A DNA stretch of 64,000 nucleotides from assembly GCA_028820655.1 (NCBI GenBank), contig JAPPIK010000024.1, positions 203,541 to 267,540 on the forward strand, given 5' to 3'. Source of the DNA: Candidatus Poribacteria bacterium (GTDB taxonomy: Bacteria; Poribacteria; WGA-4E; JAJDTR01). The notes under the pieces were generated by a model. That model ran no database searches. It was not told the DNA's origin and worked only from the letters and a program-made list of their open reading frames with translations. Shown here piece by piece: positions 1 through 64,000 of this stretch. The position numbers and the translations under genes are program-made. Position 1 is the first letter of the stretch, and each line of letters starts with the position of its first letter.

Positions 1-745
1 TAATGACTGCAATAGAGATCTTCTCCGTATCGCGATTCCCGACCCCGGCGGCTATTAACGGACCCCTGTAGGAGCGATCTCCGAATCGCGATTCCCGACC
101 CCGGCGGCTATCAACCGGCCCCCTGTGGGATCGATCTCCGAATCGCGATTCCCGACCCCGGCGGCTATCAACCGGCCCCCTGTAGGAGCGATCTCCGAAT
201 CGCGATTCCCCGCTCCGGCGGAGCGGCATGTTGATAGAAAGGAGCCCGCTTAATTCTCGCACTCCAGCGGAGTGCCATTTGAATCACACGTTGGATGGCT
301 GTGGGGGATCAAAGGAATAAATAATGACTGCAATAGAGATCTTCTCCGTATCGCGATTCCCGACCCCGGCGGCTATCAACCGGCCCCCTGTAGGAGCGAT
401 CTCCGAATCGCGATTCCCCGCTCCGGCGGAGCGGCATGTTGATAGAAAGGAGCCCGCTTAATTCTCGCACTCCAGCGGAGTGCCATTTGAATCACACGTT
501 GGATGGCTGTGGGGGATCAAAGGAATAAATAATGACTGCAATAGAGATCTTCTCCGTATCGCGATTCCCGACCCCGGCGGCTATCAACCGGCCCCCTGTG
601 GGAGCGATTTCCCAATCGCGATTCCCCGCTCCGGCGGAGCGGCATGTTGATAGAAAGGAACCCGCTTAATTCTCGCACTCCGGCGGAGTGCCATGTGAAT
701 CACACGATAGATGGCGGTAGGATCGATCTCCGAATCGCGATTCCC
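1..745. repeat. Tandem array of a ~208-bp composite unit
   Basis: Three copies start at about 1, 322 and 530. The second-to-third spacing is 208 bp; the first copy is 321 bp because it holds two extra internal ~57-bp subunits. Each unit contains a 35-bp module (gatcaaaggaat...agagatc), the phrase gtaggagcgatctccgaatcg, and two hairpins, CCGCTCC-GGC-GGAGCGG and GCACTCC-AGC-GGAGTGC. The array may continue left of the window. No ORF with coding character lies in it. Confidence 0.9.
31..200. repeat. Three 56-57-bp tandem subrepeats inside the array
   Basis: The phrase cgcgattccc recurs at 31, 87, 144 and 201 (spacing 56, 57, 57). Each subunit reads through a GC-rich segment to gtaggagcgatctccgaat. 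This expansion accounts for the 113-bp length difference between the first and later 208-bp units, so the array has grown at two scales. Confidence 0.85.
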
Positions 746-866
746 AACTCGTTTGTCGAGATATGCCCAAAATATAGGATGTGAAAATTCGAGACATTAC
801 AAGCCTATTGTGCGGTAGATGAATTTGACTGTGAACAGCCAACTTTTCGCGATAGCCAAGTCTTTT

Positions 867-3488
867 ATGAAGACGATCTTATGCTCCCTAATGTTATTGA
901 GCCTGATTCCGCCGACCGCATTTTCCCAACACTCCCCGCAATGGGGATTGCCTGAAGGGGTCAGAGCGCGGCTCGGCAAAGGCGTCGCAGAAGATATTCG
1001 GTATTCTCCGGACGGCTCGCGGCTCGCGGTTGCGAGTGGTATCGGAATATGGCTATATGACACGACGACGTATAAAGAGATTGCCCTTTTAGAGGGACAC
1101 ACGGGCGGAGTCTTGTGCGTGGCGTTCAGTCCGGATGGCAAGACGCTTGCGAGTGGGGGTAGGGACGACACTGCCCGTGTTTGGGATGCGGTGACGGGCG
1201 CGGCGCTGCTGCGACTGAGGGGACACGACAGAGATGTTTTGAGTTTGGCGTTCAGTCCGGATGGTCGGATGCTCGCCACCGGGAGCAAGGATGGTCATGT
1301 CCACATCTGGAACGTGACGACACGTTCATGGGCGTTCACGTTGGAAGAGAATCTCTCTTGGGTCGAGAGTGTGGCGTACAGTCCGGATGGAAAGACGCTT
1401 GCGACCGCGCAGAGTTATTCGGTCCGGCTGTGGGATGCGGGGACAGGTGCGCCGCTGCAAACTCTAAAAGGGCATCAGGACAGTGTCTTCGGTGTTGCGT
1501 TTAGTCCGGATGGCGAGACGCTTGCGAGTGGGAGTAGGGACAAAACAATTCGCCTATGGGATGCGGGGACAGGTGCGCATGAGAACACACTGGAAGGACA
1601 CACTTCCGCGGTTACGGGATTGGCGTTCAGCCGGGACGGTCGGACAATTGCCAGCGGCGGATGGGACCGGACGGTTCGGCTATGGAATGCGGCGGCAGGC
1701 ACGCTCCGGCAGACGCTGGAAGGACATGATAAAATGGTAGTCAGCGTAGCGTTTAGTCCGGATGGAAACACACTCGCGAGTGGTAGCTGGGACGGGACGG
1801 TTCGCGTGTGGAATTCGGTGACAGGCGCGCGGCTTCAGACGCTGCAAGGGCATGTCTCCAGGGTCGATGGCGTGGAGTTCAATCAGAATGGGAGTACACT
1901 TTCAAGCGGAAGTTGGGATAATAAAGTACGTCGATGGGATGCGGTGACCGGCGCGTTGCTGCAGACTCGGGAAGGCAAGTGTTGCGGCAGCGGGAATACA
2001 GCGGTTAGCGCGGACGGTCGGACGCGTATCACTTGGAGCGACAGCACGCTGCACGTCTGGGACGTAGAAAACGATGTGCATCTTCAGACTTTGAGTGCCG
2101 GCGTGAATGATTTCAATTGCGCAGCCATCAGCCCGGATGGTCGGACGGTCGCCGGCGGGGGGTGGGCGAAGATAATTCTCTGGGATGCTCTCACGGGCGC
2201 GCGCCGTCGGAAGTTGTCCGGACACACCTCTTGGAACGAGAGTGTGGCGTTCAGTCCGGATGGTCGGACCCTTGCCAGCGGGAATTGGGACACTACCGTC
2301 CGTCTTTGGGATGTGGAATTAGGCACGCTTCAACAGACGCTAAGGGGGCATACGGATTGGGTTTACAGCGTGGCGTTCAGTCCGGATGGTCAAACGCTTG
2401 CCAGTGGGGGCCATGATGGTACGGTGCTCTTGTGGGAACTCTCTCCCTCGGTGAGTCAACCAATTCCCAACGAGGATGCGATTGTTAGCCTATCTCCCGC
2501 TTCGGTGCCATCGCCTGCTGTCGGAAAGCAACTCACGCTCTCTCTCGATATTATGGATGGGGAAAATGTGGCGGGTTTTCAAGCCACCGTGGAGTTTGAC
2601 CCTACCGCACTCCGATTTGTGTTTTACGGGAACGGTGACTATCTTCCAGCGGACGCGTTCGAAGTGCCTGCCGTTATGAGAGAAGATTCGGTGACGCTTG
2701 CAGTCACATCCCACGCCGAGGAAAGCAACGGCGCCGGCGCACTTGCGACCCTAACCTTTGAGGTCATTTCGGTAAAGGCTTCAACGCTGCGTCTATCGGA
2801 AGTCATCGTGTCCGACGCTGCGGGGGTGATATACCGCCCACGGGTAGAGGATACTCAAGTCGTGGAGTTGCCGCGAAAAGGGGATGTAAATCGCGACGGT
2901 GTTGTGAACATACAAGACATCGTGCTCGTCGTCACGCGTTTCGGGCAAGCCGGCGAAAACATCGCGGATGTGAACGGGGATGGGATCGTAGATATTCAAG
3001 ATTTCATGGTGGTTGCAGACGAGTTCGCGGTCGAAGTTGCCGCGCCGCCCGTCTGGCATCGCGGCCTAGAGATTGCTACCACAAGAGCGGAGGTGAAGCA
3101 GTGGTTGAATCAAGCGAAGAACTTGGCTCTTGCCGGCGCGGCATCATGGAGAGGAATTCGGCTCTTGGAAAGTCTGTTGGCGGCGTTGACACCGAACGAG
3201 ACGGTGCTCCTGCCAAACTACCCGAATCCGTTCAACCCCGAAACGTGGATACCCTATCATCTAGCTGTCGATTCCGATGTCCGCATTTACATCTACGACG
3301 CAAAAGGCGTCTTGATGCGGCAGTTGAATTTGGGGCATCAACCCGCGGGATATTACGCCGATAGAGAACGAGCGGCATATTGGGACGGCTGCAACGAAAA
3401 CGCGGAACCCGTGGCAAGCGGTGTCTACTTTTGTCAACTCCGGGTAGAGGACTATTTTCAGACGCGCCGGATGATAATTGTCAAGTAG
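867..3488 (+). CDS. Secreted WD40 / cohesin-like / dockerin / sorting-domain protein, copy 1
   Basis: Predicted exported protein of 873 residues. A hydrophobic signal (MKTILCSLMLLSL...FSQ) is followed by about twelve WD40 repeats with the GH...SPDGxTLASG...LWD pattern. A cohesin-like beta domain follows (GENVAGFQATVEFD), then a two-loop dockerin with DVNRDGVVNIQD and DVNGDGIVDIQD calcium loops, and a C-terminal FlgD/T9SS-like module starting LLPNYPNPFNPETWIPY. An upstream in-frame ATG at 819 would add 16 residues; I chose 867 because the next three paralogs all begin M-R/K-T right before the same signal. It is first of four tandem paralogs, probably one transcription unit. Function is unknown; cell-surface binding or scaffolding is an inference. 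Confidence 0.85.
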   Translation: MKTILCSLMLLSLIPPTAFSQHSPQWGLPEGVRARLGKGVAEDIRYSPDGSRLAVASGIGIWLYDTTTYKEIALLEGHTGGVLCVAFSPDGKTLASGGRDDTARVWDAVTGAALLRLRGHDRDVLSLAFSPDGRMLATGSKDGHVHIWNVTTRSWAFTLEENLSWVESVAYSPDGKTLATAQSYSVRLWDAGTGAPLQTLKGHQDSVFGVAFSPDGETLASGSRDKTIRLWDAGTGAHENTLEGHTSAVTGLAFSRDGRTIASGGWDRTVRLWNAAAGTLRQTLEGHDKMVVSVAFSPDGNTLASGSWDGTVRVWNSVTGARLQTLQGHVSRVDGVEFNQNGSTLSSGSWDNKVRRWDAVTGALLQTREGKCCGSGNTAVSADGRTRITWSDSTLHVWDVENDVHLQTLSAGVNDFNCAAISPDGRTVAGGGWAKIILWDALTGARRRKLSGHTSWNESVAFSPDGRTLASGNWDTTVRLWDVELGTLQQTLRGHTDWVYSVAFSPDGQTLASGGHDGTVLLWELSPSVSQPIPNEDAIVSLSPASVPSPAVGKQLTLSLDIMDGENVAGFQATVEFDPTALRFVFYGNGDYLPADAFEVPAVMREDSVTLAVTSHAEESNGAGALATLTFEVISVKASTLRLSEVIVSDAAGVIYRPRVEDTQVVELPRKGDVNRDGVVNIQDIVLVVTRFGQAGENIADVNGDGIVDIQDFMVVADEFAVEVAAPPVWHRGLEIATTRAEVKQWLNQAKNLALAGAASWRGIRLLESLLAALTPNETVLLPNYPNPFNPETWIPYHLAVDSDVRIYIYDAKGVLMRQLNLGHQPAGYYADRERAAYWDGCNENAEPVASGVYFCQLRVEDYFQTRRMIIVK

Positions 3489-3504
3489 TGTCGGAAAAAC
3501 TCTT

Positions 3505-6342
3505 GTGAGAACAATCCTATCGATCTTTTGCATGCTGCTGTCGCTGGACGCCTTCGCACAGCACTACACCCGATTGACACCGGAAGGGCATAGGGATACG
3601 GTGCGAAGCGTCGTGTTCAGCCCGGACGGTCGAACGCTCGCCAGCGGGAGTTATGACGATACTATCCGTCTTTGGGATGCGCAGACAGGTGAGTACAAGC
3701 GTACACTGACGAGGTATACGAACGGTGTCGGTAGTCTAGCGTTCAGCGCGGAAGGTGACATGCTTGCCGGCGGAAGCGATGACGGCGCCATCCGTGTTTG
3801 GGACGCATTAACGGGAGCGCTGCTGCATACACTGAGAGGGCATGAGAGAGCCGTCACGAGCGTGGCATTCAGCTCCGACGGACGTCTACTAGCCAGCGGG
3901 AGCCATGACAAGACCATCCGTCTCTGGGATGCCGAGACGGGCGCATCGTTGCGTACTCTTAAAGGGCACCACAGCGGTGTCACCAGCATTGCGTTCAGTC
4001 CGAATGGGCATTCGCTTGCCAGCGGAGGCTGGCGCGAAATTCATCTCTGGGATGTGCGCAGGGGTTTGCAGAAAAGATCGATCATCGGCCATAATGATTG
4101 GGTCGTTAGCCTCGCTTACCGGGCGGACGGACGCGCTCTTGCCAGCGGGAGTTATGACTATTCCATCCGTGTTTGGAACGGGTTGACGGGTTTGCCGCTG
4201 CGGACACTCGAGGGGCATACCCATGAAGTCTTGAGCGTCGCGTTCAGTCCGGACGGGCGTAGTCTCGTCAGCGGGAGTTACGACAAGACTACACGTCTTT
4301 GGGATGCCGTGACCGGCGACCATGAGGTGATACGGGCAGGACACTCAAATTTGGTTTTGAGTGTCACTTACAGCCCTGACGGGCATACATTTGCTGGCGG
4401 GAGCGGTGCAACCATCCATATCTGGGACGCTGCGGCGGGCGAACCGATGCGAACACTGGAGGGGCATACGAGTCGTGTCACCAGTGTCGCTTACAGTCCG
4501 GGCGGGCGTACGCTTGCCAGTGGTTATAGTGACGCCGCCGTCCGTCTTTGGGATGTGTTGACCGGTGCGCCGGTACGCACAATGAAAGGGGAGACAGCAG
4601 GTGTCCGCAGTATCGCTTACAGCCCTGACGGCCGTACGATCGCCAGCGGGAATGAAGACGCTTCCATCCACTTGTGGGATGCGGTGACGGGCGGACACGC
4701 GCAGACACTGGAGGGACACACCTCTTCGGTCTTGGGCGTCGCGTACAGCCCGGATGGTCGTACGCTTGCAAGCGGGAGTTATGACAGGACGGTCCGATTG
4801 TGGAATGCGGCAACGGGGGCGCCTCTGCGGATACTGGATGGGCATAGGAGTGGTGTCGAGAGTGTCGCGTTCAGCCTGGACGGTCATACCCTTGCCAGTG
4901 GCAGCCATGACGCCAACATCCGCCTCTGGAATGTGAATACGGGTGCGCCGTTGCGGATACTGGAAGGACACACCGCCGGTGTCAAGAGCGTAGCATTCAG
5001 TCCGGACAACCTTACGCTTGCCAGCGGGAGTCATGACAAGACAATCCGTCTGTGGGATGCGAAGACCGGCCTGTCGCTACACATATTGGATGGTCATGCA
5101 AGTAGTGTTGGGAGCGTCACATTCAGTCCGGATGGCCGCACGCTTGCGAGCGGGAGTTATGACAAGACCGTCCGTCTTTGGAATGCGGCAACGGGAACGC
5201 ATGAACGAACCTTGCGAGGGCATTCTGATTGGGTTAGCAGCTTGGCGTTCGGTGCTGACGGTACCCTCGCCAGCGGGAGTCACGACGGCGCGGTACACAT
5301 GTGGGAGCGTGAGGCCTTACCCGAAACAAGGGCTGTTGTGAGTGTATCGCCAAGTGTGGTGTTGTCGCCTGCTATTGGAGGACAACTCACGCTTTCCATC
5401 ATCGTCGCGGACGGAGAGAACATTGCAGGCTATCAAGTAACCGTGGAATTTGACATTTCCGCTCTGAGCTACGTCGGCAGCAGCAATGAAGACTATCTCC
5501 CCGAGGGCGCGGTTGCGGCGCCCACCGTCGTATCGGGGAATAATGTTACGCTTTCCGCGATGTCCCGCGCCGGAGAAAGCAACGGCGCCGGCACGCTCGC
5601 CACTCTGAGCTTTGAGGTCATTGACGAAAGGGCGTCAACCGTGCGTTTATCGGAAGTTTTCCTGATCGATAACGCGGGCGTGAAATCCAGTCCACGCATC
5701 GGGAACGGTCAAGTGGTAGAACAGCGGCTGTCTTGGGATGTGAACCAGGATAGCGCCGTGGACGTGCGAGACTTGGTGTTCATTTCAACGCGTTTCGGGC
5801 AATCCGGGGAAAACCGCGCGGATGTCAACAGAGATGGAGTTGTGAACATCCAAGATCTGGTGCTGGTTGCAGGTGCGTTTGCAATCCGAGCAGCCGCACC
5901 CGCTACATGGCGGCGCGACCAAGAGTCGGTTCTAACCCGAACGATAGTGACAAAGTGGCTGGACGAAGCGAGGGAGTTGCATCCTACGGATGCATTTTCG
6001 AAGCGAGGGATTCGTTACCTAGAGAGGCTGTTAACGGCACTAACACCGACCGAAACGGCGCTCTTGCCAAACTATCCGAATCCGTTTAACCCGGAGACCT
6101 GGATCCCGTACCGACTCGCCCGCGATGCCGATGTCCAAATCTGCATTTACGATACGAAAGGTGTCTTGGTTCGACGGCTGGATGTGGGACATCGACCGGC
6201 GGGATTCTATACCGATAGGGAACGCTCGGCGTATTGGGACGGCCGCAACGAATCGACGGAATCGGTGGTTAGCGGCACATATTTCTGCCAATTGCGGACG
6301 CGGGATTTTTCGCAGACTCGCCGCATGATAGTTGTCAAGTAG
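3505..6342 (+). CDS. Secreted WD40 / cohesin-like / dockerin / sorting-domain protein, copy 2
   Basis: Paralog of the preceding gene, 945 residues, with about fourteen WD40 repeats. It then has a cohesin-like domain (GENIAGYQVTVEFD), a dockerin pair (DVNQDSAVDVRD, DVNRDGVVNIQD) and the NYPNPFNPETWIPY C-terminal module. The GTG start follows the previous stop by 16 bp and has a GGA-type ribosome site nine bases upstream. A TTG at 3478 in the same frame would overlap the previous gene; the GTG is preferred because it puts MRTIL immediately before the signal peptide, as in copies 3 and 4. Close spacing suggests co-transcription. The repeats are regular and very alike, as expected for a propeller still evolving by internal duplication. 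Confidence 0.85.
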   Translation: MRTILSIFCMLLSLDAFAQHYTRLTPEGHRDTVRSVVFSPDGRTLASGSYDDTIRLWDAQTGEYKRTLTRYTNGVGSLAFSAEGDMLAGGSDDGAIRVWDALTGALLHTLRGHERAVTSVAFSSDGRLLASGSHDKTIRLWDAETGASLRTLKGHHSGVTSIAFSPNGHSLASGGWREIHLWDVRRGLQKRSIIGHNDWVVSLAYRADGRALASGSYDYSIRVWNGLTGLPLRTLEGHTHEVLSVAFSPDGRSLVSGSYDKTTRLWDAVTGDHEVIRAGHSNLVLSVTYSPDGHTFAGGSGATIHIWDAAAGEPMRTLEGHTSRVTSVAYSPGGRTLASGYSDAAVRLWDVLTGAPVRTMKGETAGVRSIAYSPDGRTIASGNEDASIHLWDAVTGGHAQTLEGHTSSVLGVAYSPDGRTLASGSYDRTVRLWNAATGAPLRILDGHRSGVESVAFSLDGHTLASGSHDANIRLWNVNTGAPLRILEGHTAGVKSVAFSPDNLTLASGSHDKTIRLWDAKTGLSLHILDGHASSVGSVTFSPDGRTLASGSYDKTVRLWNAATGTHERTLRGHSDWVSSLAFGADGTLASGSHDGAVHMWEREALPETRAVVSVSPSVVLSPAIGGQLTLSIIVADGENIAGYQVTVEFDISALSYVGSSNEDYLPEGAVAAPTVVSGNNVTLSAMSRAGESNGAGTLATLSFEVIDERASTVRLSEVFLIDNAGVKSSPRIGNGQVVEQRLSWDVNQDSAVDVRDLVFISTRFGQSGENRADVNRDGVVNIQDLVLVAGAFAIRAAAPATWRRDQESVLTRTIVTKWLDEARELHPTDAFSKRGIRYLERLLTALTPTETALLPNYPNPFNPETWIPYRLARDADVQICIYDTKGVLVRRLDVGHRPAGFYTDRERSAYWDGRNESTESVVSGTYFCQLRTRDFSQTRRMIVVK

Positions 6343-6361
6343 CGCTACGACAGGATACATC

Positions 6362-9148
6362 GTGAGAACGGTTCTTGCCTTTTTGATTTCTTTCGCTTTT
6401 TTGCTGCCAAGCACCTTCGCCCAGCATTACAAGCGGTTTACTCTGGTAGGGCACAGGAGCGGAATCCGGGGCATGGCGTACAGTCCGGATGGCCTTACCC
6501 TTGCCACCGGGGCAGGCGATATCCGTTTATGGGATGCATCGACGTTGGAGCACAAGCGGACACTAGGTGGACCCGGTACGCGCGTAACGTACAGTCCCGA
6601 TGGTCGAATGCTCGCCAGCGGAGATTATGTCGGTGCTGTCCATGTTTGGGATGCCTTGACGGGGGAGATCAAGCTGAAGCTCGAAGGGCATACGAGTCAT
6701 GTCACTAGTGTAGCGTATAGCCCGGATGGTCTCACCATTGCCAGCGGGGGAGAGAGAGATGAATGGACCGTTGACAACACCGTCCGTCTTTGGGACGCCT
6801 TGACAGGCGAGCACATACGAACTCTGAAAGGACACACGAAAGGCGTCACCAGTATAGCGTACCATCCGGATGGTGGTACACTTGCCAGTGGAAGCGGGGA
6901 TACCACCATCCGGCTTTGGGATGCGGCGACGGGAGAGCACCTGAAAACAATTGACGGGCATCACAGCGCGGTGCTTAGCGTCGCATTCAGCCCGGATGGT
7001 CGGACGCTTGCCAGTGGAGGTTGGGATCGGACTATCCGTCTCTGGGATGCGGCGACCGGGGAGCCGAAGGGGACGCTGGAGGGGCATACGGGAGGTGTCG
7101 CCAGTCTGGCTTACGGCCCGGACAGTCGAATGCTTGTCAGCGCGAGCGAAGACAAGACTGTCCGTCATTGGGATACGCTGACGGGTGAGAATAAACATAC
7201 ACAAGAAGAGCCCACGCTAAGGGTCTATGCGGTTGCGTACAGTCCTGACGGGCGCAGGTTCACCAGCGGGAATAACGGCGGTACCATTCGTCTTTGGGAT
7301 GCGGTAACGGGCGCACCAATTGGAAAAGTGGAAGGGCATAGATCATGGGTTGGCAGTGTAGCATTTAGTCCGGACGGAAGCACGCTGGTCTGCGGTTATA
7401 ATGACGGCGTCATCCGTATATGGAACGTGTTGACGGGCGCATTGATGCGGACCCTGAACCCACGGACTGTAGGTGCGAACGGTCTTTGGGAAGCATTCAC
7501 TGGTCTGTCAGAGCGAATGTTATCTGCTCATACGTTTGCAGTGACGTCCATCGCGTATAGTCCGGACGGTCGTATGATCGCCACAGGGAGTTTTGATTTT
7601 ATCCGTCTCTGGGATGCGGCTACGGGTGAGCAGACGGGGCAATTGGAAGGACACAGGAAGGGCATTCGGGACTTGGCATTCAGTCCGGACGGTCGGACAC
7701 TCGCGAGTGGGAGTATTGACGCCACCGTTCGCCTTTGGAATCTCGTAACAGGCGTGTCGGAGCGGTTGTTGGAAGGGCACCGTGCCGCAGTCAATTGCGT
7801 AGCGTACAGCCATGATGGCCGTATATTGGCGAGCGGCAGCGCTGACGACACTATTCGCCTTTGGGATGCGTTGACAGGCGCGCCCAAGCAAACTCTTTCA
7901 GGACATAGGGATACCGTCAACAGTGTCGCGTTCACTCCGGATGGCCGTACAATCGCCAGCGGGGGCAGCAATACCGTTCGTTTGTGGGATGTGTTGACTG
8001 GCGCGAATACTCGAACGTTGAAGGGGTATACGGGTACGGTCACTAGCGTAGCGTTTAGCCCTGATGGTCATACGCTTGCCGCCGGAAGTTATGACGGCGC
8101 AGCGCACTTATGGGCGCTTGGTTCTCTACCCGATACAAGCGCTACCGTGAGAATCACGCCCGCATTCGTAGTGTCCTCTCCTATCGGCGGGGAATTCACC
8201 ATATCCCTCGCCATTTCGGAAGGAGAATCCGTCGCGGGTTATCAGGCAACCGTGGAGTTCGATGCGTCCGCGCTGCGCTATGTCAGCAGCAACAACAGCG
8301 ACTATCTTCCAGAGGATGCACTTGCGGTCCCTAGTGTCGTATCGGGAAACAAAGTAACGCTTGCTGCCGCCTCGCCGCTAGGGCAGAGCGACGGCGGCGG
8401 TACGCTTGCTACGCTGACTTTTGAGGTCATTGCCGTTAAGGCGTCGACATTGCGTTTATCGAAAGTTATCCTGTCCGACAGTGAAGGTGTTGGTTACCGA
8501 CCACGGCTTGGAGACGGTGAAGTTGCCGTGCCGTCATTCACCGGCGATGCAAACCAAGACGGCGCAGTCGATATAAATGATCTGTTTTTCATCGCCAATC
8601 GTCTAGGGCAAACCGCCCCAAACCGCGCGGATGTCAACGGTGATGGAGTTGTTAGCATTCGCGATTTGGTGTTGGTTGCGGCGGCGATTAGAAACGCGGC
8701 CGCGGCACCGCCAACGCATTCCGATGGCATGGGGATGGTGACTTCGACCGAGGTAAAGCAGTGGCTGGAACAAGCTAGAGGTTTGAATTTCAAGGATTTA
8801 GACGTATGGACAGGCATTCGGTACTTGGAAAGCCTGTTGGCAGTGCCGACGCCTACGAAGACGGCGCTCCTGCCCAACTACCCGAACCCGTTTAACCCGG
8901 AGACATGGATACCGTACCGCCTGGCTACCGATTCGGAGGTTCACATCGCAATCTATGACAGCCAAGGCGCCTTGGTTCGTCGGTTGAGTCCGGGGAATCA
9001 ACCGGCGGGATTCTATACCGATAGAGGAAAAGCCGCACATTGGGATGGCCGCAACAGCAACTCGGAGTCGGTACCAAACGGCATTTACTTCTACCACTTT
9101 CGGACGCGGGATTTATCCCGGACGCGCCGCATGATAGTTGTCAAGTAG
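6362..9148 (+). CDS. Secreted WD40 / cohesin-like / dockerin / sorting-domain protein, copy 3
   Basis: Third paralog, 928 residues, starting at GTG with AGGA six bases upstream and 19 bp after the previous stop. Order: signal peptide (MRTVLAFLISFAFLLPSTFAQ), about thirteen full WD40 repeats, cohesin-like domain (GESVAGYQATVEFD), dockerin (DANQDGAVDINDL, DVNGDGVVSIRD), and the C-terminal NYPNPFNPETWIPY module. Around nt 7456-7500 one WD40 repeat has lost its core: the strand from the histidine to the SPDG turn seen in copy 4 is missing in frame. Copies 3 and 4 are closest to each other, from near-identical N-termini through the propeller. Likely cell surface or secreted; ligand unknown. Confidence 0.85.
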   Translation: MRTVLAFLISFAFLLPSTFAQHYKRFTLVGHRSGIRGMAYSPDGLTLATGAGDIRLWDASTLEHKRTLGGPGTRVTYSPDGRMLASGDYVGAVHVWDALTGEIKLKLEGHTSHVTSVAYSPDGLTIASGGERDEWTVDNTVRLWDALTGEHIRTLKGHTKGVTSIAYHPDGGTLASGSGDTTIRLWDAATGEHLKTIDGHHSAVLSVAFSPDGRTLASGGWDRTIRLWDAATGEPKGTLEGHTGGVASLAYGPDSRMLVSASEDKTVRHWDTLTGENKHTQEEPTLRVYAVAYSPDGRRFTSGNNGGTIRLWDAVTGAPIGKVEGHRSWVGSVAFSPDGSTLVCGYNDGVIRIWNVLTGALMRTLNPRTVGANGLWEAFTGLSERMLSAHTFAVTSIAYSPDGRMIATGSFDFIRLWDAATGEQTGQLEGHRKGIRDLAFSPDGRTLASGSIDATVRLWNLVTGVSERLLEGHRAAVNCVAYSHDGRILASGSADDTIRLWDALTGAPKQTLSGHRDTVNSVAFTPDGRTIASGGSNTVRLWDVLTGANTRTLKGYTGTVTSVAFSPDGHTLAAGSYDGAAHLWALGSLPDTSATVRITPAFVVSSPIGGEFTISLAISEGESVAGYQATVEFDASALRYVSSNNSDYLPEDALAVPSVVSGNKVTLAAASPLGQSDGGGTLATLTFEVIAVKASTLRLSKVILSDSEGVGYRPRLGDGEVAVPSFTGDANQDGAVDINDLFFIANRLGQTAPNRADVNGDGVVSIRDLVLVAAAIRNAAAAPPTHSDGMGMVTSTEVKQWLEQARGLNFKDLDVWTGIRYLESLLAVPTPTKTALLPNYPNPFNPETWIPYRLATDSEVHIAIYDSQGALVRRLSPGNQPAGFYTDRGKAAHWDGRNSNSESVPNGIYFYHFRTRDLSRTRRMIVVK

Positions 9149-9167
9149 CACGACGATAGGATAGATC

Positions 9168-12005
9168 GTGAGAACGATTCTGATCGTATTGATTTCTCTC
9201 GCTTTTTTGTCGCCAAGCGCCTTCGCCCAGCATCACAAGCGGTTCACTTTGATTGGGCACAGGAGCGGCATCAACGGCATGGCGTACAGTCCGGACGGCC
9301 GTACGCTTGCTACCGGGGCTGGCGATATCCGTTTGTGGGATGCGGTGACGTTGGAGCACAAGCGGACACTAAAAGGACGCGGAAAAGGCGTAACGTTCAG
9401 TCCCGATGGTCGAATGCTCGCCAGCGGAGGTTATTACGGTAATGTCCATGTATGGGATGCCTTCACGGGGGAGAATGAATTGAAGCTGGAAGGCCATACG
9501 AGTAATGCCATTAGTGTGGCGTATAGCCCGGACGGGCGAAAGATTGCCAGCGGGGGCGGGACCGATGGATGGACCGTTGACAACACCATCCGTCTTTGGG
9601 ATGCCTTGACAGGGGAGCACATACGAACTCTGAAAGGACACACGGGAGCCGTCACCAGCGTGGCGTACCATCCGGATGGTCGCACACTTGCCAGCGGCGG
9701 GGATGCCGCAATCCGGCTTTGGGATGCGGAAACGGGGGAGCACCTTCAGACTATTGACGCGCATGAAATTTCGATATTGAGCGTCGTATTCAGCCCGGAC
9801 GGACGTACGCTTGCCAGTGGGGGCTGGGATCGGACTATCCGAATTTGGGATGCCGTGACGGGGGAGTTGAAGCGGACGCTGGAGGGACATACGAATGGTG
9901 TCACCTGTGTGGCGTACGGCCCGGACAGTCGTATGCTTGTCAGCGCGAGTGAAGACAAGACTGTCCGCCATTGGGATACGATGACGGGTGAGAATATACA
10001 TACGATGGAGGAACACACGCTAAGGATCTATGAAGTTGCGTACAGTCCGGATGGGCGCACGTTCGCAAGTGGAAATAACGGCGGCACCATCCGTCTATGG
10101 GACGCCGTGACGGGTGCACCGGTTGGAAAAGTAGAGGGGCACACGTCCGGGATAGACACTGTAGCGTTCCATCCTGACGGCCGCACGCTCGTTAGCGGGT
10201 ATAGTGACGGCGCCATCCGTGTATGGGACGTGTCGACCGGCGCGCTGATTAGCACGCTGAACGATCGGGGGAGGCCGCTGAGTGATGTGAACTGTATCGC
10301 TTACAGCCCTGACGGACGTTTGTTTGTCAGCGGGCAAAGTAACGGTAACATCCGCCTTTGGGATGCGCCGAGCGGCACGCCGGTGTGGACTGTGAAAGGG
10401 CATCCGTTCGCGGTCAAATCCATTGCGTATAGTCCGGACGGTCGTACGATTGCCAGCGGGAGTCACGACTTCATCCGTCTTTGGGATGCGGCGACGGGCA
10501 AACAAGTCGGAACACTGGAAGGGCATGACGGAGGCGTTGGGAGCCTGGCGTTCAGTCCCGACGGCCGTACGCTTGCGAGTGGGAGTAATGATGCTACCGT
10601 CCGTCTATGGGATCTTGTAACAGGCGTGACGGCGAGGATGGTGCAGGGACATCGGGTCGCGTATAGCCCCGATGGTCGTGTGATTGCGACCGGAAGCGCT
10701 CACTATACGGTGCGGCTGTGGGACGCGTTGACAGGCGCGCCAAAACTAACAATGAAGGGACTTCGGGATGGCGTCAATAGCGTCGCCTTCAGTCCGGACA
10801 GCCGTACCATTGCTACCGGAACGGATTATTCCGTTCGTTTGTGGGATGCTGTGACCGGCGAGAACACGCGAATATTGGAGGGGCACGAGTCTTGGGTGAT
10901 GAGCGTAGCGTTTAGCCCCGACGGTAGAATGCTTGCCGCTGGCAGCCTTGACGGCGCGGTGCACCTATGGGAACTTGATGCTCCACAAGACAGATTAGCG
11001 ACCGTGACCGTCAATCCCGCTGCAGTTCGGTCGCCTCCTATCGGCGAACAGTTCACACTCTCCCTTGCCATAGCGGACGGAGAGTCCATCGCCGGCTATC
11101 AGGCGACCGTAGAGTTTGATGCGTCCGCGCTCCGCTATGTCGGCAGCAGCCATGGCGATTATCTTTCGGGAGACGCGATCGCCGTGCCCACCGTCGTGTC
11201 GGGAAATAAAGTCACGTTAGCCGCCGCGTCGGCATCCGGGGAAAGCAGCGGCGCCGGCACGCTTGCTACTCTGACCTTTGAAGTCATCGCCGTCAAGGCG
11301 TCGACTCTAGGGCTAGTGGATGTTGTTCTGTCAGATGGTACGGGCAGGAGTCACCGTCCACTTGTCGGTGAAGGTCAAGTCATGGATCCGCCGCCGAGCA
11401 GAGACCTGAATGAAGACGGAACTGTGAACCTGCAAGATTTGTGGATGGTCGTCGATCAATTTGGGCAAACCGGGCAAATCGGCGCCGATGTCAACCGGGA
11501 TGGGGCGGTACAGATTCGAGACGTGCTATTGGTTGCGGCCGAGATCCAGGACGCAGCAACCGTGTTCCCGATATCTCCCGATGCCGTGGCAATGCTTCAT
11601 TCAACCACTGTGAAACAGTGGCTGGAAGAGGCATGGAATCTGAATCTCACGGATGCGGCGTCACGGAGCGGCATTCGGTTCTTGGAGAGCCTGTTGGCGG
11701 TGCTGACGCCCCAGGATACGCTGCTCCTGCCCAACTACCCAAATCCGTTTAACCCGGAGACATGGATACCCTACCGCCTCGCCGCCGATTCGGAGGTCAG
11801 AATCTCAATCTATGACAGTAAGGGCATCTTGGTTCGGCGGTTAAATCACGGGCGTCAACTCGCGGGATTCTACACCGGCAGAGCACATGCCGCATATTGG
11901 GATGGCCGCAACAGGATATCGGAACCGGTGGCTAATGGCGTTTACTTTTACCATTTTCGTGCGGGTGATTACACGCAGGTTCGGCGGATGGTGCTTGTCA
12001 GGTAG
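9168..12005 (+). CDS. Secreted WD40 / cohesin-like / dockerin / sorting-domain protein, copy 4
   Basis: Last of the four tandem paralogs, 945 residues. The GTG start has AGGA six bases upstream and lies 19 bp after the previous stop. It has a signal peptide (MRTILIVLISLAFLSPSAFAQ) and about fourteen WD40 repeats, one of which (QGHRVAYSPDG) is shortened by about four residues against copy 3. A cohesin-like domain (GESIAGYQATVEFD), dockerin loops (DLNEDGTVNLQD, DVNRDGAVQIRD) and the NYPNPFNPETWIPY module follow. A cohesin-like and a dockerin-like domain on the same chain, in all four copies, could allow self- or cross-association; that is inference from domain names, not shown. A strong hairpin at 12081 may end the transcript. 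Confidence 0.85.
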   Translation: MRTILIVLISLAFLSPSAFAQHHKRFTLIGHRSGINGMAYSPDGRTLATGAGDIRLWDAVTLEHKRTLKGRGKGVTFSPDGRMLASGGYYGNVHVWDAFTGENELKLEGHTSNAISVAYSPDGRKIASGGGTDGWTVDNTIRLWDALTGEHIRTLKGHTGAVTSVAYHPDGRTLASGGDAAIRLWDAETGEHLQTIDAHEISILSVVFSPDGRTLASGGWDRTIRIWDAVTGELKRTLEGHTNGVTCVAYGPDSRMLVSASEDKTVRHWDTMTGENIHTMEEHTLRIYEVAYSPDGRTFASGNNGGTIRLWDAVTGAPVGKVEGHTSGIDTVAFHPDGRTLVSGYSDGAIRVWDVSTGALISTLNDRGRPLSDVNCIAYSPDGRLFVSGQSNGNIRLWDAPSGTPVWTVKGHPFAVKSIAYSPDGRTIASGSHDFIRLWDAATGKQVGTLEGHDGGVGSLAFSPDGRTLASGSNDATVRLWDLVTGVTARMVQGHRVAYSPDGRVIATGSAHYTVRLWDALTGAPKLTMKGLRDGVNSVAFSPDSRTIATGTDYSVRLWDAVTGENTRILEGHESWVMSVAFSPDGRMLAAGSLDGAVHLWELDAPQDRLATVTVNPAAVRSPPIGEQFTLSLAIADGESIAGYQATVEFDASALRYVGSSHGDYLSGDAIAVPTVVSGNKVTLAAASASGESSGAGTLATLTFEVIAVKASTLGLVDVVLSDGTGRSHRPLVGEGQVMDPPPSRDLNEDGTVNLQDLWMVVDQFGQTGQIGADVNRDGAVQIRDVLLVAAEIQDAATVFPISPDAVAMLHSTTVKQWLEEAWNLNLTDAASRSGIRFLESLLAVLTPQDTLLLPNYPNPFNPETWIPYRLAADSEVRISIYDSKGILVRRLNHGRQLAGFYTGRAHAAYWDGRNRISEPVANGVYFYHFRAGDYTQVRRMVLVR

Positions 12006-12080
12006 CACAAAAAATCGGAGCGCACGCCGGGTTTCTGCTTGGCCTTTAGTGGTCTATTCGCTAAGAATTTAATGCATGTT

Positions 12081-12112
12081 GAAATCAAGTTTTTTCTTGA
12101 AAACTTGATTTC
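12081..12112 (+). terminator. Candidate terminator hairpin after the WD40 cluster
   Basis: A perfect inverted repeat, gaaatcaagtttt - ttcttg - aaaacttgatttc, sits 75 bp after the last stop codon. It is AT-rich and has no T-run immediately after, so intrinsic termination is uncertain. The same hairpin opens the repeat copy at 13062. Confidence 0.35.
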
Positions 12113-12246
12113 TGGCTGGAAACAGAATGCCGAGTTTTTTCCCGAAAACTTGGTTTCGTCCCTGAATCCTAGTGCCCTCAAGATAACCAACTAGCCGACT
12201 CATGACCGGCAAGCTGCCGCATGCAATCAAGGTAATCACAGAAATC
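12081..12246. repeat. 166-bp dispersed repeat, copy 1
   Basis: Nearly the same sequence recurs at 13062-13226 in the same orientation. It starts with a perfect 13-bp stem hairpin, continues with a second weaker hairpin (ccgagtttt/aaaacttgg), and ends at a shared gccgcatgcaatca phrase. A further shared tail (aaatcacagttcagac) is found near 12355 and 13229, so copy 1 has extra material inserted before its tail. Confidence 0.85.
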
Positions 12247-12350
12247 CAGCAAGCGAGTGAATAGCGAGTGATCAACTGAGCGAACAGCGAAGGATCAAGG
12301 GAAAGAATAATGACCGCGATAGAACTCCCATAGAAATCCCGTAGAGATCC
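12244..12350. repeat. Cluster of 36-bp GATCAA...GATAGAGATCC modules
   Basis: Contains degenerate, overlapping copies of the 36-bp module family: ccagcaagcgagtgaatagcg, gatcaactgagcg, and gatcaagggaaagaataatg with the ending cgcgatagaactcc. Other copies are at 307, 515, 12436, 13866, 25641, 31106, 40621, 40710, 47987 and 55735. Confidence 0.75.
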
Positions 12351-12401
12351 AATAAATCACAGTTCAGACGATGTGAACTACCGGCACCCAACACCCTCGT
12401 A

Positions 12402-12471
12402 CCGCAAACTGTTAGTTTGCGATCACGACGGTCGTGATCAAGGGACCGGATAATGATCGCGATAGACATCC
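12402..12471. repeat. Two hairpins and a 36-bp module
   Basis: ccgcaaact-gtt-agtttgcg (12402-12421) belongs to the CT-GTT-AG hairpin family also seen at 33591 and 61481. It is followed directly by gatcacgac-g-gtcgtgatc (12421-12439) and then by a module copy ending gcgatagacatcc (12436-12471). Confidence 0.75.
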
Positions 12472-12579
12472 CTTCTAACCGCACCGGTGCCCTGCACTAA
12501 CCATATTTTTTTGGAAAATAATTCGGTTAGCCGCTGTCAAGCCAACTATTCTTCCCTCTCGCAACTTGGAACTTTTGGA

Positions 12580-12608
12580 TTGACAACTTAACATGTATGT
12601 GGTATATT
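12580..12608 (+). promoter_or_regulatory. Strong sigma-70-like promoter without an obvious gene
   Basis: TTGACA, 17-bp spacer, TATATT: five of six at the -10 and a perfect -35 with ideal spacing. Expected transcription start is near 12615. No convincing ORF follows for about 450 bp, until the hairpin repeat at 13062. It may drive a non-coding transcript or be left from a decayed gene. Confidence 0.5.
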
Positions 12609-13061
12609 CTAACATAGCGCCCCTCATGGCGGCGAAACTTTTTTTCTGATGGCATCTTGTTAGCATCGCGATTCCTGAGAACCCGCTCCGGCAAAGGGTT
12701 TTCCAACTTTGATGAATGCTAACACGTCGCTTAAACCGGCGCTCCGTTAGAATCTCTTTCCACTAAATCGCTTCAATGAGAAATACGGTGCGCAGCAAGT
12801 GGACATCCATGCGTTCATTGAGACAAGAGATGACCGAAATTGCTAACATATTGAGCACGGCAAACTTATGGACGCAACATTGCTTCATAACCTGCCATCC
12901 AGGCGTTCCTCAGAAAGTGGTTCGAAAAATACGCGCGCACAAAAGCGCACGCCCGTGGCGCGTGTCGTACATGGCTTCAAGCCGCGTCCGGTAAGGCTTC
13001 AAGCGCAATTTCAGAGCGTGTCGAACTTGTGCGCTCTAATCTCGAAACCGCCGCAACCGTC
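12609..13061 (+). other. Gene-free stretch downstream of the orphan promoter
   Basis: No intact gene is supported. Short frames of 72-73 codons at 12776-12994 and 12868-13089 lack ribosome sites and recognisable motifs. The end of the second runs into the hairpin repeat. The stretch could be a non-coding RNA locus or the remains of a gene; I cannot tell. Confidence 0.4.
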
Positions 13062-13226
13062 GAAATCAAGTTTTTTCTTGAAAACTTGATTTCTGAATGG
13101 AAACGGAATGCCGAGTTTCTCCCGAAAACTTGGTTTCTTCCCTGAATCCCAGTGACCTCATGATAACGATCTAGCCGGCTCGTAACCGGCAAGGTGCCGC
13201 ATGCAATCAGGGTAATCACAAAAATC
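13062..13226. repeat. 166-bp dispersed repeat, copy 2
   Basis: Second copy of the repeat at 12081-12246, with the same opening 13-bp stem hairpin and the same closing gccgcatgcaatca phrase. The two copies differ by scattered substitutions. Confidence 0.85.
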
Positions 13227-13847
13227 CCATAAATCACAGTTCAGACAATGTGAACCACCGCCACCCAAAACAAACCATATTTATTTGGGAAAACAAACCA
13301 TTTAATTGCCGAACTTGGGGTTCACTGTTATCGGATGAGCGAAGAACTAGGGCAAACCCACAAAACAAAATCGCAAGCAAGTTTCACTTAACGGCAGACA
13401 ATGTGCGTGATTCATTGCGAGAACGAGAAATCGAAACGTTTCCAGATAACGTTCACAGGATTCGAGATATTTTAGCCAGATTAAGTGTGTATCCCGCCAT
13501 CACCGGTGAAAAACGGACTGACTAAACTGCAATAGTGAAATAGTTGGTGAAAAAAGTGAAAAAATTATAGACAACCTCAGGTCCCACCTGTGTCCGACAG
13601 GGCGCCGAAAGAGGGCTTTTTCCCACGTGGACGCATGAGATTGACGAAAATGAGCTCAATTTACGCATAATTCGCCAACGTGGAAAAAAATCGGTTTCTT
13701 TCTTATAGGTAGCAACTTGCGTTAGACATCTTTCCTCATTGACCCGATCTGCTGCCGATTTGAGAATCTATCGACTTTACGCTAAGATTGAGGTACCTAA
13801 ACTATAACTCCACCAGATCGGAGCGTCTTGGGCTGTATCGAATTAGC
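13227..13847. other. Intergenic region with no supported gene
   Basis: Starts with the shared tail of the 166-bp repeat. A 91-codon frame at 13250-13525 begins inside that repeat tail and lacks a ribosome site. Its second half (DNVRDSLREREIETFPDN) looks mildly protein-like but matches nothing I recognise. The rest, to 13847, is AT-rich with no clear structure. Confidence 0.35.
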
Positions 13848-14046
13848 TCACATCGCCCCGGCGGGGATCAACTGAGCGGATAGCGAAGGCGATAGAAATC
13901 CAGCAAGTGAGTGAATAGCGAGCGCGGTAGAGTTCCCGTAGAACTCACGTCGAGCTCCCATTGCGATCTTCTCCGGGTCTTGATTCCCCGCTTTTGACCT
14001 GTAGGAGCGATCTCCAGGTCGCGATTCCCCGCTCCAGCGGAGCGGA
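13848..14046. repeat. Composite repeat block
   Basis: In order: a CCCC-GGC-GGGG hairpin, two 36-bp modules (gatcaactgagcggatagcg and agtgagtgaatagcgagcg), then ctgtaggagcgatctccagg and a CCGCTCC-AGC-GGAGCGG hairpin. The last two elements match parts of the array at 1-745. The remaining 345 bp to the next gene shows no clear feature. Confidence 0.75.
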
Positions 14047-14391
14047 ATGCCAAAAAAGGGTGCACTCAATTCTATTGCATTAATCGAACCATGAAACTTC
14101 AGAGCCACCTCCTAATCTCTCGACTGTGCATTACGCATGTGGTCACCCGACACCGTGAACTTGGAAACTCTTCAAATTGGCGATTATAGATCCCGCCCTA
14201 CCGGGCATTCTGAAAATAAATGGAGACAATCACGCGAAAGAAATGATAAAATACACCTTCGCGGATTCAACCATCGATTTCTCACGATTGTGAGATTGGC
14301 GTATCGTAAATTGCTGTAGATGAACAGCCTTGGTTTCAAGCCTGTGCAAGGGTTTTCGAAATCGGGCTTATCAAAATCGGAATGAGACACT

Positions 14392-17300
14392 ATGATGACA
14401 AATATTAACATCGGGAGTTACTTTCCAACTGTAATTAAATACCGGTTTCTGCACATTCTATGGTTTTGCACAATGGCATCGCTCGTGGCGCCCACCCCTC
14501 TGACTGCTGAAAGGGATACGACTGTGGGTCTCTCCGAAATCGCGGTCAAGATTCGAGATGAAGTCGATATCGGCAGAATGCGAAAGGATATCGCACGGCT
14601 CTCCAGCCTCAAGAGTCGGGTTACCGGCTATCCCGAATCGGCTGCCGCGAGCAAATACGTGTTCGACCGGTTCGTCGAGACGGGTTTAAAGAACGTGGAG
14701 AGCCGCGAATTTCGAATAGCCGTTCCCGTTGACCATGGCGACGGAAGGTTGGAAGTCCTCTCCCGAGACGGTGAGGTACTCAAAACGGTAAAAATTTGGC
14801 CCGTATGGCCCAATCTGGTCCGCACATCCTTACTTCCCACCGGGATCAAGCATCTTGTGCAGGACGGTGAAACCGTCGAATCCATTGCCAAGTCATATCA
14901 GGTAGAACTCAGCGCTATTCTTGAGGATTCCCACAATCAATTCCTCCTCGACCAAGCCGCCGACAGGCAGGATAACGACAGAGATGGGGAGATTGACGAG
15001 CCTGGCGAAGTTGCGCTAACGACGAACAACTCGGTGTTTGTTCCCACCGGCGGTCTACGCGCCCCGCTCTACTACGGCGGTGACGCCAACCTGGAAGACT
15101 TCAACGGCAAAGACATCGGGGGATTCTGGTACACCGTTCAGAGGGGCGATACGCTTGAAGATATCGCTCACCGGCATCGCGTGACCGTCGGGAGTATCAC
15201 CGACGATGTGCTCAATAGCCACCTGCAGAAAACCGAAGACGGCATCGACAACAACGAAGACAGCCAGATAGACGAATATGGCGAAATCCCGCTGCTTGCC
15301 GACATTGTCTATTGGGACAGCGACGGTATCGATAACGATGCCGACGGGTATGTTGACGAAACGCCCGGCAACGACCGCGACGGGATTGATAACAACAACG
15401 ACGGTTTGATTGATGAGGAGGGCGAGTTTGTCGCCGCCTCCGAATCCAGTCTATTCATCCCGCGCGGAAGCGTGATGCTGATAGATTTCAATTCCAGTAC
15501 ACAATGGATAAACGCCGCCATGCTTGGCGCGAAAGCGGTTGTGTTCATCGAGCCGGAAACCACCATTCGCGGTGAAGCCGAAAACAAATTCTTGACTGTT
15601 CCGGCAAACATCCCGCGATTCTGGATTTCAAGGGCGGATGCGGACCTCTTGCTAAATCTATTGAATGAAGTCGAGGAAAAGAACTCGGATTCGAATTCCG
15701 ATCTACAGCCGTTGATGGTGCGATTGAACTCCACCATGACGTGGGAACGCCAGATTGGTCAAAACATCCGCGGCTTTCTCGAAGGCAGCGACCCGATTCT
15801 GAAAGACGAGATGGTCGTCGTTACCGCTTACTACGACTCCATGTCGGTCGTCCCGTCACTTGCTCCCGGCGCCGATCCGACCAGCGGGGTTGCCGCGCTG
15901 CTGGAGGTCGCGCGCATCCTCAGCAAAGAGGAATACCGGCCCGGGCGCTCCATGCTATTCGTCGCCACCGACGGCCACTTCCAAGGGCTTGCGGGGATGC
16001 GCTTCTTTATGTTCGGAATAGGCCAAGACATTATCGCGAGAGCGGACTTCAATATCAATTCAGGCGAAGCCCCCGGCATTCCCACCATGGGCGGGATGGC
16101 TAAAGGGCTGGGACTGGATCTCCGTCCGTTCAAGGAGTTGAGCCGTAAACTGCTGCTCTCGATTGATCGCAGCGTGCTCGTCGATCTGCCCCCCGAATTT
16201 TTTTACGAAATCCACCAACTTGACGAGGCAATACTGTCGCTGAAATCCACGGTATCCGATGTCGGGAGAACTTACAACCGGATCAACTCGTTGCGCAACA
16301 AACAGAGAGACTTCAAAGAGAAGCAGAAGAGGCGCCGCCGCGTCGTGAAAAAACGCGAAAAGCAGGGCTACACGCAGGAGGAAAAATCCACGCTTGAGAC
16401 CAATCTCGTCAGATTCAAAAAAGATGCGCTGCAAACAACTCAATTCCTGCGCGTAGTCGTGGACCGCATGGCCGCACTCCAAAGCATGGCGTTGACGGCG
16501 TGCAGAGAGGCACAATTGGAATTGATAGACAACGTTGCGCTGCCCATGGCACGATTGGACGCGTGGGTGTTGGAGCAGTTGGAAGCGGATTTGAATGCGG
16601 GGCAAATCGGCGGAAGCTACGGACGGCAGCCGGGTGATTCCTACCTCAAACCGGAAAAAGGGCAGGACGAAGACTACCATCTCCCGGTGCCGCCGCATCT
16701 CGTTGGAACACCCGTCGCCGAGGATTTACAGCGACTGTCCGGCTACTTGGCGGATTGGGAATTTTCCGATTCCCGAAAATTTTCGCTCCAATACGCTCAA
16801 GAACGGGTGCTTGATCGACACCTCGATTTTCACGGCCTGCAAGCAATGAAGGACGCGCGAAAAGTGGTGCATCGCGCGCGGCAGGCGAACCAGACCTTTG
16901 ACGACTATATTGTTCAAGAGCGAATTCAGCTTGAAAACGCCCTTCAAAGGATTCCTTCGGATGCGGATTATGAATCACCCATCAAGACGAGCATAAGCTG
17001 GTTGCAGACCCAACGCGACTACATGCCTGAAAATGTCGACGAAACCTTTGCGCCGTTTCTGAGCAGAGCTATTTTGGGTCGGCTGAAGGGGATTCAGGCA
17101 CAACTGCGTCAGAAGGTGGCGAATGTACACGAGACAGCGGGCAGCGGCGTGATAAAGGAATCTCATGCCGTCCTCATTGACGAGCTGACAAAGGATAAGC
17201 AGGGTATTTTCGAGATTGCCATGCGGAACGCGCGGCTTGAACGCAGGCGGCTGGAATCTTTACTGGAGGACAATTGGCATGCGTCGCTGAATCGTCCGTA

Positions 17301-20300
17301 TTTTGAAGAGGAAATACTCGTGTTGCGTCACTACCTTGAGAGTGACGACGTGGAAGCCGCCATCGAGGCGCGTGAGCAGATAGTTGCCCATCTCGAGGAG
17401 CGGAGACTTATCCGGTTTGTCAAACAGAAGGCGCGCGAGGATATTATTGAGCTTCAGAACCTGAGGAACGGACTGGAAACCTTTGACCGCGATTTTCCGG
17501 ACGACATAAAAATCCTGCTCCGCGACAACATGCTCACCCTCCGAAACTCGCGCATACGCAACATCCAGTCCCGCGTCGCAATTCTTGCCCGATTTAGCAA
17601 ATCGGAATACGACCGCAACATAGCTGCCGTGGAACAAGCCATTTCCCTCCAAGACCTCTTTAACCGCTATTACACCTCCCTATTTGTCTCGGTCGATCTC
17701 TCCACGCAAAGCGACAAATTCGCCGTTTTCAACAAGGGATGGTTCTACGATCAGCAGCCCGAATTTGTGCTGCGGCGGGAGTTTGCCACGATTGGCAATA
17801 AGCTCATGCAGTACGCCAACGATGTCGACTTCGGCGTGCGCATCGGAAAGCTCTGGAGTTTCACCGACGACCAAATTCGACTAGCCGTGATGAACAGCCA
17901 ATGGGAAGCCGCTTTCGAGATTGAGACGAAGAAAGCCATCGAAGGAAAGTCACTGGAAACCCTGATCACCGACCACTACGAATCGCTGGTTGAGTTGACC
18001 GATGTCTCCCGCTTGATGAAGATGCAGTTTGAACAGATGCAAACCCGCGGCGAGCCGTCGGAAGAGATGCTAAAAGACATGGACTACATCCGAAACGAAG
18101 TCGAGCGGTTCATTCAGGACGACTTGCGCGAGGCTCAGCGGACGCGAAAAAATACGATTCGACTCCTAAACAGACTGCCGATGATGCTTGCCCTGCGTTA
18201 TGAAGATCCGTCTCAACTAAGCCCGGACGAGATCGAAGATATCCAAACGTTAATTGACGTGGTCGGGTTGGGGGGTGAAACCAACTTTGTCAACGCCATC
18301 GGCGCCACCGGCGCCAAAACGTGGCGAACCTACATCCCGGGCAAGATCGCCTTCGACAGCGAAGTTGCCACGCTGATTGGGAAAACCGGCGTCACATTTG
18401 CCACAATCGAAGATGGGCGGCTGCTCACCGACACGCCGTTGGACACGATTGACAGGATGGATCTCACCTACGACGGCAACCTGCACAAACAGGTGAAAAC
18501 CCTCAGCGGCATCCTCATCCAAGCCATGCTTGATCCGAAGATGCCCACCGGCGCCAAAGTGACCAACTACTACTGCAACCTCTTCGGTGATGTCGTGGAA
18601 TACGACGCGCGCGAGAGCGCGCTGCCGAACACGCCGGTGCCCTATCCGATCGTCGCTATACGTCGTAAACACAAGACCATGATGGGCGTTCGCGGCGATC
18701 TCATCGCCATGGGCAACAACAAAGCTCAGTTTGACGTGCCGGGTCTGGCGATGGAGGGGCGGGCAACTCACCGCATAGGCGGGTTGCAGGAAGTTGATGC
18801 CTACCTTCTCGACTCAGATTCCGGCGATATCGTGTATGCCCCCGATTTGGGCAACTTCGGCGCCAAGCTGACCCCCAATAAACTTCGAATCCAAAACCGG
18901 CGAAGGGGTTGCCGCGTCATCGTGTTCCCGTGTGTGTCCACCACCATCTACGACCTCGTCGATCAGCGATACCTGCGCACACTAAGAGAGTTGCAGGTGT
19001 TTGACGGTTTAAGCGACAGTCCTCCGGAAAAATACGGTATGTCGAAACCGTGGCAGCAGCAGGGCGTTTCCGCCACCGAACCGATTGCGCTCGTCTACTC
19101 GGAGCCTGATATGCGCATTAAGATCGGCATGGCGTACGGTCAGATCGGCAAACGTCTCCTACTGATCAAAGCGGGCAAGAGCGGCGCAAAGAATCCGGCG
19201 CTCTACACCGGATCGGGATTTGTCGTTCGCGAGAACGGCTCTATCCGCGTCACGCCCTACGTGGTTGTCCGAGACATGTGGTGGCTCGACGAGAACCGTA
19301 CGAGCCTGTACAAGCGGTTCGGTATCAGCAGCGATCGGCTCGATCAACTGCATTTCTTTGCGCACCAACACTTGGACCAAGCGGAAACGGCTCTCTCCAA
19401 AAAAGAATATTCGACGGCAATGAAACTTGCGCGTGCGGCATGGGGATATGAGTCGCGAGCCTATCCCGATGTGAAGAAAACCGGCAACGATGTCGTGAAC
19501 GGGGTTATGTTCTACCTCGCTCTGCTTCTGCCGTTCTCCTACTTCATGGAGCGACTACTCTTTGCATCGCCCGACGTGCATAAACGCATTGGCGGCGCAG
19601 CTGCGATTTTTATCGTCGTGTTCTTCTTCTTGGCGCAGGTGCACCCCGCGTTCCAAATCACGACCACACCCGTTATCATCCTGATTGCGTTCGTCGTGCT
19701 GGTGCTTACCGTATTCGTGATCGCCATCATCTTGCGAAAATTCGAGGAACAACTCGAAAAAATCAGGCAGGAAAGCTCGAAAGTGTATAAAGCGGACGTG
19801 GGTCGTTTGGCGGCGTCCGCGGCGGCGTTCAGTCTGGGTGTCTCGAACATGCGAAAACGGAAGGGCCGCACCATTCTGACGTGCGCGACGCTGGTGATTT
19901 TGACGTTCACCGTGATCTCGTTCACCTCCGTGCGTACCTTCATGCACCCCAACAAGACCAACTTGCCCGCGGTGACGCCGCGCTACACCGGGATGTTGAT
20001 TCGGGATCAATATTGGCGTCCGCTTGAATCACCGGTCATCAGCTCGATTATGAACGATTTGAGGAAGACGCAGCTTCCCGAACCTGAGTTTCGGTTGATG
20101 CTGAAGAGGCGCGGCACCTCGTCGGAGGAGATCGAGGGCTCCATTGCTCAGTTGAGCGAGGCGGGGGCGCTAGCAAGTGTGAGTGCGGAGCCTACGTTCC
20201 TGTTCAGCATGGATTCAAATCTTCGGGATGATTTGGCGGCGGGAGAGATCTCCACGGTTCTGAACGAGGAATTCGACAAACGCGGCTTCCGCCTATCGAG

Positions 20301-22071
20301 TCAGACGGTAATTCAACCGGTTGCCGGCGAAGACAGATGGGAGATTGCCGGGAATCGGAGCACTTTCACGGTAAGGAGAGACGGAGATGAATTGAAGGTT
20401 TATCAACCGTCGTCCGTCTTGACTGTTCACAACGCGGTAGGACCCCGTGCGTGGTATCAATCTTCGGGCACGGGCGATCAGTCGTTCGTAGAACTCAGAC
20501 GTACCCCCAACCCGGCAGATCCCGTGCCGCCGGAAGACGCATTGACCGGCCAACCCTATACCTTCTCGGCCAACATGCTGGTCGGAATGAGCGCCGCCGA
20601 GCCGCGAATTACGGGTATTGACCGCTATCTCTATTACGGAAAATGGTTCGATCCCGCGGATGAAGACGAGTGGCCCACGCGATGGCCATACGCCTGTGTC
20701 CTGCCGAAGGGTGTGGCGGATCTGCTTGGCATTGTCGAAGCCGACATGGGCAAAGCGACCGTCTCCGTGTACGGCGCGGATTTCACGGTGACCGGGGTGC
20801 TCGGTATCGGTTTCAAGGATTTGACCGACAACGACGGCGAGGAATTGACGCCCATCGATCACCAATTGATGAAACAGCAAAGCTCGCGCGGTGCGCAGGA
20901 GAATCAGAGCAGCACGAGCGAGTTGCAGAAATACATCCATTTGACGCCCGACAGCATCGCCATTTTGCCGTATCAGGTGATTATCAACCAGGGCGGCACG
21001 CTGCGCTCGGTGGCGGTCAACATGGAGCCTCAACCCGAAGACCCGCCGATTCCGGGTGCGGTTGACAAACTGGATCTCATCATGGCGCCGCTGATGAGCC
21101 GGATCGCGCTCGATTTCTTCGTCGCGCGAGACAAAAACACCTACCTTTACAGCTCGATCGGAATGACCTCCTTCTCCGGCATGGGCAACCTGTTCATCCC
21201 CATCCTCATCGCGTCGTTGATTGTGTTGAACACCATGCTGGGCGCGGTCTACGAGAGGATCAGAGAGATTAGCATTTACAGTTCCGTCGGATTGGCGCCG
21301 GTGCATATCGCGTTTCTGTTCCTCGCGGAAGCGTGCGTCTATGCGATTGTCGGCGCGGTGCTCGGCTACCTGCTGGGTCAGGTCGTGGCGACGCTGCTCG
21401 TGAACTTTGGTTGGCTTTCCGGTCTCACCCTGAACTACTCGTCCATGTCCACGGTGGTGGCGACGATTATCGTCATGATAGTGGTCGTGGGCAGCACCCT
21501 TTACCCGGCGATCAAGGCGAGTCGAATGGCGGTTCCCGATCTGGAAAGAAAATGGAAGCTGCCGGAACCTACGGGCGATGAATGGCATTTCAACCTGCCG
21601 TTCACGGTGTTGTCGGAGGAAGCTCTCGGTCTGAACGTATTCATGCGCGACTACTTTGATGCGCACGCCGACGAATCCGCGAGTGATTTCTACACGAACC
21701 AAGTTTCGTTCAGTAGGTTTTCCGAGGATTCGGATGATAGAGGACAGGAATCGTATGCCGTCAGTATGATGGTGTGGCTGGCTCCGTACGATTTGGGCGT
21801 AAGCCAAGCGATACGGTTCGTGACGACGCCGGTTGGCGGGGAGGAGGAGGAACTGTACCAGATTCAGCTGGACATCACCCGCGAGAGCGGTGAGATAGCG
21901 TCATGGAAGCGCGTGAATCGACGGTTCTTGAACCTGATTCGGAAGCAACTACTCATCTGGCGGACGCTCAGTCCGGATGTTCGAGGCGAATTTCATGAGC
22001 GTGGACGCCAAGAGGACGATACGACGCAGGAAACCCCAACCCCGGAATTGGCGCCGCAGCCTGCGGATTGA
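14392..22071 (+). CDS. Giant LysM-like / degenerate M28 peptidase / coiled-coil / FtsX-like permease protein
   Basis: A 2559-residue membrane protein. After an N-terminal hydrophobic segment come two LysM-like motifs (VQDGETVESIAKSY near residue 157; YTVQRGDTLEDIAHRH near 245), interleaved with Asp-rich calcium-loop repeats (DNDRDGEIDE, DGIDNNNDGLIDEEGE). An M28-type aminopeptidase fold spans about 470-560, but its metal and catalytic positions look lost: TAYYDS instead of HxDS, GADPTSG for GADDNASG, and DGHFQG for DGEEQG. A long charged helical region (about 620-1255) follows, then transmembrane segments near 1703-1790. The C-terminal half resembles MacB/FtsX permeases, with four hydrophobic segments, the last ones around 2256-2390. 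No ABC ATPase gene is adjacent. It may be an envelope complex component; function unknown. Confidence 0.75.
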   Translation: MMTNINIGSYFPTVIKYRFLHILWFCTMASLVAPTPLTAERDTTVGLSEIAVKIRDEVDIGRMRKDIARLSSLKSRVTGYPESAAASKYVFDRFVETGLKNVESREFRIAVPVDHGDGRLEVLSRDGEVLKTVKIWPVWPNLVRTSLLPTGIKHLVQDGETVESIAKSYQVELSAILEDSHNQFLLDQAADRQDNDRDGEIDEPGEVALTTNNSVFVPTGGLRAPLYYGGDANLEDFNGKDIGGFWYTVQRGDTLEDIAHRHRVTVGSITDDVLNSHLQKTEDGIDNNEDSQIDEYGEIPLLADIVYWDSDGIDNDADGYVDETPGNDRDGIDNNNDGLIDEEGEFVAASESSLFIPRGSVMLIDFNSSTQWINAAMLGAKAVVFIEPETTIRGEAENKFLTVPANIPRFWISRADADLLLNLLNEVEEKNSDSNSDLQPLMVRLNSTMTWERQIGQNIRGFLEGSDPILKDEMVVVTAYYDSMSVVPSLAPGADPTSGVAALLEVARILSKEEYRPGRSMLFVATDGHFQGLAGMRFFMFGIGQDIIARADFNINSGEAPGIPTMGGMAKGLGLDLRPFKELSRKLLLSIDRSVLVDLPPEFFYEIHQLDEAILSLKSTVSDVGRTYNRINSLRNKQRDFKEKQKRRRRVVKKREKQGYTQEEKSTLETNLVRFKKDALQTTQFLRVVVDRMAALQSMALTACREAQLELIDNVALPMARLDAWVLEQLEADLNAGQIGGSYGRQPGDSYLKPEKGQDEDYHLPVPPHLVGTPVAEDLQRLSGYLADWEFSDSRKFSLQYAQERVLDRHLDFHGLQAMKDARKVVHRARQANQTFDDYIVQERIQLENALQRIPSDADYESPIKTSISWLQTQRDYMPENVDETFAPFLSRAILGRLKGIQAQLRQKVANVHETAGSGVIKESHAVLIDELTKDKQGIFEIAMRNARLERRRLESLLEDNWHASLNRPYFEEEILVLRHYLESDDVEAAIEAREQIVAHLEERRLIRFVKQKAREDIIELQNLRNGLETFDRDFPDDIKILLRDNMLTLRNSRIRNIQSRVAILARFSKSEYDRNIAAVEQAISLQDLFNRYYTSLFVSVDLSTQSDKFAVFNKGWFYDQQPEFVLRREFATIGNKLMQYANDVDFGVRIGKLWSFTDDQIRLAVMNSQWEAAFEIETKKAIEGKSLETLITDHYESLVELTDVSRLMKMQFEQMQTRGEPSEEMLKDMDYIRNEVERFIQDDLREAQRTRKNTIRLLNRLPMMLALRYEDPSQLSPDEIEDIQTLIDVVGLGGETNFVNAIGATGAKTWRTYIPGKIAFDSEVATLIGKTGVTFATIEDGRLLTDTPLDTIDRMDLTYDGNLHKQVKTLSGILIQAMLDPKMPTGAKVTNYYCNLFGDVVEYDARESALPNTPVPYPIVAIRRKHKTMMGVRGDLIAMGNNKAQFDVPGLAMEGRATHRIGGLQEVDAYLLDSDSGDIVYAPDLGNFGAKLTPNKLRIQNRRRGCRVIVFPCVSTTIYDLVDQRYLRTLRELQVFDGLSDSPPEKYGMSKPWQQQGVSATEPIALVYSEPDMRIKIGMAYGQIGKRLLLIKAGKSGAKNPALYTGSGFVVRENGSIRVTPYVVVRDMWWLDENRTSLYKRFGISSDRLDQLHFFAHQHLDQAETALSKKEYSTAMKLARAAWGYESRAYPDVKKTGNDVVNGVMFYLALLLPFSYFMERLLFASPDVHKRIGGAAAIFIVVFFFLAQVHPAFQITTTPVIILIAFVVLVLTVFVIAIILRKFEEQLEKIRQESSKVYKADVGRLAASAAAFSLGVSNMRKRKGRTILTCATLVILTFTVISFTSVRTFMHPNKTNLPAVTPRYTGMLIRDQYWRPLESPVISSIMNDLRKTQLPEPEFRLMLKRRGTSSEEIEGSIAQLSEAGALASVSAEPTFLFSMDSNLRDDLAAGEISTVLNEEFDKRGFRLSSQTVIQPVAGEDRWEIAGNRSTFTVRRDGDELKVYQPSSVLTVHNAVGPRAWYQSSGTGDQSFVELRRTPNPADPVPPEDALTGQPYTFSANMLVGMSAAEPRITGIDRYLYYGKWFDPADEDEWPTRWPYACVLPKGVADLLGIVEADMGKATVSVYGADFTVTGVLGIGFKDLTDNDGEELTPIDHQLMKQQSSRGAQENQSSTSELQKYIHLTPDSIAILPYQVIINQGGTLRSVAVNMEPQPEDPPIPGAVDKLDLIMAPLMSRIALDFFVARDKNTYLYSSIGMTSFSGMGNLFIPILIASLIVLNTMLGAVYERIREISIYSSVGLAPVHIAFLFLAEACVYAIVGAVLGYLLGQVVATLLVNFGWLSGLTLNYSSMSTVVATIIVMIVVVGSTLYPAIKASRMAVPDLERKWKLPEPTGDEWHFNLPFTVLSEEALGLNVFMRDYFDAHADESASDFYTNQVSFSRFSEDSDDRGQESYAVSMMVWLAPYDLGVSQAIRFVTTPVGGEEEELYQIQLDITRESGEIASWKRVNRRFLNLIRKQLLIWRTLSPDVRGEFHERGRQEDDTTQETPTPELAPQPAD

Positions 22072-22406
22072 AAAGCAGTGAGCAGTGGATTTCTACCGCC
22101 TTCGCTATTCGCTCAGTTGCTGGTTAGTGGCGAGTGGTTGGTGGCTGGGCTCTGTTGACGTTGTTCTGAAGCGATTCTGCAGTTCGCCGAGAAATACCGA
22201 ACTATAGGGACGGGGTGGGATTACTGTTGCAGTTACTATCCATGTCCCTCCTTCGAGATCCCGTTCCCTGATCCTACCATTGGTTGGGTGCGGCGGAAGT
22301 GGACGTTGCAAAGGGCACTCCTTGACCGTTAGATTCACCCGATTATTTCAGCCAACGAGCAAGCGTTAATTTGCCGCGCATTACACCCATGACTTAGGAG
22401 GAGAAA
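22072..22406. other. Intergenic region
   Basis: Holds a degenerate module (ctaccgccttcgctattcgc) and a low-complexity tract built from tgg/agtgg words (gttgctggttagtggcgagtgg), of a type repeated at 29060-29120 and 47860-47880. A good ribosome site, aggagg, sits directly before the next start codon. I see no gene. Confidence 0.5.
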
Positions 22407-23369
22407 ATGCGATTCGGACGCACACTTGTATCTTTAATCGGGTTAACAGTGTTGTTGGCGAGTGGGGAGTTCTGGTCGAGAAGCGCGCTCGCTTTCAACA
22501 CAGGTCGAATTGTCTTCACATCCACGAGAGATGGCAACAGTGAAATCTATGTAATGGATGCCAATGGAGGTAACCGAGAAAACCTGACAAACCATCCAGC
22601 GTATGATGTTGATCCGGATTGGTCTCCCGACGGGACGAAGATTGCATTCACTTCCAACAGAGACGGCGTCGCAATGCAAATCTACGTCATGGACGTCGAT
22701 GGAAAAAACCCGATTAGATTGACGGATGGACCGCGGAGCAAGTGGGGCCCAGGCTGGTCTCCCGATGGGCGTAAGATTGCGTTCACCGTCCGCGATGGGA
22801 TAAATCATTTCGAAGTGATGAACGCAGATGGACAAAATCGTGTAAAGTATGAAGGCCGAACGATGGAGCCATCATGGTCTCCGGATGGGCAACAGATTGC
22901 ATTCATATCCTGGAAAGATGGGGGCAACGAAATCTACGTTATGGACGCTGACGGACAGGGGCTTGAAAGGGTGACACACGGTTTAGGACCTAAATGGAAC
23001 CCATCGTTTTCTCCCGACGGAGGACGGATTGCATACTGGGGTGTCGACGAAGGATTCGATCACATCTATGTGGTGGGGGCGGATGGAAAAAATCTCAAGA
23101 GGCTTACGCACAATCGAGCACATCACTGGGGCCCCGCATGGTCTCTCGATGGGCAAATGATCGCATATGTAGTCTCCGATGATCGTAACTTCGGCGCAAA
23201 GATTCACTTGATGACCGCAGACGGAAAATATCTTAAGCAAATCAGCAAAGTTCGTGATGGGTTCGATGACCAGCCTGACTTTGACCCGGCAGCACTAGCT
23301 GTGTCCCCCACCTCCAAAACAGCCACAATTTGGGGTAAATTGAAAAAACGGCCGACCAACCTTCGATAG
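22407..23369 (+). CDS. Secreted TolB/PD40-type beta-propeller protein, copy 1
   Basis: Predicted exported 320-residue protein with an N-terminal signal (MRFGRTLVSLIGLTVLLASG) and about seven PD40/TolB-like blades. Each blade has the pattern IYVMDADG...LT...DPDWSPDGTKIAFTS. It ends in a conserved tail, LAVSPTSKTATIWGKLK, shared by the neighbours. Ribosome site AGGAGGAG is at ideal spacing. It is first of five paralogs in this stretch; the next starts 41 bp downstream, so they are likely co-transcribed. Such propellers normally bind proteins or ligands in the periplasm or at the surface; no partner Tol-Pal genes are present, so a TolB role is unlikely. Confidence 0.85.
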   Translation: MRFGRTLVSLIGLTVLLASGEFWSRSALAFNTGRIVFTSTRDGNSEIYVMDANGGNRENLTNHPAYDVDPDWSPDGTKIAFTSNRDGVAMQIYVMDVDGKNPIRLTDGPRSKWGPGWSPDGRKIAFTVRDGINHFEVMNADGQNRVKYEGRTMEPSWSPDGQQIAFISWKDGGNEIYVMDADGQGLERVTHGLGPKWNPSFSPDGGRIAYWGVDEGFDHIYVVGADGKNLKRLTHNRAHHWGPAWSLDGQMIAYVVSDDRNFGAKIHLMTADGKYLKQISKVRDGFDDQPDFDPAALAVSPTSKTATIWGKLKKRPTNLR

Positions 23370-23410
23370 ATTGCCCGATTGGCTTTTACCCCCAACCAAG
23401 GAGAGGAAAA

Positions 23411-24394
23411 ATGCGATTCGGACGAACACTTGTGTCGTTTATCGGGTTAACGGTGATTCTGTTTAGTGGGGACCTGTGGCTAGAAAACGGACTTGCTTTC
23501 AACACAAATCGAATTGCTTTTACATTCTCGAAACTTGGCGAATCTGAAATCTATGTAATGGATGCCGATGGGCGGAATCGAGAAAACCTGACGAACCATC
23601 CAGCGTATGACAGTAGTCCGGATTGGTCTCCCGACAGGACGAAGATTGCATTCGTTTCCAGCCGAGACGGTGGAAATCAAATCTACGTAATGGACGCCGA
23701 TGGAAATAACCCGATTAGATTGACAGATGGACCGCTGACCAAGTGGGCCCCGGACTGGTCTCCCGATGGGCAAAGAATTGCCTTCACCGTCCAACCGGCT
23801 GCAATAAGGGAATCTTACATCGCCGTGATGGATGCCGATGGAAATAATCGGGTGAGGTTTAAAGACCACGCCAGGGATCCATCATGGTCTCCTGATGGGC
23901 GTGAGATTGCATTTTCATCCCAGAGAGATGGTGAGTGGTGGGATGATATCTACGTGATAGGCACTGACGGACAGGGACTTAGAAGGGTGACGCATGAATT
24001 ACGGGAATTATGGGGTGCATACAGGCCAGCGTTTTCTCCAGACGGAAAACGGATTGCTTACGTAGCCATCGACGAATTATACCCTCAAATTTTTGTGGTC
24101 GGGACAGATGGGAAAAATCGGGTGCGGCTTACGCAGGGTCAACAGAATCATGGAAGCCCTGCATGGTCCGTCTCCGGTCGGAGGATCGCATATGTTGTCT
24201 GGGACAATGATGATGGTCCTTCTACGATTCACTTGATGACCTCCCATGGAGAATATTTGAAGCGACTTAGCGTTGTCGATGGTGCGGATGATGGTGAGCC
24301 CGACATTCGCTCGTTCGGGTTAGCTGTGTCTCCCGCTTCCAAAACAACCACAACTTGGGGCAAGCTGAAGAAACTCGCGCACGACCTCGAATAG
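23411..24394 (+). CDS. Secreted TolB/PD40-type beta-propeller protein, copy 2
   Basis: Second PD40 paralog, 327 residues, with the same MRFGRTLVSFIGLTVILFSG signal, about seven blades (WSPDGQRIAF, YVMDADGNN) and the closing TTTWGKLKKL tail. It has an AAGGAGAGG ribosome site. The closeness in DNA of copies 1-3, including their leader sequences, points to fairly recent tandem duplication. Confidence 0.85.
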   Translation: MRFGRTLVSFIGLTVILFSGDLWLENGLAFNTNRIAFTFSKLGESEIYVMDADGRNRENLTNHPAYDSSPDWSPDRTKIAFVSSRDGGNQIYVMDADGNNPIRLTDGPLTKWAPDWSPDGQRIAFTVQPAAIRESYIAVMDADGNNRVRFKDHARDPSWSPDGREIAFSSQRDGEWWDDIYVIGTDGQGLRRVTHELRELWGAYRPAFSPDGKRIAYVAIDELYPQIFVVGTDGKNRVRLTQGQQNHGSPAWSVSGRRIAYVVWDNDDGPSTIHLMTSHGEYLKRLSVVDGADDGEPDIRSFGLAVSPASKTTTTWGKLKKLAHDLE

Positions 24395-24435
24395 TTTGCC
24401 CGATTACGTTTTGCTCCCAACATAGGAGGTGAAAA

Positions 24436-25391
24436 ATGCGATTCGGCCGATCACTTATATGGTTTATCGGGATAACCGTGATGCTGTTAAGTGGCGAGTT
24501 GTGGTTATTAGGAGGACTCGACGCGCAGGGGTCACGGATTGTTTTTTCAAACCTGGTATTTGACAACTATGAAATCTATGTGATGGACGCCGATGGAGGA
24601 AACCGGGAAAACTTGACTAACCATCCGGTGGACGACAGGGAACCGGATTGGTCGCCCGACGGTACGAAGATCGCCTTCGTTTCCCGTCGGTCCGGCGGAT
24701 ATCAGATTTGCGTCATGGACGCCGATGGTAAGAATCAGATCGAACTGACAGATGGAACGGAAACGAAGGCGGATCCAGACTGGTCTCCCGATGGGGGTAA
24801 GATTGCATTCACCGTCCACGATGGGATATCTCATATCGAAGTGATGGATGCTGATGGACAAAATCGTGTAAGGTTTGAAGACCAAACGATGCAGCCATCA
24901 TGGTCTCCGGATGGGCAACAGATTGCATTCGTATACAGGAAGGATGAGGGCATCGAAATTTACCTGATGGGGGCTGACGGACGGGGACTTGAAAGGGTAA
25001 CGCACGATTTAACGGGTAAATGGAACCCATCGTTTTCTCCTGACGGATTGCATACGATGCCTCGCACGACGGATTCAAGCACATCTATGTGATGGGAGCG
25101 GATGGCAATAATCGGGTGAGGATTACACACAATAAAGAGGATCATTCGCGCCCGACGTGGTCACCCGATGGGGAGATGATCGCATATGTGGTCTCTAAGG
25201 TTGGTATTCCCTTCGGCAGAAAGATTCACTTGATGACCGCAGACGGAAAATATATTAAGCAACTCAGCAAGATTCGCGGTGCGACCGATGACCACCCGGA
25301 TTTTAGCCCGGTGGGACTAGCTGTTTCCCCCAGTTCCAAATCAACGACAACATGGGGCAGGGTGAAGAAACTCGCGCCAAACCGCCGATAG
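24436..25391 (+). pseudogene. PD40 beta-propeller protein, copy 3, frameshifted
   Basis: Third tandem paralog, disrupted by one frameshift near 25041-25047. The first frame gives 218 residues ending at 25092. The second frame, open from 25089 to 25391, restores the last blades and the TTWGRVKKL tail. Against copy 1, where the DNA reads gacggaggacggattgc (near 23023), this copy reads gacggattgc: one 7-bp unit between two GACGGA words is missing, as expected of strand slippage. The ribosome site (AGGAGGTG) and signal peptide are intact, so a truncated product could still be made. It could also be a sequencing or assembly error in a short repeat. Confidence 0.85.
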
Positions 25392-25640
25392 CTTGCGAGA
25401 TTTCCTTTTGAACCGCGAATCTTGATGATGGGACTATAATCACATCAATCAGGGATTTCACATTTAGGATTACTTGGTTCGGCTCGTAGTAGCACGATTC
25501 ATAACGCGACCGCTATCGGAGCGAGTTTTGAGTGCGCCGGGCGGTCGTGATTGGGAGAAGGAACTTTATCGCGCCGAGATCTCTGTCGAGGATTTCTATC
25601 AGGATTTGCTCTCAAGATTGTCAATGGCGGTTCTATCGCA

Positions 25641-25703
25641 ATCGCTATTTGGATCTCTATCGCATGGGATTCACTATCGCGTTCGCTATCCGCTCAGTTG
25701 ATC
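25641..25703. repeat. 36-bp module copies
   Basis: Two to three partial modules (ggatctctatcgcatgggatt, ttcgctatccgctcagttgatc) lie immediately left of the MITE-like element at 25707. A 75-codon frame running through here is repeat sequence, not a gene. Confidence 0.65.
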
Positions 25704-25706
25704 CAT

Positions 25707-25922
25707 AGAGCCTGTTTGAAAAGTCAGGAGCAAAGCCATTTTTGTCACTTATAGGGAGTTTTTTCACGTATTTATTGTTGTCTACTACATACCTGTCGCC
25801 CCGCTGGGGCTTGGGTACCCGGGGATTTGGCGTTTCTATACACCTTCCGCCCCGCTGGGGCTTTTAAAGGCTGGTGCGCAGTGCGCACCTTGCCTTACAA
25901 ATGTACTTTTCAAACAGGTTCT
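25707..25922. mobile_element. 216-bp MITE-like element with 18-bp terminal inverted repeats
   Basis: Left end AGAGCCTGTTTGAAAAGT; the right end read on the other strand is AGAACCTGTTTGAAAAGT (17 of 18 matching). Inside are two GCCCC-GCT-GGGGC hairpins and the palindrome GGTGCGCAGTGCGCACC. There is no transposase. A flanking TA on each side is compatible with, but does not prove, a target duplication. A relative carrying extra insertions is at 40531-40817, and a lone end-like sequence is at about 37457. Confidence 0.7.
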
Positions 25923-25923
25923 T

Positions 25924-25950
25924 AGCGATTCGGAGATCGCTCCTACAAAC
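25924..25950 (-). repeat. GTAGGAGCGATCTCC-family repeat
   Basis: Reads gtaggagcgatctccgaatcg on the minus strand, matching the units in the 1-745 array. Related copies lie at 13998-14028 and 50403-50429, the latter on the minus strand. Confidence 0.8.
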
Positions 25951-26033
25951 GGAACCGCTAAACTCCACAAATGTGAAATTTTCAGTTGCATTGGCTATAG
26001 AACTGAAATACCGGAATAAGGAGGACATGACCG

Positions 26034-27026
26034 ATGAATAGAATCCGCCCATATTTGAGAAAACGGCTATTTCTACTGCTATTGGCGTTAATGGTTACTT
26101 CGGACAGCACAGCACAGAGCTTCGAATCGAGAATCGTTTTTGCATCGAACCGCGACGGCGATTGGGACATTTACTCCATGGACGTAAACGGAGATAATGT
26201 GGTCCAACTCACCGACCACCCGGCATCTGATGGGTATACCGCTTGCTCGCCGGATGGGAGAAGGATTGCGTTCCTATCAGTTCGCGGCGTTACATTGGAC
26301 CTGTATGTGATGGACAGCGACGGCAATAACGTGATCCGACTTACCCAGGACAATTTATTTGAAAACCGCTCTAGTTGGTCGCCGGATGGCACGAGGATTG
26401 CCTTTTCAAATTTCCGGTGGGAGGTTGGCAACTCGGAAATCTTCGTGATGGACGCCGATGGAAATAATCTGATAAATCTGTCAAAACACAAGTGGCAAGA
26501 TGTTACACCGAGTTGGTCGCTAGATGGAAGCACGATTGCGTTTTGCTCCTACCGTACCGGCCACTTGAATGATCCCGAGCATATTTTCGTGATGAACGCA
26601 GATGGAACGGGAAGGCGCAATCTCACCGGCGATACCCACCTAAGGACTAGTAGATTTCCCACTTGTTCGCCAGATGGAAGCAAGATTGCTTTTCAGTCGC
26701 AGCGCTTGTTCCGCGAAGGCACACGTACTGACATTTACGTGATAACCGCTGACGGGAAGGAGTTAGAGCAGCTTACGGAAGACGGTCGCAGCAGGTTCCC
26801 AGCCTATTCGCCGGACGGGGCAAAAATCGCCTTTTCGTCAAGTCGTGATGGAGGTGGACATATTTATTTGATGGAGGCAAACGGGAGGAACGCGGTCAAA
26901 CTCACGAGAACTCCTCCCGGTGTTGGTAACGGACTTCCTTCTTGGCTGCCCGGTGCATTGGCAGTCAACCCAAACGGAAAGTTGCCGACATCTTGGGGAG
27001 TTCTCAAATGCACCCGCAACCAGTGA
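26034..27026 (+). CDS. Secreted TolB/PD40-type beta-propeller protein, copy 4
   Basis: A 330-residue PD40 propeller, more divergent than copies 1-3. It has an N-terminal hydrophobic leader (FLLLLALMVTSDSTAQ) and about six blades (DGDWDIYSMDVNG, WSPDGTRIAF, YSPDGAKIAF). The tail LAVNPNGKLPTSWGVLK is followed by an atypical CTRNQ end. The ribosome site AAGGAGG lies nine bases before the ATG. The 640-bp gap upstream, with the MITE-like element, suggests its own promoter. The unusual C-terminus abuts a fragment of another reading frame (27027-27219), so the 3' end may have been remodelled. Confidence 0.8.
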   Translation: MNRIRPYLRKRLFLLLLALMVTSDSTAQSFESRIVFASNRDGDWDIYSMDVNGDNVVQLTDHPASDGYTACSPDGRRIAFLSVRGVTLDLYVMDSDGNNVIRLTQDNLFENRSSWSPDGTRIAFSNFRWEVGNSEIFVMDADGNNLINLSKHKWQDVTPSWSLDGSTIAFCSYRTGHLNDPEHIFVMNADGTGRRNLTGDTHLRTSRFPTCSPDGSKIAFQSQRLFREGTRTDIYVITADGKELEQLTEDGRSRFPAYSPDGAKIAFSSSRDGGGHIYLMEANGRNAVKLTRTPPGVGNGLPSWLPGALAVNPNGKLPTSWGVLKCTRNQ

Positions 27027-27219
27027 TGATGTCAATGAACTCGGCGGCGACGCCCAAACACAAGCCATAGCGTTAGACTTTGAGAAGCGAATCGTCTTAT
27101 GTAATGACGTTACGATCCAATTCAAAGAAGAAAGACTTGATAAAGTTTTTGGCGAAGGAGTGGGGAGTTGCCCGGGTTGTCTTGAAGTGGATATCCTGAC
27201 TGGGCGAAATAACGTGTGA
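27027..27219 (+). other. Possible gene remnant between PD40 genes
   Basis: In a different frame from the upstream gene, an open stretch up to the stop at 27219 reads like real protein (ALDFEKRIVLCNDVTIQF, then GSCPGCLEVDIL). It has no start of its own outside the neighbouring gene and no family I recognise. It may be the tail of a displaced gene. Confidence 0.3.
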
Positions 27220-27237
27220 TTGAAGGAGGATGGATAG

Positions 27238-28218
27238 ATGGATTTCCGACCAGCACATAAGTTTTTGATTCTTATCGGGTTATGCACGTTTACATTTATC
27301 GGCGGCATGTTCTTGAAAAATGGTCTGGCTTCGAACTTGGCACAGATTGTCTTCACCTCCAAGAGGGATGGGAATTCTGAAGTCTACGTGATGGACGCCA
27401 AGGGGGAATCTCAAAAAAGACTAACAAACCACCCGTATCTAGACAGTGAACCAGTATGGTCTCCCGATGGAAAAAGAATAGCATTCGTATCCAATAGAAG
27501 GTGGTTTAATCTCCAGATTTACATCATGGACAGCGATGGAGGAAACCTGAACAGAATTACAGACGGTGTCAGGGACAGAGATCCCGCGTGGTCGCCCGAT
27601 GGCAGCAAGATTGCGTTCTCGGCCTATCCCGAGGAACTTAACTTTGAAATTTATGTGATGGACCCCGACGGAAAGAATCAGACGAGACTGACACACAATG
27701 TCGGAGGTGACAGGCATCCGTCATGGTCGCCCGACGGTCAACGGATCGCCTTCGTGTCCCAGAAGGAAAGTGATGGGGACATCTACGTGATGGATGCTAA
27801 TGGGGGTAACCAGAAAAGGCTAACACGTCTTCCGTTGATAACGAGAAATCCGTCTTGGTCTCCCGATGGTCAGAGGATTGCGTTCGATGCCTTTACAGAC
27901 CTACACTTGGAAATCTTTGTGATGGATTCCGACGGGAGCAAGCTGAAAAAGTTGACCGACACTCTAGTGTTTGGCCAGGCCCCCGCCTGGTATCATGACG
28001 GGCGTACAATCGCATTTGAGAGAGTTGGAAGAAAATTTCGCCATAGCGGAATTCATCTAATGACATCCGATGGGAAACATCTGAAACGCCTCAGCGATCC
28101 CAATCATGACGATTACCACCCCGATTGGTTTGATCCTCGAGCGTGGGCTGTTTCTCCGACAGACAACCAAATCACTATTTGGGGCAGGTTGAAAGAACCT
28201 GCGCCCGATCTCCAATAA
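27238..28218 (+). CDS. Secreted TolB/PD40-type beta-propeller protein, copy 5
   Basis: A 326-residue paralog with a signal region (FLILIGLCTFTFIGGMFL), then six to seven PD40 blades (SEVYVMDAKGES, EPVWSPDGKRIAFVS, IYIMDSDGGN) and the tail DNQITIWGRLKEPA. An AAGGAGGA ribosome site lies seven bases before the ATG. It closes the PD40 cluster; about 900 bp of gene-free DNA follows. Ligand and location beyond export are unknown. Confidence 0.85.
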   Translation: MDFRPAHKFLILIGLCTFTFIGGMFLKNGLASNLAQIVFTSKRDGNSEVYVMDAKGESQKRLTNHPYLDSEPVWSPDGKRIAFVSNRRWFNLQIYIMDSDGGNLNRITDGVRDRDPAWSPDGSKIAFSAYPEELNFEIYVMDPDGKNQTRLTHNVGGDRHPSWSPDGQRIAFVSQKESDGDIYVMDANGGNQKRLTRLPLITRNPSWSPDGQRIAFDAFTDLHLEIFVMDSDGSKLKKLTDTLVFGQAPAWYHDGRTIAFERVGRKFRHSGIHLMTSDGKHLKRLSDPNHDDYHPDWFDPRAWAVSPTDNQITIWGRLKEPAPDLQ

Positions 28219-29127
28219 GCCGTGCGAATGTATTATGAACTTGGAATTTTGGTAGTGGGAGTTAGACGACAGGGAGAGGAATCGAAAGTAGCGCCAGCCT
28301 CGAGAGCGCCGATTAAAGTTTGGGAGTGCGTCCTCTCAGCAGGCCAGTTTGTAGAGAAAGCGAGTACAGCTTGGCACCATTGAAATAACAGTTAACAGGA
28401 TTCGATTGTAGGACACTCTGATATGCGTTCCCTACTTTGCATTTGAATTGTATTTATTGTTCGTTCTTGATTAGGAATATGGATTTTCGAGATAGTAATG
28501 GTAATGGAAAGTTCTTGGCTGCCTTCTTTGCGATAGACTCACTTCATCACAAAGTATAGACGTCCTGCGATTGGACGGATCACTGCAAACGCCTCTGCAC
28601 TGCAAGGAAAATCTTCAATTTGTTGATTGAAGATCTCCCCTTTGTACCACGCCCGTGCCGCCCACCGCCCCTTGCCCTTTGATCTATCCACGTTTTACTT
28701 TCTCAGGGAGATTCTGCCGGTAAAGTGTGGTCGGTGTGCGTCGCAAGACTTTTATAGTCAACTAAACCTAGCATAAGTCATTTGAACCTAAACAAACCGT
28801 GTGTAGAGGCGGGATTTGTTGCTCGCGTTGTGTCGAGCCGAATCCTGTTCGCGAACGGATTTTGCGTCCGGCAGGTCGCTCCTACCCAAGGAGATTCTTC
28901 TGGAATAGTAGTGTTCATTCTTATTTTCAAATGTAGCCGAAAGTTCGGTTGCCAACCGCACCCACGTGACCGGATTAATACCGCTTTTATTTGGAAACCG
29001 AACTCTCTGCGGCGATCAAACAACCCTTGGTTTTACTATTGAGGAAAGTTAAAACACTCTTAACTCTCCACCAGCCACTGTTTTTTACTGGCCACTAACC
29101 ACTGATCACTGGCCACTGTTTTTAGAT
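28219..29127. other. 909-bp gene-free interval
   Basis: No ORF with coding character. An 86-codon frame at 28782-29042 lacks a ribosome site. Contents: a partial GGAGCGACCTGCC repeat near 28863-28885 and a low-complexity tract of ccactg/ggccactaacc words at 29065-29120, just before the next gene. Confidence 0.55.
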
Positions 29128-31062
29128 ATGTCTGACGAATTCAATCAACAACAGAAAAACCCCGGTCTGACACCTCGGTTGTTGATCATCACGCTCATTT
29201 TGGTTCCCATTAACTGCTATTTTCTGTTGCAGATGGAACTGGTGCGTTATACCTTTCCAACCTGGATAGTGCCGCTGTCCAACGTCATCTTCATCTTGAC
29301 GGCGGTGATGGTTATTAATTCTCTGGTTCGCTTGCTTCTCCCGGGCATCGCGCTCCGACACGGCGAACTTTTGGTGCTTTACGTGATGTTGAGCATTACG
29401 ACGACGTTGTCTGCCGGGGATATCCTGCAAGCCATACTGTCAATCTTGGGATACGCCTTTTGGTTTGCCACGCCCGAAAACGAGTTCCAAGAACTGTTTA
29501 TCCGGCATATTCCGCGTTGGCTCACCGTCTCGGACGAGGCGGCTTTGCGCGATTTCTACGATGGTGAATCCACCCTTTATCTGGAACATCATCTGAAGGT
29601 GTGGACGCCGGTGGTGCTTGCGTGGCTGCTGGTTTTTCTGGTGTTGGCGTTCAATTTCCTGTGCGTGAACACCATCCTGCGGCGGCAATGGACGGAGCAC
29701 GAACGGTTAACCTACCCAATCGCGCAACTGGCTCTGGAAATGACGAAGCCCACAGGCGGGTTTTTCCGAAATAGGCGAATGTGGATAGGTTTCGGCATTG
29801 CCGCGGGCATCGGTCTGCTTAACGGGCTGCATACGCACTTCCCGCAGGTTCCGTTTGTCCCGGTGAAACGCACCTACTACACCGTCACCGAAGGGCCCTT
29901 GAGTTTCTTCGCGGACGGCGGCGATCTGATTCGCCTCTCGCTCTATCCCTACGCAGTCGGCATCCTGTTCCTGATGCCTCTGGATATGCTTATTTCCACC
30001 ACGTTCTTTTGCGGCTTATACCGGGTTCAGCTTACCGTGGGCGACATCATGGGGTGGGATACGCTTCCCAGATTCCCGTTCCATGGCGAGCAGATTCTCG
30101 GCGGTTTCCTGGGGCTTTGCGTCTTCGTTTTTTGGACCGGGAAGGGGCACTTTATACGTGTGATAAAGCGTGCGCTGGGCTGGCGAATTGATCTCCGGGA
30201 TTCGGAGGAGCCGCTTCCGTATCGCGCCGCGGTGTGGGGTCTGGTGATCGGGCTGGTTGTGCTCACTTTCCTGCTCAGAAGGGCGGGCATGACGTTCTGG
30301 GTGGCTGCCACATTCGGGCTGCTCTTCCTGATTGCGCCAACCGTGATGACCCGGCTTCGCGCGGAGGCGGGGGTGTTCGCCTGCTATGGGTATGCGCCTC
30401 GCGCGATGCTCAGTCAATGGCTGGGCACTCGACGACTTGGACCCCAAAACCTAACATCGCTGACCGTGTGTTTCTTCAACAGCGAGTACCGCCCGCAGCA
30501 GATGCCACACCAGCTTGAAGGGTTCAAAATTTCGGACCAAGCCAATCTCTCCCATCGAAAGATGTTTGCCGCGATACTCATTGCCACCGGGCTGGGCGTG
30601 CTTGTCTCTTTTTGGATTCAACTCCATTTATACTATGACCATGGGGCGGCTTCGGGCTATTTCGGCCCGTGGGCACTGGGGCACGGAAGGCGGTGGTACG
30701 GTTGGCTGAAGGATTGGATCTACTATCCCACCAACACCGATTGGTTGGGCGTGGTGTTTATGGGTGGCGGGTTCTCGGTGATGATGCTTCTCGCCTATTT
30801 GCGTTCAAGAGTTTTCTGGATGCCTTTGCACCCGTTGGGATTCTTGATTGCCGGCGGAGGAGAGTTGCCGGGCGATCTCTTGGTGCCGCTCATCGTGTGC
30901 ACGGTGGCGAAATGGCTTATCCTCAAAAACGGAGGAATACAGAGCTACCGCCGCGCGGTGCCGTTTTTCTTGGGGCTGGTGTTGGGCGACTTCCTTATGG
31001 GCAGTATCTGGAGCATCTTGAGCATCGTGCTGAATGTGGACACGTACCAGTTTTATCCGTGA
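29128..31062 (+). CDS. Multi-pass membrane protein, DUF6784/DUF6785-like
   Basis: A 644-residue integral membrane protein with about a dozen hydrophobic segments (LLIITLILVPINCYFLLQ, VVLAWLLVFLVLAFNFL and others) and a conserved-looking cytoplasmic stretch RRQWTEHERLTYPIAQLALE. From memory this resembles the large uncharacterised families DUF6784/DUF6785 of Planctomycetes and Poribacteria, which look transporter-like. I have not checked this. No clear ribosome site precedes the ATG; the low-complexity tract lies directly upstream. It stands alone on its strand. Substrate unknown. Confidence 0.75.
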   Translation: MSDEFNQQQKNPGLTPRLLIITLILVPINCYFLLQMELVRYTFPTWIVPLSNVIFILTAVMVINSLVRLLLPGIALRHGELLVLYVMLSITTTLSAGDILQAILSILGYAFWFATPENEFQELFIRHIPRWLTVSDEAALRDFYDGESTLYLEHHLKVWTPVVLAWLLVFLVLAFNFLCVNTILRRQWTEHERLTYPIAQLALEMTKPTGGFFRNRRMWIGFGIAAGIGLLNGLHTHFPQVPFVPVKRTYYTVTEGPLSFFADGGDLIRLSLYPYAVGILFLMPLDMLISTTFFCGLYRVQLTVGDIMGWDTLPRFPFHGEQILGGFLGLCVFVFWTGKGHFIRVIKRALGWRIDLRDSEEPLPYRAAVWGLVIGLVVLTFLLRRAGMTFWVAATFGLLFLIAPTVMTRLRAEAGVFACYGYAPRAMLSQWLGTRRLGPQNLTSLTVCFFNSEYRPQQMPHQLEGFKISDQANLSHRKMFAAILIATGLGVLVSFWIQLHLYYDHGAASGYFGPWALGHGRRWYGWLKDWIYYPTNTDWLGVVFMGGGFSVMMLLAYLRSRVFWMPLHPLGFLIAGGGELPGDLLVPLIVCTVAKWLILKNGGIQSYRRAVPFFLGLVLGDFLMGSIWSILSIVLNVDTYQFYP

Positions 31063-31105
31063 CGCGCGATTGCCGCCGCTTTTCAGGGATTATTATCGCA
31101 CAGGA

Positions 31106-31280
31106 TTTTCGATGGGATTCCTATCGCCTTACTTAACCAGTCAGTTGATCGCTCATTTTTTATTCGCTTAATCTCACCCCAAAAAAAGATGGTGGGCGGT
31201 GCCCACCCTACAACTGTTCATTCTTGCGATGCCCCTCCATCGACACTGGTGCGATCAGAGGCTGGTGCGCAATGCGCACC
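31106..31280. repeat. Repeat cluster: module plus palindromes
   Basis: Holds a degenerate 36-bp module (gggattcctatcgccttac...cagttgatc), the hairpin GGTGGGC-GGT-GCCCACC (31191-31207) and the palindrome GGTGCGCAATGCGCACC (31264-31280). The last is near-identical to those at 25873 and 40801 and likewise followed by ctaca. Confidence 0.75.
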
Positions 31281-31384
31281 CTACAATGGGATCAATACCG
31301 ATCCATAATCCATGAGTTACAAGAACCGGGGGTTCGCAGTAGAGCAGTTCATTTAACTTGAGTTAAACTCAAATCTTTCCGATT

Positions 31385-31792
31385 TCAATTATCACTTTTC
31401 TCGTGCGATGTAACGATGACGTATGCGAAAAGGATAATTATGAAAAGCACCGCGTACATATAGGCAAGTGCGCGTAAGGTTTCTATGATGGTTGCGTATG
31501 TTGCGGTCAACCATGCTACTCGATCGAAATCAAGGTACGGGGCAAATTCTTTGATTGTGTCATATTGGGACCATATATCGAGTTGTAGCTGGTGTGCTAT
31601 TGCACCTCGCGAAACTCCGACCAAGAGCGTGGCATATTTCACGTATTTGATAAACGCGCTGTTTATGCGAAATTTTTCCTGGAAGATGTCCCCAAAGATG
31701 GTAGAAATCAAGCGTACAAACACCATCATGACGGCAAAGGAAACGACTGCCGCTACGACGACCGAGACTATGAAATCCAGTCCAAAAAACAT
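31385..31792 (-). CDS. 135-residue membrane protein, paralog of upstream neighbour
   Basis: Small protein with hydrophobic N-terminal (FIVSVVVAAVVSFAVMMVFV) and C-terminal (LAYMYAVLFIIILFAYVIV) segments around an amphipathic middle with FIKYVKYATLLVGVSRGA. The next gene upstream has the same length, layout and a matching TRYVRFVTYLVGISHGV motif, so the two arose by duplication. A perfect AAGGAGG ribosome site lies five bases before the ATG, overlapping the neighbour's stop region (9-bp gap). Family unknown; they may form a hetero-oligomer. Confidence 0.75.
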   Translation of the reverse strand: MFFGLDFIVSVVVAAVVSFAVMMVFVRLISTIFGDIFQEKFRINSAFIKYVKYATLLVGVSRGAIAHQLQLDIWSQYDTIKEFAPYLDFDRVAWLTATYATIIETLRALAYMYAVLFIIILFAYVIVTSHEKSDN

Positions 31793-31801
31793 AGTTCCTC
31801 C

Positions 31802-32209
31802 TTATTCCAAAAGTTGCTGCTCACGCACTCTAACGATGATGTATGCAATCAAGCCGAGTACGAATAACGCCAAGTACATATAGGCTATCGCGATAAGGGG
31901 TTGTAAAATTACTGTCTGTATCGATGACATCCACATCCACCACTCTGGGTAATTGGAAACACGGTCAATGGAGATGCGTTCTAGGATGTGCGCCGCGAGT
32001 TCGGAAGATAAGGGATTTACGTTCACACCGTGTGAGATGCCAACCAGATAGGTCACAAATCTCACATATCTAGTAAACGCGCTGCTGGTTTCGTTCCGAA
32101 TGATGCGCCGCATGAGGTTGGATAGAGGCTTTTCGCACACGCTCGCAACGCAAAATGAGACCAATCCTGCCGAAATGAATGCGACTGCAAAACCCAGATC
32201 GAAAGACAT
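31802..32209 (-). CDS. 135-residue membrane protein, paralog of downstream neighbour
   Basis: Membrane protein of 135 residues (MSFDLGFAVAFISAGLVSF at the N-terminus, LIAIAYMYLALFVLGLIAYI near the C-terminus). The frame is open further upstream into the sialidase-like gene, but the GGAGG ribosome site five bases before this ATG, and the length match to its paralog, fix the start here. It lies 59 bp after the sialidase-like gene and is probably in the same operon. Function unknown. Confidence 0.75.
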   Translation of the reverse strand: MSFDLGFAVAFISAGLVSFCVASVCEKPLSNLMRRIIRNETSSAFTRYVRFVTYLVGISHGVNVNPLSSELAAHILERISIDRVSNYPEWWMWMSSIQTVILQPLIAIAYMYLALFVLGLIAYIIVRVREQQLLE

Positions 32210-32268
32210 ATATCCTCCGGTTGCGGCGGGTGGATGGCGGAGTGAGACTCGACAATCTGATGAGAAAT

Positions 32269-33549
32269 TTATCGCAGGTCGTTTTCCGCGATCAGATTTT
32301 GGATTCGGCTTTCCTGAATGGTGAGATGGAGAACACGTTGCCAGCGGTGAGGGACAAACAGATGTATCGCGCCGTCGCTGACGACGCAATCCATGTAGGA
32401 GCACTGGAAGTTTCGGAACGGTCTTGAGAAGGCTTCGCTCAAGGCGTTGGCAAACACAAAGCGCGGTTCGCTCCACGTGTGTCCGCCATCGATAGAGGTT
32501 GCCAGCCAGATTTCCGAACGGTCTTTCATGACCTCGGATTTCTCGGTATTGAGACCGGTATAGTTGAAATCGCTGTATCGGTTGTGGTGGAACGCGGCGA
32601 TGGTTTTGCCGTCGGACAGGTGACACAGCATCGGCGGCGCGTCGGGGTGCACGAGCGGTGTTGGCTGCGGGTGAGTCCAAGTTCTGCCGTCGTCCTCACT
32701 CCATAGCCCCCAGAGGTGACCTTCGCAAGTGCGGGTCATCAAGAAAACGCCCCCGTTTCCGAGGCAGATGGGACGCCCTTCGTCCATACGATTGAACTGG
32801 GGAACGCACCAGCCTCCGTGGCGTTTGTAGGGGCCGACGTTCCAGGTCTGTCCGCGGTCCTCGGAACGCAAAATGTATTGCCGCGTCATTAGGGGTTTAT
32901 AGGACCAATCGGCTTCGTGCGAGCCGAGCAGCCAAGTGCCGGCATCGGTTTCGCACATGCGCATGACGGACATCCCTCGGAAACCGGTATCATTAGTCGG
33001 GGCAATCAGCGTGAGGTCGGACCACGAGTTTCCGTGGTCCTCCGAATATCGAAAGCCGATCCGTGCGTTTTCGTGCAGCCCATTGGCTTGTTTCAAGCCG
33101 TTTATGCGTTCGTTGTCCCAGACGGGTTGCGTTCCGAAGGCATATATTCGGTTTGTGCCGCGGGGAGTGAGTGGGATAAACCCGTGCTGGTTGTAGTCGA
33201 TGTCGAAGGCGACATGAGGTCCCTGCCACGTCACGCCATCGTCGGATGATCGGTAGGCGAGCATGTCGTTGACCTTTTCGGACTTCCCGCCGTAGTGGCC
33301 GCCGTCGGGAAACATCAGAAGAAAATCCCCATTCGGCACGATCGCCGCCCGGCATTCATATAGGCCGCGTTGGGGATCGCGTGCACGGTGCACGATCTTC
33401 CCGTCGAGGTGTTCACTGGCAACAATGCCCAACCGCTTGCGCAGGACGATGCCCTTTGGCAATCGGGACACCGAGACGCTGCGTTTGTTAATCTCCGTGG
33501 TGCTATTAATTTGTTCGTAATTTGACGTGTCCATACCGATACAAGTCAT
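32269..33549 (-). CDS. Sialidase-like (BNR/Asp-box) protein
   Basis: A 426-residue protein with five Asp-box motifs of the S-x-D-x-G-x-T-W type: SSDDGVTW, SEDHGNSW, SEDRGQTW, SEDDGRTW and SIDGGHTW. These mark a six-bladed sialidase/neuraminidase-type propeller. There is no signal peptide, so it is likely cytoplasmic. The N-terminal ECRAAIVPNGDFLLMF region corresponds to the usual RIP-containing strand, but the classical FRIP motif is not clear, so enzymatic sialidase activity is uncertain; BNR-repeat proteins have varied roles. A second in-frame ATG lies 15 bp inside. It is first gene of a minus-strand set with two small membrane proteins. Confidence 0.75.
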   Translation of the reverse strand: MTCIGMDTSNYEQINSTTEINKRSVSVSRLPKGIVLRKRLGIVASEHLDGKIVHRARDPQRGLYECRAAIVPNGDFLLMFPDGGHYGGKSEKVNDMLAYRSSDDGVTWQGPHVAFDIDYNQHGFIPLTPRGTNRIYAFGTQPVWDNERINGLKQANGLHENARIGFRYSEDHGNSWSDLTLIAPTNDTGFRGMSVMRMCETDAGTWLLGSHEADWSYKPLMTRQYILRSEDRGQTWNVGPYKRHGGWCVPQFNRMDEGRPICLGNGGVFLMTRTCEGHLWGLWSEDDGRTWTHPQPTPLVHPDAPPMLCHLSDGKTIAAFHHNRYSDFNYTGLNTEKSEVMKDRSEIWLATSIDGGHTWSEPRFVFANALSEAFSRPFRNFQCSYMDCVVSDGAIHLFVPHRWQRVLHLTIQESRIQNLIAENDLR

Positions 33550-33590
33550 TTATAGTTACACATGCTCGTGGTTAATGCAATGGTTCTGTA

Positions 33591-33611
33591 CCACAATCTG
33601 TTAGATTGTGG
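33591..33611. repeat. CT-GTT-AG hairpin
   Basis: ccacaatct-gtt-agattgtgg, a perfect 9-bp stem. It keeps the CT-GTT-AG core of the hairpins at 12402 and 61481, but has two changed base pairs with both sides changed together. Confidence 0.8.
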
Positions 33612-33812
33612 GATGCGCAAACTAACAGTGGGACGTTCTATCGCACTCCTTATTCAGTCGCTTGTTTGCTATGAGGGTGCGCCCGGTTTTGGGGGTAAAT
33701 ACACATATCACCATCTTTCATTAAACTGCAATCCCAAAATGTATGAATGCTATGGTAAATGACGATGGTCGGCAATCATAAAACTGCGGATTCTCTCCGC
33801 TTTACAACGATA

Positions 33813-36458
33813 CTATTTCATTATTACCATCCGCTTCATCTGGCTGAAAGTCGGCGTGGACAGTTGGTAAAAATAGACGCCGCTCGAAGCCCTCTCTCCC
33901 CGATTGTTGCGGCCATCCCAATAGGCGGCGCGCCCTCGGCTGCGGTAGAAACCCGCCCGCTGGAATCCGAGCCGAAGCGTCCGAATCAATCGTCCGGTCG
34001 AGCCGTAAATTGAGAAGGTCACTCTACCTGCCTCAGAAAGCTGATACGGAATCCAGGTTTCGGGATTGAATGGATTGGGGTAGTTCTGCAGCAGCAGGCT
34101 TTGGTTCGGTCTACCGACCCCACGAAGAGTTACGGACAGCAAGGCGTTTTTAATGTCGTCGGGGGCTACCGTAAATCTGAATCGCTCCGAGGCAACCTCC
34201 CCGGTCGGATCGGAGACGGTAACCTCTAGCGTGTCGCCAACCTGCACCACGTTGCGGCGCGCAAGGTCCGTGGTCGCCGCGGCAAAGTAACCGCTCCTCA
34301 CACGGTCTTTCATGACGGTATTGGTACGCAGGTTTCGCACGCTGACGAGATAGCCGTCAAAGTTCCGATCACCTTCCAATCGACCACTGAGAACGAACGC
34401 CCAAGCATCGTTATGCGATGTCTGACCCGGCGCGGAAGCCGAATGATTTGTCCAAGCTGTACCGACGAAAATGGCAAAACTTGGAAAGGGCACGTTTACG
34501 ATGTAACCGGAGGCGCCGTCAATCGGGAATCCGTCATCGGGCGCGTCCGGGGTCCAACCAACGAATTTCTGGCCTACATCACCTAACGTAATTACTATCG
34601 TCGCTCCCACCAGTTTCGATAAATAACGCGCGTTAATTGGTTGAAGCGGTTTTAAGGGCACCGAGAGCATATTCAAGCCTTCGGAGAGGTTAGCGAAGTA
34701 GATACCGGGGAAATTCTGCGCACGCTCACTGAGAGCAGGTCTGGCAATGAAACCGAGTCTGCGGCCGTCCATCGTGTCATAGTAGCCGACTATACCTCCC
34801 TTGGTGTCAATATCGCGCGCTACGGTGGTGATGCTGCCGGGGGCTCGCAACTCCGTCGGTTCGCCGTTTGGTCTGAGGACATAGGAGCGTTCAATATCGT
34901 CAACCATTTTTGCTCGGAACACGATAACTCCGGCATCACTGATCGCGTTCACGAAAAGATATTCCAGATTCGATATGCTGCCGGGGACATCGAACGTGGT
35001 ATAGTTGCCATCGGCAGTGCGCATGTAACCGTGATAGACTCCGTCCGCATCCACGTAACTGCCAACCAGGGTGCCCGCGACGTTCATGTCGTCGGCGTAG
35101 GTTATCACTGCCCCAGGCACATCGAATTGCTCGTCTCCCACGAATCCGTGGATGGCACCGGCGTCGTCAAATACGTCACCGATCAGTTGACCCGCCGCAC
35201 TCACGCCGAAGATTTCCGTTTCGGCTGCTCCGGGAAAATCGAACTGCGTCAATTCGCCGTTTTGCACGACCACACCGTGGGAGACCTCGTTCATGTCTTG
35301 ATAGAAACCCACGGTCTGTCCAGCATTATTGAGGCCATAGAAACCTATGGAAATCGAATCGGTCACATCATAAGTGGAGAACTCGCCGTCGATCAACGTG
35401 AACCCAACAGCTTTCTCCTCAGCAGAGCCGCGAGTGTTGCCCGCAAAGTGCCCATAGTCGTTCGTAGATGTCAGTTCCAGAAAGTCAACGCCGGGGACCT
35501 TTATTGTCTCGAATACGTAACCCATGGTCGCGGGTTTGGCGATAAATCCGCGTCTTTCCCCGTCTAACGTATCATAGTAGCCGGCAACTTGCCCCTTTGC
35601 GTTGACATCGCGCCCGACGGTTCTGATGCTTCGCGGCACTCGCAACTCCATCGGCTCGCCCCCCGGCGGAATCACATAAGAACGATCAAAATCGTCAATT
35701 TCTTTCGCGCTGAACACGATGACACCAGCATCGTTGATGGCGCTCACGTAGAGGTACTCTAGCAGGGACCGGGTGCCGGGGTATTCCAACTCCGTAAAGC
35801 TACCGTCAGCGCCGCGTTTGTAGCCGTGAGGTATTCCATCGGCATCTAAGTAACTCCCAACGGACACTCCAGCGGAGTTAATGTGGTCGGCGTACGTCCC
35901 CGCGGCATCGGGGAAGTCTATCTGCACATCGCCCACAAACCCGTGAATGACGCCGGAGGCGTCAGCAAAGTTGCCGGCAAGTTGCCCAATTTCGCTAATT
36001 CCAAAGATATAGGTTTCCGATGCGCCAGGGAAATCGAATTGAGTCATCTCGCCATCACCCGCGATTAAGCCGTGAGAAACCTCGTCCGATCCCTCGTAGA
36101 ATCCGATAGCTTGACCTCTATTGTTGAGCCCATACAGATAGGTATTTTGTGAGTCGGGGAAATCGTACCTCAAGAAAACGCCGTCAATCAGTGTGAAGCC
36201 GATGGTCTTCTCCCCATCGGGACCGCGCGTGCTACCGGCATAGTGCCCGAGGTCATTGGCAGCGGTCACTTCCAGATACTCAACGCCGGGTACCTCAATT
36301 GTCTCGAAGAAATAGTCCACAATGGGTTCGGACGGTTCGGGGAGGGTTACCCGTATCGAATACTCTTGCAAATACGAAACTTGAGGTAGAGTCGTCACCA
36401 TCACTAAAGCAAGAACAACAAAGATGGGCGCTGTGAATTGAACCGTTTTCGTTTTCAT
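33813..36458 (-). CDS. Secreted HAF-repeat protein with C-terminal sorting domain
   Basis: An 881-residue exported protein. A signal (APIFVVLALVMVTTLPQVS) is followed by two long homologous halves of HAF-type repeats (FETIEVPGVEYLE, GISEIGQLAGNFAD, DADGIPHGY; then FETIKVPGVDFLE, GVSAAGQLIGDVFD, DADGVYHGY). A middle beta region follows, then the LLQNYPNPFNPETWIPYQL module typical of this genome's surface proteins. The frame is open upstream to 36647, but a TTGAGA-17-TATAAT promoter lies inside that extension and the signal peptide begins at 36458, so I use the inner ATG (AAGGAA upstream). HAF repeats are predicted extracellular propeller-like units of unknown role. Confidence 0.8.
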   Translation of the reverse strand: MKTKTVQFTAPIFVVLALVMVTTLPQVSYLQEYSIRVTLPEPSEPIVDYFFETIEVPGVEYLEVTAANDLGHYAGSTRGPDGEKTIGFTLIDGVFLRYDFPDSQNTYLYGLNNRGQAIGFYEGSDEVSHGLIAGDGEMTQFDFPGASETYIFGISEIGQLAGNFADASGVIHGFVGDVQIDFPDAAGTYADHINSAGVSVGSYLDADGIPHGYKRGADGSFTELEYPGTRSLLEYLYVSAINDAGVIVFSAKEIDDFDRSYVIPPGGEPMELRVPRSIRTVGRDVNAKGQVAGYYDTLDGERRGFIAKPATMGYVFETIKVPGVDFLELTSTNDYGHFAGNTRGSAEEKAVGFTLIDGEFSTYDVTDSISIGFYGLNNAGQTVGFYQDMNEVSHGVVVQNGELTQFDFPGAAETEIFGVSAAGQLIGDVFDDAGAIHGFVGDEQFDVPGAVITYADDMNVAGTLVGSYVDADGVYHGYMRTADGNYTTFDVPGSISNLEYLFVNAISDAGVIVFRAKMVDDIERSYVLRPNGEPTELRAPGSITTVARDIDTKGGIVGYYDTMDGRRLGFIARPALSERAQNFPGIYFANLSEGLNMLSVPLKPLQPINARYLSKLVGATIVITLGDVGQKFVGWTPDAPDDGFPIDGASGYIVNVPFPSFAIFVGTAWTNHSASAPGQTSHNDAWAFVLSGRLEGDRNFDGYLVSVRNLRTNTVMKDRVRSGYFAAATTDLARRNVVQVGDTLEVTVSDPTGEVASERFRFTVAPDDIKNALLSVTLRGVGRPNQSLLLQNYPNPFNPETWIPYQLSEAGRVTFSIYGSTGRLIRTLRLGFQRAGFYRSRGRAAYWDGRNNRGERASSGVYFYQLSTPTFSQMKRMVIMK

Positions 36459-36612
36459 GGAGCTCTGTTTCCTTGATTGTCTCGTTGACCCAATGGATAT
36501 CTTGTGGCGCGTTCCTCGAACGTCACTGGGACAAGGGTGAATACCGGTGAAATGGGTGCCTACGGCGAGTCTTGAATTTTCGCGCAGATGGCGCTTGAGA
36601 TTTGCATGTGGC

Positions 36613-36641
36613 ATTATAGCACAAGACAATCGACTTCTCAA
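36613..36641 (-). promoter_or_regulatory. Sigma-70-like promoter for the HAF-repeat gene
   Basis: On the minus strand: TTGAGA, 17 bp, TATAAT, giving an expected start near 36606 and a leader of about 150 nt. It supports the inner start codon of that gene. Confidence 0.55.
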
Positions 36642-36702
36642 TTTCAAATCCAGCCTTTACAAGGGTATGACGAACCAACACGTTCACTGCGGTTAAATCA
36701 CG

Positions 36703-36731
36703 TTGAAAAAGACACGCAAATGTGATATAGT
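36703..36731 (+). promoter_or_regulatory. Sigma-70-like promoter for the coiled-coil gene
   Basis: TTGAAA, 17 bp, TATAGT, with expected start near 36738 and the ATG 60 nt further on. It diverges from the minus-strand promoter 60 bp away, so the two genes may share control. Confidence 0.5.
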
Positions 36732-36797
36732 TGCAAAAGTGTAGTTGGATTTTTGCATATTCCGATGGTGTAGCGTAACCGAAGGAGATACCGATTC

Positions 36798-37424
36798 ATG
36801 GAAGAATTACTCAATGGGTTCAAACTATGGGGTCCATTTGCTGTCTTCTTCGTTGCGATGGTGGTGTTTGGCTGGCGAATTTTGAATCGGAGAGAAGACA
36901 AACTTGAAGCCCGCCATAAAGCACTGCTCAGTCAGGTACGGGAGGACTCGCAAAGGAGAGATGATAAGCTCGAAACGCTCATTAAAGACTCAAACAACCA
37001 ACTCCGAGAGGAGATGCGAGAGAGAGATGATAAGCTCGGAGCGTTCATTAAAGACTCAATCGACCAACTCCGAGAGGAGATGCGAGAGAGAGATGATAAG
37101 CTCGAAACGCTCATTAAAGACTCAAACAGCCAACTCCGAGAGGAGATGCGGGAAAGGTGTGACCAACTTGAGGCGCGAATGAACGAAGGTTTTAAGATTC
37201 TCAGGGAATCAATCGACCAACTCCGAGAGGATATTCGACAGACAAACACTCGGTTAGATGCCACTGCCCAAACGTTGGGTGCGGAGATAAGCACACTCAC
37301 CGAAAAGATTGAAGCGAACTCTCACGACCTCAGAATAGAACTCGCACGGATGAATCAGAATCACGTAAATCATTTGGAACATCATGAAGAATTTCGCCAG
37401 CGCTCCGAGCAGAAGCAAGAGTAG
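36798..37424 (+). CDS. Membrane-anchored coiled-coil protein
   Basis: A 208-residue protein with one N-terminal transmembrane helix (WGPFAVFFVAMVVFGWRIL), then a highly charged helix. The helix includes three 22-residue repeats (LREEMRERDDKLETLIKDS) and a tail with RLDATAQTLGAEISTLTEKI. This looks like a long parallel coiled coil projecting from the membrane. AGGAG lies ten bases before the ATG. The repeats are also repeats at DNA level (66 bp) and so may vary in number between strains. Function unknown. Confidence 0.8.
   Translation: MEELLNGFKLWGPFAVFFVAMVVFGWRILNRREDKLEARHKALLSQVREDSQRRDDKLETLIKDSNNQLREEMRERDDKLGAFIKDSIDQLREEMRERDDKLETLIKDSNSQLREEMRERCDQLEARMNEGFKILRESIDQLREDIRQTNTRLDATAQTLGAEISTLTEKIEANSHDLRIELARMNQNHVNHLEHHEEFRQRSEQKQE
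36961..37158 (+). repeat. Three 66-bp in-frame tandem repeats
   Basis: atgataagctcg recurs at 36961, 37027 and 37093. The copies are nearly identical and encode the 22-residue coiled-coil unit, so length changes by slippage would stay in frame. Confidence 0.9.
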
Positions 37425-37763
37425 AGTACCAAAGGTTGTAAAATTACTTCTATTTTAAAGCCTGTTTGAAAAACCAGCCCATCTTTCTTAATTCCATCTT
37501 CCCCGGTTCTTCCAATTTTCCCTCCTTCCCTGTTCGTATTGGTCGTAGACGGCGCAACCCACCTACACCACTTTCATAAGAAACAACCACCACCGCATAA
37601 CACCTTTCGTACTTGACATGAATTTTGCCACGTGATACTTGTATATTGCTGCTTTTGAGCTATTTCTAGTCATCAGGTGGTGTTTATGTTTTAGTCCAAC
37701 GCTTGTTCGCGAACTTGGTCAGAGGTTTTTAGTAGGAAAACATTAGAGAAGAGGTAGCAAAGT
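37425..37763. other. Intergenic region
   Basis: Contains a single AAAGCCTGTTTGAAAAA sequence (about 37457), matching the end of the MITE-like element at 25707, with no second end. TTGACA at 37613 has a weak gatact 15 bp further on and a better tatatt 23 bp on; neither is a standard promoter. Otherwise nothing clear. Confidence 0.45.
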
Positions 37764-39392
37764 ATGGCATTTCCGTCACACGGTCTCACGCATCGTCCAA
37801 CAGTGACCGGCACGAGAGGCATGGTCGCCAGTGCCCACCCGCTTGCCAGCTTGGCAGGTGCGCGTATCCTGCTTCAGGGCGGCAACGCTTTCGATGCCGT
37901 GGTCGCCGTCGCATCGACCCTAAACGTGGTTGAGCCGTACATGTCCGGCATTGCAGGCAACGGTTATATCATCATGTATAGCGCGGAGGAGCAGACGCGC
38001 CGTGTGCTGGACTACATGGGCACGAGTCCTTACGAGGCGGAGCTTGACGCGTACTCGGCGCCGCGAGCGAATCAGGTCGGCATCAGGTCGGGGATGGTGC
38101 CCGGCGCGTGCGGCGGATGGCTGGCGCTGCTGGAGCGGTACGGCAGCATGGAGCTCGCCGACATTTTTAAGCCCGCGATTGAACTCGCCGAAATCGGCAA
38201 CGCCGTCACGGTCAAGAACGCCTTTTTTATGGAGGGCGCAGCCCCCAATTTTTCGCCGACCGCTAAGAGTGTGATTATGACTCGCGGACGCACGCCGTTG
38301 CCCGGCGAGGTGCTGGTGCAAAAGGATCTTGCACGAACCTTCCGACGGGTGATTGAAGGCGGCACGGAGGTATTCTATCACGGCGAGATTGCTCAGGAGA
38401 TTGCCCGGTTTTGCCGCGAGCACGACGGTTTAATCTCGGAAAAGGATTTGGCGGATTTCGAGGTGCGTTGGGAGACACCGATCTCAAGCTCTTATAAGGG
38501 ATATGATATCTACTGCCCGCCGCCACCGTGCGCCGGATTCCAATATCTTGAAACGCTGAATATTCTGGAATACGACTCTCTGCGTGAACTGGGGCACAAT
38601 TCGACGGACTATCTGCATCTGCTCATTGAGGCGATAAAACTCGCGAGCGCCGACCGTGCGGCGTTCGCCTGCGCATCGAATCCGCCCATCTCCGGTCTGC
38701 TCTCCAAGGGTTATGCCGCTTCCCAGCGAGGACGCATCGGCGAGCGGGCAGCGGTGAGCGGCGGTGAGCGCTACACGAAGGACAAGCTGCCCGGGGAGAT
38801 AGTGGAAGGGGATGCGAGCGAATGGATAAACGAATGTACCACGCATTTTGACGTGATCGATGCGGAGGGAAATGCGGTAGCGGTGACACAGAGCCTCGGA
38901 TCGAGCTTCGGTTCGGGCGTGGTTCTTGGCGAGACGGGGATGTTCCTGAATAACTTCATGAACTGGTTCGATCTTCTGCCCGAAAGCCCGAATGTTATAG
39001 CCCCGCACAAGCGAATCGAGATGTGCATCTCTCCGTGCCAAATTTGGCGAGATGGTAATCTTTTCGCCCTCATAGGGACGCCTGGCAGCCACGGGATCAT
39101 GCAGACAACGCCTCAGATGATCCTAAACCTTATCGAGAACGGCATGAATATCCAAGCCGCCATTGAAGCGCCGCGAGTCCGGCTTGAAGAGCCGGGTACG
39201 CATGTTGGAATAGAAAGTCGTGTGCCCGTCGAGATCAGGGACGCGCTTGCCGCGCGGGGGCACGATGTTCGCGCATTGCCCGACTGGACGGCAGGCGTGG
39301 GCGGCGGACAGGGAATTGCGGTCGATCAGGAGGAGGGATCGCTGATGGGAGGCGCCGATCCGCGCCGTGATGGGTACGCCATCGGGATCTAA
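37764..39392 (+). CDS. ggt: Gamma-glutamyltransferase family protein
   Basis: A 542-residue member of the gamma-glutamyltranspeptidase family (N-terminal nucleophile hydrolases), which transfer or hydrolyse gamma-glutamyl groups such as that of glutathione. The autoprocessing and nucleophile motif ECTTHFDVIDAEGNAVAVT is present, with Thr359 at the expected cleavage site, followed by GSSFGSGVVLGETGMFLNN. The N-terminal GMVASAHPLASLAGARILLQ and GGNAFDAVVAVA are typical. There is no signal peptide, unlike the periplasmic E. coli enzyme, so it is probably cytoplasmic and may act on another gamma-glutamyl compound. No operon partner is evident. Confidence 0.9.
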   Translation: MAFPSHGLTHRPTVTGTRGMVASAHPLASLAGARILLQGGNAFDAVVAVASTLNVVEPYMSGIAGNGYIIMYSAEEQTRRVLDYMGTSPYEAELDAYSAPRANQVGIRSGMVPGACGGWLALLERYGSMELADIFKPAIELAEIGNAVTVKNAFFMEGAAPNFSPTAKSVIMTRGRTPLPGEVLVQKDLARTFRRVIEGGTEVFYHGEIAQEIARFCREHDGLISEKDLADFEVRWETPISSSYKGYDIYCPPPPCAGFQYLETLNILEYDSLRELGHNSTDYLHLLIEAIKLASADRAAFACASNPPISGLLSKGYAASQRGRIGERAAVSGGERYTKDKLPGEIVEGDASEWINECTTHFDVIDAEGNAVAVTQSLGSSFGSGVVLGETGMFLNNFMNWFDLLPESPNVIAPHKRIEMCISPCQIWRDGNLFALIGTPGSHGIMQTTPQMILNLIENGMNIQAAIEAPRVRLEEPGTHVGIESRVPVEIRDALAARGHDVRALPDWTAGVGGGQGIAVDQEEGSLMGGADPRRDGYAIGI

Positions 39393-39561
39393 GGGGGAAA
39401 CGAGTTTCAGTAATAAACCCAGGAGAGATTTTCACTTGTCGGGAATCGGAATTCCCTCCTACAGAGGAAGAACCTCTGAATCGATCAACCGAACGAAAAT
39501 TGAGGACGATAGACTCTTTCTGCATTCTCCAGCGTAAGCGAGTTGGTGTGCGAGGTAGATA

Positions 39562-40500
39562 ATGTCAGATGCTCCGAACCAAGAAACCCAAGAACGCTAC
39601 CAACAGGCGCTCTCATCCCTCGTCGAGAAACTTGAAGAAGATCGGACGGTGGTGGCGGCAATCCTCTTCGGCAGCCTCTCCTACGACGAAGTCTGGAAGA
39701 ACTCGGATATCGACCTATGGCTCATCATGGAGGACGGTCAAAAGGAGGGAGAAGTTACCCTCTGCGAGTACGATGTCAATATTCATGCGCAACGCATACC
39801 GCGGAGCAGGTTCAAGCGAAGTATCGAGGGTGACTTGGCTGGCGGCTGGCTCGACTTCAGCTTCTCCACGAGCACCCTCCTATTCACCAAAGACGATTCG
39901 GTGACACAATGGTATAACACAATCAACCATATCGGCGCTCGCGACCAAGCGCTTCAACTGATGAGGCACGCCTCATATCTTATCCCGTCGCTCAACAAGT
40001 CGGAGAAATACTTCTACCTCAAAGACGACAACGAATACAGCTTTTTGTGGCTCATGTACGTTGTGCGGGAGTTGGCGTGCATCGAAGTCATCCTCCACAA
40101 CGAAGCGCCCTCGCGTGAGGTTATTCACCAGGCGCTCAAGCACAATCCCAAATTCTTCACGACTGTCTACACCGACTTTGTTAACCGGCCGAAAACACGG
40201 GAGGCAGTTGGAGGGGTGTTGGACCAAGTGAACGGGTATCTCGAAGAAAAGACAGATCGCCTCTTTCGCCCGTTGCTCGACTATCTCACGGAATCCGCAG
40301 AGGTGCGCTCGCTCTCGGAAATCAACGATTACTTTTCCAAAAAGATCCAAGGCGGCGGTCTTGAAGAGGCGTGTGAATGGCTGGTTCGACAGGAGATCAT
40401 TGAGAAGTTGTCAAATTCCATCCATCTGACGGAGAAAAGCCGAATCAGAGTTGAAGAACCGGCGTACTATTACGATGAAGATGCCGTTGAGTTGTTGTAA
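39562..40500 (+). CDS. Nucleotidyltransferase-domain protein
   Basis: A 312-residue protein whose N-terminus has the minimal nucleotidyltransferase signature: AAILFGSLSYDEVWKNSDID, i.e. GS followed by two metal-binding aspartates in DID. A helical C-terminal half follows, with a possible winged-helix end (EEACEWLVRQEIIEKL). Family members include aminoglycoside nucleotidyltransferases and MNT-type antitoxins. No HEPN partner gene lies beside it, so a toxin-antitoxin role is not supported. Substrate unknown. Confidence 0.75.
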   Translation: MSDAPNQETQERYQQALSSLVEKLEEDRTVVAAILFGSLSYDEVWKNSDIDLWLIMEDGQKEGEVTLCEYDVNIHAQRIPRSRFKRSIEGDLAGGWLDFSFSTSTLLFTKDDSVTQWYNTINHIGARDQALQLMRHASYLIPSLNKSEKYFYLKDDNEYSFLWLMYVVRELACIEVILHNEAPSREVIHQALKHNPKFFTTVYTDFVNRPKTREAVGGVLDQVNGYLEEKTDRLFRPLLDYLTESAEVRSLSEINDYFSKKIQGGGLEEACEWLVRQEIIEKLSNSIHLTEKSRIRVEEPAYYYDEDAVELL

Positions 40501-40530
40501 ACCAATAGTTGGTCACATAAGCAAATTTCA

Positions 40531-40817
40531 GAGCCTGTTTGAAAATGCGGCGGCAAAGCCATTTTCGGTCATTTGTGGAAAGTTTTTCCATGTTTTCGTT
40601 ATTGGCTGATGCTTACCTGTGGGATCTCTATCGCACTCGTTATCCACTTGCTTGATCCCCGATGGGGCTTTGATGCACAGGTTTTTGGTGTTTCTATACA
40701 CCTTCAAGATCTCTATCAGGATCTACTATCGCCTTCACTATCCGTTCAGTTGATCATTCGCTATTCGCTCACTTGATCCCCTCCGGGGCTTTTAAAAGCT
40801 GGTGCGCATTGCGCACC
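40531..40817. mobile_element. Composite relative of the MITE-like element, with two module insertions
   Basis: The first 90 bp (gagcctgtttgaaaa... acctgt) align along their whole length with 25708-25797. It then differs by two extra segments, at about 40621-40656 and 40710-40782, each ending TTGATC and built from the 36-bp module. Between and after them the shared parts resume (ggtgtttctatacacctt, ggggcttttaaa, GGTGCGCATTGCGCACC). The right inverted repeat is not recognisable. The following uvrA start codon lies 26 bp beyond, so this element forms its upstream region. Confidence 0.65.
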
Positions 40818-40843
40818 CTACAACTGTACAATGTTGAACTAAG

Positions 40844-43723
40844 ATGAGATCGACGATTGAAGTTAAAGGCGCTCGCGAAAACAATCTGCAGAACGTCCAT
40901 CTCGAAATTCCGCGCGACAAGCTGGTTGTCGTCACCGGCGTAAGCGGCTCGGGAAAATCCTCCCTCGCGTTTGACACGGTATACGCCGAAGGGCAGCGGC
41001 GTTTCATGGAATCGCTCTCCACCTTTGCCCGCCAATTTGTCTCCCAACTCAAGAAACCCGATGTCGATTTCGTGAACGGTCTCTCGCCGGTCATCTCCAT
41101 CGAACAGAAAACAATCATGAAGAACCCCCGATCTACGGTGGGAACCATGACGGATCTGTACGACTACCTGCGGATGCTCTTCGCGAACATCGGGCGGCCG
41201 CGCTGCCCCATCACCCAGGAGAAGGTCAAAGTATGGACGCCTCACCAGATGATGGAGCACATGCTTGCGTTGCCCGAGGGTACCGAGGTTGAAGTTCGTG
41301 CACCGGTGCTCAAAATCTACGGCGAGGATTACGCCTATCTATTCGACGACATCCGCACCAAAGGATACCGCCGCATTTGCGTTGACGATAAATTCCACGA
41401 TCTCAGTGAGGAAATCGACCTTGACGAAGACGAGGATTACCTCATTGAAGTGATTGTCGATCGCTTTGTCACCCGCAAAGGTCTCGACAAACAGATCGTC
41501 ACCTCGTTGACGCACGGTCTTGAGGTCGTCGGCGAAGGCTTTTTGAGTTTCCACGTGCTTGACCCAACGAACGTGAATGCCTTCGAATCCTTTTACGAAA
41601 AACTCGGATGTTCATCGGTTCGCGTTGTCGCGGGCCGCATGCACCACGGCATGTTTACCTTCAACGACCCGGCGGGCGCATGCATCACCTGTTCGGGCTT
41701 GGGCACCTATCTCAAAGCGCATCCCGACCTCGTTGCCCCCGACAAAGACCGCAGCCTGCGCGAGGGCGCCTTCGTCAAGGAGGCGCTGCAATACAATGTC
41801 AATTCATGGAGCGGACGCATCCTCTACAGCCTTTCAAAGAAATACAATTTCGATCTCGACACGCCTTACAAAGACCTGTCCGACGAGGTTAAGGATTTAC
41901 TCCTGTACGGAACGAAAGGAGAACGGGTCTTGGTTGAACAGCCGCCTGAAGCCAAGACCGGCGCCCGTTACATCGGACGCGAGTTTCGTTACGACGGCGT
42001 CATCAATCACATAGAGCGCCATTACCGCCGCTACCGACAACAGGGCACCGCTCACGGACGCATGGAGGATTACCTGCGCAAGGTGATGGTCGAAAACCTT
42101 TGTCCTGACTGCGGCGGAGAACGACTCAAAAAACAGCGTCTTTTGGTCACTATCAAGGATTACAATATTCATGCACTCGGTGAGATGCACCTGCCCGAAC
42201 TGTTGTCCTTCCTTAACAGGCTGACGCTTCCGGACGGGCAGAAAAAGGTCGCCTCGCAGATTCTCTTTGAAATCACGTCCCGCCTGGAACTCCTTATCGG
42301 CATCGGTCTCGACTACCTCAACCTCAACCGCCCATCGGGCACGCTATCGGGCGGTGAATCTCAACGCATTCGACTCTCCACGCAAATCGGTTCGGGGCTA
42401 ATGGGGATGCTTTATGTGCTTGATGAACCTAGTATCGGTCTGCATCCCAAAGACAACGTCAAGATGATAAACACCATACAACGCCTGCGCGACATCGGAA
42501 ACACCGTCATCGTTGTCGAGCACGACGAGGAGACCATTCGTGCCGCCGACCACATCATCGAGATGGGTCCCGGTCCGGGGGTGCACGGCGGTCACGTCGT
42601 CGCAAGCGGTCCTCTCAGAGAGGTCTTGGACTGTCACGAATCGCCAACCGCGCAATACCTAGGCGGCACACGGAAGATTGACGTTCCCGACCAACGCCGC
42701 CAAAAGAACGCCAAGGTATTGCACATCAAAGGCGCACGTGCGAATAACCTCAACGACATTGACGTTGAAATCCCTATCGGAGTCTTCACCTGCATCACAG
42801 GGGCGTCCGGATCGGGCAAGAGCACGCTGATTCACGAAATCCTGTACAAGAAACTGTATAACCTGTACCACGACAGTCGCGTGTTTTCCGGCGATCACGA
42901 TGACCTCGTCGGTCACGAATACTTCGGTGATGTCATCAACATCGACCAGTCTCCTATCGGACGTTCACCGCGCTCCAATCCGGCGACCTACATTGGCTTC
43001 TACGACAACATCCGCAAGCGTTTCGCGTCGACGCCCGAAGCCAAAGAACGCGGCTACACTGCCTCCCGGTTCAGCTTCAACGTCAAGGGCGGTCGCTGCG
43101 AGGAGTGTGCGGGAGATGGTTCAATTAAGACAAGCCTCGCTTTTATGCCCGATGTTGAAGTTCCGTGCCCGACATGCAAAGGGGCGCGTTACAACGACGA
43201 AACGCTTGAAGTCACTTATCAGGGTAAAACCATTGCCGACGTGCTTGAATTGTCGATCGAGCACGCCGTCGAATTTTTTGCGAACGAGAAACTCATTCTC
43301 CACAAACTGTCCGTGCTCAACGCGCTCGGGCTGGGTTATCTCAAAGTCGGCCATCCCGCCACTATCCTCTCCGGCGGCGAGGCGCAGCGCGTCAAACTGG
43401 CTACGGAACTCGGCAAAATCAAGCGCGGCAAACACAATCTTTACATTCTTGACGAACCGACGACGGGCTTGCATCTGGCGGACATCCAGCAGCTGCTCGA
43501 CGCGCTCAACGGGCTTGTCGATGCGGGACACACGGTCATCGTCATCGAACACCACCTGGACGTGATTAAAACCGCGGACCATGTGATTGACCTTGGTCCG
43601 GAGGGCGGTCACAACGGAGGCAGTGTGATTGCAACCGGGCCGCCGGAAGCGATTGCGAACACCGAGCAGTCATATACCGGACAATTCCTGAAACCACTTC
43701 TAAATGGTTCTCTCGGCAAGTAA
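40844..43723 (+). CDS. uvrA: UvrA-family excinuclease ABC subunit A
   Basis: A 959-residue UvrA-type ATPase for nucleotide excision repair damage recognition. It has two ABC modules: Walker [15 protein letters not shown] and [13 protein letters not shown]; signatures [11 protein letters not shown] and [11 protein letters not shown]; Walker [12 protein letters not shown] and [11 protein letters not shown]. The UvrB-binding region between the first Walker A and signature is present. The C-terminal zinc module is complete (CEEC...CPTC). In the first zinc module the position equivalent to E. coli Cys256 is Val (GCSSV), while the second pair (ACITC) is kept. It could be the main UvrA or a paralog; no uvrB is in the window. 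It lies just after a repeat element. Confidence 0.88.
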
Positions 43724-43745
43724 ATATGATTGAGTATTGGGTATC

Positions 43746-43766
43746 GGTGCGGTTAGAAACCGCACC
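43746..43766 (+). terminator. Hairpin after uvrA
   Basis: GGTGCGGTT-AGA-AACCGCACC, a 9-bp perfect stem 22 bp past the uvrA stop. There is no T-run, so it may be a dispersed palindromic repeat rather than a true terminator. A half-site (tctaaccgcacc) is at about 12475. Confidence 0.4.
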
Positions 43767-43850
43767 TACCGGCGTGGTAGAACGGGTTTCTTGTGCCGGT
43801 CTCGTAAGTATTAAATACTTAGCGAAAAATCCACTAAATAGGAGAATGTC

Positions 43851-44237
43851 ATGAATACATCAAAGGTCAAGATTACGCAGACGGTCCCTATGTTCGACGT
43901 TGCAGATGTGGAGCGATCAATCGCATTCTACGTTGATAGCCTCGGGTTTGAACTACAAGACAAGTGATTGGAGGACGACGCATTGAGGTGGTGCCGGGTT
44001 GAGTACGGCGATAGCGCATTGATGCTGGAGAAGACTCAAGGCGAACCTCCCTCCAATCGCGGCCCCGGGCTTACGCTGTATTTCATGTGTGAGGATGCCG
44101 AAGTAGCGTACGAACAGTTTAAAGAACGCGGGGTTCAGGTAGGGGAGCCCTTCGTCGGCAATAACATGGATGTATTTTATTTCAAGGATCCTGACGGTTT
44201 CCGATTGTCTTTTGAAAGCCCTATTGAAATATCATAA
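43851..44237 (+). pseudogene. VOC/glyoxalase-fold protein with one in-frame TGA
   Basis: Starts at an ATG with GGAG upstream. The frame reads a normal VOC (glyoxalase/bleomycin-resistance fold) N-terminus (TVPMFDVADVERSIAFYVDS, LGFELQDK), then TGA at 43965-43967. It continues in the same frame with EDDALRWCRVEYGDSALMLE through FYFKDPDGFRLSFESP to a stop at 44237. Homologs commonly have Trp at the interrupted place, so TGG to TGA is the simplest explanation. The rest is undamaged, suggesting a recent event or a base error. Confidence 0.85.
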
Positions 44238-44251
44238 CTGTTTCGTCCATC

Positions 44252-44273
44252 GTCTGGATTTGCCAATCCAGAC
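44252..44273. repeat. GGATT-TGCC-AATCC hairpin
   Basis: gtctggatt-tgcc-aatccagac, a 9-bp perfect stem 15 bp past the VOC frame. Related hairpins at 50495-50512 and 50514-50539 keep GGATT/AATCC with different outer stem bases. Confidence 0.75.
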
Positions 44274-44415
44274 CGAGCGGGGTGCAGGGAACGAGCCGAG
44301 TAGGAAAGTACAATTCTGAATCCGACTAATCGGGGACTTACATGCCCACACCGGATGTGCGACGAATTGTAATACCAAGAACCAAACAATGCACTAAACG
44401 GTTACAACAAATGAA

Positions 44416-45204
44416 ATGACCCCTTATGAGATCGCCAACCATCTCAAAGCCATCAAACTGAAAGAGTTAGAATGCTCGCGGTCGGGTGAACCGAGGTGGG
44501 AGGAAATTGGTGATGCTATTGTCACGATAGATCCATCTTCGGGGGCGTCGCCGTATCCATCAGCCAATAGAAGCGCCTCGCATTATTTTGGGTGCGGGAA
44601 AACGGTATCTCAGGCGGATCTGGAGAAGGTTCTGGACACATTGAAGGGTGCGCAGATTGAGCGGTTCTTCTTCTGGCTTAGCCCCAATCTTCAACAAGCG
44701 GAAATCGTCACTTGGCTGTTGGGCAACGATCTTAAGCCATTTCAAGGCACTGAATATCCTACGCTCATTCGTCCCGTTGAAAAGGTAACGCCACACGAAA
44801 CGCAACTCAGGGTTGAGCGTGTTTCCCGGTGCCAGGTCGAAGATTGTGCCGATGCAATCGCGCATATCTACGAACCTTGGGGTTGTAAATTCTTCTCTGA
44901 TAGCGTCGATCAGCCGGGGTTTGAGCACTTTCTTGCGTATGAGAACCGCATTCCCGTCAGTGCCGCAATACTGGGGACACACGGAGAATTCGCTTATCTC
45001 GGCTGGGCGGGGACGGCTGAAGAACACAGGGGAAAGGGCGGACAAAATGCACTCATAAAGGCACGGCTGAATCGTGCCGCCGAACTCGGATGTCAAATTG
45101 CTTGCAGCGAAACCCTCACGATGCTTGAGGCATCACTTGGAAATCTGAAGCGCAACGGGTTTGAGATAATCTATAATAAACAGGTTTTTGTCTGCGAGTC
45201 GTAA
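44416..45204 (+). CDS. GNAT-family N-acetyltransferase
   Basis: A 262-residue protein whose C-terminal half is a GNAT acetyltransferase domain. AYLGWAGTAEEHRGKGGQNA carries the acetyl-CoA pyrophosphate-binding R-G-x-G-G pattern, followed by ALIKARLNRAAELGC and a closing N-x-x-x-x-GFEIIYNKQV beta strand typical of the fold. The N-terminal 130 residues form a second, less clear domain. Substrate unknown. The last 80 codons are duplicated at 47601-47862. The start at 44416 follows a minimal ATG-AAA-TGA overlap five bases upstream and has no good ribosome site. Confidence 0.82.
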   Translation: MTPYEIANHLKAIKLKELECSRSGEPRWEEIGDAIVTIDPSSGASPYPSANRSASHYFGCGKTVSQADLEKVLDTLKGAQIERFFFWLSPNLQQAEIVTWLLGNDLKPFQGTEYPTLIRPVEKVTPHETQLRVERVSRCQVEDCADAIAHIYEPWGCKFFSDSVDQPGFEHFLAYENRIPVSAAILGTHGEFAYLGWAGTAEEHRGKGGQNALIKARLNRAAELGCQIACSETLTMLEASLGNLKRNGFEIIYNKQVFVCES

Positions 45205-45303
45205 CCTTTAGGAGGCACCCTATGTCAGCTCCGCCGGAGGGTTACTACAGTGTAACCCCTTACCTTGATGTCCAAAATATCGTGGCACTGATTGCAATTT
45301 TTG
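44962..45303 (+). repeat. Left copy of duplicated GNAT-3'/VOC-5' junction
   Basis: Comprises the last ~80 codons of the GNAT gene, a 17-bp gap with taggaggcaccct, and a VOC-like start (SAPPEGYYSVTPYLDVQN). The right copy is split: 47601-47862 for the GNAT tail and 48060-48148 for the VOC start. Between the copies lie the two membrane-protein genes. Confidence 0.8.
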
Positions 45304-46364
45304 TATGCGCGCTATTTTTTCAGTCGAGTGCGGCTTCCGCTGAATCGAGCGCGGCAGAGCAGCTCTATGAAACCGCTTTCAGGTTGATAGTTGAAGGGGA
45401 TTACGGCGTGGCGTATGATCGGCTCAATGAAGTCATCCACGAATACCCGGACACTGTCTATGCGCGGCTTGCTGAAAATCGGAAGCAACGATTGGAACAG
45501 CTGAACCTGCCAAGCATCCGACGTAAAAAAATTGACCAGAGCGGTCGAATCGGGACTGTAGTTTTCAGCACCTTATATTCGACATGGCTAGGAATTGGTA
45601 CGGCAAGGCTTGCTGATAATACGGATGGCGCGAAAACTGTCGCTGCGGGTATGATGGTAGGTGCACCGACAGGGCTTTTGGCCTCTCTGATTGCGACGCG
45701 AAACGCTAGATTAACCCGAGGCCAGTCTGCCTTAATCAACTCCAGCGGTTACTGGGGAACGTGGCAGGGATTGGGCTGGGCAATTCTGATCGACGAAAAT
45801 GACAGTGAAAAGCTGCTGATTAGCGGCGCAATGATCGGCGGGCTATCAGGTATTCTGGCAACTACTGTCCTCGCAAAGAGAATTGACCCGAGTTTGAGCG
45901 ACATGGGGATTATCAATTACGGTGCGCTTTGGGGTACATGGCTATCTTTGACCGCAGGAAAGGTTGCGGGTATTCCAGATGGCGATGAGTTGCTTGCTTG
46001 GACGCTCGTTGGGGGTAATCTGGGTGCAGCAGCAATGGCATCGCTTTCCCCAAAAATTGACATCACGCTGTCGCGGGCAAATTTGATTAATCTGGGAGGT
46101 ATTATCGGCACTATAGTTGCCAGCGGCGTAGTGATAATATTCGCTGAAAGTGATATTAGTGAAGCAGTCGCATTTGGCTCACTGATGGTTGGCGGCATTG
46201 CTGGACTCATTGTGGGCAACCACGTCACCCGTCATGTTCCGCCCCCGGGAGCGAACAAAAGGCTGAGTCGGCGGGCTGATTCGGCGCCCTGGCAACTGTA
46301 TTCCCACGAACTACGGTTGAATCTTGATGGCGTACGCGCCAATTTTCTCAACATCAAGTTTTAA
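45222..46364 (+). CDS. Chimeric-start membrane protein with LIN-GG-WGTW repeats, copy 1
   Basis: A 380-residue protein. Its first ~19-27 codons and ribosome site (aggaggcaccct) match the start of the VOC gene at 48069 (MSSPPEGYHTVTPYL). They then pass into a hydrophobic, signal-like stretch (ALIAIFVCALFFQSSAASA) and a TPR-like helical segment (AEQLYETAFRLIVEGDYGVA). The remainder is glycine-rich membrane helices with three repeats about 58 residues apart: LINSSGYWGTW (~168), IINYGALWGTW (~227) and LINLGGIIGTI (~285). It is a paralog of the next gene, 46 bp away. Family not recognised. The borrowed start looks like a recombination joint. Confidence 0.75.
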   Translation: MSAPPEGYYSVTPYLDVQNIVALIAIFVCALFFQSSAASAESSAAEQLYETAFRLIVEGDYGVAYDRLNEVIHEYPDTVYARLAENRKQRLEQLNLPSIRRKKIDQSGRIGTVVFSTLYSTWLGIGTARLADNTDGAKTVAAGMMVGAPTGLLASLIATRNARLTRGQSALINSSGYWGTWQGLGWAILIDENDSEKLLISGAMIGGLSGILATTVLAKRIDPSLSDMGIINYGALWGTWLSLTAGKVAGIPDGDELLAWTLVGGNLGAAAMASLSPKIDITLSRANLINLGGIIGTIVASGVVIIFAESDISEAVAFGSLMVGGIAGLIVGNHVTRHVPPPGANKRLSRRADSAPWQLYSHELRLNLDGVRANFLNIKF

Positions 46365-46410
46365 TCTCGGATTTTTATTCATTGGATCAGTAATTAGAAG
46401 GATCGGAGCC

Positions 46411-47580
46411 ATGACAGATTGGCTCATCAAAATTATCATCGCAACCCTTCTTTTCGTTTTCTCACACCCGCTGTGGGCGGGTGAGATTGAATCAGTAGGG
46501 AACGCAGATATGCGTTCCCTACGGGCGCTGGAAGCACGATTAATCTATGAGCAGGCGGTTAAGCAGATTTTCGATGAGGAATACGATAAAGCCCTCGGAC
46601 GACTGGATTGGATTATCTCTGCGTATCCTGAAACAGGATACGGACAATTGGCGGCGGACAAAAGGAAAGAGGTTGCTATTCTGCTGCGACAACCCAAACC
46701 GATCAGCGGCATGAACAGGGCGGGATTAGTCGGGTTCGGTACACTCTTTACGACATGGGTAGGCGTCGGTACACTGGTTCTTTTGGACATAGAGGAACCG
46801 GTCCCTTATGGTTTTGTTTTAATCGCGGGGCCCTTGAGTGGATTAATCGGTTCTTTAAGCATTACGCGGGACAGCGAACTGAGCGATGGACAAGCTTCAC
46901 TGATTAATCTTGGGGGAGTTTGGGGCATCTGGCAAGCGGTTGGGGCGGCAAATCTCGCCGATGCCGGTGAAAAAGCGACCGTGGGTGCGAGTATGGCGGG
47001 AGGTGCCCTTGGACTAGCGTTGGCTGGCAACATCGTCAGAAATAGAGACATCAGCCCTGGTAATGCAACGCTGATCAATTTCGGCGGAGTCTGGGGAACA
47101 TGGTTTGCCATCTGTGGAGCGATGGTTTCTCGCCGCAGGAGTAACGATAACAGCGACTTTATTCTCGGTAGTGCGATGATGGGCGGCAATGCTGGGTTGT
47201 TGACCATGGCGGCGTGGTCAACGAAACTGAGCATGAGTCGTGCTCGCGCCCGTCTTATTAACATCGGGGGCATTATAGGTACACTCTACGGTTTAGGCGC
47301 GAATATTCTGCTCGAAATTGATTCCGATGACCGGACCTTTTGGTCACTCATGGGGCTCGGCGGTATAGTCGGGTTGACAGCGGGTGCCTATCTTACTCGG
47401 AACTACGACACTCAAACGAGTTATTTCACTGAGAATGGGGCGGGGTTGCTGAATCTCGAACCCGCTGAGAAGCGATGGAACATATCTTTTCCGATGATTA
47501 GCGTTTCCCCTCTTAGTGGTGTAGATTCACAGATTCCGGATATTGAATTTCGGACATCGTTGGTTCGTGCCCGGTTCTGA
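46411..47580 (+). CDS. Membrane protein with LIN-GG-WGTW repeats, copy 2
   Basis: A 389-residue paralog with a normal signal sequence (WLIKIIIATLLFVFSHPLWA), TPR-like segment (RLIYEQAVKQIFDEEYDKAL) and three membrane repeats (LINLGGVWGIW, LINFGGVWGTW, LINIGGIIGTL) about 58-60 residues apart. The frame is open to 46324, overlapping the previous gene, but AAGG nine bases before this ATG and the clean signal peptide favour the inner start. Predicted envelope protein; function unknown. Since this copy has an unbroken N-terminus, it shows what copy 1 probably lost. Confidence 0.75.
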   Translation: MTDWLIKIIIATLLFVFSHPLWAGEIESVGNADMRSLRALEARLIYEQAVKQIFDEEYDKALGRLDWIISAYPETGYGQLAADKRKEVAILLRQPKPISGMNRAGLVGFGTLFTTWVGVGTLVLLDIEEPVPYGFVLIAGPLSGLIGSLSITRDSELSDGQASLINLGGVWGIWQAVGAANLADAGEKATVGASMAGGALGLALAGNIVRNRDISPGNATLINFGGVWGTWFAICGAMVSRRRSNDNSDFILGSAMMGGNAGLLTMAAWSTKLSMSRARARLINIGGIIGTLYGLGANILLEIDSDDRTFWSLMGLGGIVGLTAGAYLTRNYDTQTSYFTENGAGLLNLEPAEKRWNISFPMISVSPLSGVDSQIPDIEFRTSLVRARF

Positions 47581-47600
47581 TTGCAGAGGTCGGATAGGAT

Positions 47601-47862
47601 CGTCGCAATACGGGGGACACACGATGGTTTCGCCTACCTCGGCTGGGCGGGGACGGCTGAAGAGCACAGGGGTAAAGGGGGACAAAATGCGCTTATAAAG
47701 GCGCGTCTGAATCGTGCCGCCGAACTCGGTTGCCAAATCGCCTGCAGCGAAACCCTCACCATGCTTGAGACATCGCTTGGAAATCTGGAGCGCAACGGGT
47801 TTGAAATTAAATATAATAAACAGGTTTTTGTGTGGGAATCGAAAATCATAAGTGATCAGTGA
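47601..47862 (+). pseudogene. 3' fragment of the GNAT gene
   Basis: Encodes the last ~80 residues of the GNAT protein (GWAGTAEEHRGKGGQNALIK, SETLTMLETSLGNLERNGFE) with only a few changes from 44416-45204 and a slightly longer end. There is no N-terminal domain; a TTG at 47581 keeps the frame open but has no ribosome site. It marks the right edge of the inserted two-gene cassette. Confidence 0.85.
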
Positions 47863-47986
47863 CAAGTGATAAGTGCCTAGTAACAGCCCTGAATTCATGT
47901 GATAGACAAATAAGAGGAAACTCTATCGTGCGGGATTTTCTATCGCCTAAAGATGTCTGTCGCACCTTACAATAAATGGTGGGCAA

Positions 47987-48025
47987 GGGATTCCTATCGC
48001 ACTCACTATCCATTCGCTTGATCCC
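47987..48025 (-). repeat. 36-bp module
   Basis: On the minus strand gatcaagcgaatggatagtg then agtgcgataggaatccc. It lies between the GNAT fragment and the VOC gene, where the left junction copy has only 17 bp, so it is part of later-inserted material. Confidence 0.75.
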
Positions 48026-48068
48026 ATCCTACAAATGTATTGGAAACGTGAATTTGGGAGGCAACCCT

Positions 48069-48494
48069 ATGTCATCTCCGCCGGAGGGTTACCATACAGT
48101 AACTCCCTACCTTGTTGTCCAAGATATCGAGGCGCTTATCACATTTTTGAAGGAGGCGTTTGACGCCGAGGAAACCGAACGCGTTCCCGGTCCGGACGGC
48201 ATATCGAGACACGCCGAAGTTCGGATAGGCGATTCCGTCGTCATGATGGGCACAGCTCGAGGAAGGCAGCCTGTGCCGGGTATGTTGTACGTGTACACGG
48301 AGGATGTCGATACGACGTACTCCCGTGTGTTGAAGGCTGGCGGAGAGTCTATCGCACATCCCGAAAACCAGTTCTACGGCGACCGCACCGCGGGTGTAAC
48401 GGATAGCCAAGGCAACATTTGGTACATGGCTACCCGCGTGGAAAACCTGTCCGAAGAGGAGTTGCAGGAGCGGGCACTCGCTTTAGAAGGTTGA
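48069..48494 (+). CDS. VOC-family (PhnB/glyoxalase-like) protein
   Basis: A 141-residue single-domain VOC protein (TVTPYLVVQDIEALITFLKE, EVRIGDSVVMMG, YVYTEDVDTTYSRVL, DRTAGVTDSQGNIWYMAT). PhnB-like members are small metal-binding or resistance proteins of mostly unknown substrate. An open frame upstream to 47976 is repeat sequence; GGGAGG nine bases before this ATG fixes the start. Its 5' end is copied at 45222, in front of a membrane-protein gene. Confidence 0.88.
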   Translation: MSSPPEGYHTVTPYLVVQDIEALITFLKEAFDAEETERVPGPDGISRHAEVRIGDSVVMMGTARGRQPVPGMLYVYTEDVDTTYSRVLKAGGESIAHPENQFYGDRTAGVTDSQGNIWYMATRVENLSEEELQERALALEG

Positions 48495-48566
48495 AACAAC
48501 GCATTCTTCGGCAGCGTCAATTTCATCCATCTGCTCCTCACGGGCTATAATGAAAGGAAAATTGAT

Positions 48567-50255
48567 ATGGCGTCAAATTCAACCTATAAAGTTGTCGACC
48601 TATGCGATGCCGCAAAGGTGGGCGATGTATCCAAGATTCAACGGATTCTTGAGCTCCAGCCCGATCTAGTCAATGTTCACATGGCGGAGAACGATGAACA
48701 CCGCGCCATACATTACGCGGTCATGAATCGGCACTCCGATGCCGTGCGCGTCCTGATGGAAGCGGGCGCGGATCACACGCACGGCATCTACCCCCACCGC
48801 GACGCCACCGGCGCGCTCACCATCGCCCATGAACGCGGCATGGATGAGATTGTTCACATCTTGCGGGAAGAGGACGAGAAACGCAAACTCGCTGCTTGCA
48901 AGAACATCACCATCAGCGAAGAAAATGACGCACTGTTTGAGGCGGTGGGACAAGGCAGAAGTGCAGACGCGTTGACCATTCTCGATCAGCAACCCGATTT
49001 GATCGACGCCTGCCACCGGGATGGCGGCAGTGTCGTTTATGCGGCGGCGTCCCATGGTCGTTACCAACTCGTTCAGGAACTTCTAACGCGTAATGCCGAT
49101 ATTACCCATCTCACGCCCGAGGGACAGTCTCCTCTGGACGGTGCCGTTCACAGAATCCGCGGGCGAAACAGACCTATCAACGAGGGTTGTCTAATCAGCG
49201 CCGGTATTCTCCTCCAGGCGGGATGCGAACAATCGCTCGAATCTGCGGTCGCGCTCGGCGATTTCGAGTTCGTTCGCGCGTATGCGGACGAACAGCCCAG
49301 CCGCTTTGAATCTGTCGACAGCAGACGGGACGGTCTTCTCCAAATTGCCGTGGAGAACGACAATCTTGAGATGACCCGAACGTTGCTCGATTTGGGCCTC
49401 GATCCCGACGACAGACATCAACTCCACGATTACGAATCCAAACCCTATTCGTGGGGGGAACCACTGGCACATGCAGCGAGAAGTTCGCAGTATGAGATTG
49501 CCGAACTCCTGCTTGAACGCGGCGCCGATCCCAATGCCAGCATCTATGCCAGCGGCAATCCGGTAGGCAATGCCTATAACAATCGCGACGAAAAAATGAA
49601 GGGGCTGTTATTTAGATACGGCGGCGTATTGGATCCGGTAACCGCCGGACTCGAAGGCGAGACGTCCGCCGCCGCGGTTGCACTCCACAACGACCCGTCG
49701 CTTGCCGAGGAACTTCTGTGGGCGGCTGGCTGCGGGGGCGATCCGAATATTGTGGGGATGTGTTTGCGCCAACTCGACTGGAAGCCGGACGACAATCGCT
49801 GGTTTAGTCTGCTGGAGCAACCACTCCGCCTTTGGCGCACGAACCCTCACCGTATGTTTCCCGACTTTGACCGCACTGTCTATCCCGAAATTTTTCGGCT
49901 GATCTTGGAGCATGGCGTCAGCCCCAATCTGGTAGGGCGTTACGGCTACCGGATTGCCCATGATCTCGCGGCTTGCGGCGTTGTCTGGGGTGAACCCATC
50001 ATGACCGAACCTGAACGCGTCACCTTTGGGGGCATTCTCCTCGACTATGGCGCCGACCTGAACGTGATAGATGATCTCTTGCAATCTTCGCCTCTGGGTT
50101 GGGCGGTGCGCTGGGGAAAATACGAACTTGCGCGCCTCTATCTCGAGCGCGGCGCCGATCCGACGCTCGCTGGCGCTGGGTGGGCAACCCCGCTCGCTTG
50201 GGCGGAGAAAAAGGGGCATGACGACATCGCCGATCTTGTCAAGCGGTATCTGTGA
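48567..50255 (+). CDS. Ankyrin-repeat protein
   Basis: A 562-residue protein made mostly of ankyrin repeats, some degenerate: RAIHYAVMNRHSDAVRVLME, AAASHGRYQLVQELLTRNAD, AHAARSSQYEIAELLLERGA and LAWAEKKGHDDIADLVKRY. There is no signal peptide or membrane segment. GAAAGGAAA precedes the ATG. Ankyrin proteins mediate protein binding and are frequent in sponge symbionts, where some act on host phagocytosis. No secretion signal supports such a role here. Partner unknown. Confidence 0.85.
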   Translation: MASNSTYKVVDLCDAAKVGDVSKIQRILELQPDLVNVHMAENDEHRAIHYAVMNRHSDAVRVLMEAGADHTHGIYPHRDATGALTIAHERGMDEIVHILREEDEKRKLAACKNITISEENDALFEAVGQGRSADALTILDQQPDLIDACHRDGGSVVYAAASHGRYQLVQELLTRNADITHLTPEGQSPLDGAVHRIRGRNRPINEGCLISAGILLQAGCEQSLESAVALGDFEFVRAYADEQPSRFESVDSRRDGLLQIAVENDNLEMTRTLLDLGLDPDDRHQLHDYESKPYSWGEPLAHAARSSQYEIAELLLERGADPNASIYASGNPVGNAYNNRDEKMKGLLFRYGGVLDPVTAGLEGETSAAAVALHNDPSLAEELLWAAGCGGDPNIVGMCLRQLDWKPDDNRWFSLLEQPLRLWRTNPHRMFPDFDRTVYPEIFRLILEHGVSPNLVGRYGYRIAHDLAACGVVWGEPIMTEPERVTFGGILLDYGADLNVIDDLLQSSPLGWAVRWGKYELARLYLERGADPTLAGAGWATPLAWAEKKGHDDIADLVKRYL

Positions 50256-50324
50256 GAGCTATGGTCATCACAGCTAAGATTGATACATTTAGAACCCCCA
50301 TTGTTCGGTTTGCAGCAGCAATTC

Positions 50325-50539
50325 AGCCGAGTGGATAGCGAGGGCAAAAAAATCCCTTTGCTGTACGATTTCCGCGGGAGCGAGTTCTGCCCGCGATAAG
50401 AAGTCGCGACCTGGAGATCGCTCCTGCAGAAAGATTAGGTTGGGTTACATATGCAGGATTCTGGCAACACAAAATGTACTACTCCTTGCTCTGACTGGAT
50501 TGCCAAATCCAGACCCCTCGGATTTGGCAATCCGAGGGG
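50325..50539. repeat. Repeat cluster upstream of the dehydrogenase
   Basis: A module fragment (agccgagtggatagcgagg), a minus-strand GGAGCGATCTCCAGGTCGCG copy (50403-50429), and two adjacent hairpins: ctggatt-gcca-aatccag (50495-50512) and cccctcggatt-tggc-aatccgagggg (50514-50539). Confidence 0.75.
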
Positions 50540-50616
50540 CGCAGCAGTGTGATTCCGCTAGCTTGATTGATAAATTTTCAGTCGGCTTATGTAAATCCGA
50601 GAAGGGGGATGTGTTA

Positions 50617-51558
50617 ATGGTTCGTGTGTTAATTGGGAGTCGATATGGAACCGATGTTGAGAGGTTGTTGAACGATGCTCCGTCAGAGGTCGAGGTGGCA
50701 TTACTGTCGGATGGCGAAAAACTGGCAGACCATCTCTCCGGTATTGAGGTGCTGTTCGGGATACTCTCCGAATCCGACTTTGACAGGACGGATGGGCTGA
50801 AATGGGTGCAGCAGCCTCACGCAGGGGCGGAAGGGCATCTGTACGAGAAATTCAAGAACAGCGACATCGTACTGACGAATGCGGGCGGGCTGTTTGGGCC
50901 GCAGATCGCCGAACATGCGTTTGCATTGCTGCTCTCGCTGACGCGGGGCATCCACACGCAGTTGGAATTCATGAGAAATAAGCAGTGGCGAGGCGCACCG
51001 TGTCTGGAGCTTGCCGGTATGACCATGGGGATTATCGGGTTGGGTGGCATCGGGCGCGCAGTTGCGGATCGCGCCAAAGCCTTTGAGTTTCGGGTAATTG
51101 CCGTTGATCCCGAGGACATGGAGCCGCCCGCGTCCGTTGACCGGTTGGAGAAGATGGACTATCTGCCCGAACTCATGTCACAGTCGGATGTTGTCATGGT
51201 CTGCTGTCCCATTACGGAGGAAACGCATAAGCTGCTGTCGGAGGACCTATTTGACCGATTAAACGCCGGCAGTTTTCTCATCAATGTCAGTCGGGGAAGG
51301 GTGGTGGATGAGGAGGCAATGATTGCGGCGCTGCGCTCCGGTAAACTGGCGGGGGCTGGACTGGATGTCACCTACACAGAACCCTGTCCGCAGGACAGCC
51401 CGTTGTGGAGGCTACCCAATGTGATTCTGACATCGCACACTGCGGGCGGCTCGCAGCATTTCCCCAAACGTACGATGGGGAGGTTCGTGGAAAACTTACA
51501 CCGGTATGTGAAGGGCGAGCCGTTGCAGAATGTCGTGGATAAAGAGAAGGGGTATTAG
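50617..51558 (+). CDS. D-2-hydroxyacid dehydrogenase
   Basis: A 313-residue NAD(P)-dependent dehydrogenase that interconverts 2-keto acids and D-2-hydroxyacids. The Rossmann motif GIIGLGGIG sits near residue 138. The catalytic set is complete: Arg226 in INVSRGRVVDE, Glu255 in YTEP and His274 in SHTAG. Length is normal for the family. The frame is open to 50440, but that part covers hairpin repeats; GAAGGGGGA seven bases before the chosen ATG supports the start. Substrate not predictable (phosphoglycerate, glyoxylate and others all possible). Confidence 0.9.
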   Translation: MVRVLIGSRYGTDVERLLNDAPSEVEVALLSDGEKLADHLSGIEVLFGILSESDFDRTDGLKWVQQPHAGAEGHLYEKFKNSDIVLTNAGGLFGPQIAEHAFALLLSLTRGIHTQLEFMRNKQWRGAPCLELAGMTMGIIGLGGIGRAVADRAKAFEFRVIAVDPEDMEPPASVDRLEKMDYLPELMSQSDVVMVCCPITEETHKLLSEDLFDRLNAGSFLINVSRGRVVDEEAMIAALRSGKLAGAGLDVTYTEPCPQDSPLWRLPNVILTSHTAGGSQHFPKRTMGRFVENLHRYVKGEPLQNVVDKEKGY

Positions 51559-51656
51559 GCGCAATATCGCAATCCGATAACAGCGTTATGGCATAGGTGT
51601 GTAGCAGGCGGACAGGCCCTATCTTTTCTTGAGAATACGGCGGCAAAAAATCTCCG

Positions 51657-52595
51657 TTGAGAATCGCGATTCACATAGTGTTGAGACTGAAAATCACTTA
51701 CACAGTGCTTGGCGTGGCTCTGGTGCTTGGTAGCGTTCATTCTGCCGCCATCGCGGCCTTAAATGCCGAGGACAATGAAAATGGAGCTCACGTGGACGCA
51801 ATTATTAAAGCTGTCCGAGAAGGCGATTTTGCGGCGGTCAAGAGCCTCGTTGAAGGAGACAGCCGACTCGCCAACGCGCGGGCAAAGAGCGGCGCGCGCA
51901 GTATAATTCAGATTGCGGCGGAAAAGGTGGTTTGGCATCGTCCGCGATATCGGAAAATCGTACAGTATCTGGCGGATAATGGCGCCGAATATGACATCTT
52001 CACGGCGGCTAGAGCCGGGTTGCTGGCTGAAGTTCGGCGCATGCTCAAAAAAACTCCCGATCTGATCAAAGCCCGAGATTATCGTGATTACACGCCGCTG
52101 CAGTGCGCATCGCTTGTTTACGGTACTTGCGAAGAAGCCGAGGCTGTAATGGATTATCTTCTGGCGAAGGGCGCGGAAATCGACATCTTGACCGCATCAC
52201 ACTTCGGAATGCTGGGAGTCGTTCAGGACCTGCTCGAAGACAACCCGACTTGCGCGGCTGCCACGGACGCCGATGGACTGTCACCGCTCCATTGGGCTGT
52301 GCGCCCGCGGCGCGGATCCAAGGCCAGTTTCGTACGAATTACCGAATTGCTCATACAGCATGGCGCCGATGTAAACGCTCAAGGTAAAGCGCACGGCAGT
52401 TGGACTCCCATGCACACGCTCGCCGAATGGGCGGGTTATCTCGATCAAGCGGACCTTATGCTGAAAGCCGGCGCCGAAATTAACGCCGAAACCGATCTGG
52501 GATGGACGCCTCTCGATTTTGCGGTTGATCGCGGTCGGCAAGAAATGATCGTATTCCTGCGGGAGAAAGGAGCAGAGACAGGTGAAAAAAGGTAG
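51657..52595 (+). CDS. Exported ankyrin-repeat protein
   Basis: About 312 residues: N-terminal signal (ITYTVLGVALVLGSVHSAAI), then ankyrin repeats (AIIKAVREGDFAAVKSLVEG, LQCASLVYGTCEEAEAVMDY, LSPLHWAVRPRRGSKASF, WTPLDFAVDRGRQEMIVFLR). Starting at TTG 51657 or GTG 51678 both give a signal peptide; neither has a good ribosome site. It is unlike the cytoplasmic ankyrin protein upstream in being exported. Role unknown. Confidence 0.8.
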   Translation: MRIAIHIVLRLKITYTVLGVALVLGSVHSAAIAALNAEDNENGAHVDAIIKAVREGDFAAVKSLVEGDSRLANARAKSGARSIIQIAAEKVVWHRPRYRKIVQYLADNGAEYDIFTAARAGLLAEVRRMLKKTPDLIKARDYRDYTPLQCASLVYGTCEEAEAVMDYLLAKGAEIDILTASHFGMLGVVQDLLEDNPTCAAATDADGLSPLHWAVRPRRGSKASFVRITELLIQHGADVNAQGKAHGSWTPMHTLAEWAGYLDQADLMLKAGAEINAETDLGWTPLDFAVDRGRQEMIVFLREKGAETGEKR

Positions 52596-52627
52596 TACAT
52601 GCACTCCCCTGACTTATTAGATTGCTT

Positions 52628-53470
52628 ATGATTGTTGACACGCACGTTCATATTTGGGAAATCGATCCGCCCAAGTACCCGATTGGACCGACCGCGCCGA
52701 CTTGGAAATCGTATCCGGACGAACCGGGCACTGCCGATGAGCTCTTAGCCGAAATGGATGTCCACGGTGTTGATTGGTGTGTCTTGGTGCAAACGAGTTG
52801 GTCCACATGGGACAACGGCTACATTGCGGATTCTGTATCACGTTTTCCGGATCGATTCGTCGGGCACGGGCTGATCGATCCGCAGGCTGCGGACAACGCC
52901 GACCTCGTACGTTACTGGGTTAATGAGCGAAACCTCACCGGATTTCGGTTCCACCCGCTCTACTATCGCGATGAAAAGATTCTCCTCACAGATCAGAATC
53001 GCGCCATGTGGGAGGAAATTGACGCGCTAGACGCCGTGATTCAATTCCATCTCAATCCCGCCTATGCCGATCAGGTGGAAGGAATCGCCCGACAGTATCC
53101 CAACCTGAAACTGATTCTCGATCACATGGGTGCCCCGAAGATATCGAGCGGCATGTTGGGGTTCGAGCCGATCCTATCCCTCGCGCAGTACGAGAATGTA
53201 TATGTAAAGATATCGGACATAGCCGGTCGGTCTAGTAAAGATTTTCCGTTTGAAGATGTACACCCGTTTATTAACGCTCTGCTCAACGCCTTTGGCGCGG
53301 AACGGGCAGTCTGGGGCACCGGATATCCGGGCCATCATCGCATCAAGCACAACTGGCTCTCGTTGAGCGAGGAACTCAGACTTATCCGCGAAGGCTTACC
53401 GTTTCTGACAGAAGCTGATTGCGATCTGATATTGGGAGGTACAGCCGCGAACATTTGGCGACTGTCATGA
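52628..53470 (+). CDS. Amidohydrolase-2 family protein
   Basis: A 280-residue TIM-barrel hydrolase/decarboxylase-type protein. The N-terminal metal motif is VDTHVHIWE; FRFHPLYY and the LKLILDHMGAPK histidine strand follow. Where the family usually has an Asp metal ligand in a GSDYP-type motif, this protein reads WGTGYPGHHR. I recall this variant in Poribacteria relatives, so it may be a subfamily trait, but the usual mononuclear-metal mechanism may not apply. A TTG at 52622 would add two residues. Substrate unknown. Confidence 0.82.
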   Translation: MIVDTHVHIWEIDPPKYPIGPTAPTWKSYPDEPGTADELLAEMDVHGVDWCVLVQTSWSTWDNGYIADSVSRFPDRFVGHGLIDPQAADNADLVRYWVNERNLTGFRFHPLYYRDEKILLTDQNRAMWEEIDALDAVIQFHLNPAYADQVEGIARQYPNLKLILDHMGAPKISSGMLGFEPILSLAQYENVYVKISDIAGRSSKDFPFEDVHPFINALLNAFGAERAVWGTGYPGHHRIKHNWLSLSEELRLIREGLPFLTEADCDLILGGTAANIWRLS

Positions 53471-53694
53471 GCAAGATGTGTCGTCAGTCGCGTAGGTTGG
53501 GTTGAACGGTAAAACGAATGCCTCTGCCGTATCCCACGAAAACCGGCGCGATGGACCATTTGGAGCACAGGCAGTTATTGAATCCACTATAATCGGGTGC
53601 ACTATCATGCGTTGCTGGGCGATTAGCATTCCCAACTTCTTGAGTCTGCATCAATAACTTCATACACGTCCGACATACGACCTTGGAGATTCAG

Positions 53695-54912
53695 ATGACA
53701 GTGAAAGAGCGGCGAATACTCTCTGACATGAGACAACGTACGCTTTTCGACCTAACCCAAGATGGATTGATTGTCGGCCGAAAACTCGAGCGCATTTTTC
53801 CCGACTTCGACACGCACACTTTCGTCAAGGATGTACGGACGGAGATGGAGGGACAGACGATCTACAACGTGACGAAAGCCATCGGACTCGCATTTCGCTG
53901 TCATTTGCCCGAAGACTATTCCGACGCATTGGCGATCCTAATGGAGTTTGCCGATGGCGAAGTTTCCGCCAAACCGGGGCCGTCGCCGAGCGAAGAACTT
54001 CAGACGAGCCTAAGACCAATCTCCCACTTCGTCAGCCTCTACGGACTAGCGGATTTCGACGCTTCCATGGATGCCTTCTGCAAACTCGCAAAATACCGGT
54101 GCACCCGTGGCGGGGAGATACGCGAGTTTCTCATCAACCATCCCGAGCGGTGCTTTGAGCGCTTTCGCGAGTGGGTGGACGACGAAAACGCCAATCTCCG
54201 TCTCTTTGTGTGCGCGTCAATCTGCACCCGCGGGATATGGCAGAAATGGATTGGACGGTTCATCCCCGATCCGCAGCCGATGTTGGCGCTTCTGGATACG
54301 CTCAAAGACGATAGTGACGCGCGCGTGCGCGATCAGGTCGGCACGGACATGCGAGACATCGTGAAGGACTATCCGGACGAGGGCTACGCCACCTTAGAGC
54401 GGTGGAACCGTGACGGGCGGTCAGAGACTAAGAAAATCGTCCGATCCGCACTGAAATATCAGTTGAAAATTGGGGATAAACGCGCCCTGAAATTGCTCGG
54501 TCTGGGGACGCCAGCGGAATCAGGCAAAGCGAAAGTCACGCTCACTGAACTGAAGCCCGAGCACGAGGTCGTCCCAATCAACGACGAATTTCGTTTTTCG
54601 TTTAACCTGCAGAACGACACAGAGGATCCCCAGACGATTTTGACTCACTACGTAGTCTCATATAAACGACCTACCGGGCACATCACGCGTAAACGCTACC
54701 GCGTCAGCCAACGAAAGTTGAGGCCGAAACAGAGGGTCAATTACGAGAAATCTCTATTCCCGTTGCCATCGCTCAAGCAGTACCACGACGGAAAGGCGCG
54801 TCTAGGCTGGCACCGTTTCGAACTCGAGGTGAACGGCGCCGTGCTCGGGAGTTTCGATTTTGAAACAACCGCAGAGGCAATCACAGACACACATCGGGAA
54901 GAATCACATTAA
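53695..54912 (+). CDS. AlkC/AlkD-like DNA alkylation repair glycosylase with Ig-like domain
   Basis: A 405-residue protein. The first ~270 residues are HEAT-like helical repeats of the AlkC/AlkD DNA glycosylase superfamily (FCKLAKYRCTRGGEIREFLI, LFVCASICTRGIWQKWIGRF, LALLDTLKDDSDARVRDQVG). Residues ~280-395 form a beta-rich Ig-like domain (FRFSFNLQNDTED, HYVVSYKRPTGHITRKRYRV, HRFELEVNG). An Ig-like C-terminal domain is known for some AlkC enzymes, which excise bulky N3/N7 alkyl purines. TTGGAG before the ATG supports the start over the TTG at 53683. It sits near the uvrA gene only loosely; no shared operon. Confidence 0.75.
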   Translation: MTVKERRILSDMRQRTLFDLTQDGLIVGRKLERIFPDFDTHTFVKDVRTEMEGQTIYNVTKAIGLAFRCHLPEDYSDALAILMEFADGEVSAKPGPSPSEELQTSLRPISHFVSLYGLADFDASMDAFCKLAKYRCTRGGEIREFLINHPERCFERFREWVDDENANLRLFVCASICTRGIWQKWIGRFIPDPQPMLALLDTLKDDSDARVRDQVGTDMRDIVKDYPDEGYATLERWNRDGRSETKKIVRSALKYQLKIGDKRALKLLGLGTPAESGKAKVTLTELKPEHEVVPINDEFRFSFNLQNDTEDPQTILTHYVVSYKRPTGHITRKRYRVSQRKLRPKQRVNYEKSLFPLPSLKQYHDGKARLGWHRFELEVNGAVLGSFDFETTAEAITDTHREESH

Positions 54913-54988
54913 GTTCGTCTCCGGAAATCGAAACTTGCAAACCGCGGGGCGAAACGGGCTGTAATTGCAGAAGGAAGGAGTTGCTTCG

Positions 54989-55729
54989 ATGACGGATGAA
55001 GAAAAATTTGCCGTTGATCTTTACGGGTATTTGGTAATAAAGGACGTGCTGACCGACGATGAAGTGGGCGAGATGAACGCCATTATTGATAGAGGAATTC
55101 CAGAGGGTATGCCGAGCCTGTGGGGAGAACCGTTTAAGCGACTTATCGACCACCCTAAAATCCTCCCCTATCTCATCGAACTGTTGGGTCCCTACGTCCG
55201 TCTCGATCACGATTACGCCCTATTCATGAACTAGGGCGACCGGCGCGGCGGATTGCACGGCGGCGAGGATGGAGGGCGTCCCGGCGGTCCCGAAGGTGAC
55301 CATTGGTACAGGTATAGAGATGGCGTGATGCGTAACGGACTGTGTGTGATGACATATAACTTGACCGCGGCACCCGAAGGCGCTGGCGGGTTCGCGTGCA
55401 TTCCGGGGAGCCATAAGAGCAACTTCGCGACCCTTCTACCGCAGGAGGTTAAACGGTTCGAGCGTCCGGCGCACTATGTCGTCCAACCCGCACTTGACAG
55501 GGGCGACGTCCTGTTTTTCACCGAAGCCGTCATTCACGGAACCATGCCTTGGCAGGCGGAACACGAGCGCCGCGCCATACTCTACAAATACAGCCCCGGA
55601 CACTCGGCGTGGTCGGACAACTATTATGACATCGGCAAATACGGCGAGCTGACCGAGCAACAGAAACGGATGCTCCTGCCGCCATCAATTGGCACTCGTC
55701 CCCGCGTGGTCGATGATCAAGAGTTGTAG
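54989..55729 (+). pseudogene. Phytanoyl-CoA dioxygenase family protein with one in-frame TAG
   Basis: The first frame (FAVDLYGYLVIKDVLTDDEV ... LDHDYALFMN) ends at TAG 55232-55234. The same frame continues GDRRGGLHGGEDGGRPGG and runs to 55729 with FACIPGSHKSNF and VIHGTMPW, the Fe(II)/2-oxoglutarate facial-triad regions of PhyH-type oxygenases. A single base change would restore about 246 codons. AAGGAAGGAG lies eight bases before the ATG, so the 5' signals are intact. Either a recent nonsense mutation or a base error. Confidence 0.85.
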
Positions 55730-55734
55730 AGTGG

Positions 55735-55770
55735 AATCAAGGGAGCGAATAACGACCGCGATAGAGATCC
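55735..55770 (+). repeat. 36-bp module, well-preserved copy
   Basis: aatcaagggagcgaataacg followed by accgcgatagagatcc. It starts six bases after the dioxygenase stop codon. Confidence 0.8.
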
Positions 55771-55903
55771 TCTGCCCACCATTTTCCACATTATCTGCTC
55801 GCTTGGTCGCTTTGTGCACCCGACACGAAATCTTACATATCTTGCATTATAGTCTGACAATCGCTGATCCTACACGCTTCGACTTGGGATTCTCCAAGCC
55901 GCT

Positions 55904-57184
55904 TCACTCTTCTCCGGACGGCTTCTCCGAGAAGCTGTCTTTTTCAATGATGGCCGTATTCATCATTCCCCATTCCATGCTTTCAGGTCCGGCGTCAGAC
56001 CACTCCCCTGAATACTCCATCAATACATAATCTTCGTCGCCCCAGCCGGAGTCCTTCGGTTCATGTGGTCCCCAATTGGTATAGGTAACCGGTTCACCGC
56101 TCGCCCAAACCCACTCTCCCTCGTTTGGATGATCGGTCAACCCAATCCAACAGCGTTCAGGCTTGAAAATCTTCACCAGCCACTCCTGTTCAACCGCATC
56201 CGAGATTGAGACCAGATACGCTCCTTCGGCGGCAGCTTGGCTGTTTGCATCATCCCAACTCCCGCAGCGGATTCGCTTGTAGGCGTGTCCGTTTTCCGGA
56301 TTCACCACCCACGCGCCCATATCTCCCGGTACCGATGATGTGGGCGATTTGGCAGCCGCTTCGACTCGACCGGCCGCCAAATCTGCGAGAGTCGGCCGCC
56401 TTTCAAGGGTAAAGACCAAATCCTCTTTGTTTTCCCCCTTTCTAAGTAGGAACGGTTCCGCTGTGGCAGTGAATCCTCGATAAACCACCGTGACCGTGTA
56501 GTACGCCGCCTCATCGACTTGGAATACAAAGTACCCTTCGGCGTCCGTCTCGCCTGAGGTACCGGAGCTGCCACTACCCATTCCATCGGTAAAACGTTGG
56601 CTTGCATTGATCTGAATATTCGCGCTGGCAAGCGGAGTTCCGTCGGGGAACACTATTCTGCCTCGAATGTACTGCCGAGACCTCACTCTTATCTCAACGT
56701 TCTCAATGTGCGTGTCCGGTTTGATGGCAAACACGATTCCGTCAAAAGCAAATGGCCGATGTGGGTACACTGTCACCGAACCGACTTTCATGGATAGAAT
56801 GTCGTGGCCAGCCGCGGACTCATGGTCAGTCCTAGATTTGAAGACCGAGTCCAATCGCACCTTTATCGGAGCGATGTCGCTGATGGAAAAGCGTCCCTCA
56901 TCGTCGGTACGCGATTTGCGCGATCCCATTAACGCTATGATTCCTTGAAGCCACGAATCATTGATGCTTTCAACCGAATCGGGAGAAACTGGGGTAAGGA
57001 TTAACCTGAATTCGGGGACAGGGTTTCCCTTCAAATCGAGGACACGACCGGATAGTGAACAGGAAGATACTAGAGCGGTACTTTGTGGCGACGCCGCGAG
57101 CATAATTACCACAGTGGCCGTGAATAGCCAAGAATTTTCTCGTATCGGCCCGAGAATCGAATGCTTGAAATGAGCACAATTCAT
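55904..57184 (-). CDS. Membrane/exported carboxypeptidase-regulatory plus C-type-lectin-like protein
   Basis: A 426-residue paralog of the sensor half of the upstream sigma-fusion gene, but with no sigma domain. It has one N-terminal hydrophobic helix (SWLFTATVVIMLAASPQ) and carboxypeptidase-regulatory-like beta domains (CSLSGRVLDLKGNPVPEFRL; IRGRIVFPDGTPLASANIQI). The C-terminal C-type-lectin-like domain has GAYLVSISDAVEQEWLV, CWIGLTDHPNEGEWVWASGE and PVTYTNWGPHEP. AAGGAGG lies eight bases before this ATG; a longer frame to 57232 is not needed. It is 75 bp downstream of the fusion gene and probably co-transcribed. Likely outer-face ligand binder; ligand unknown. Confidence 0.82.
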   Translation of the reverse strand: MNCAHFKHSILGPIRENSWLFTATVVIMLAASPQSTALVSSCSLSGRVLDLKGNPVPEFRLILTPVSPDSVESINDSWLQGIIALMGSRKSRTDDEGRFSISDIAPIKVRLDSVFKSRTDHESAAGHDILSMKVGSVTVYPHRPFAFDGIVFAIKPDTHIENVEIRVRSRQYIRGRIVFPDGTPLASANIQINASQRFTDGMGSGSSGTSGETDAEGYFVFQVDEAAYYTVTVVYRGFTATAEPFLLRKGENKEDLVFTLERRPTLADLAAGRVEAAAKSPTSSVPGDMGAWVVNPENGHAYKRIRCGSWDDANSQAAAEGAYLVSISDAVEQEWLVKIFKPERCWIGLTDHPNEGEWVWASGEPVTYTNWGPHEPKDSGWGDEDYVLMEYSGEWSDAGPESMEWGMMNTAIIEKDSFSEKPSGEE

Positions 57185-57259
57185 GATTCCTGCCTCCTTT
57201 GCGTGGTTGCTCGTGAAATGGTTAAGAACCACATAGTTGAATGACGCGAATTTGGCGGT

Positions 57260-59437
57260 TCACCGACTCGTGGTTGGCGTTGAGGAGGTACCGGTCTTTT
57301 CGATGATAGCCATTCGAACTATCTTCCACTTCGGGTTTCCGGGCCGCACATTGTACCATTTTCCATCCGGTGTGAGCCCCATGAAGACATAATCTCCTTC
57401 GCCGTGATCGGAATCCGACGGTTCGGCGGGCGCCCAGTTTCTGTAGGTAACCGGATCGCCGTTCATCCATTTCCATTCACCCTCCTTCTCAGAATCGGCT
57501 AATCCGATCCAATAGGGCGCCGTCCCAAAGACATTCACGAGCCATTCCTGCTCCGCGGCGCCGCTAATCGAAACCAAGTATGCACCTTCGCTCATGGCTT
57601 CCGCTTGAGCGTCTTCCCGACTCTCGCAATGAATGCTTCTGTAGGCGTGCCCGTTCGAGGGATTCATAACCCACGCACCGTCGCGGTCAGGTTCGACCGG
57701 AGCGGGAGTTGGCTTGATGGAAATCGGCGGGCTGTCGAGTGTTAAGACCAAGTCATCGCGGCGCTGTCCCGCTTCAAGTGCGAACTGCTCCGAGTTTGCC
57801 GATAGCCCTTGAAATTCAATCGCAACCGTGTAAAATGCGGGTTCCTCCACGTAGAGCACAATGTATCCTTCACCATCTGACCGGGTCGCGCCGCCGCTCT
57901 CACCTCGGCCCTCCCCTTTAAAATCTTGATGTCGTAGACTGGTTTGAACTTCGGCGTTTGTGAGGGGTGTGCCGTCGGCGAAGACGATTCGCCCTCGAAT
58001 TCGCATTCGAGGTCTCACTACGACCTCAATATTTTCAAGGTGGGTTCCCGGCTCAATCGTAAATGTAATTCCGCCGAAAGGGGCCCGCTCCCGTCTGGAC
58101 GGGTAAAAAGTCATTACGCCGATGTCAATCGATACTACCTCGGAGGCGGCGAGATTATCCTGATTAAGATCATCTGGCGGCGTGTCGCCGTCCATGTAGT
58201 TAGGTTGCGGCATGAATTGAATAGGAAACGGTTTAATCCCAGCAATCGAAAACCGTCCCTCTTCATCCGTATCCGATTTTAGCGTCAGGGCTTGTGCGCC
58301 TCCATTGAGCCCCTCAAACATGAAAAACGGCTGAATCTCCCCATCCACAGAATAAATTGGCGCAACAGCCAACGGGAACCCGGCTATCGGATTTCCGTCT
58401 GTGTCAACAACACGGCCGGAAAACGCAAGTTTTTCGGAGTCGCTCCCCGTCATTGCAGCCGCAAATTGCGGATTAGCGGGATTCGCACCGCCGGCACTTG
58501 ATGTGCTCGCTCGGCCAGTTAACTGACTGATTCGCTCCGTGGAGGCGTGCCTGGAGCCGCCTAGTGTCCGCTTTGCCATCGGTACCGGAACACCTGGAAT
58601 CGATGCGCGTGTGGAATACGAAACGGGCTCAACTAGTGCGACCGCTATGGGCGTTCGGCTTGTGTTTGATGGCGCCGCGCCGATTTGAAGTGACGAAAAT
58701 GCCGTCAGTGAATCGTCTCGCGATCCAACAAGCCCAATAAAGATGCACAGTGCCGTAATCAGTGAAAATACAGTCTTGCCAACGGCTGTGCCGCTCCACG
58801 AAAATCCCATCGTTGGCGCCGGTGTGTGACGAATCTGTTCCATCATTTGCATGAGAAACCCTCCTGTCAGTTTGTGGGTTTTCAGGAGTCTACCGTACCG
58901 TTCGGACAGTGCGTTACCAAGTTGTTGACGGGCGCGATGCAACTTGGTCTTTACCGTGTTCACGGAGACACCGAGGAATTCTGAAATCTCCTTCAACGTA
59001 CAGCCACCCATATAAAACATCGACACGGCGACCCGATTTTCGTCGGAGAGCGCCGCGATTGCCTGCTCAAGGTCCACCCGCCAGCCCTCTGCGGGCACAG
59101 CGTGCACCGGTTCAACCCGTAGGTCATTGTCCGACGCATCGGTCAGAACAACCTCGTGCTGACGTGTTTTCGCAGCCCGTGCCAACCAGCGGTTGCATTC
59201 GTTCGACATGATGGTATACAGCCAACTTCTGAAGCGGTGCGGATGCCGCAGTGCATAGAGATTGCGGTATGCGCGCAAGAACACCTCCTGCATAACATCC
59301 TGCGCATCCGTCTCGTTCCTGACCTTTTGAAAGGCGTAGGCGAAGACCATCTCCTGATACTTGTGCACGAGAACGCCGAACGCATCTCGATCGCCCCCGA
59401 GCGTTTGGGATACTAACTGTTCATCGGCTGAATACAT
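57260..59437 (-). CDS. ECF sigma factor fused to membrane-anchored C-type-lectin-like sensor
   Basis: A 725-residue fusion. Residues ~5-75 are sigma region 2 (DAFGVLVHKYQEMVFAYAFQ, ETDAQDVMQEVFLRAYRNL). About 127-180 is region 4 with its helix-turn-helix (ISEFLGVSVNTVKTKLHRAR). A single transmembrane helix (KTVFSLITALCIFIGLVG, ~217-235) follows. Beyond it are carboxypeptidase-regulatory-like domains (FSGRVVDTDGNPIAGF near 337) and a C-type-lectin-like domain from ~600 (GAYLVSISGAAEQEWLV, WIGLADSEKEGEWKWM). The topology puts sigma inside and lectin outside. A GTG at 59533 would add 32 residues; the inner ATG gives the usual ECF N-terminus. Residue 196 is an ATG with a strong ribosome site. No separate anti-sigma gene is seen. 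C-terminally extended ECFs are known, but control here is inferred. Confidence 0.85.
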   Translation of the reverse strand: MYSADEQLVSQTLGGDRDAFGVLVHKYQEMVFAYAFQKVRNETDAQDVMQEVFLRAYRNLYALRHPHRFRSWLYTIMSNECNRWLARAAKTRQHEVVLTDASDNDLRVEPVHAVPAEGWRVDLEQAIAALSDENRVAVSMFYMGGCTLKEISEFLGVSVNTVKTKLHRARQQLGNALSERYGRLLKTHKLTGGFLMQMMEQIRHTPAPTMGFSWSGTAVGKTVFSLITALCIFIGLVGSRDDSLTAFSSLQIGAAPSNTSRTPIAVALVEPVSYSTRASIPGVPVPMAKRTLGGSRHASTERISQLTGRASTSSAGGANPANPQFAAAMTGSDSEKLAFSGRVVDTDGNPIAGFPLAVAPIYSVDGEIQPFFMFEGLNGGAQALTLKSDTDEEGRFSIAGIKPFPIQFMPQPNYMDGDTPPDDLNQDNLAASEVVSIDIGVMTFYPSRRERAPFGGITFTIEPGTHLENIEVVVRPRMRIRGRIVFADGTPLTNAEVQTSLRHQDFKGEGRGESGGATRSDGEGYIVLYVEEPAFYTVAIEFQGLSANSEQFALEAGQRRDDLVLTLDSPPISIKPTPAPVEPDRDGAWVMNPSNGHAYRSIHCESREDAQAEAMSEGAYLVSISGAAEQEWLVNVFGTAPYWIGLADSEKEGEWKWMNGDPVTYRNWAPAEPSDSDHGEGDYVFMGLTPDGKWYNVRPGNPKWKIVRMAIIEKTGTSSTPTTSR
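58852..58865 (-). promoter_or_regulatory. Internal ribosome-binding site and ATG inside the sigma-sensor gene
   Basis: On the minus strand AGGAGGG, six bases, ATG, in frame, exactly between the sigma part and the transmembrane/sensor part. It would give a 530-residue sensor-only product. The same junction in the paralog at the window edge is split by a stop codon, suggesting this gene joined two formerly separate cistrons. Confidence 0.55.
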
Positions 59438-59872
59438 AACACGCACCAAATCGAAGATCAAGTCCAGCTTCAGCGCATCGGATTGAACACAATTGCTATT
59501 AAGACCCTTGTAATAGGAAAAAGGTTCTTCCACAAGGAAAAAAGATTTGGTTCATGTTCTCTGACATGAAGCTCAATCGTTCCTAACGGGTGCGGCTGCT
59601 CAGGGCGCACGCTCTTCCGAAGATGTGTCATCACCGTGTCGGTCAAAAACTGCTGCGATGGCTTAATTTGTCGCATTGATTTTAGGAAACGTAGATATGC
59701 ATTCTCTATTGCGACGGGTATTATAATACGGACTGCTTCCACGTTTGTATCCGAATCGAACACAACTTTGCCGGAATCGACATATCCGAAAATGACATTC
59801 CAACACGGACAGATTTGACCCGTGCTGCTCGAGGTGGAAGAGAAAACGGAAAGACAGGAGGGGTAGACAACC
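59438..59872. other. Interval between the sigma-sensor gene and the divergent kinase-like gene
   Basis: No firm gene. On the minus strand a frame open from 59904 to 59470 contains protein-like sequence (VVFDSDTNVEAVRIIIPVAI, HPLGTIELHVREHEP), but it has no good start or ribosome site and overlaps the kinase-like gene's first codons. It may be a small unrecognised gene upstream of the sigma factor or a chance frame. Promoters for both divergent genes must lie here; none is clear. Confidence 0.3.
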
Positions 59873-60595
59873 ATGGTACATCCGCTGCTAGATGTTGGCC
59901 GCAACGACCAGGACTCCGAGCCTTAACTTCGTACCGCCGGCGATGTATTCGCGGTTTTTGACGAAGAAATTCAGGGTTCCGGGGACATTTCATACGGTGT
60001 ACGGACGGCGGGAGAACGAGATTTCGTGAAAACAGCCGGAAACCCGGAAAACCCGGATTCCTATCTGAATCACGCCGAAAGGGTGTCCGTGCTCCGCAAC
60101 GCCGCAAAAAAACGCAACCAACCGGGTTCAACTTTTCAACGATTCAGGGGACTCCCGTCCGAGGAGATATTGCACGTCCTCGACCAAATTTACGAGTTGC
60201 ACCATCTGCTTGCACAAAAGGGCTGGATTGCGGTTGATTTCTACGACGGCTGCATGATCTACGATTTCCGACATCAGAAGTTTCACATCATAGACTTGGA
60301 CCTTTACCGTGACGCTCCGTTTGTAAACGAGATGGGAAGGCTGTTCGGCTCGATCCGCTTCATGGCGCCCGAAGAGTTCGAGCTGGGCGCACGGATCGAT
60401 GAACGTACGAACGTGTTCACGATGGGACGAACCGCCGCCGTATTTTTGTCGGATGGGACACTGGATCGGGATCCGTTTCGCGGCAGTGACGCGCAATACG
60501 AGGTTATACGCCGCGCCTGTCTGGATGATCGAAGCGAACGCTTCGATTCGATGGAGGGATTCTATCGCGCATGGAGGCAGACGTGTCGCGAATAA
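59873..60595 (+). pseudogene. Serine/threonine-kinase-like protein with in-frame TAA at codon 18
   Basis: An ATG with AGGAGGGG nine bases upstream starts MVHPLLDVGRNDQDSEP, then TAA (59924-59926). The same frame then gives a kinase-like N-lobe (AGDVFAVFDEE, GERDFVKTAG with the candidate ATP-binding Lys), an alpha-C-like NHAERVSVLRN, a degenerate catalytic loop (GWIAVDFYDGCMIYDF), DLD in place of DFG, and FMAPEEF for the APE motif. A GTG at 60026 could start a shorter 189-residue protein lacking the N-lobe. The missing HRD and DFG motifs suggest a pseudokinase even without the stop. Confidence 0.75.
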
Positions 60596-60601
60596 TGGGC
60601 A

Positions 60602-61387
60602 TTAGTCAGAAACCTCCTCCAGCAGTTCGCGCCCGTTCAGCGACTGCACCGGCCGGTTGTTATTGTCAATAATCGCTTTGAATGCGGCGATTTGCGCTCC
60701 GGACATTTCAATGGGAGATTTAAGCACAAACCACTTTACTCCTTCTGAACACGGCGGGGTTGTCAACGATCCTTCGTAGCGGTACGTATGCCTCGGGCTC
60801 GGCAATAATTCATCGGCATTGAAGGTGACACTCTCAACGCTCTTCGCTTGTCCCGGGGCGGTTGGCAGATGCGCCCATATGGGATTGAACGCGGCGTTCT
60901 CCCGCCCGCGCCGAATAAGCGCTCCAACGACAGCCAACGCGCCATCGTCGCTTGTGTGAACGAGGTGCATCTCCATGTCAAGTGATTTGCCCGTTACCGT
61001 ATGTTCGCTCGGCGCGTGAAAATGGAATTGTAGCAGTTGAAATCGAGCACCGTCAACCTCTAGCCAACTTCCCTTGGGATACGTAACTTCAATCGTGTGA
61101 CCATTATTGCGGATGGTCAATGTCGCCGGTTGGTAGTTGATGGTTATGCCGGGAAGATTTGCGCGTATGGGGTTTGCAATGTCTATCGGCGATTGGTGCG
61201 TACCAACGGAGCAGAGATGGTATTCCGGGGAGAGTTTCCCCCAGACAGCCGGACCGCTTTCCACCTCATAACCCCACTTGAGGTGCTCGGGCTGAGATAG
61301 GCGATTCTCCGACTTCGCACAACTCGACATACACACGAGGGCGCACATGACACTACCGACACCAAACAGTGTTGGATAACTACCCAT
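60602..61387 (-). CDS. Alpha-class carbonic anhydrase, probable lipoprotein
   Basis: A 261-residue alpha carbonic anhydrase, catalysing reversible CO2 hydration outside the cytoplasm. Motifs: THQSPIDI, the zinc histidines in FHFHAPSEH (near residue 122) and MHLVH, and SLTTPPCSEGVKWFV. The N-terminus (GVGSVMCALVCMSSCAKS) is a signal peptide ending in a plausible lipobox MSSC, so it is likely lipid-anchored in the periplasm or on the surface. AAGGAGAG lies before this ATG; the frame extends to 61519 but without support. The stop lies six bases from the end of the convergent kinase-like gene. All three zinc ligands appear present, so it should be active. Confidence 0.92.
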   Translation of the reverse strand: MGSYPTLFGVGSVMCALVCMSSCAKSENRLSQPEHLKWGYEVESGPAVWGKLSPEYHLCSVGTHQSPIDIANPIRANLPGITINYQPATLTIRNNGHTIEVTYPKGSWLEVDGARFQLLQFHFHAPSEHTVTGKSLDMEMHLVHTSDDGALAVVGALIRRGRENAAFNPIWAHLPTAPGQAKSVESVTFNADELLPSPRHTYRYEGSLTTPPCSEGVKWFVLKSPIEMSGAQIAAFKAIIDNNNRPVQSLNGRELLEEVSD

Positions 61388-61480
61388 CAATTCTCTCCTT
61401 TTTCTTTCTAACAATTGTGCCGCGAGTCGCAAACGGGCTCTTGGGTGTTTGACTAGTGGTAACTTTGAACCAACATTATA

Positions 61481-61501
61481 CCGCAAACTGTTAGTTTGCG
61501 G
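61481..61501. repeat. CT-GTT-AG hairpin
   Basis: ccgcaaact-gtt-agtttgcgg, a 9-bp perfect stem, same as the one at 12402 and covarying with the one at 33591. It lies between the carbonic anhydrase start and the end of the next minus-strand gene. Confidence 0.8.
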
Positions 61502-61634
61502 AGATCCCAATGTAACCATTTGTGCTGCAAGTCATCGCTATCCGCAAAACACCGATTATCATGGCAACCACCGGAATCATACAAATCTCGGTTTAGATGA
61601 ATGCCAATCCCACCCAAAAGAACCCGCAGGCAGT

Positions 61635-63974
61635 TCAATTCGCGAGAAGAACCTGAATCCGATCTTGAAGATTCAAAGGGTACGCGATGTCGGCAATTTC
61701 GCCTTTCCGGTTAATGAGAATAACCGGATCGCCCCACCCAATAGCGTATCGATCAAACGTTTCGCCTCTCGCGCTGAGGATTTTCGTCTCGCCGTCAAGC
61801 GCGACAGGGTAGATGAGCGACTTTTCCTTGATAATACGCCTGGCACCGTCGACATCTGTCGCTGCGGGACACACGGCGATGCAAACGAGCCCTTTCTTCA
61901 GATAGGATTTCTGTAAGAAATTCAATACGTCTATACAGAGTACGTTATCCGAGTCACTCAAATCCCAAAAATAGAGCGCGATTACCTTTCCTTTCAATTC
62001 TCCGATAGAGATCGATCGCCCGGTCAACCACTCTGCAACCTTCAGCTCCGGCGCCGATTTACCCATCAGGGCCTCCAGGCGCACCTTTGCCTCCTGCGCG
62101 TACATCTCCTCTGTCTGATGTTCTGCTTCCTGATCCCATACCGATTTGACGGCATTCCCCGGCAGCAAGGTAAGATCAGCGATCTGGGTCATCGCCTCTG
62201 TCGCGGTGAACTCATCGGTAGCCGCAGCAAAATACCCTCCCGTGTACGGATGCGCGTTAATAATGTACTTTTCGCCTGCGATGAACCTAACCCCGTGGTA
62301 TCGACCATCGTTGTCCGTCACGGCAACGTTTGTGCCGACCAATGATCCTTTCTGGTCGTCCCACTGGGTCAGAACGATGGATACGCCGGGAATCGGTTCT
62401 CCGTTTTGGTCGACCACTCGTCCGGAAACCTCCACCTGCTCGTACCGTTCCATCCGAATCTCAACCTGCACCCCCGGCTGGAATTCCACCTCTGCCGTAC
62501 CGCGCAATCCGCGTTCGATGTGCTCTGCTCTGAGGAATAGTGGTTGACCGGGCCAAAGTCCGCCGAGGGTATACTCGCCGTGTTCATTGGATTTTCCGCC
62601 CTCCGGCACCACCCTCGTCCATTCCTCGGTAACCCGCGCCCCTGCGACCGGCTTGCCGGCTTTCGTTAACATCCGAATGACCAACTCGATACCCTTTGCG
62701 AATTGAAAATCAACAGTGGCTGTTTCGCCTTCAACGACATGCACAACTCTTGACACCTCACCGATGTCCTCGTAATCCCGAGGCGCCCGTGTAAACACGA
62801 GCGCCTGCCCCGGTGCGGCGTGGATTCGATAGACGCCGGTTTCGTCCGTTGCTGCACGGTGACGCCTCCCCAGAGATTCGGGATGAGCGGCGTCGTGAAA
62901 ATATACATTGTGGTTGGCGATCGGCTCGCCGGTATCTGTGTCAATCACTCGACCGGTGATAACGCCGCACCGAATTAAACTGAGGTCTACATCGGATACC
63001 GTCTGTCCCTCCGTCACCAGAATGTGTCCCTTGGGGATAGCCGTCCAACCATCGGGACCTATCCCAAGGGAGAGGTCGTACAGGCCGCGCGGCAGGTTTT
63101 TCACGACGAAAACCCCGTTTTCATCGACGCGTGCCTCCCCTCTCCCATGAGACAAATCTGTTCCACGCACCGTAACGGCCGCGTCTGTTACCGGCTCGCC
63201 GGTATCGGCGTAAGTGATGCGCCCCTCAATTCTGCCTTCGCGCTTCAGTCGGATCTCAAGCCCCTGCGCGCCAACCGGTACGCCGATGCGGTCAGCATTT
63301 GCGTACCCGGATGCCTGGATATAGAGAATTGTCATAGCGCTTTGAGGTAGATTACGGAAAACAAACTCACCCCTCTCATCGGTCTCGGCGAGAGGCATAT
63401 GATGAAATATGTTCAGCATCGAATTATCCTGGCGATGAGGCGACATCCGGTCTACACTCATCAAGAATTGAATTCTTACCTCCGCGTTGGAAATGGGTTC
63501 GTCGGAGGGATTCAATATTCGCCCGGAGATCTTCCCCGGCGCATCGAGTGGAATCTCAATATTCGTCGTGTTTTCGAGTGGAAAATTCCGCCACTGGTTT
63601 GCGTAATCGTCGTGTGTAATGAGGATGTCCAAGCGCCCGCCCGACTTTCTCGGCGCGGGACGCGGCATCTCAAAGCGAAACGTCCCATCCGTCGCCGTAC
63701 GAGCGACGAGTTGGGTAGCCTGCCAATTCACGGCGTACAGAATCTCCGCGCCCGCTACCGGATCACCGCTGCTATTGGCAACGCGCCCGGAAAAGGTAAA
63801 ATTCTCCTTCGTGTTTCCCCTACCTCCGCCCCCGGCGGTATCAGGATTTCCAATTAAGAATAGCAAAACACAAAGCGCTGCAGTTAGCGCGAATAGGGTT
63901 TTGTGCACAGCTAAACTCCTAGCGGCTGCCATCGCCCATCCCGGTGTTTGGCGAATCTGTTCCTTTATCCGCAT
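61635..63974 (-). CDS. Membrane-anchored carboxypeptidase-regulatory repeat protein with thioredoxin-fold C-terminus
   Basis: A 779-residue protein: N-terminal transmembrane helix (KTLFALTAALCVLLFLIG), then about six carboxypeptidase-regulatory-like beta domains (FSGRVANSSGDPVAGAEI, GRIEGRITYADTGEPVTDAA, VEVSGRVVDQNGEPIPGVSI). The C-terminus is a TlpA/AhpC-like thioredoxin-fold domain (GKSAPELKVAEWLTG, LKGKVIALYFWDLSDSD). No CxxC follows that strand, so disulfide chemistry is unlikely. The N-terminal FLMRIKEQIRQTP resembles FLMQMMEQIRHTP at the sigma-sensor junction. An in-frame TAA lies 18 bases upstream of the ATG (63993-63995), so an upstream sigma factor, if present beyond the window, is a separate ORF. 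The start lacks a good ribosome site. Confidence 0.78.
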   Translation of the reverse strand: MRIKEQIRQTPGWAMAAARSLAVHKTLFALTAALCVLLFLIGNPDTAGGGGRGNTKENFTFSGRVANSSGDPVAGAEILYAVNWQATQLVARTATDGTFRFEMPRPAPRKSGGRLDILITHDDYANQWRNFPLENTTNIEIPLDAPGKISGRILNPSDEPISNAEVRIQFLMSVDRMSPHRQDNSMLNIFHHMPLAETDERGEFVFRNLPQSAMTILYIQASGYANADRIGVPVGAQGLEIRLKREGRIEGRITYADTGEPVTDAAVTVRGTDLSHGRGEARVDENGVFVVKNLPRGLYDLSLGIGPDGWTAIPKGHILVTEGQTVSDVDLSLIRCGVITGRVIDTDTGEPIANHNVYFHDAAHPESLGRRHRAATDETGVYRIHAAPGQALVFTRAPRDYEDIGEVSRVVHVVEGETATVDFQFAKGIELVIRMLTKAGKPVAGARVTEEWTRVVPEGGKSNEHGEYTLGGLWPGQPLFLRAEHIERGLRGTAEVEFQPGVQVEIRMERYEQVEVSGRVVDQNGEPIPGVSIVLTQWDDQKGSLVGTNVAVTDNDGRYHGVRFIAGEKYIINAHPYTGGYFAAATDEFTATEAMTQIADLTLLPGNAVKSVWDQEAEHQTEEMYAQEAKVRLEALMGKSAPELKVAEWLTGRSISIGELKGKVIALYFWDLSDSDNVLCIDVLNFLQKSYLKKGLVCIAVCPAATDVDGARRIIKEKSLIYPVALDGETKILSARGETFDRYAIGWGDPVILINRKGEIADIAYPLNLQDRIQVLLAN

Positions 63975-64000
63975 GAGAAATTTGCTATCAGATTATGGAT

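Follow-up and report, generated by a model that had tools for sequence, protein, structure and literature searches.

The gene at 57260..59437 (minus strand) of the window, the whole stretch of 64,000 nucleotides analyzed here, encodes a 725-residue protein in which an ECF sigma factor is joined through a transmembrane (TM) helix to an outside C-type-lectin-like domain (CTLD). We read it as a membrane-tethered ECF sigma factor that would be its own receptor, where a change at the outside CTLD would lead to proteolytic release of the sigma domain and to its action on its own promoter; we give this reading a probability of roughly 0.6. It joins a well-supported fused architecture, charge-based topology, whole-protein selection, phylum-wide recurrence, partner gene and promoter motif with a ligand, a proteolytic release and a regulon that we infer.

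Domain organization and topology

The ORF runs uninterrupted from an ATG at 59437 to a stop codon that ends at 57260, and this start is supported by close homologs that begin at the same place. All features described in this section lie on the minus strand. Sigma region 2 (residues 23-90, 59168..59371) and sigma region 4 (residues 121-173, 58919..59077) match the Pfam models PF04542 Sigma70_r2 (1.8e-14) and PF08281 Sigma70_r4_2 (3e-15), the two regions that characterize ECF (group 4) sigma factors, and the NCBIfam sigma70-ECF superfamily model scores 91 bits against a cut-off of 42.9. They are followed by a cytoplasmic linker (residues 179-215, 58793..58903), in which the homolog comparison shows a conserved short helix, GGFLMQ.MEQIRH, located at residues 193-204 in a low-depth AlphaFold2 model, and a Pro-rich hinge. 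A single hydrophobic helix after region 4 (residues 218-238, 58724..58786, with its hydrophobic core at about 219-237) is predicted from hydrophobicity, the model and charge to be transmembrane with its N-terminal end inside. Outside, a Ser/Pro/Ala-rich spacer (residues 239-335, 58433..58723), disordered in the model, leads to two CarboxypepD_reg-like domains: the first one (residues 336-470, 58028..58432) shows a weak Pfam stretch and modeled beta strands with pLDDT of about 80 in parts, and the second one (residues 471-575, 57713..58027) is supported by the model and by a PF13620 match at residues 480-561 (5e-8), slightly over the cut-off. The CTLD (residues 608-696, 57350..57616) matches PF00059 Lectin_C (2e-11), and its sequence matches in PDB are C-type lectins, the mannose receptor family and the PLA2 receptor. 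No WD40 domain was found in the protein by Pfam. The first-pass annotation had described both sigma regions, one TM helix, CarboxypepD_reg-like domains and a CTLD in one frame, and Pfam and the hydrophobic helix bear this out.

That annotation also placed the sigma part inside and the CTLD outward, in agreement with the charge distribution: across 52 tethered sigma proteins, 121 Lys/Arg residues were counted on the sigma side of the helix vs 29 on the other side, an excess which argues that sigma faces in and the CTLD faces out. AlphaFold2 models of the window protein, built on shallow alignments, had mean pLDDT of 58.5 and 53.5; they show an ECF sigma fold and beta domains at about residues 336-575, and these sigma and CarboxypepD parts are usable, while the CTLD and the docking of the linker are not usable at this low depth. 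Foldseek searches with the model matched only ECF sigma and pilin-like beta domains.

None of the 113 poribacterial CTLDs has the four cysteines of the canonical disulphides. At the Ca-site motif positions (EPN/QPD and WND), the window CTLD shows EPS and WYN, a partial motif. Among 20 fusions of this type, E/Q-P-x is kept in about 15, as read from the alignment, and W-x-D/N in 14; four fusion copies from G046, G039 and G040 are without the E/Q-P-x motif. The lack of canonical disulphides and the partial Ca motif count against the reading favored below; a glycan is a possible ligand.

Conservation of the fusion

The close sigma-linker-TM family, searched in 85 genomes of the phylum, has 15 members in seven genomes, all of them fused. 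Two paralogs on contig C48 of the window genome show the same sigma-linker-TM part, with 71-76% identity, and outside it a long CarboxypepD_reg array with a thioredoxin-like end. The protein G015:C35:90707 (record JAPPKS010000027) has an architecture identical to that of the window protein over its full length, with 63% identity overall. Between these two proteins, dN/dS was 0.12 for sigma, 0.15 for the linker, 0.17 for the TM helix, 0.13 and 0.10 for the CarboxypepD parts, 0.21 for the CTLD and 0.41 for the spacer, which is under relaxed selection; the values are rough because parts of the alignment are nearly saturated for synonymous change. By this comparison, all folded parts of the window protein are clearly under constraint.

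Intact sigma-TM-CTLD fusions were found 20 times in 19 poribacterial genomes, so the architecture does occur in other Poribacteria, as had been anticipated at first pass. In a further sigma-TM-CTLD gene, from G082 (L147, 9908..11584), which lies in a row with other CTLD genes, a frameshift disrupts the CTLD. A frameshift or assembly join in the window ORF was rejected, since homologs are never split, purifying selection extends over the whole length and the architecture recurs; the two objections raised in advance, such a join and homologs with separate ORFs, both fail.

A stand-alone CTLD gene follows every lectin fusion

Fusion candidates were chosen by their CTLD and sigma matches, ignoring neighbors. 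A stand-alone CTLD gene is located downstream on the same strand in all 20 fusions and is directly next in 19 of them, with an ORF gap of -17 to 57 nt in these adjacent pairs; in the exception, G015, one gene intervenes. In several genomes, fusion and partner belong to a longer run of CTLD genes, four to eight in number. The partner gene of the window (55904..57184, minus strand), recognized by Pfam and the ORF listing, encodes a secreted stand-alone protein with CarboxypepD_reg and CTLD domains. It starts at an ATG at 57184 with the Shine-Dalgarno sequence AAAGGAGG, 75 nt past the sigma gene; its ORF reaches a GTG at 57232, and no terminator-like or promoter-like site was found in the 75-nt gap. 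Identity between the partner and the fused ectodomain over the CarboxypepD and CTLD region is 43% in the window and 44% in G015, and in the CTLD tree fused and free CTLDs each group with their own G015 counterpart. Near the sigma locus, the window also contains a gene for an alpha (eukaryotic-type) carbonic anhydrase (60602..61519, minus strand).

As this gene is always present, fusion and partner may operate together as a two-protein unit. The proposal of one-protein signalling stands as regards the single fused protein, but it had overlooked the partner. A secreted CTLD paralog that is always present also makes a protein ligand, or a shared control of lectin display, at least as plausible as a glycan.

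Promoter motif and sigma activity

ECF promoters have AAC in the -35 and a CGT-type -10 element (PMC8103513). An ECF-type promoter candidate, AACC-N17-GTCTTA, is located 63-89 nt upstream of the ATG (59500..59526, minus strand). It is the sole match in the 64-kb window, a number no higher than chance (0.63 expected for 64 kb), and it is the position and the family that support the candidate. Upstream regions of families f1/f2 show AAC(C/T)-N17-GTCTAA in 9 of 12 cases (shuffles: mean 0.155, maximum 2), and in 20 of the 32 regions of family f4, TGCA(A)CC precedes CGTCAC, GTCTT or CATCT (shuffles: mean 0.084, maximum 2); neither count is an independent test, because the patterns were derived from those very regions. 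A more independent, genome-wide search of six genomes with the f4-type pattern TGCAMC-N15..20-GCGTCACTAT gave 23 matches vs one for the reversed-pattern control, and 16 of the 23 stand immediately before a sigma ORF. Two further f4-type matches, one each in two genomes, precede an ABC transporter gene: at about position 1500 of L177 (G079) and of L195 (G082), the sigma-type promoter is found before an orthologous ABC transporter ATPase gene, which by its upstream sequence is a candidate regulon member. The strict f1/f2 pattern was tried in five genomes and gave two matches, one of them before a sigma gene, with no more than two control matches per genome; it was discarded as too strict to define a regulon.

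Part of the shared motif could be explained by duplication of genes together with their promoters. An ECF-type promoter common to the class, with most genome-wide matches before sigma genes, makes it very likely that the sigma domain is active and subject to autoregulation. At the sequence level, the AAC-type -35 and the CGT/GTC-type -10 of an autoregulated promoter are both present.

Tethered sigma factors across Poribacteria

Of the 34 sigma region 2 matches in the window genome, 12 have region 4 immediately followed by a TM helix. Judged by the look of their sequences, the outside parts of these 12 include propellers (WD40-like, BNR/Ycf48-like and TolB-like), CarboxypepD arrays and small domains; the Pfam check of outside parts covered CarboxypepD and CTLD members. 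In the same genome, locus L036 (G000:C37:84000-100860) contains five tandem small ECF sigma genes; in four of them, a TM helix comes right behind region 4. In locus L050 (G000:C48), the sigma gene at 68780 encodes a tethered protein of 790 residues whose CarboxypepD/thioredoxin array continues in the next ORF of 428 residues; this split is a frameshift or sequencing error. G082, a single contig of 6.7 Mb, has 102 sigma region 2 matches, and 64 of the 82 listed sigma matches are in open frames of at least 400 residues, by a hand count that includes a few primary-type sigma factors. Many are in frames of about 1000 residues, so that fused sigma factors have expanded to an extreme degree in this genome.

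On the sigma-linker-TM tree, whose sampling is biased towards CTLD loci, supported branches force at least six changes of the CTLD label, one being the broken copy. A single origin of the sigma-CTLD fusions was rejected on this count, and related sigma modules thus carry differing outside parts. As judged from the tree, related sigma-TM modules can exchange their ectodomains, with at least five swaps. The window also contains a sigma-less paralog (61635..63974, minus strand) that starts right at the linker and retains linker and TM helix (48% identity over residues 194-241, E 9e-8), followed by seven CarboxypepD_reg domains and, at the end, a thioredoxin-like part. The DNA 5' of this gene showed no remnant of a sigma domain.

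Proposed mechanism and alternatives

Pfam found no anti-sigma domain and no FecR-like domain in the window protein, and no anti-sigma gene adjoins it, its neighbors being the CTLD gene, the carbonic anhydrase gene and others. The ZAS zinc finger HxxxCxxC was absent between sigma and TM helix in all 52 tethered sigma proteins. A tethered ECF factor made as one protein without an anti-sigma factor, as first proposed, agrees with these searches. By eye, the linker helix resembles the pre-TM helix of anti-sigma proteins, but a hidden anti-sigma helix was unsupported when the linker profile was compared with six anti-sigma proteins of the same genome (2.4 bits, at a different segment).

In the reading that we favor, the sigma domain would be held in the cytoplasm, anchored at the inner membrane by the short conserved linker and one helix, and the CarboxypepD_reg stalk and the CTLD would point outwards. 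Silencing without an anti-sigma factor would come from tethering alone or from docking of the linker; the lack of a recognizable anti-sigma element that would account for inactivity counts against this reading. The trigger would be a change at the CTLD when it binds either a ligand or its paired secreted CTLD protein, leading to cleavage of the stalk or TM region. By analogy with relatives, the likeliest release route is regulated intramembrane proteolysis, with an RseP/S2P-type protease in the last step; the window genome encodes an RseP-like M50 protease and two S41/Prc-like proteases, which are common enzymes. The released sigma factor would bring RNA polymerase to the ECF-type promoter of its own gene, so that firing would yield more sensor and more product of the downstream lectin gene.

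Sigma might instead act while anchored, the ligand rearranging or clustering the protein so that RNA polymerase is recruited at the membrane and no proteolysis is needed. Membrane-bound recruitment has been proposed for one-component regulators such as CadC or ToxR, the linker and TM helix are roughly as conserved as sigma, and there is no anti-sigma domain that requires removal. We consider this unlikely, given that engagement of RNA polymerase and promoter escape would be awkward for an anchored sigma factor and that the characterized fused ECF IutY is released by proteolysis (PMC8999054). A vestigial sigma part in what is chiefly a surface protein is very improbable: the sigma-less paralog indicates that the TM helix can be a plain anchor, but sigma has low dN/dS and high Pfam scores, and ECF-type promoters are concentrated before genes of the tethered class.

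A different question is what the ectodomain senses. The input may be the secreted lectin partner and not a host glycan, the ectodomain gauging the amount of partner or its assembly at the surface; this fits proteolytic release and competes only with glycan sensing. The invariable partner gene, its paralogy to the fused ectodomain and the pairing of fused and free CTLDs with their G015 counterparts on the tree speak for it, but the adjacency may stem merely from common regulation or duplication, and we hold partner sensing as a tentative option, somewhat doubtful.

Comparison with known systems

Tethered ECF sigma factors that extend beyond the cytoplasm are already known. SCO4117 of Streptomyces coelicolor (ECF52) is a tethered ECF sigma factor with an outside carbohydrate-binding domain, for which autoregulation and proteolytic release were proposed (PMC5826349). 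The general idea of an ECF factor tethered to an outside carbohydrate-binding domain, which the first-pass annotation put forward here in a lectin-type form, was thus already published for that protein. Both are single proteins with an N-terminal ECF sigma, a TM helix and a flexible outside stretch, the outside domain here being a CTLD, a putative sugar binder. In ECF52, restricted to Actinobacteria, a zinc-finger anti-sigma domain separates sigma from the TM helix (PMC5826349), whereas the window class lacks that motif, carries CarboxypepD_reg and CTLD outside and is followed by the secreted CTLD partner gene.

IutY of Pseudomonas putida (ECF243), released by Prc and RseP (PMC8999054), resembles the window protein in that the C-terminal side of sigma is fused to a membrane-anchored regulatory part. 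It differs in its fused anti-sigma domain and in iron-starvation cell-surface signalling, and regulated intramembrane proteolysis, demonstrated for IutY (PMC8999054), is presumed for the window protein, which has no FecR match and neighbors unrelated to iron transport. ECF57 proteins, with an example from the planctomycete Singulisphaera acidiphila, have large C-terminal extensions (PMC8999054), as do the tethered sigma factors of the window genome, some with WD40-type propellers (C60 and C42, by eye), unlike the window protein. In SigI/RsgI of Clostridium thermocellum, an outside substrate-sensing domain controls sigma across the membrane with RseP cleavage (PMC12203970, PMC6056542). The likeness lies in an outside sensing domain governing sigma and in several paralogs with different sensors; SigI/RsgI differs in being two proteins, with the sensor on the anti-sigma factor and a non-ECF SigI.

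As far as open papers show, with prior mention possible, four things are new: the expansion in Poribacteria, the cassette of lectin fusion and partner, the absence of a recognizable anti-sigma element and the shared self-promoters. The Poribacteria literature examined mentions neither sigma factors nor lectins.

Biological significance

Poribacteria, known from marine sponges, form a widespread phylum that is uncultured. We see about even odds that the class represents phylum-wide plug-in one-protein receptors, in which a standard sigma-linker-TM part, with no anti-sigma, would be combined with swapped outside domains (lectin, propeller or CarboxypepD arrays), its own promoter and a matching secreted partner. 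If so, these bacteria would sense their environment by many single-protein receptors wired straight into RNA polymerase, a signalling layout besides two-component systems and sigma/anti-sigma pairs, and each cassette of sensor, switch, promoter and target would be readable from sequence. The lectin version would then be a self-regulating lectin-display operon of largely sponge-associated bacteria, and it offers concrete promoters and lectins for the study of host-matrix or mutual recognition.
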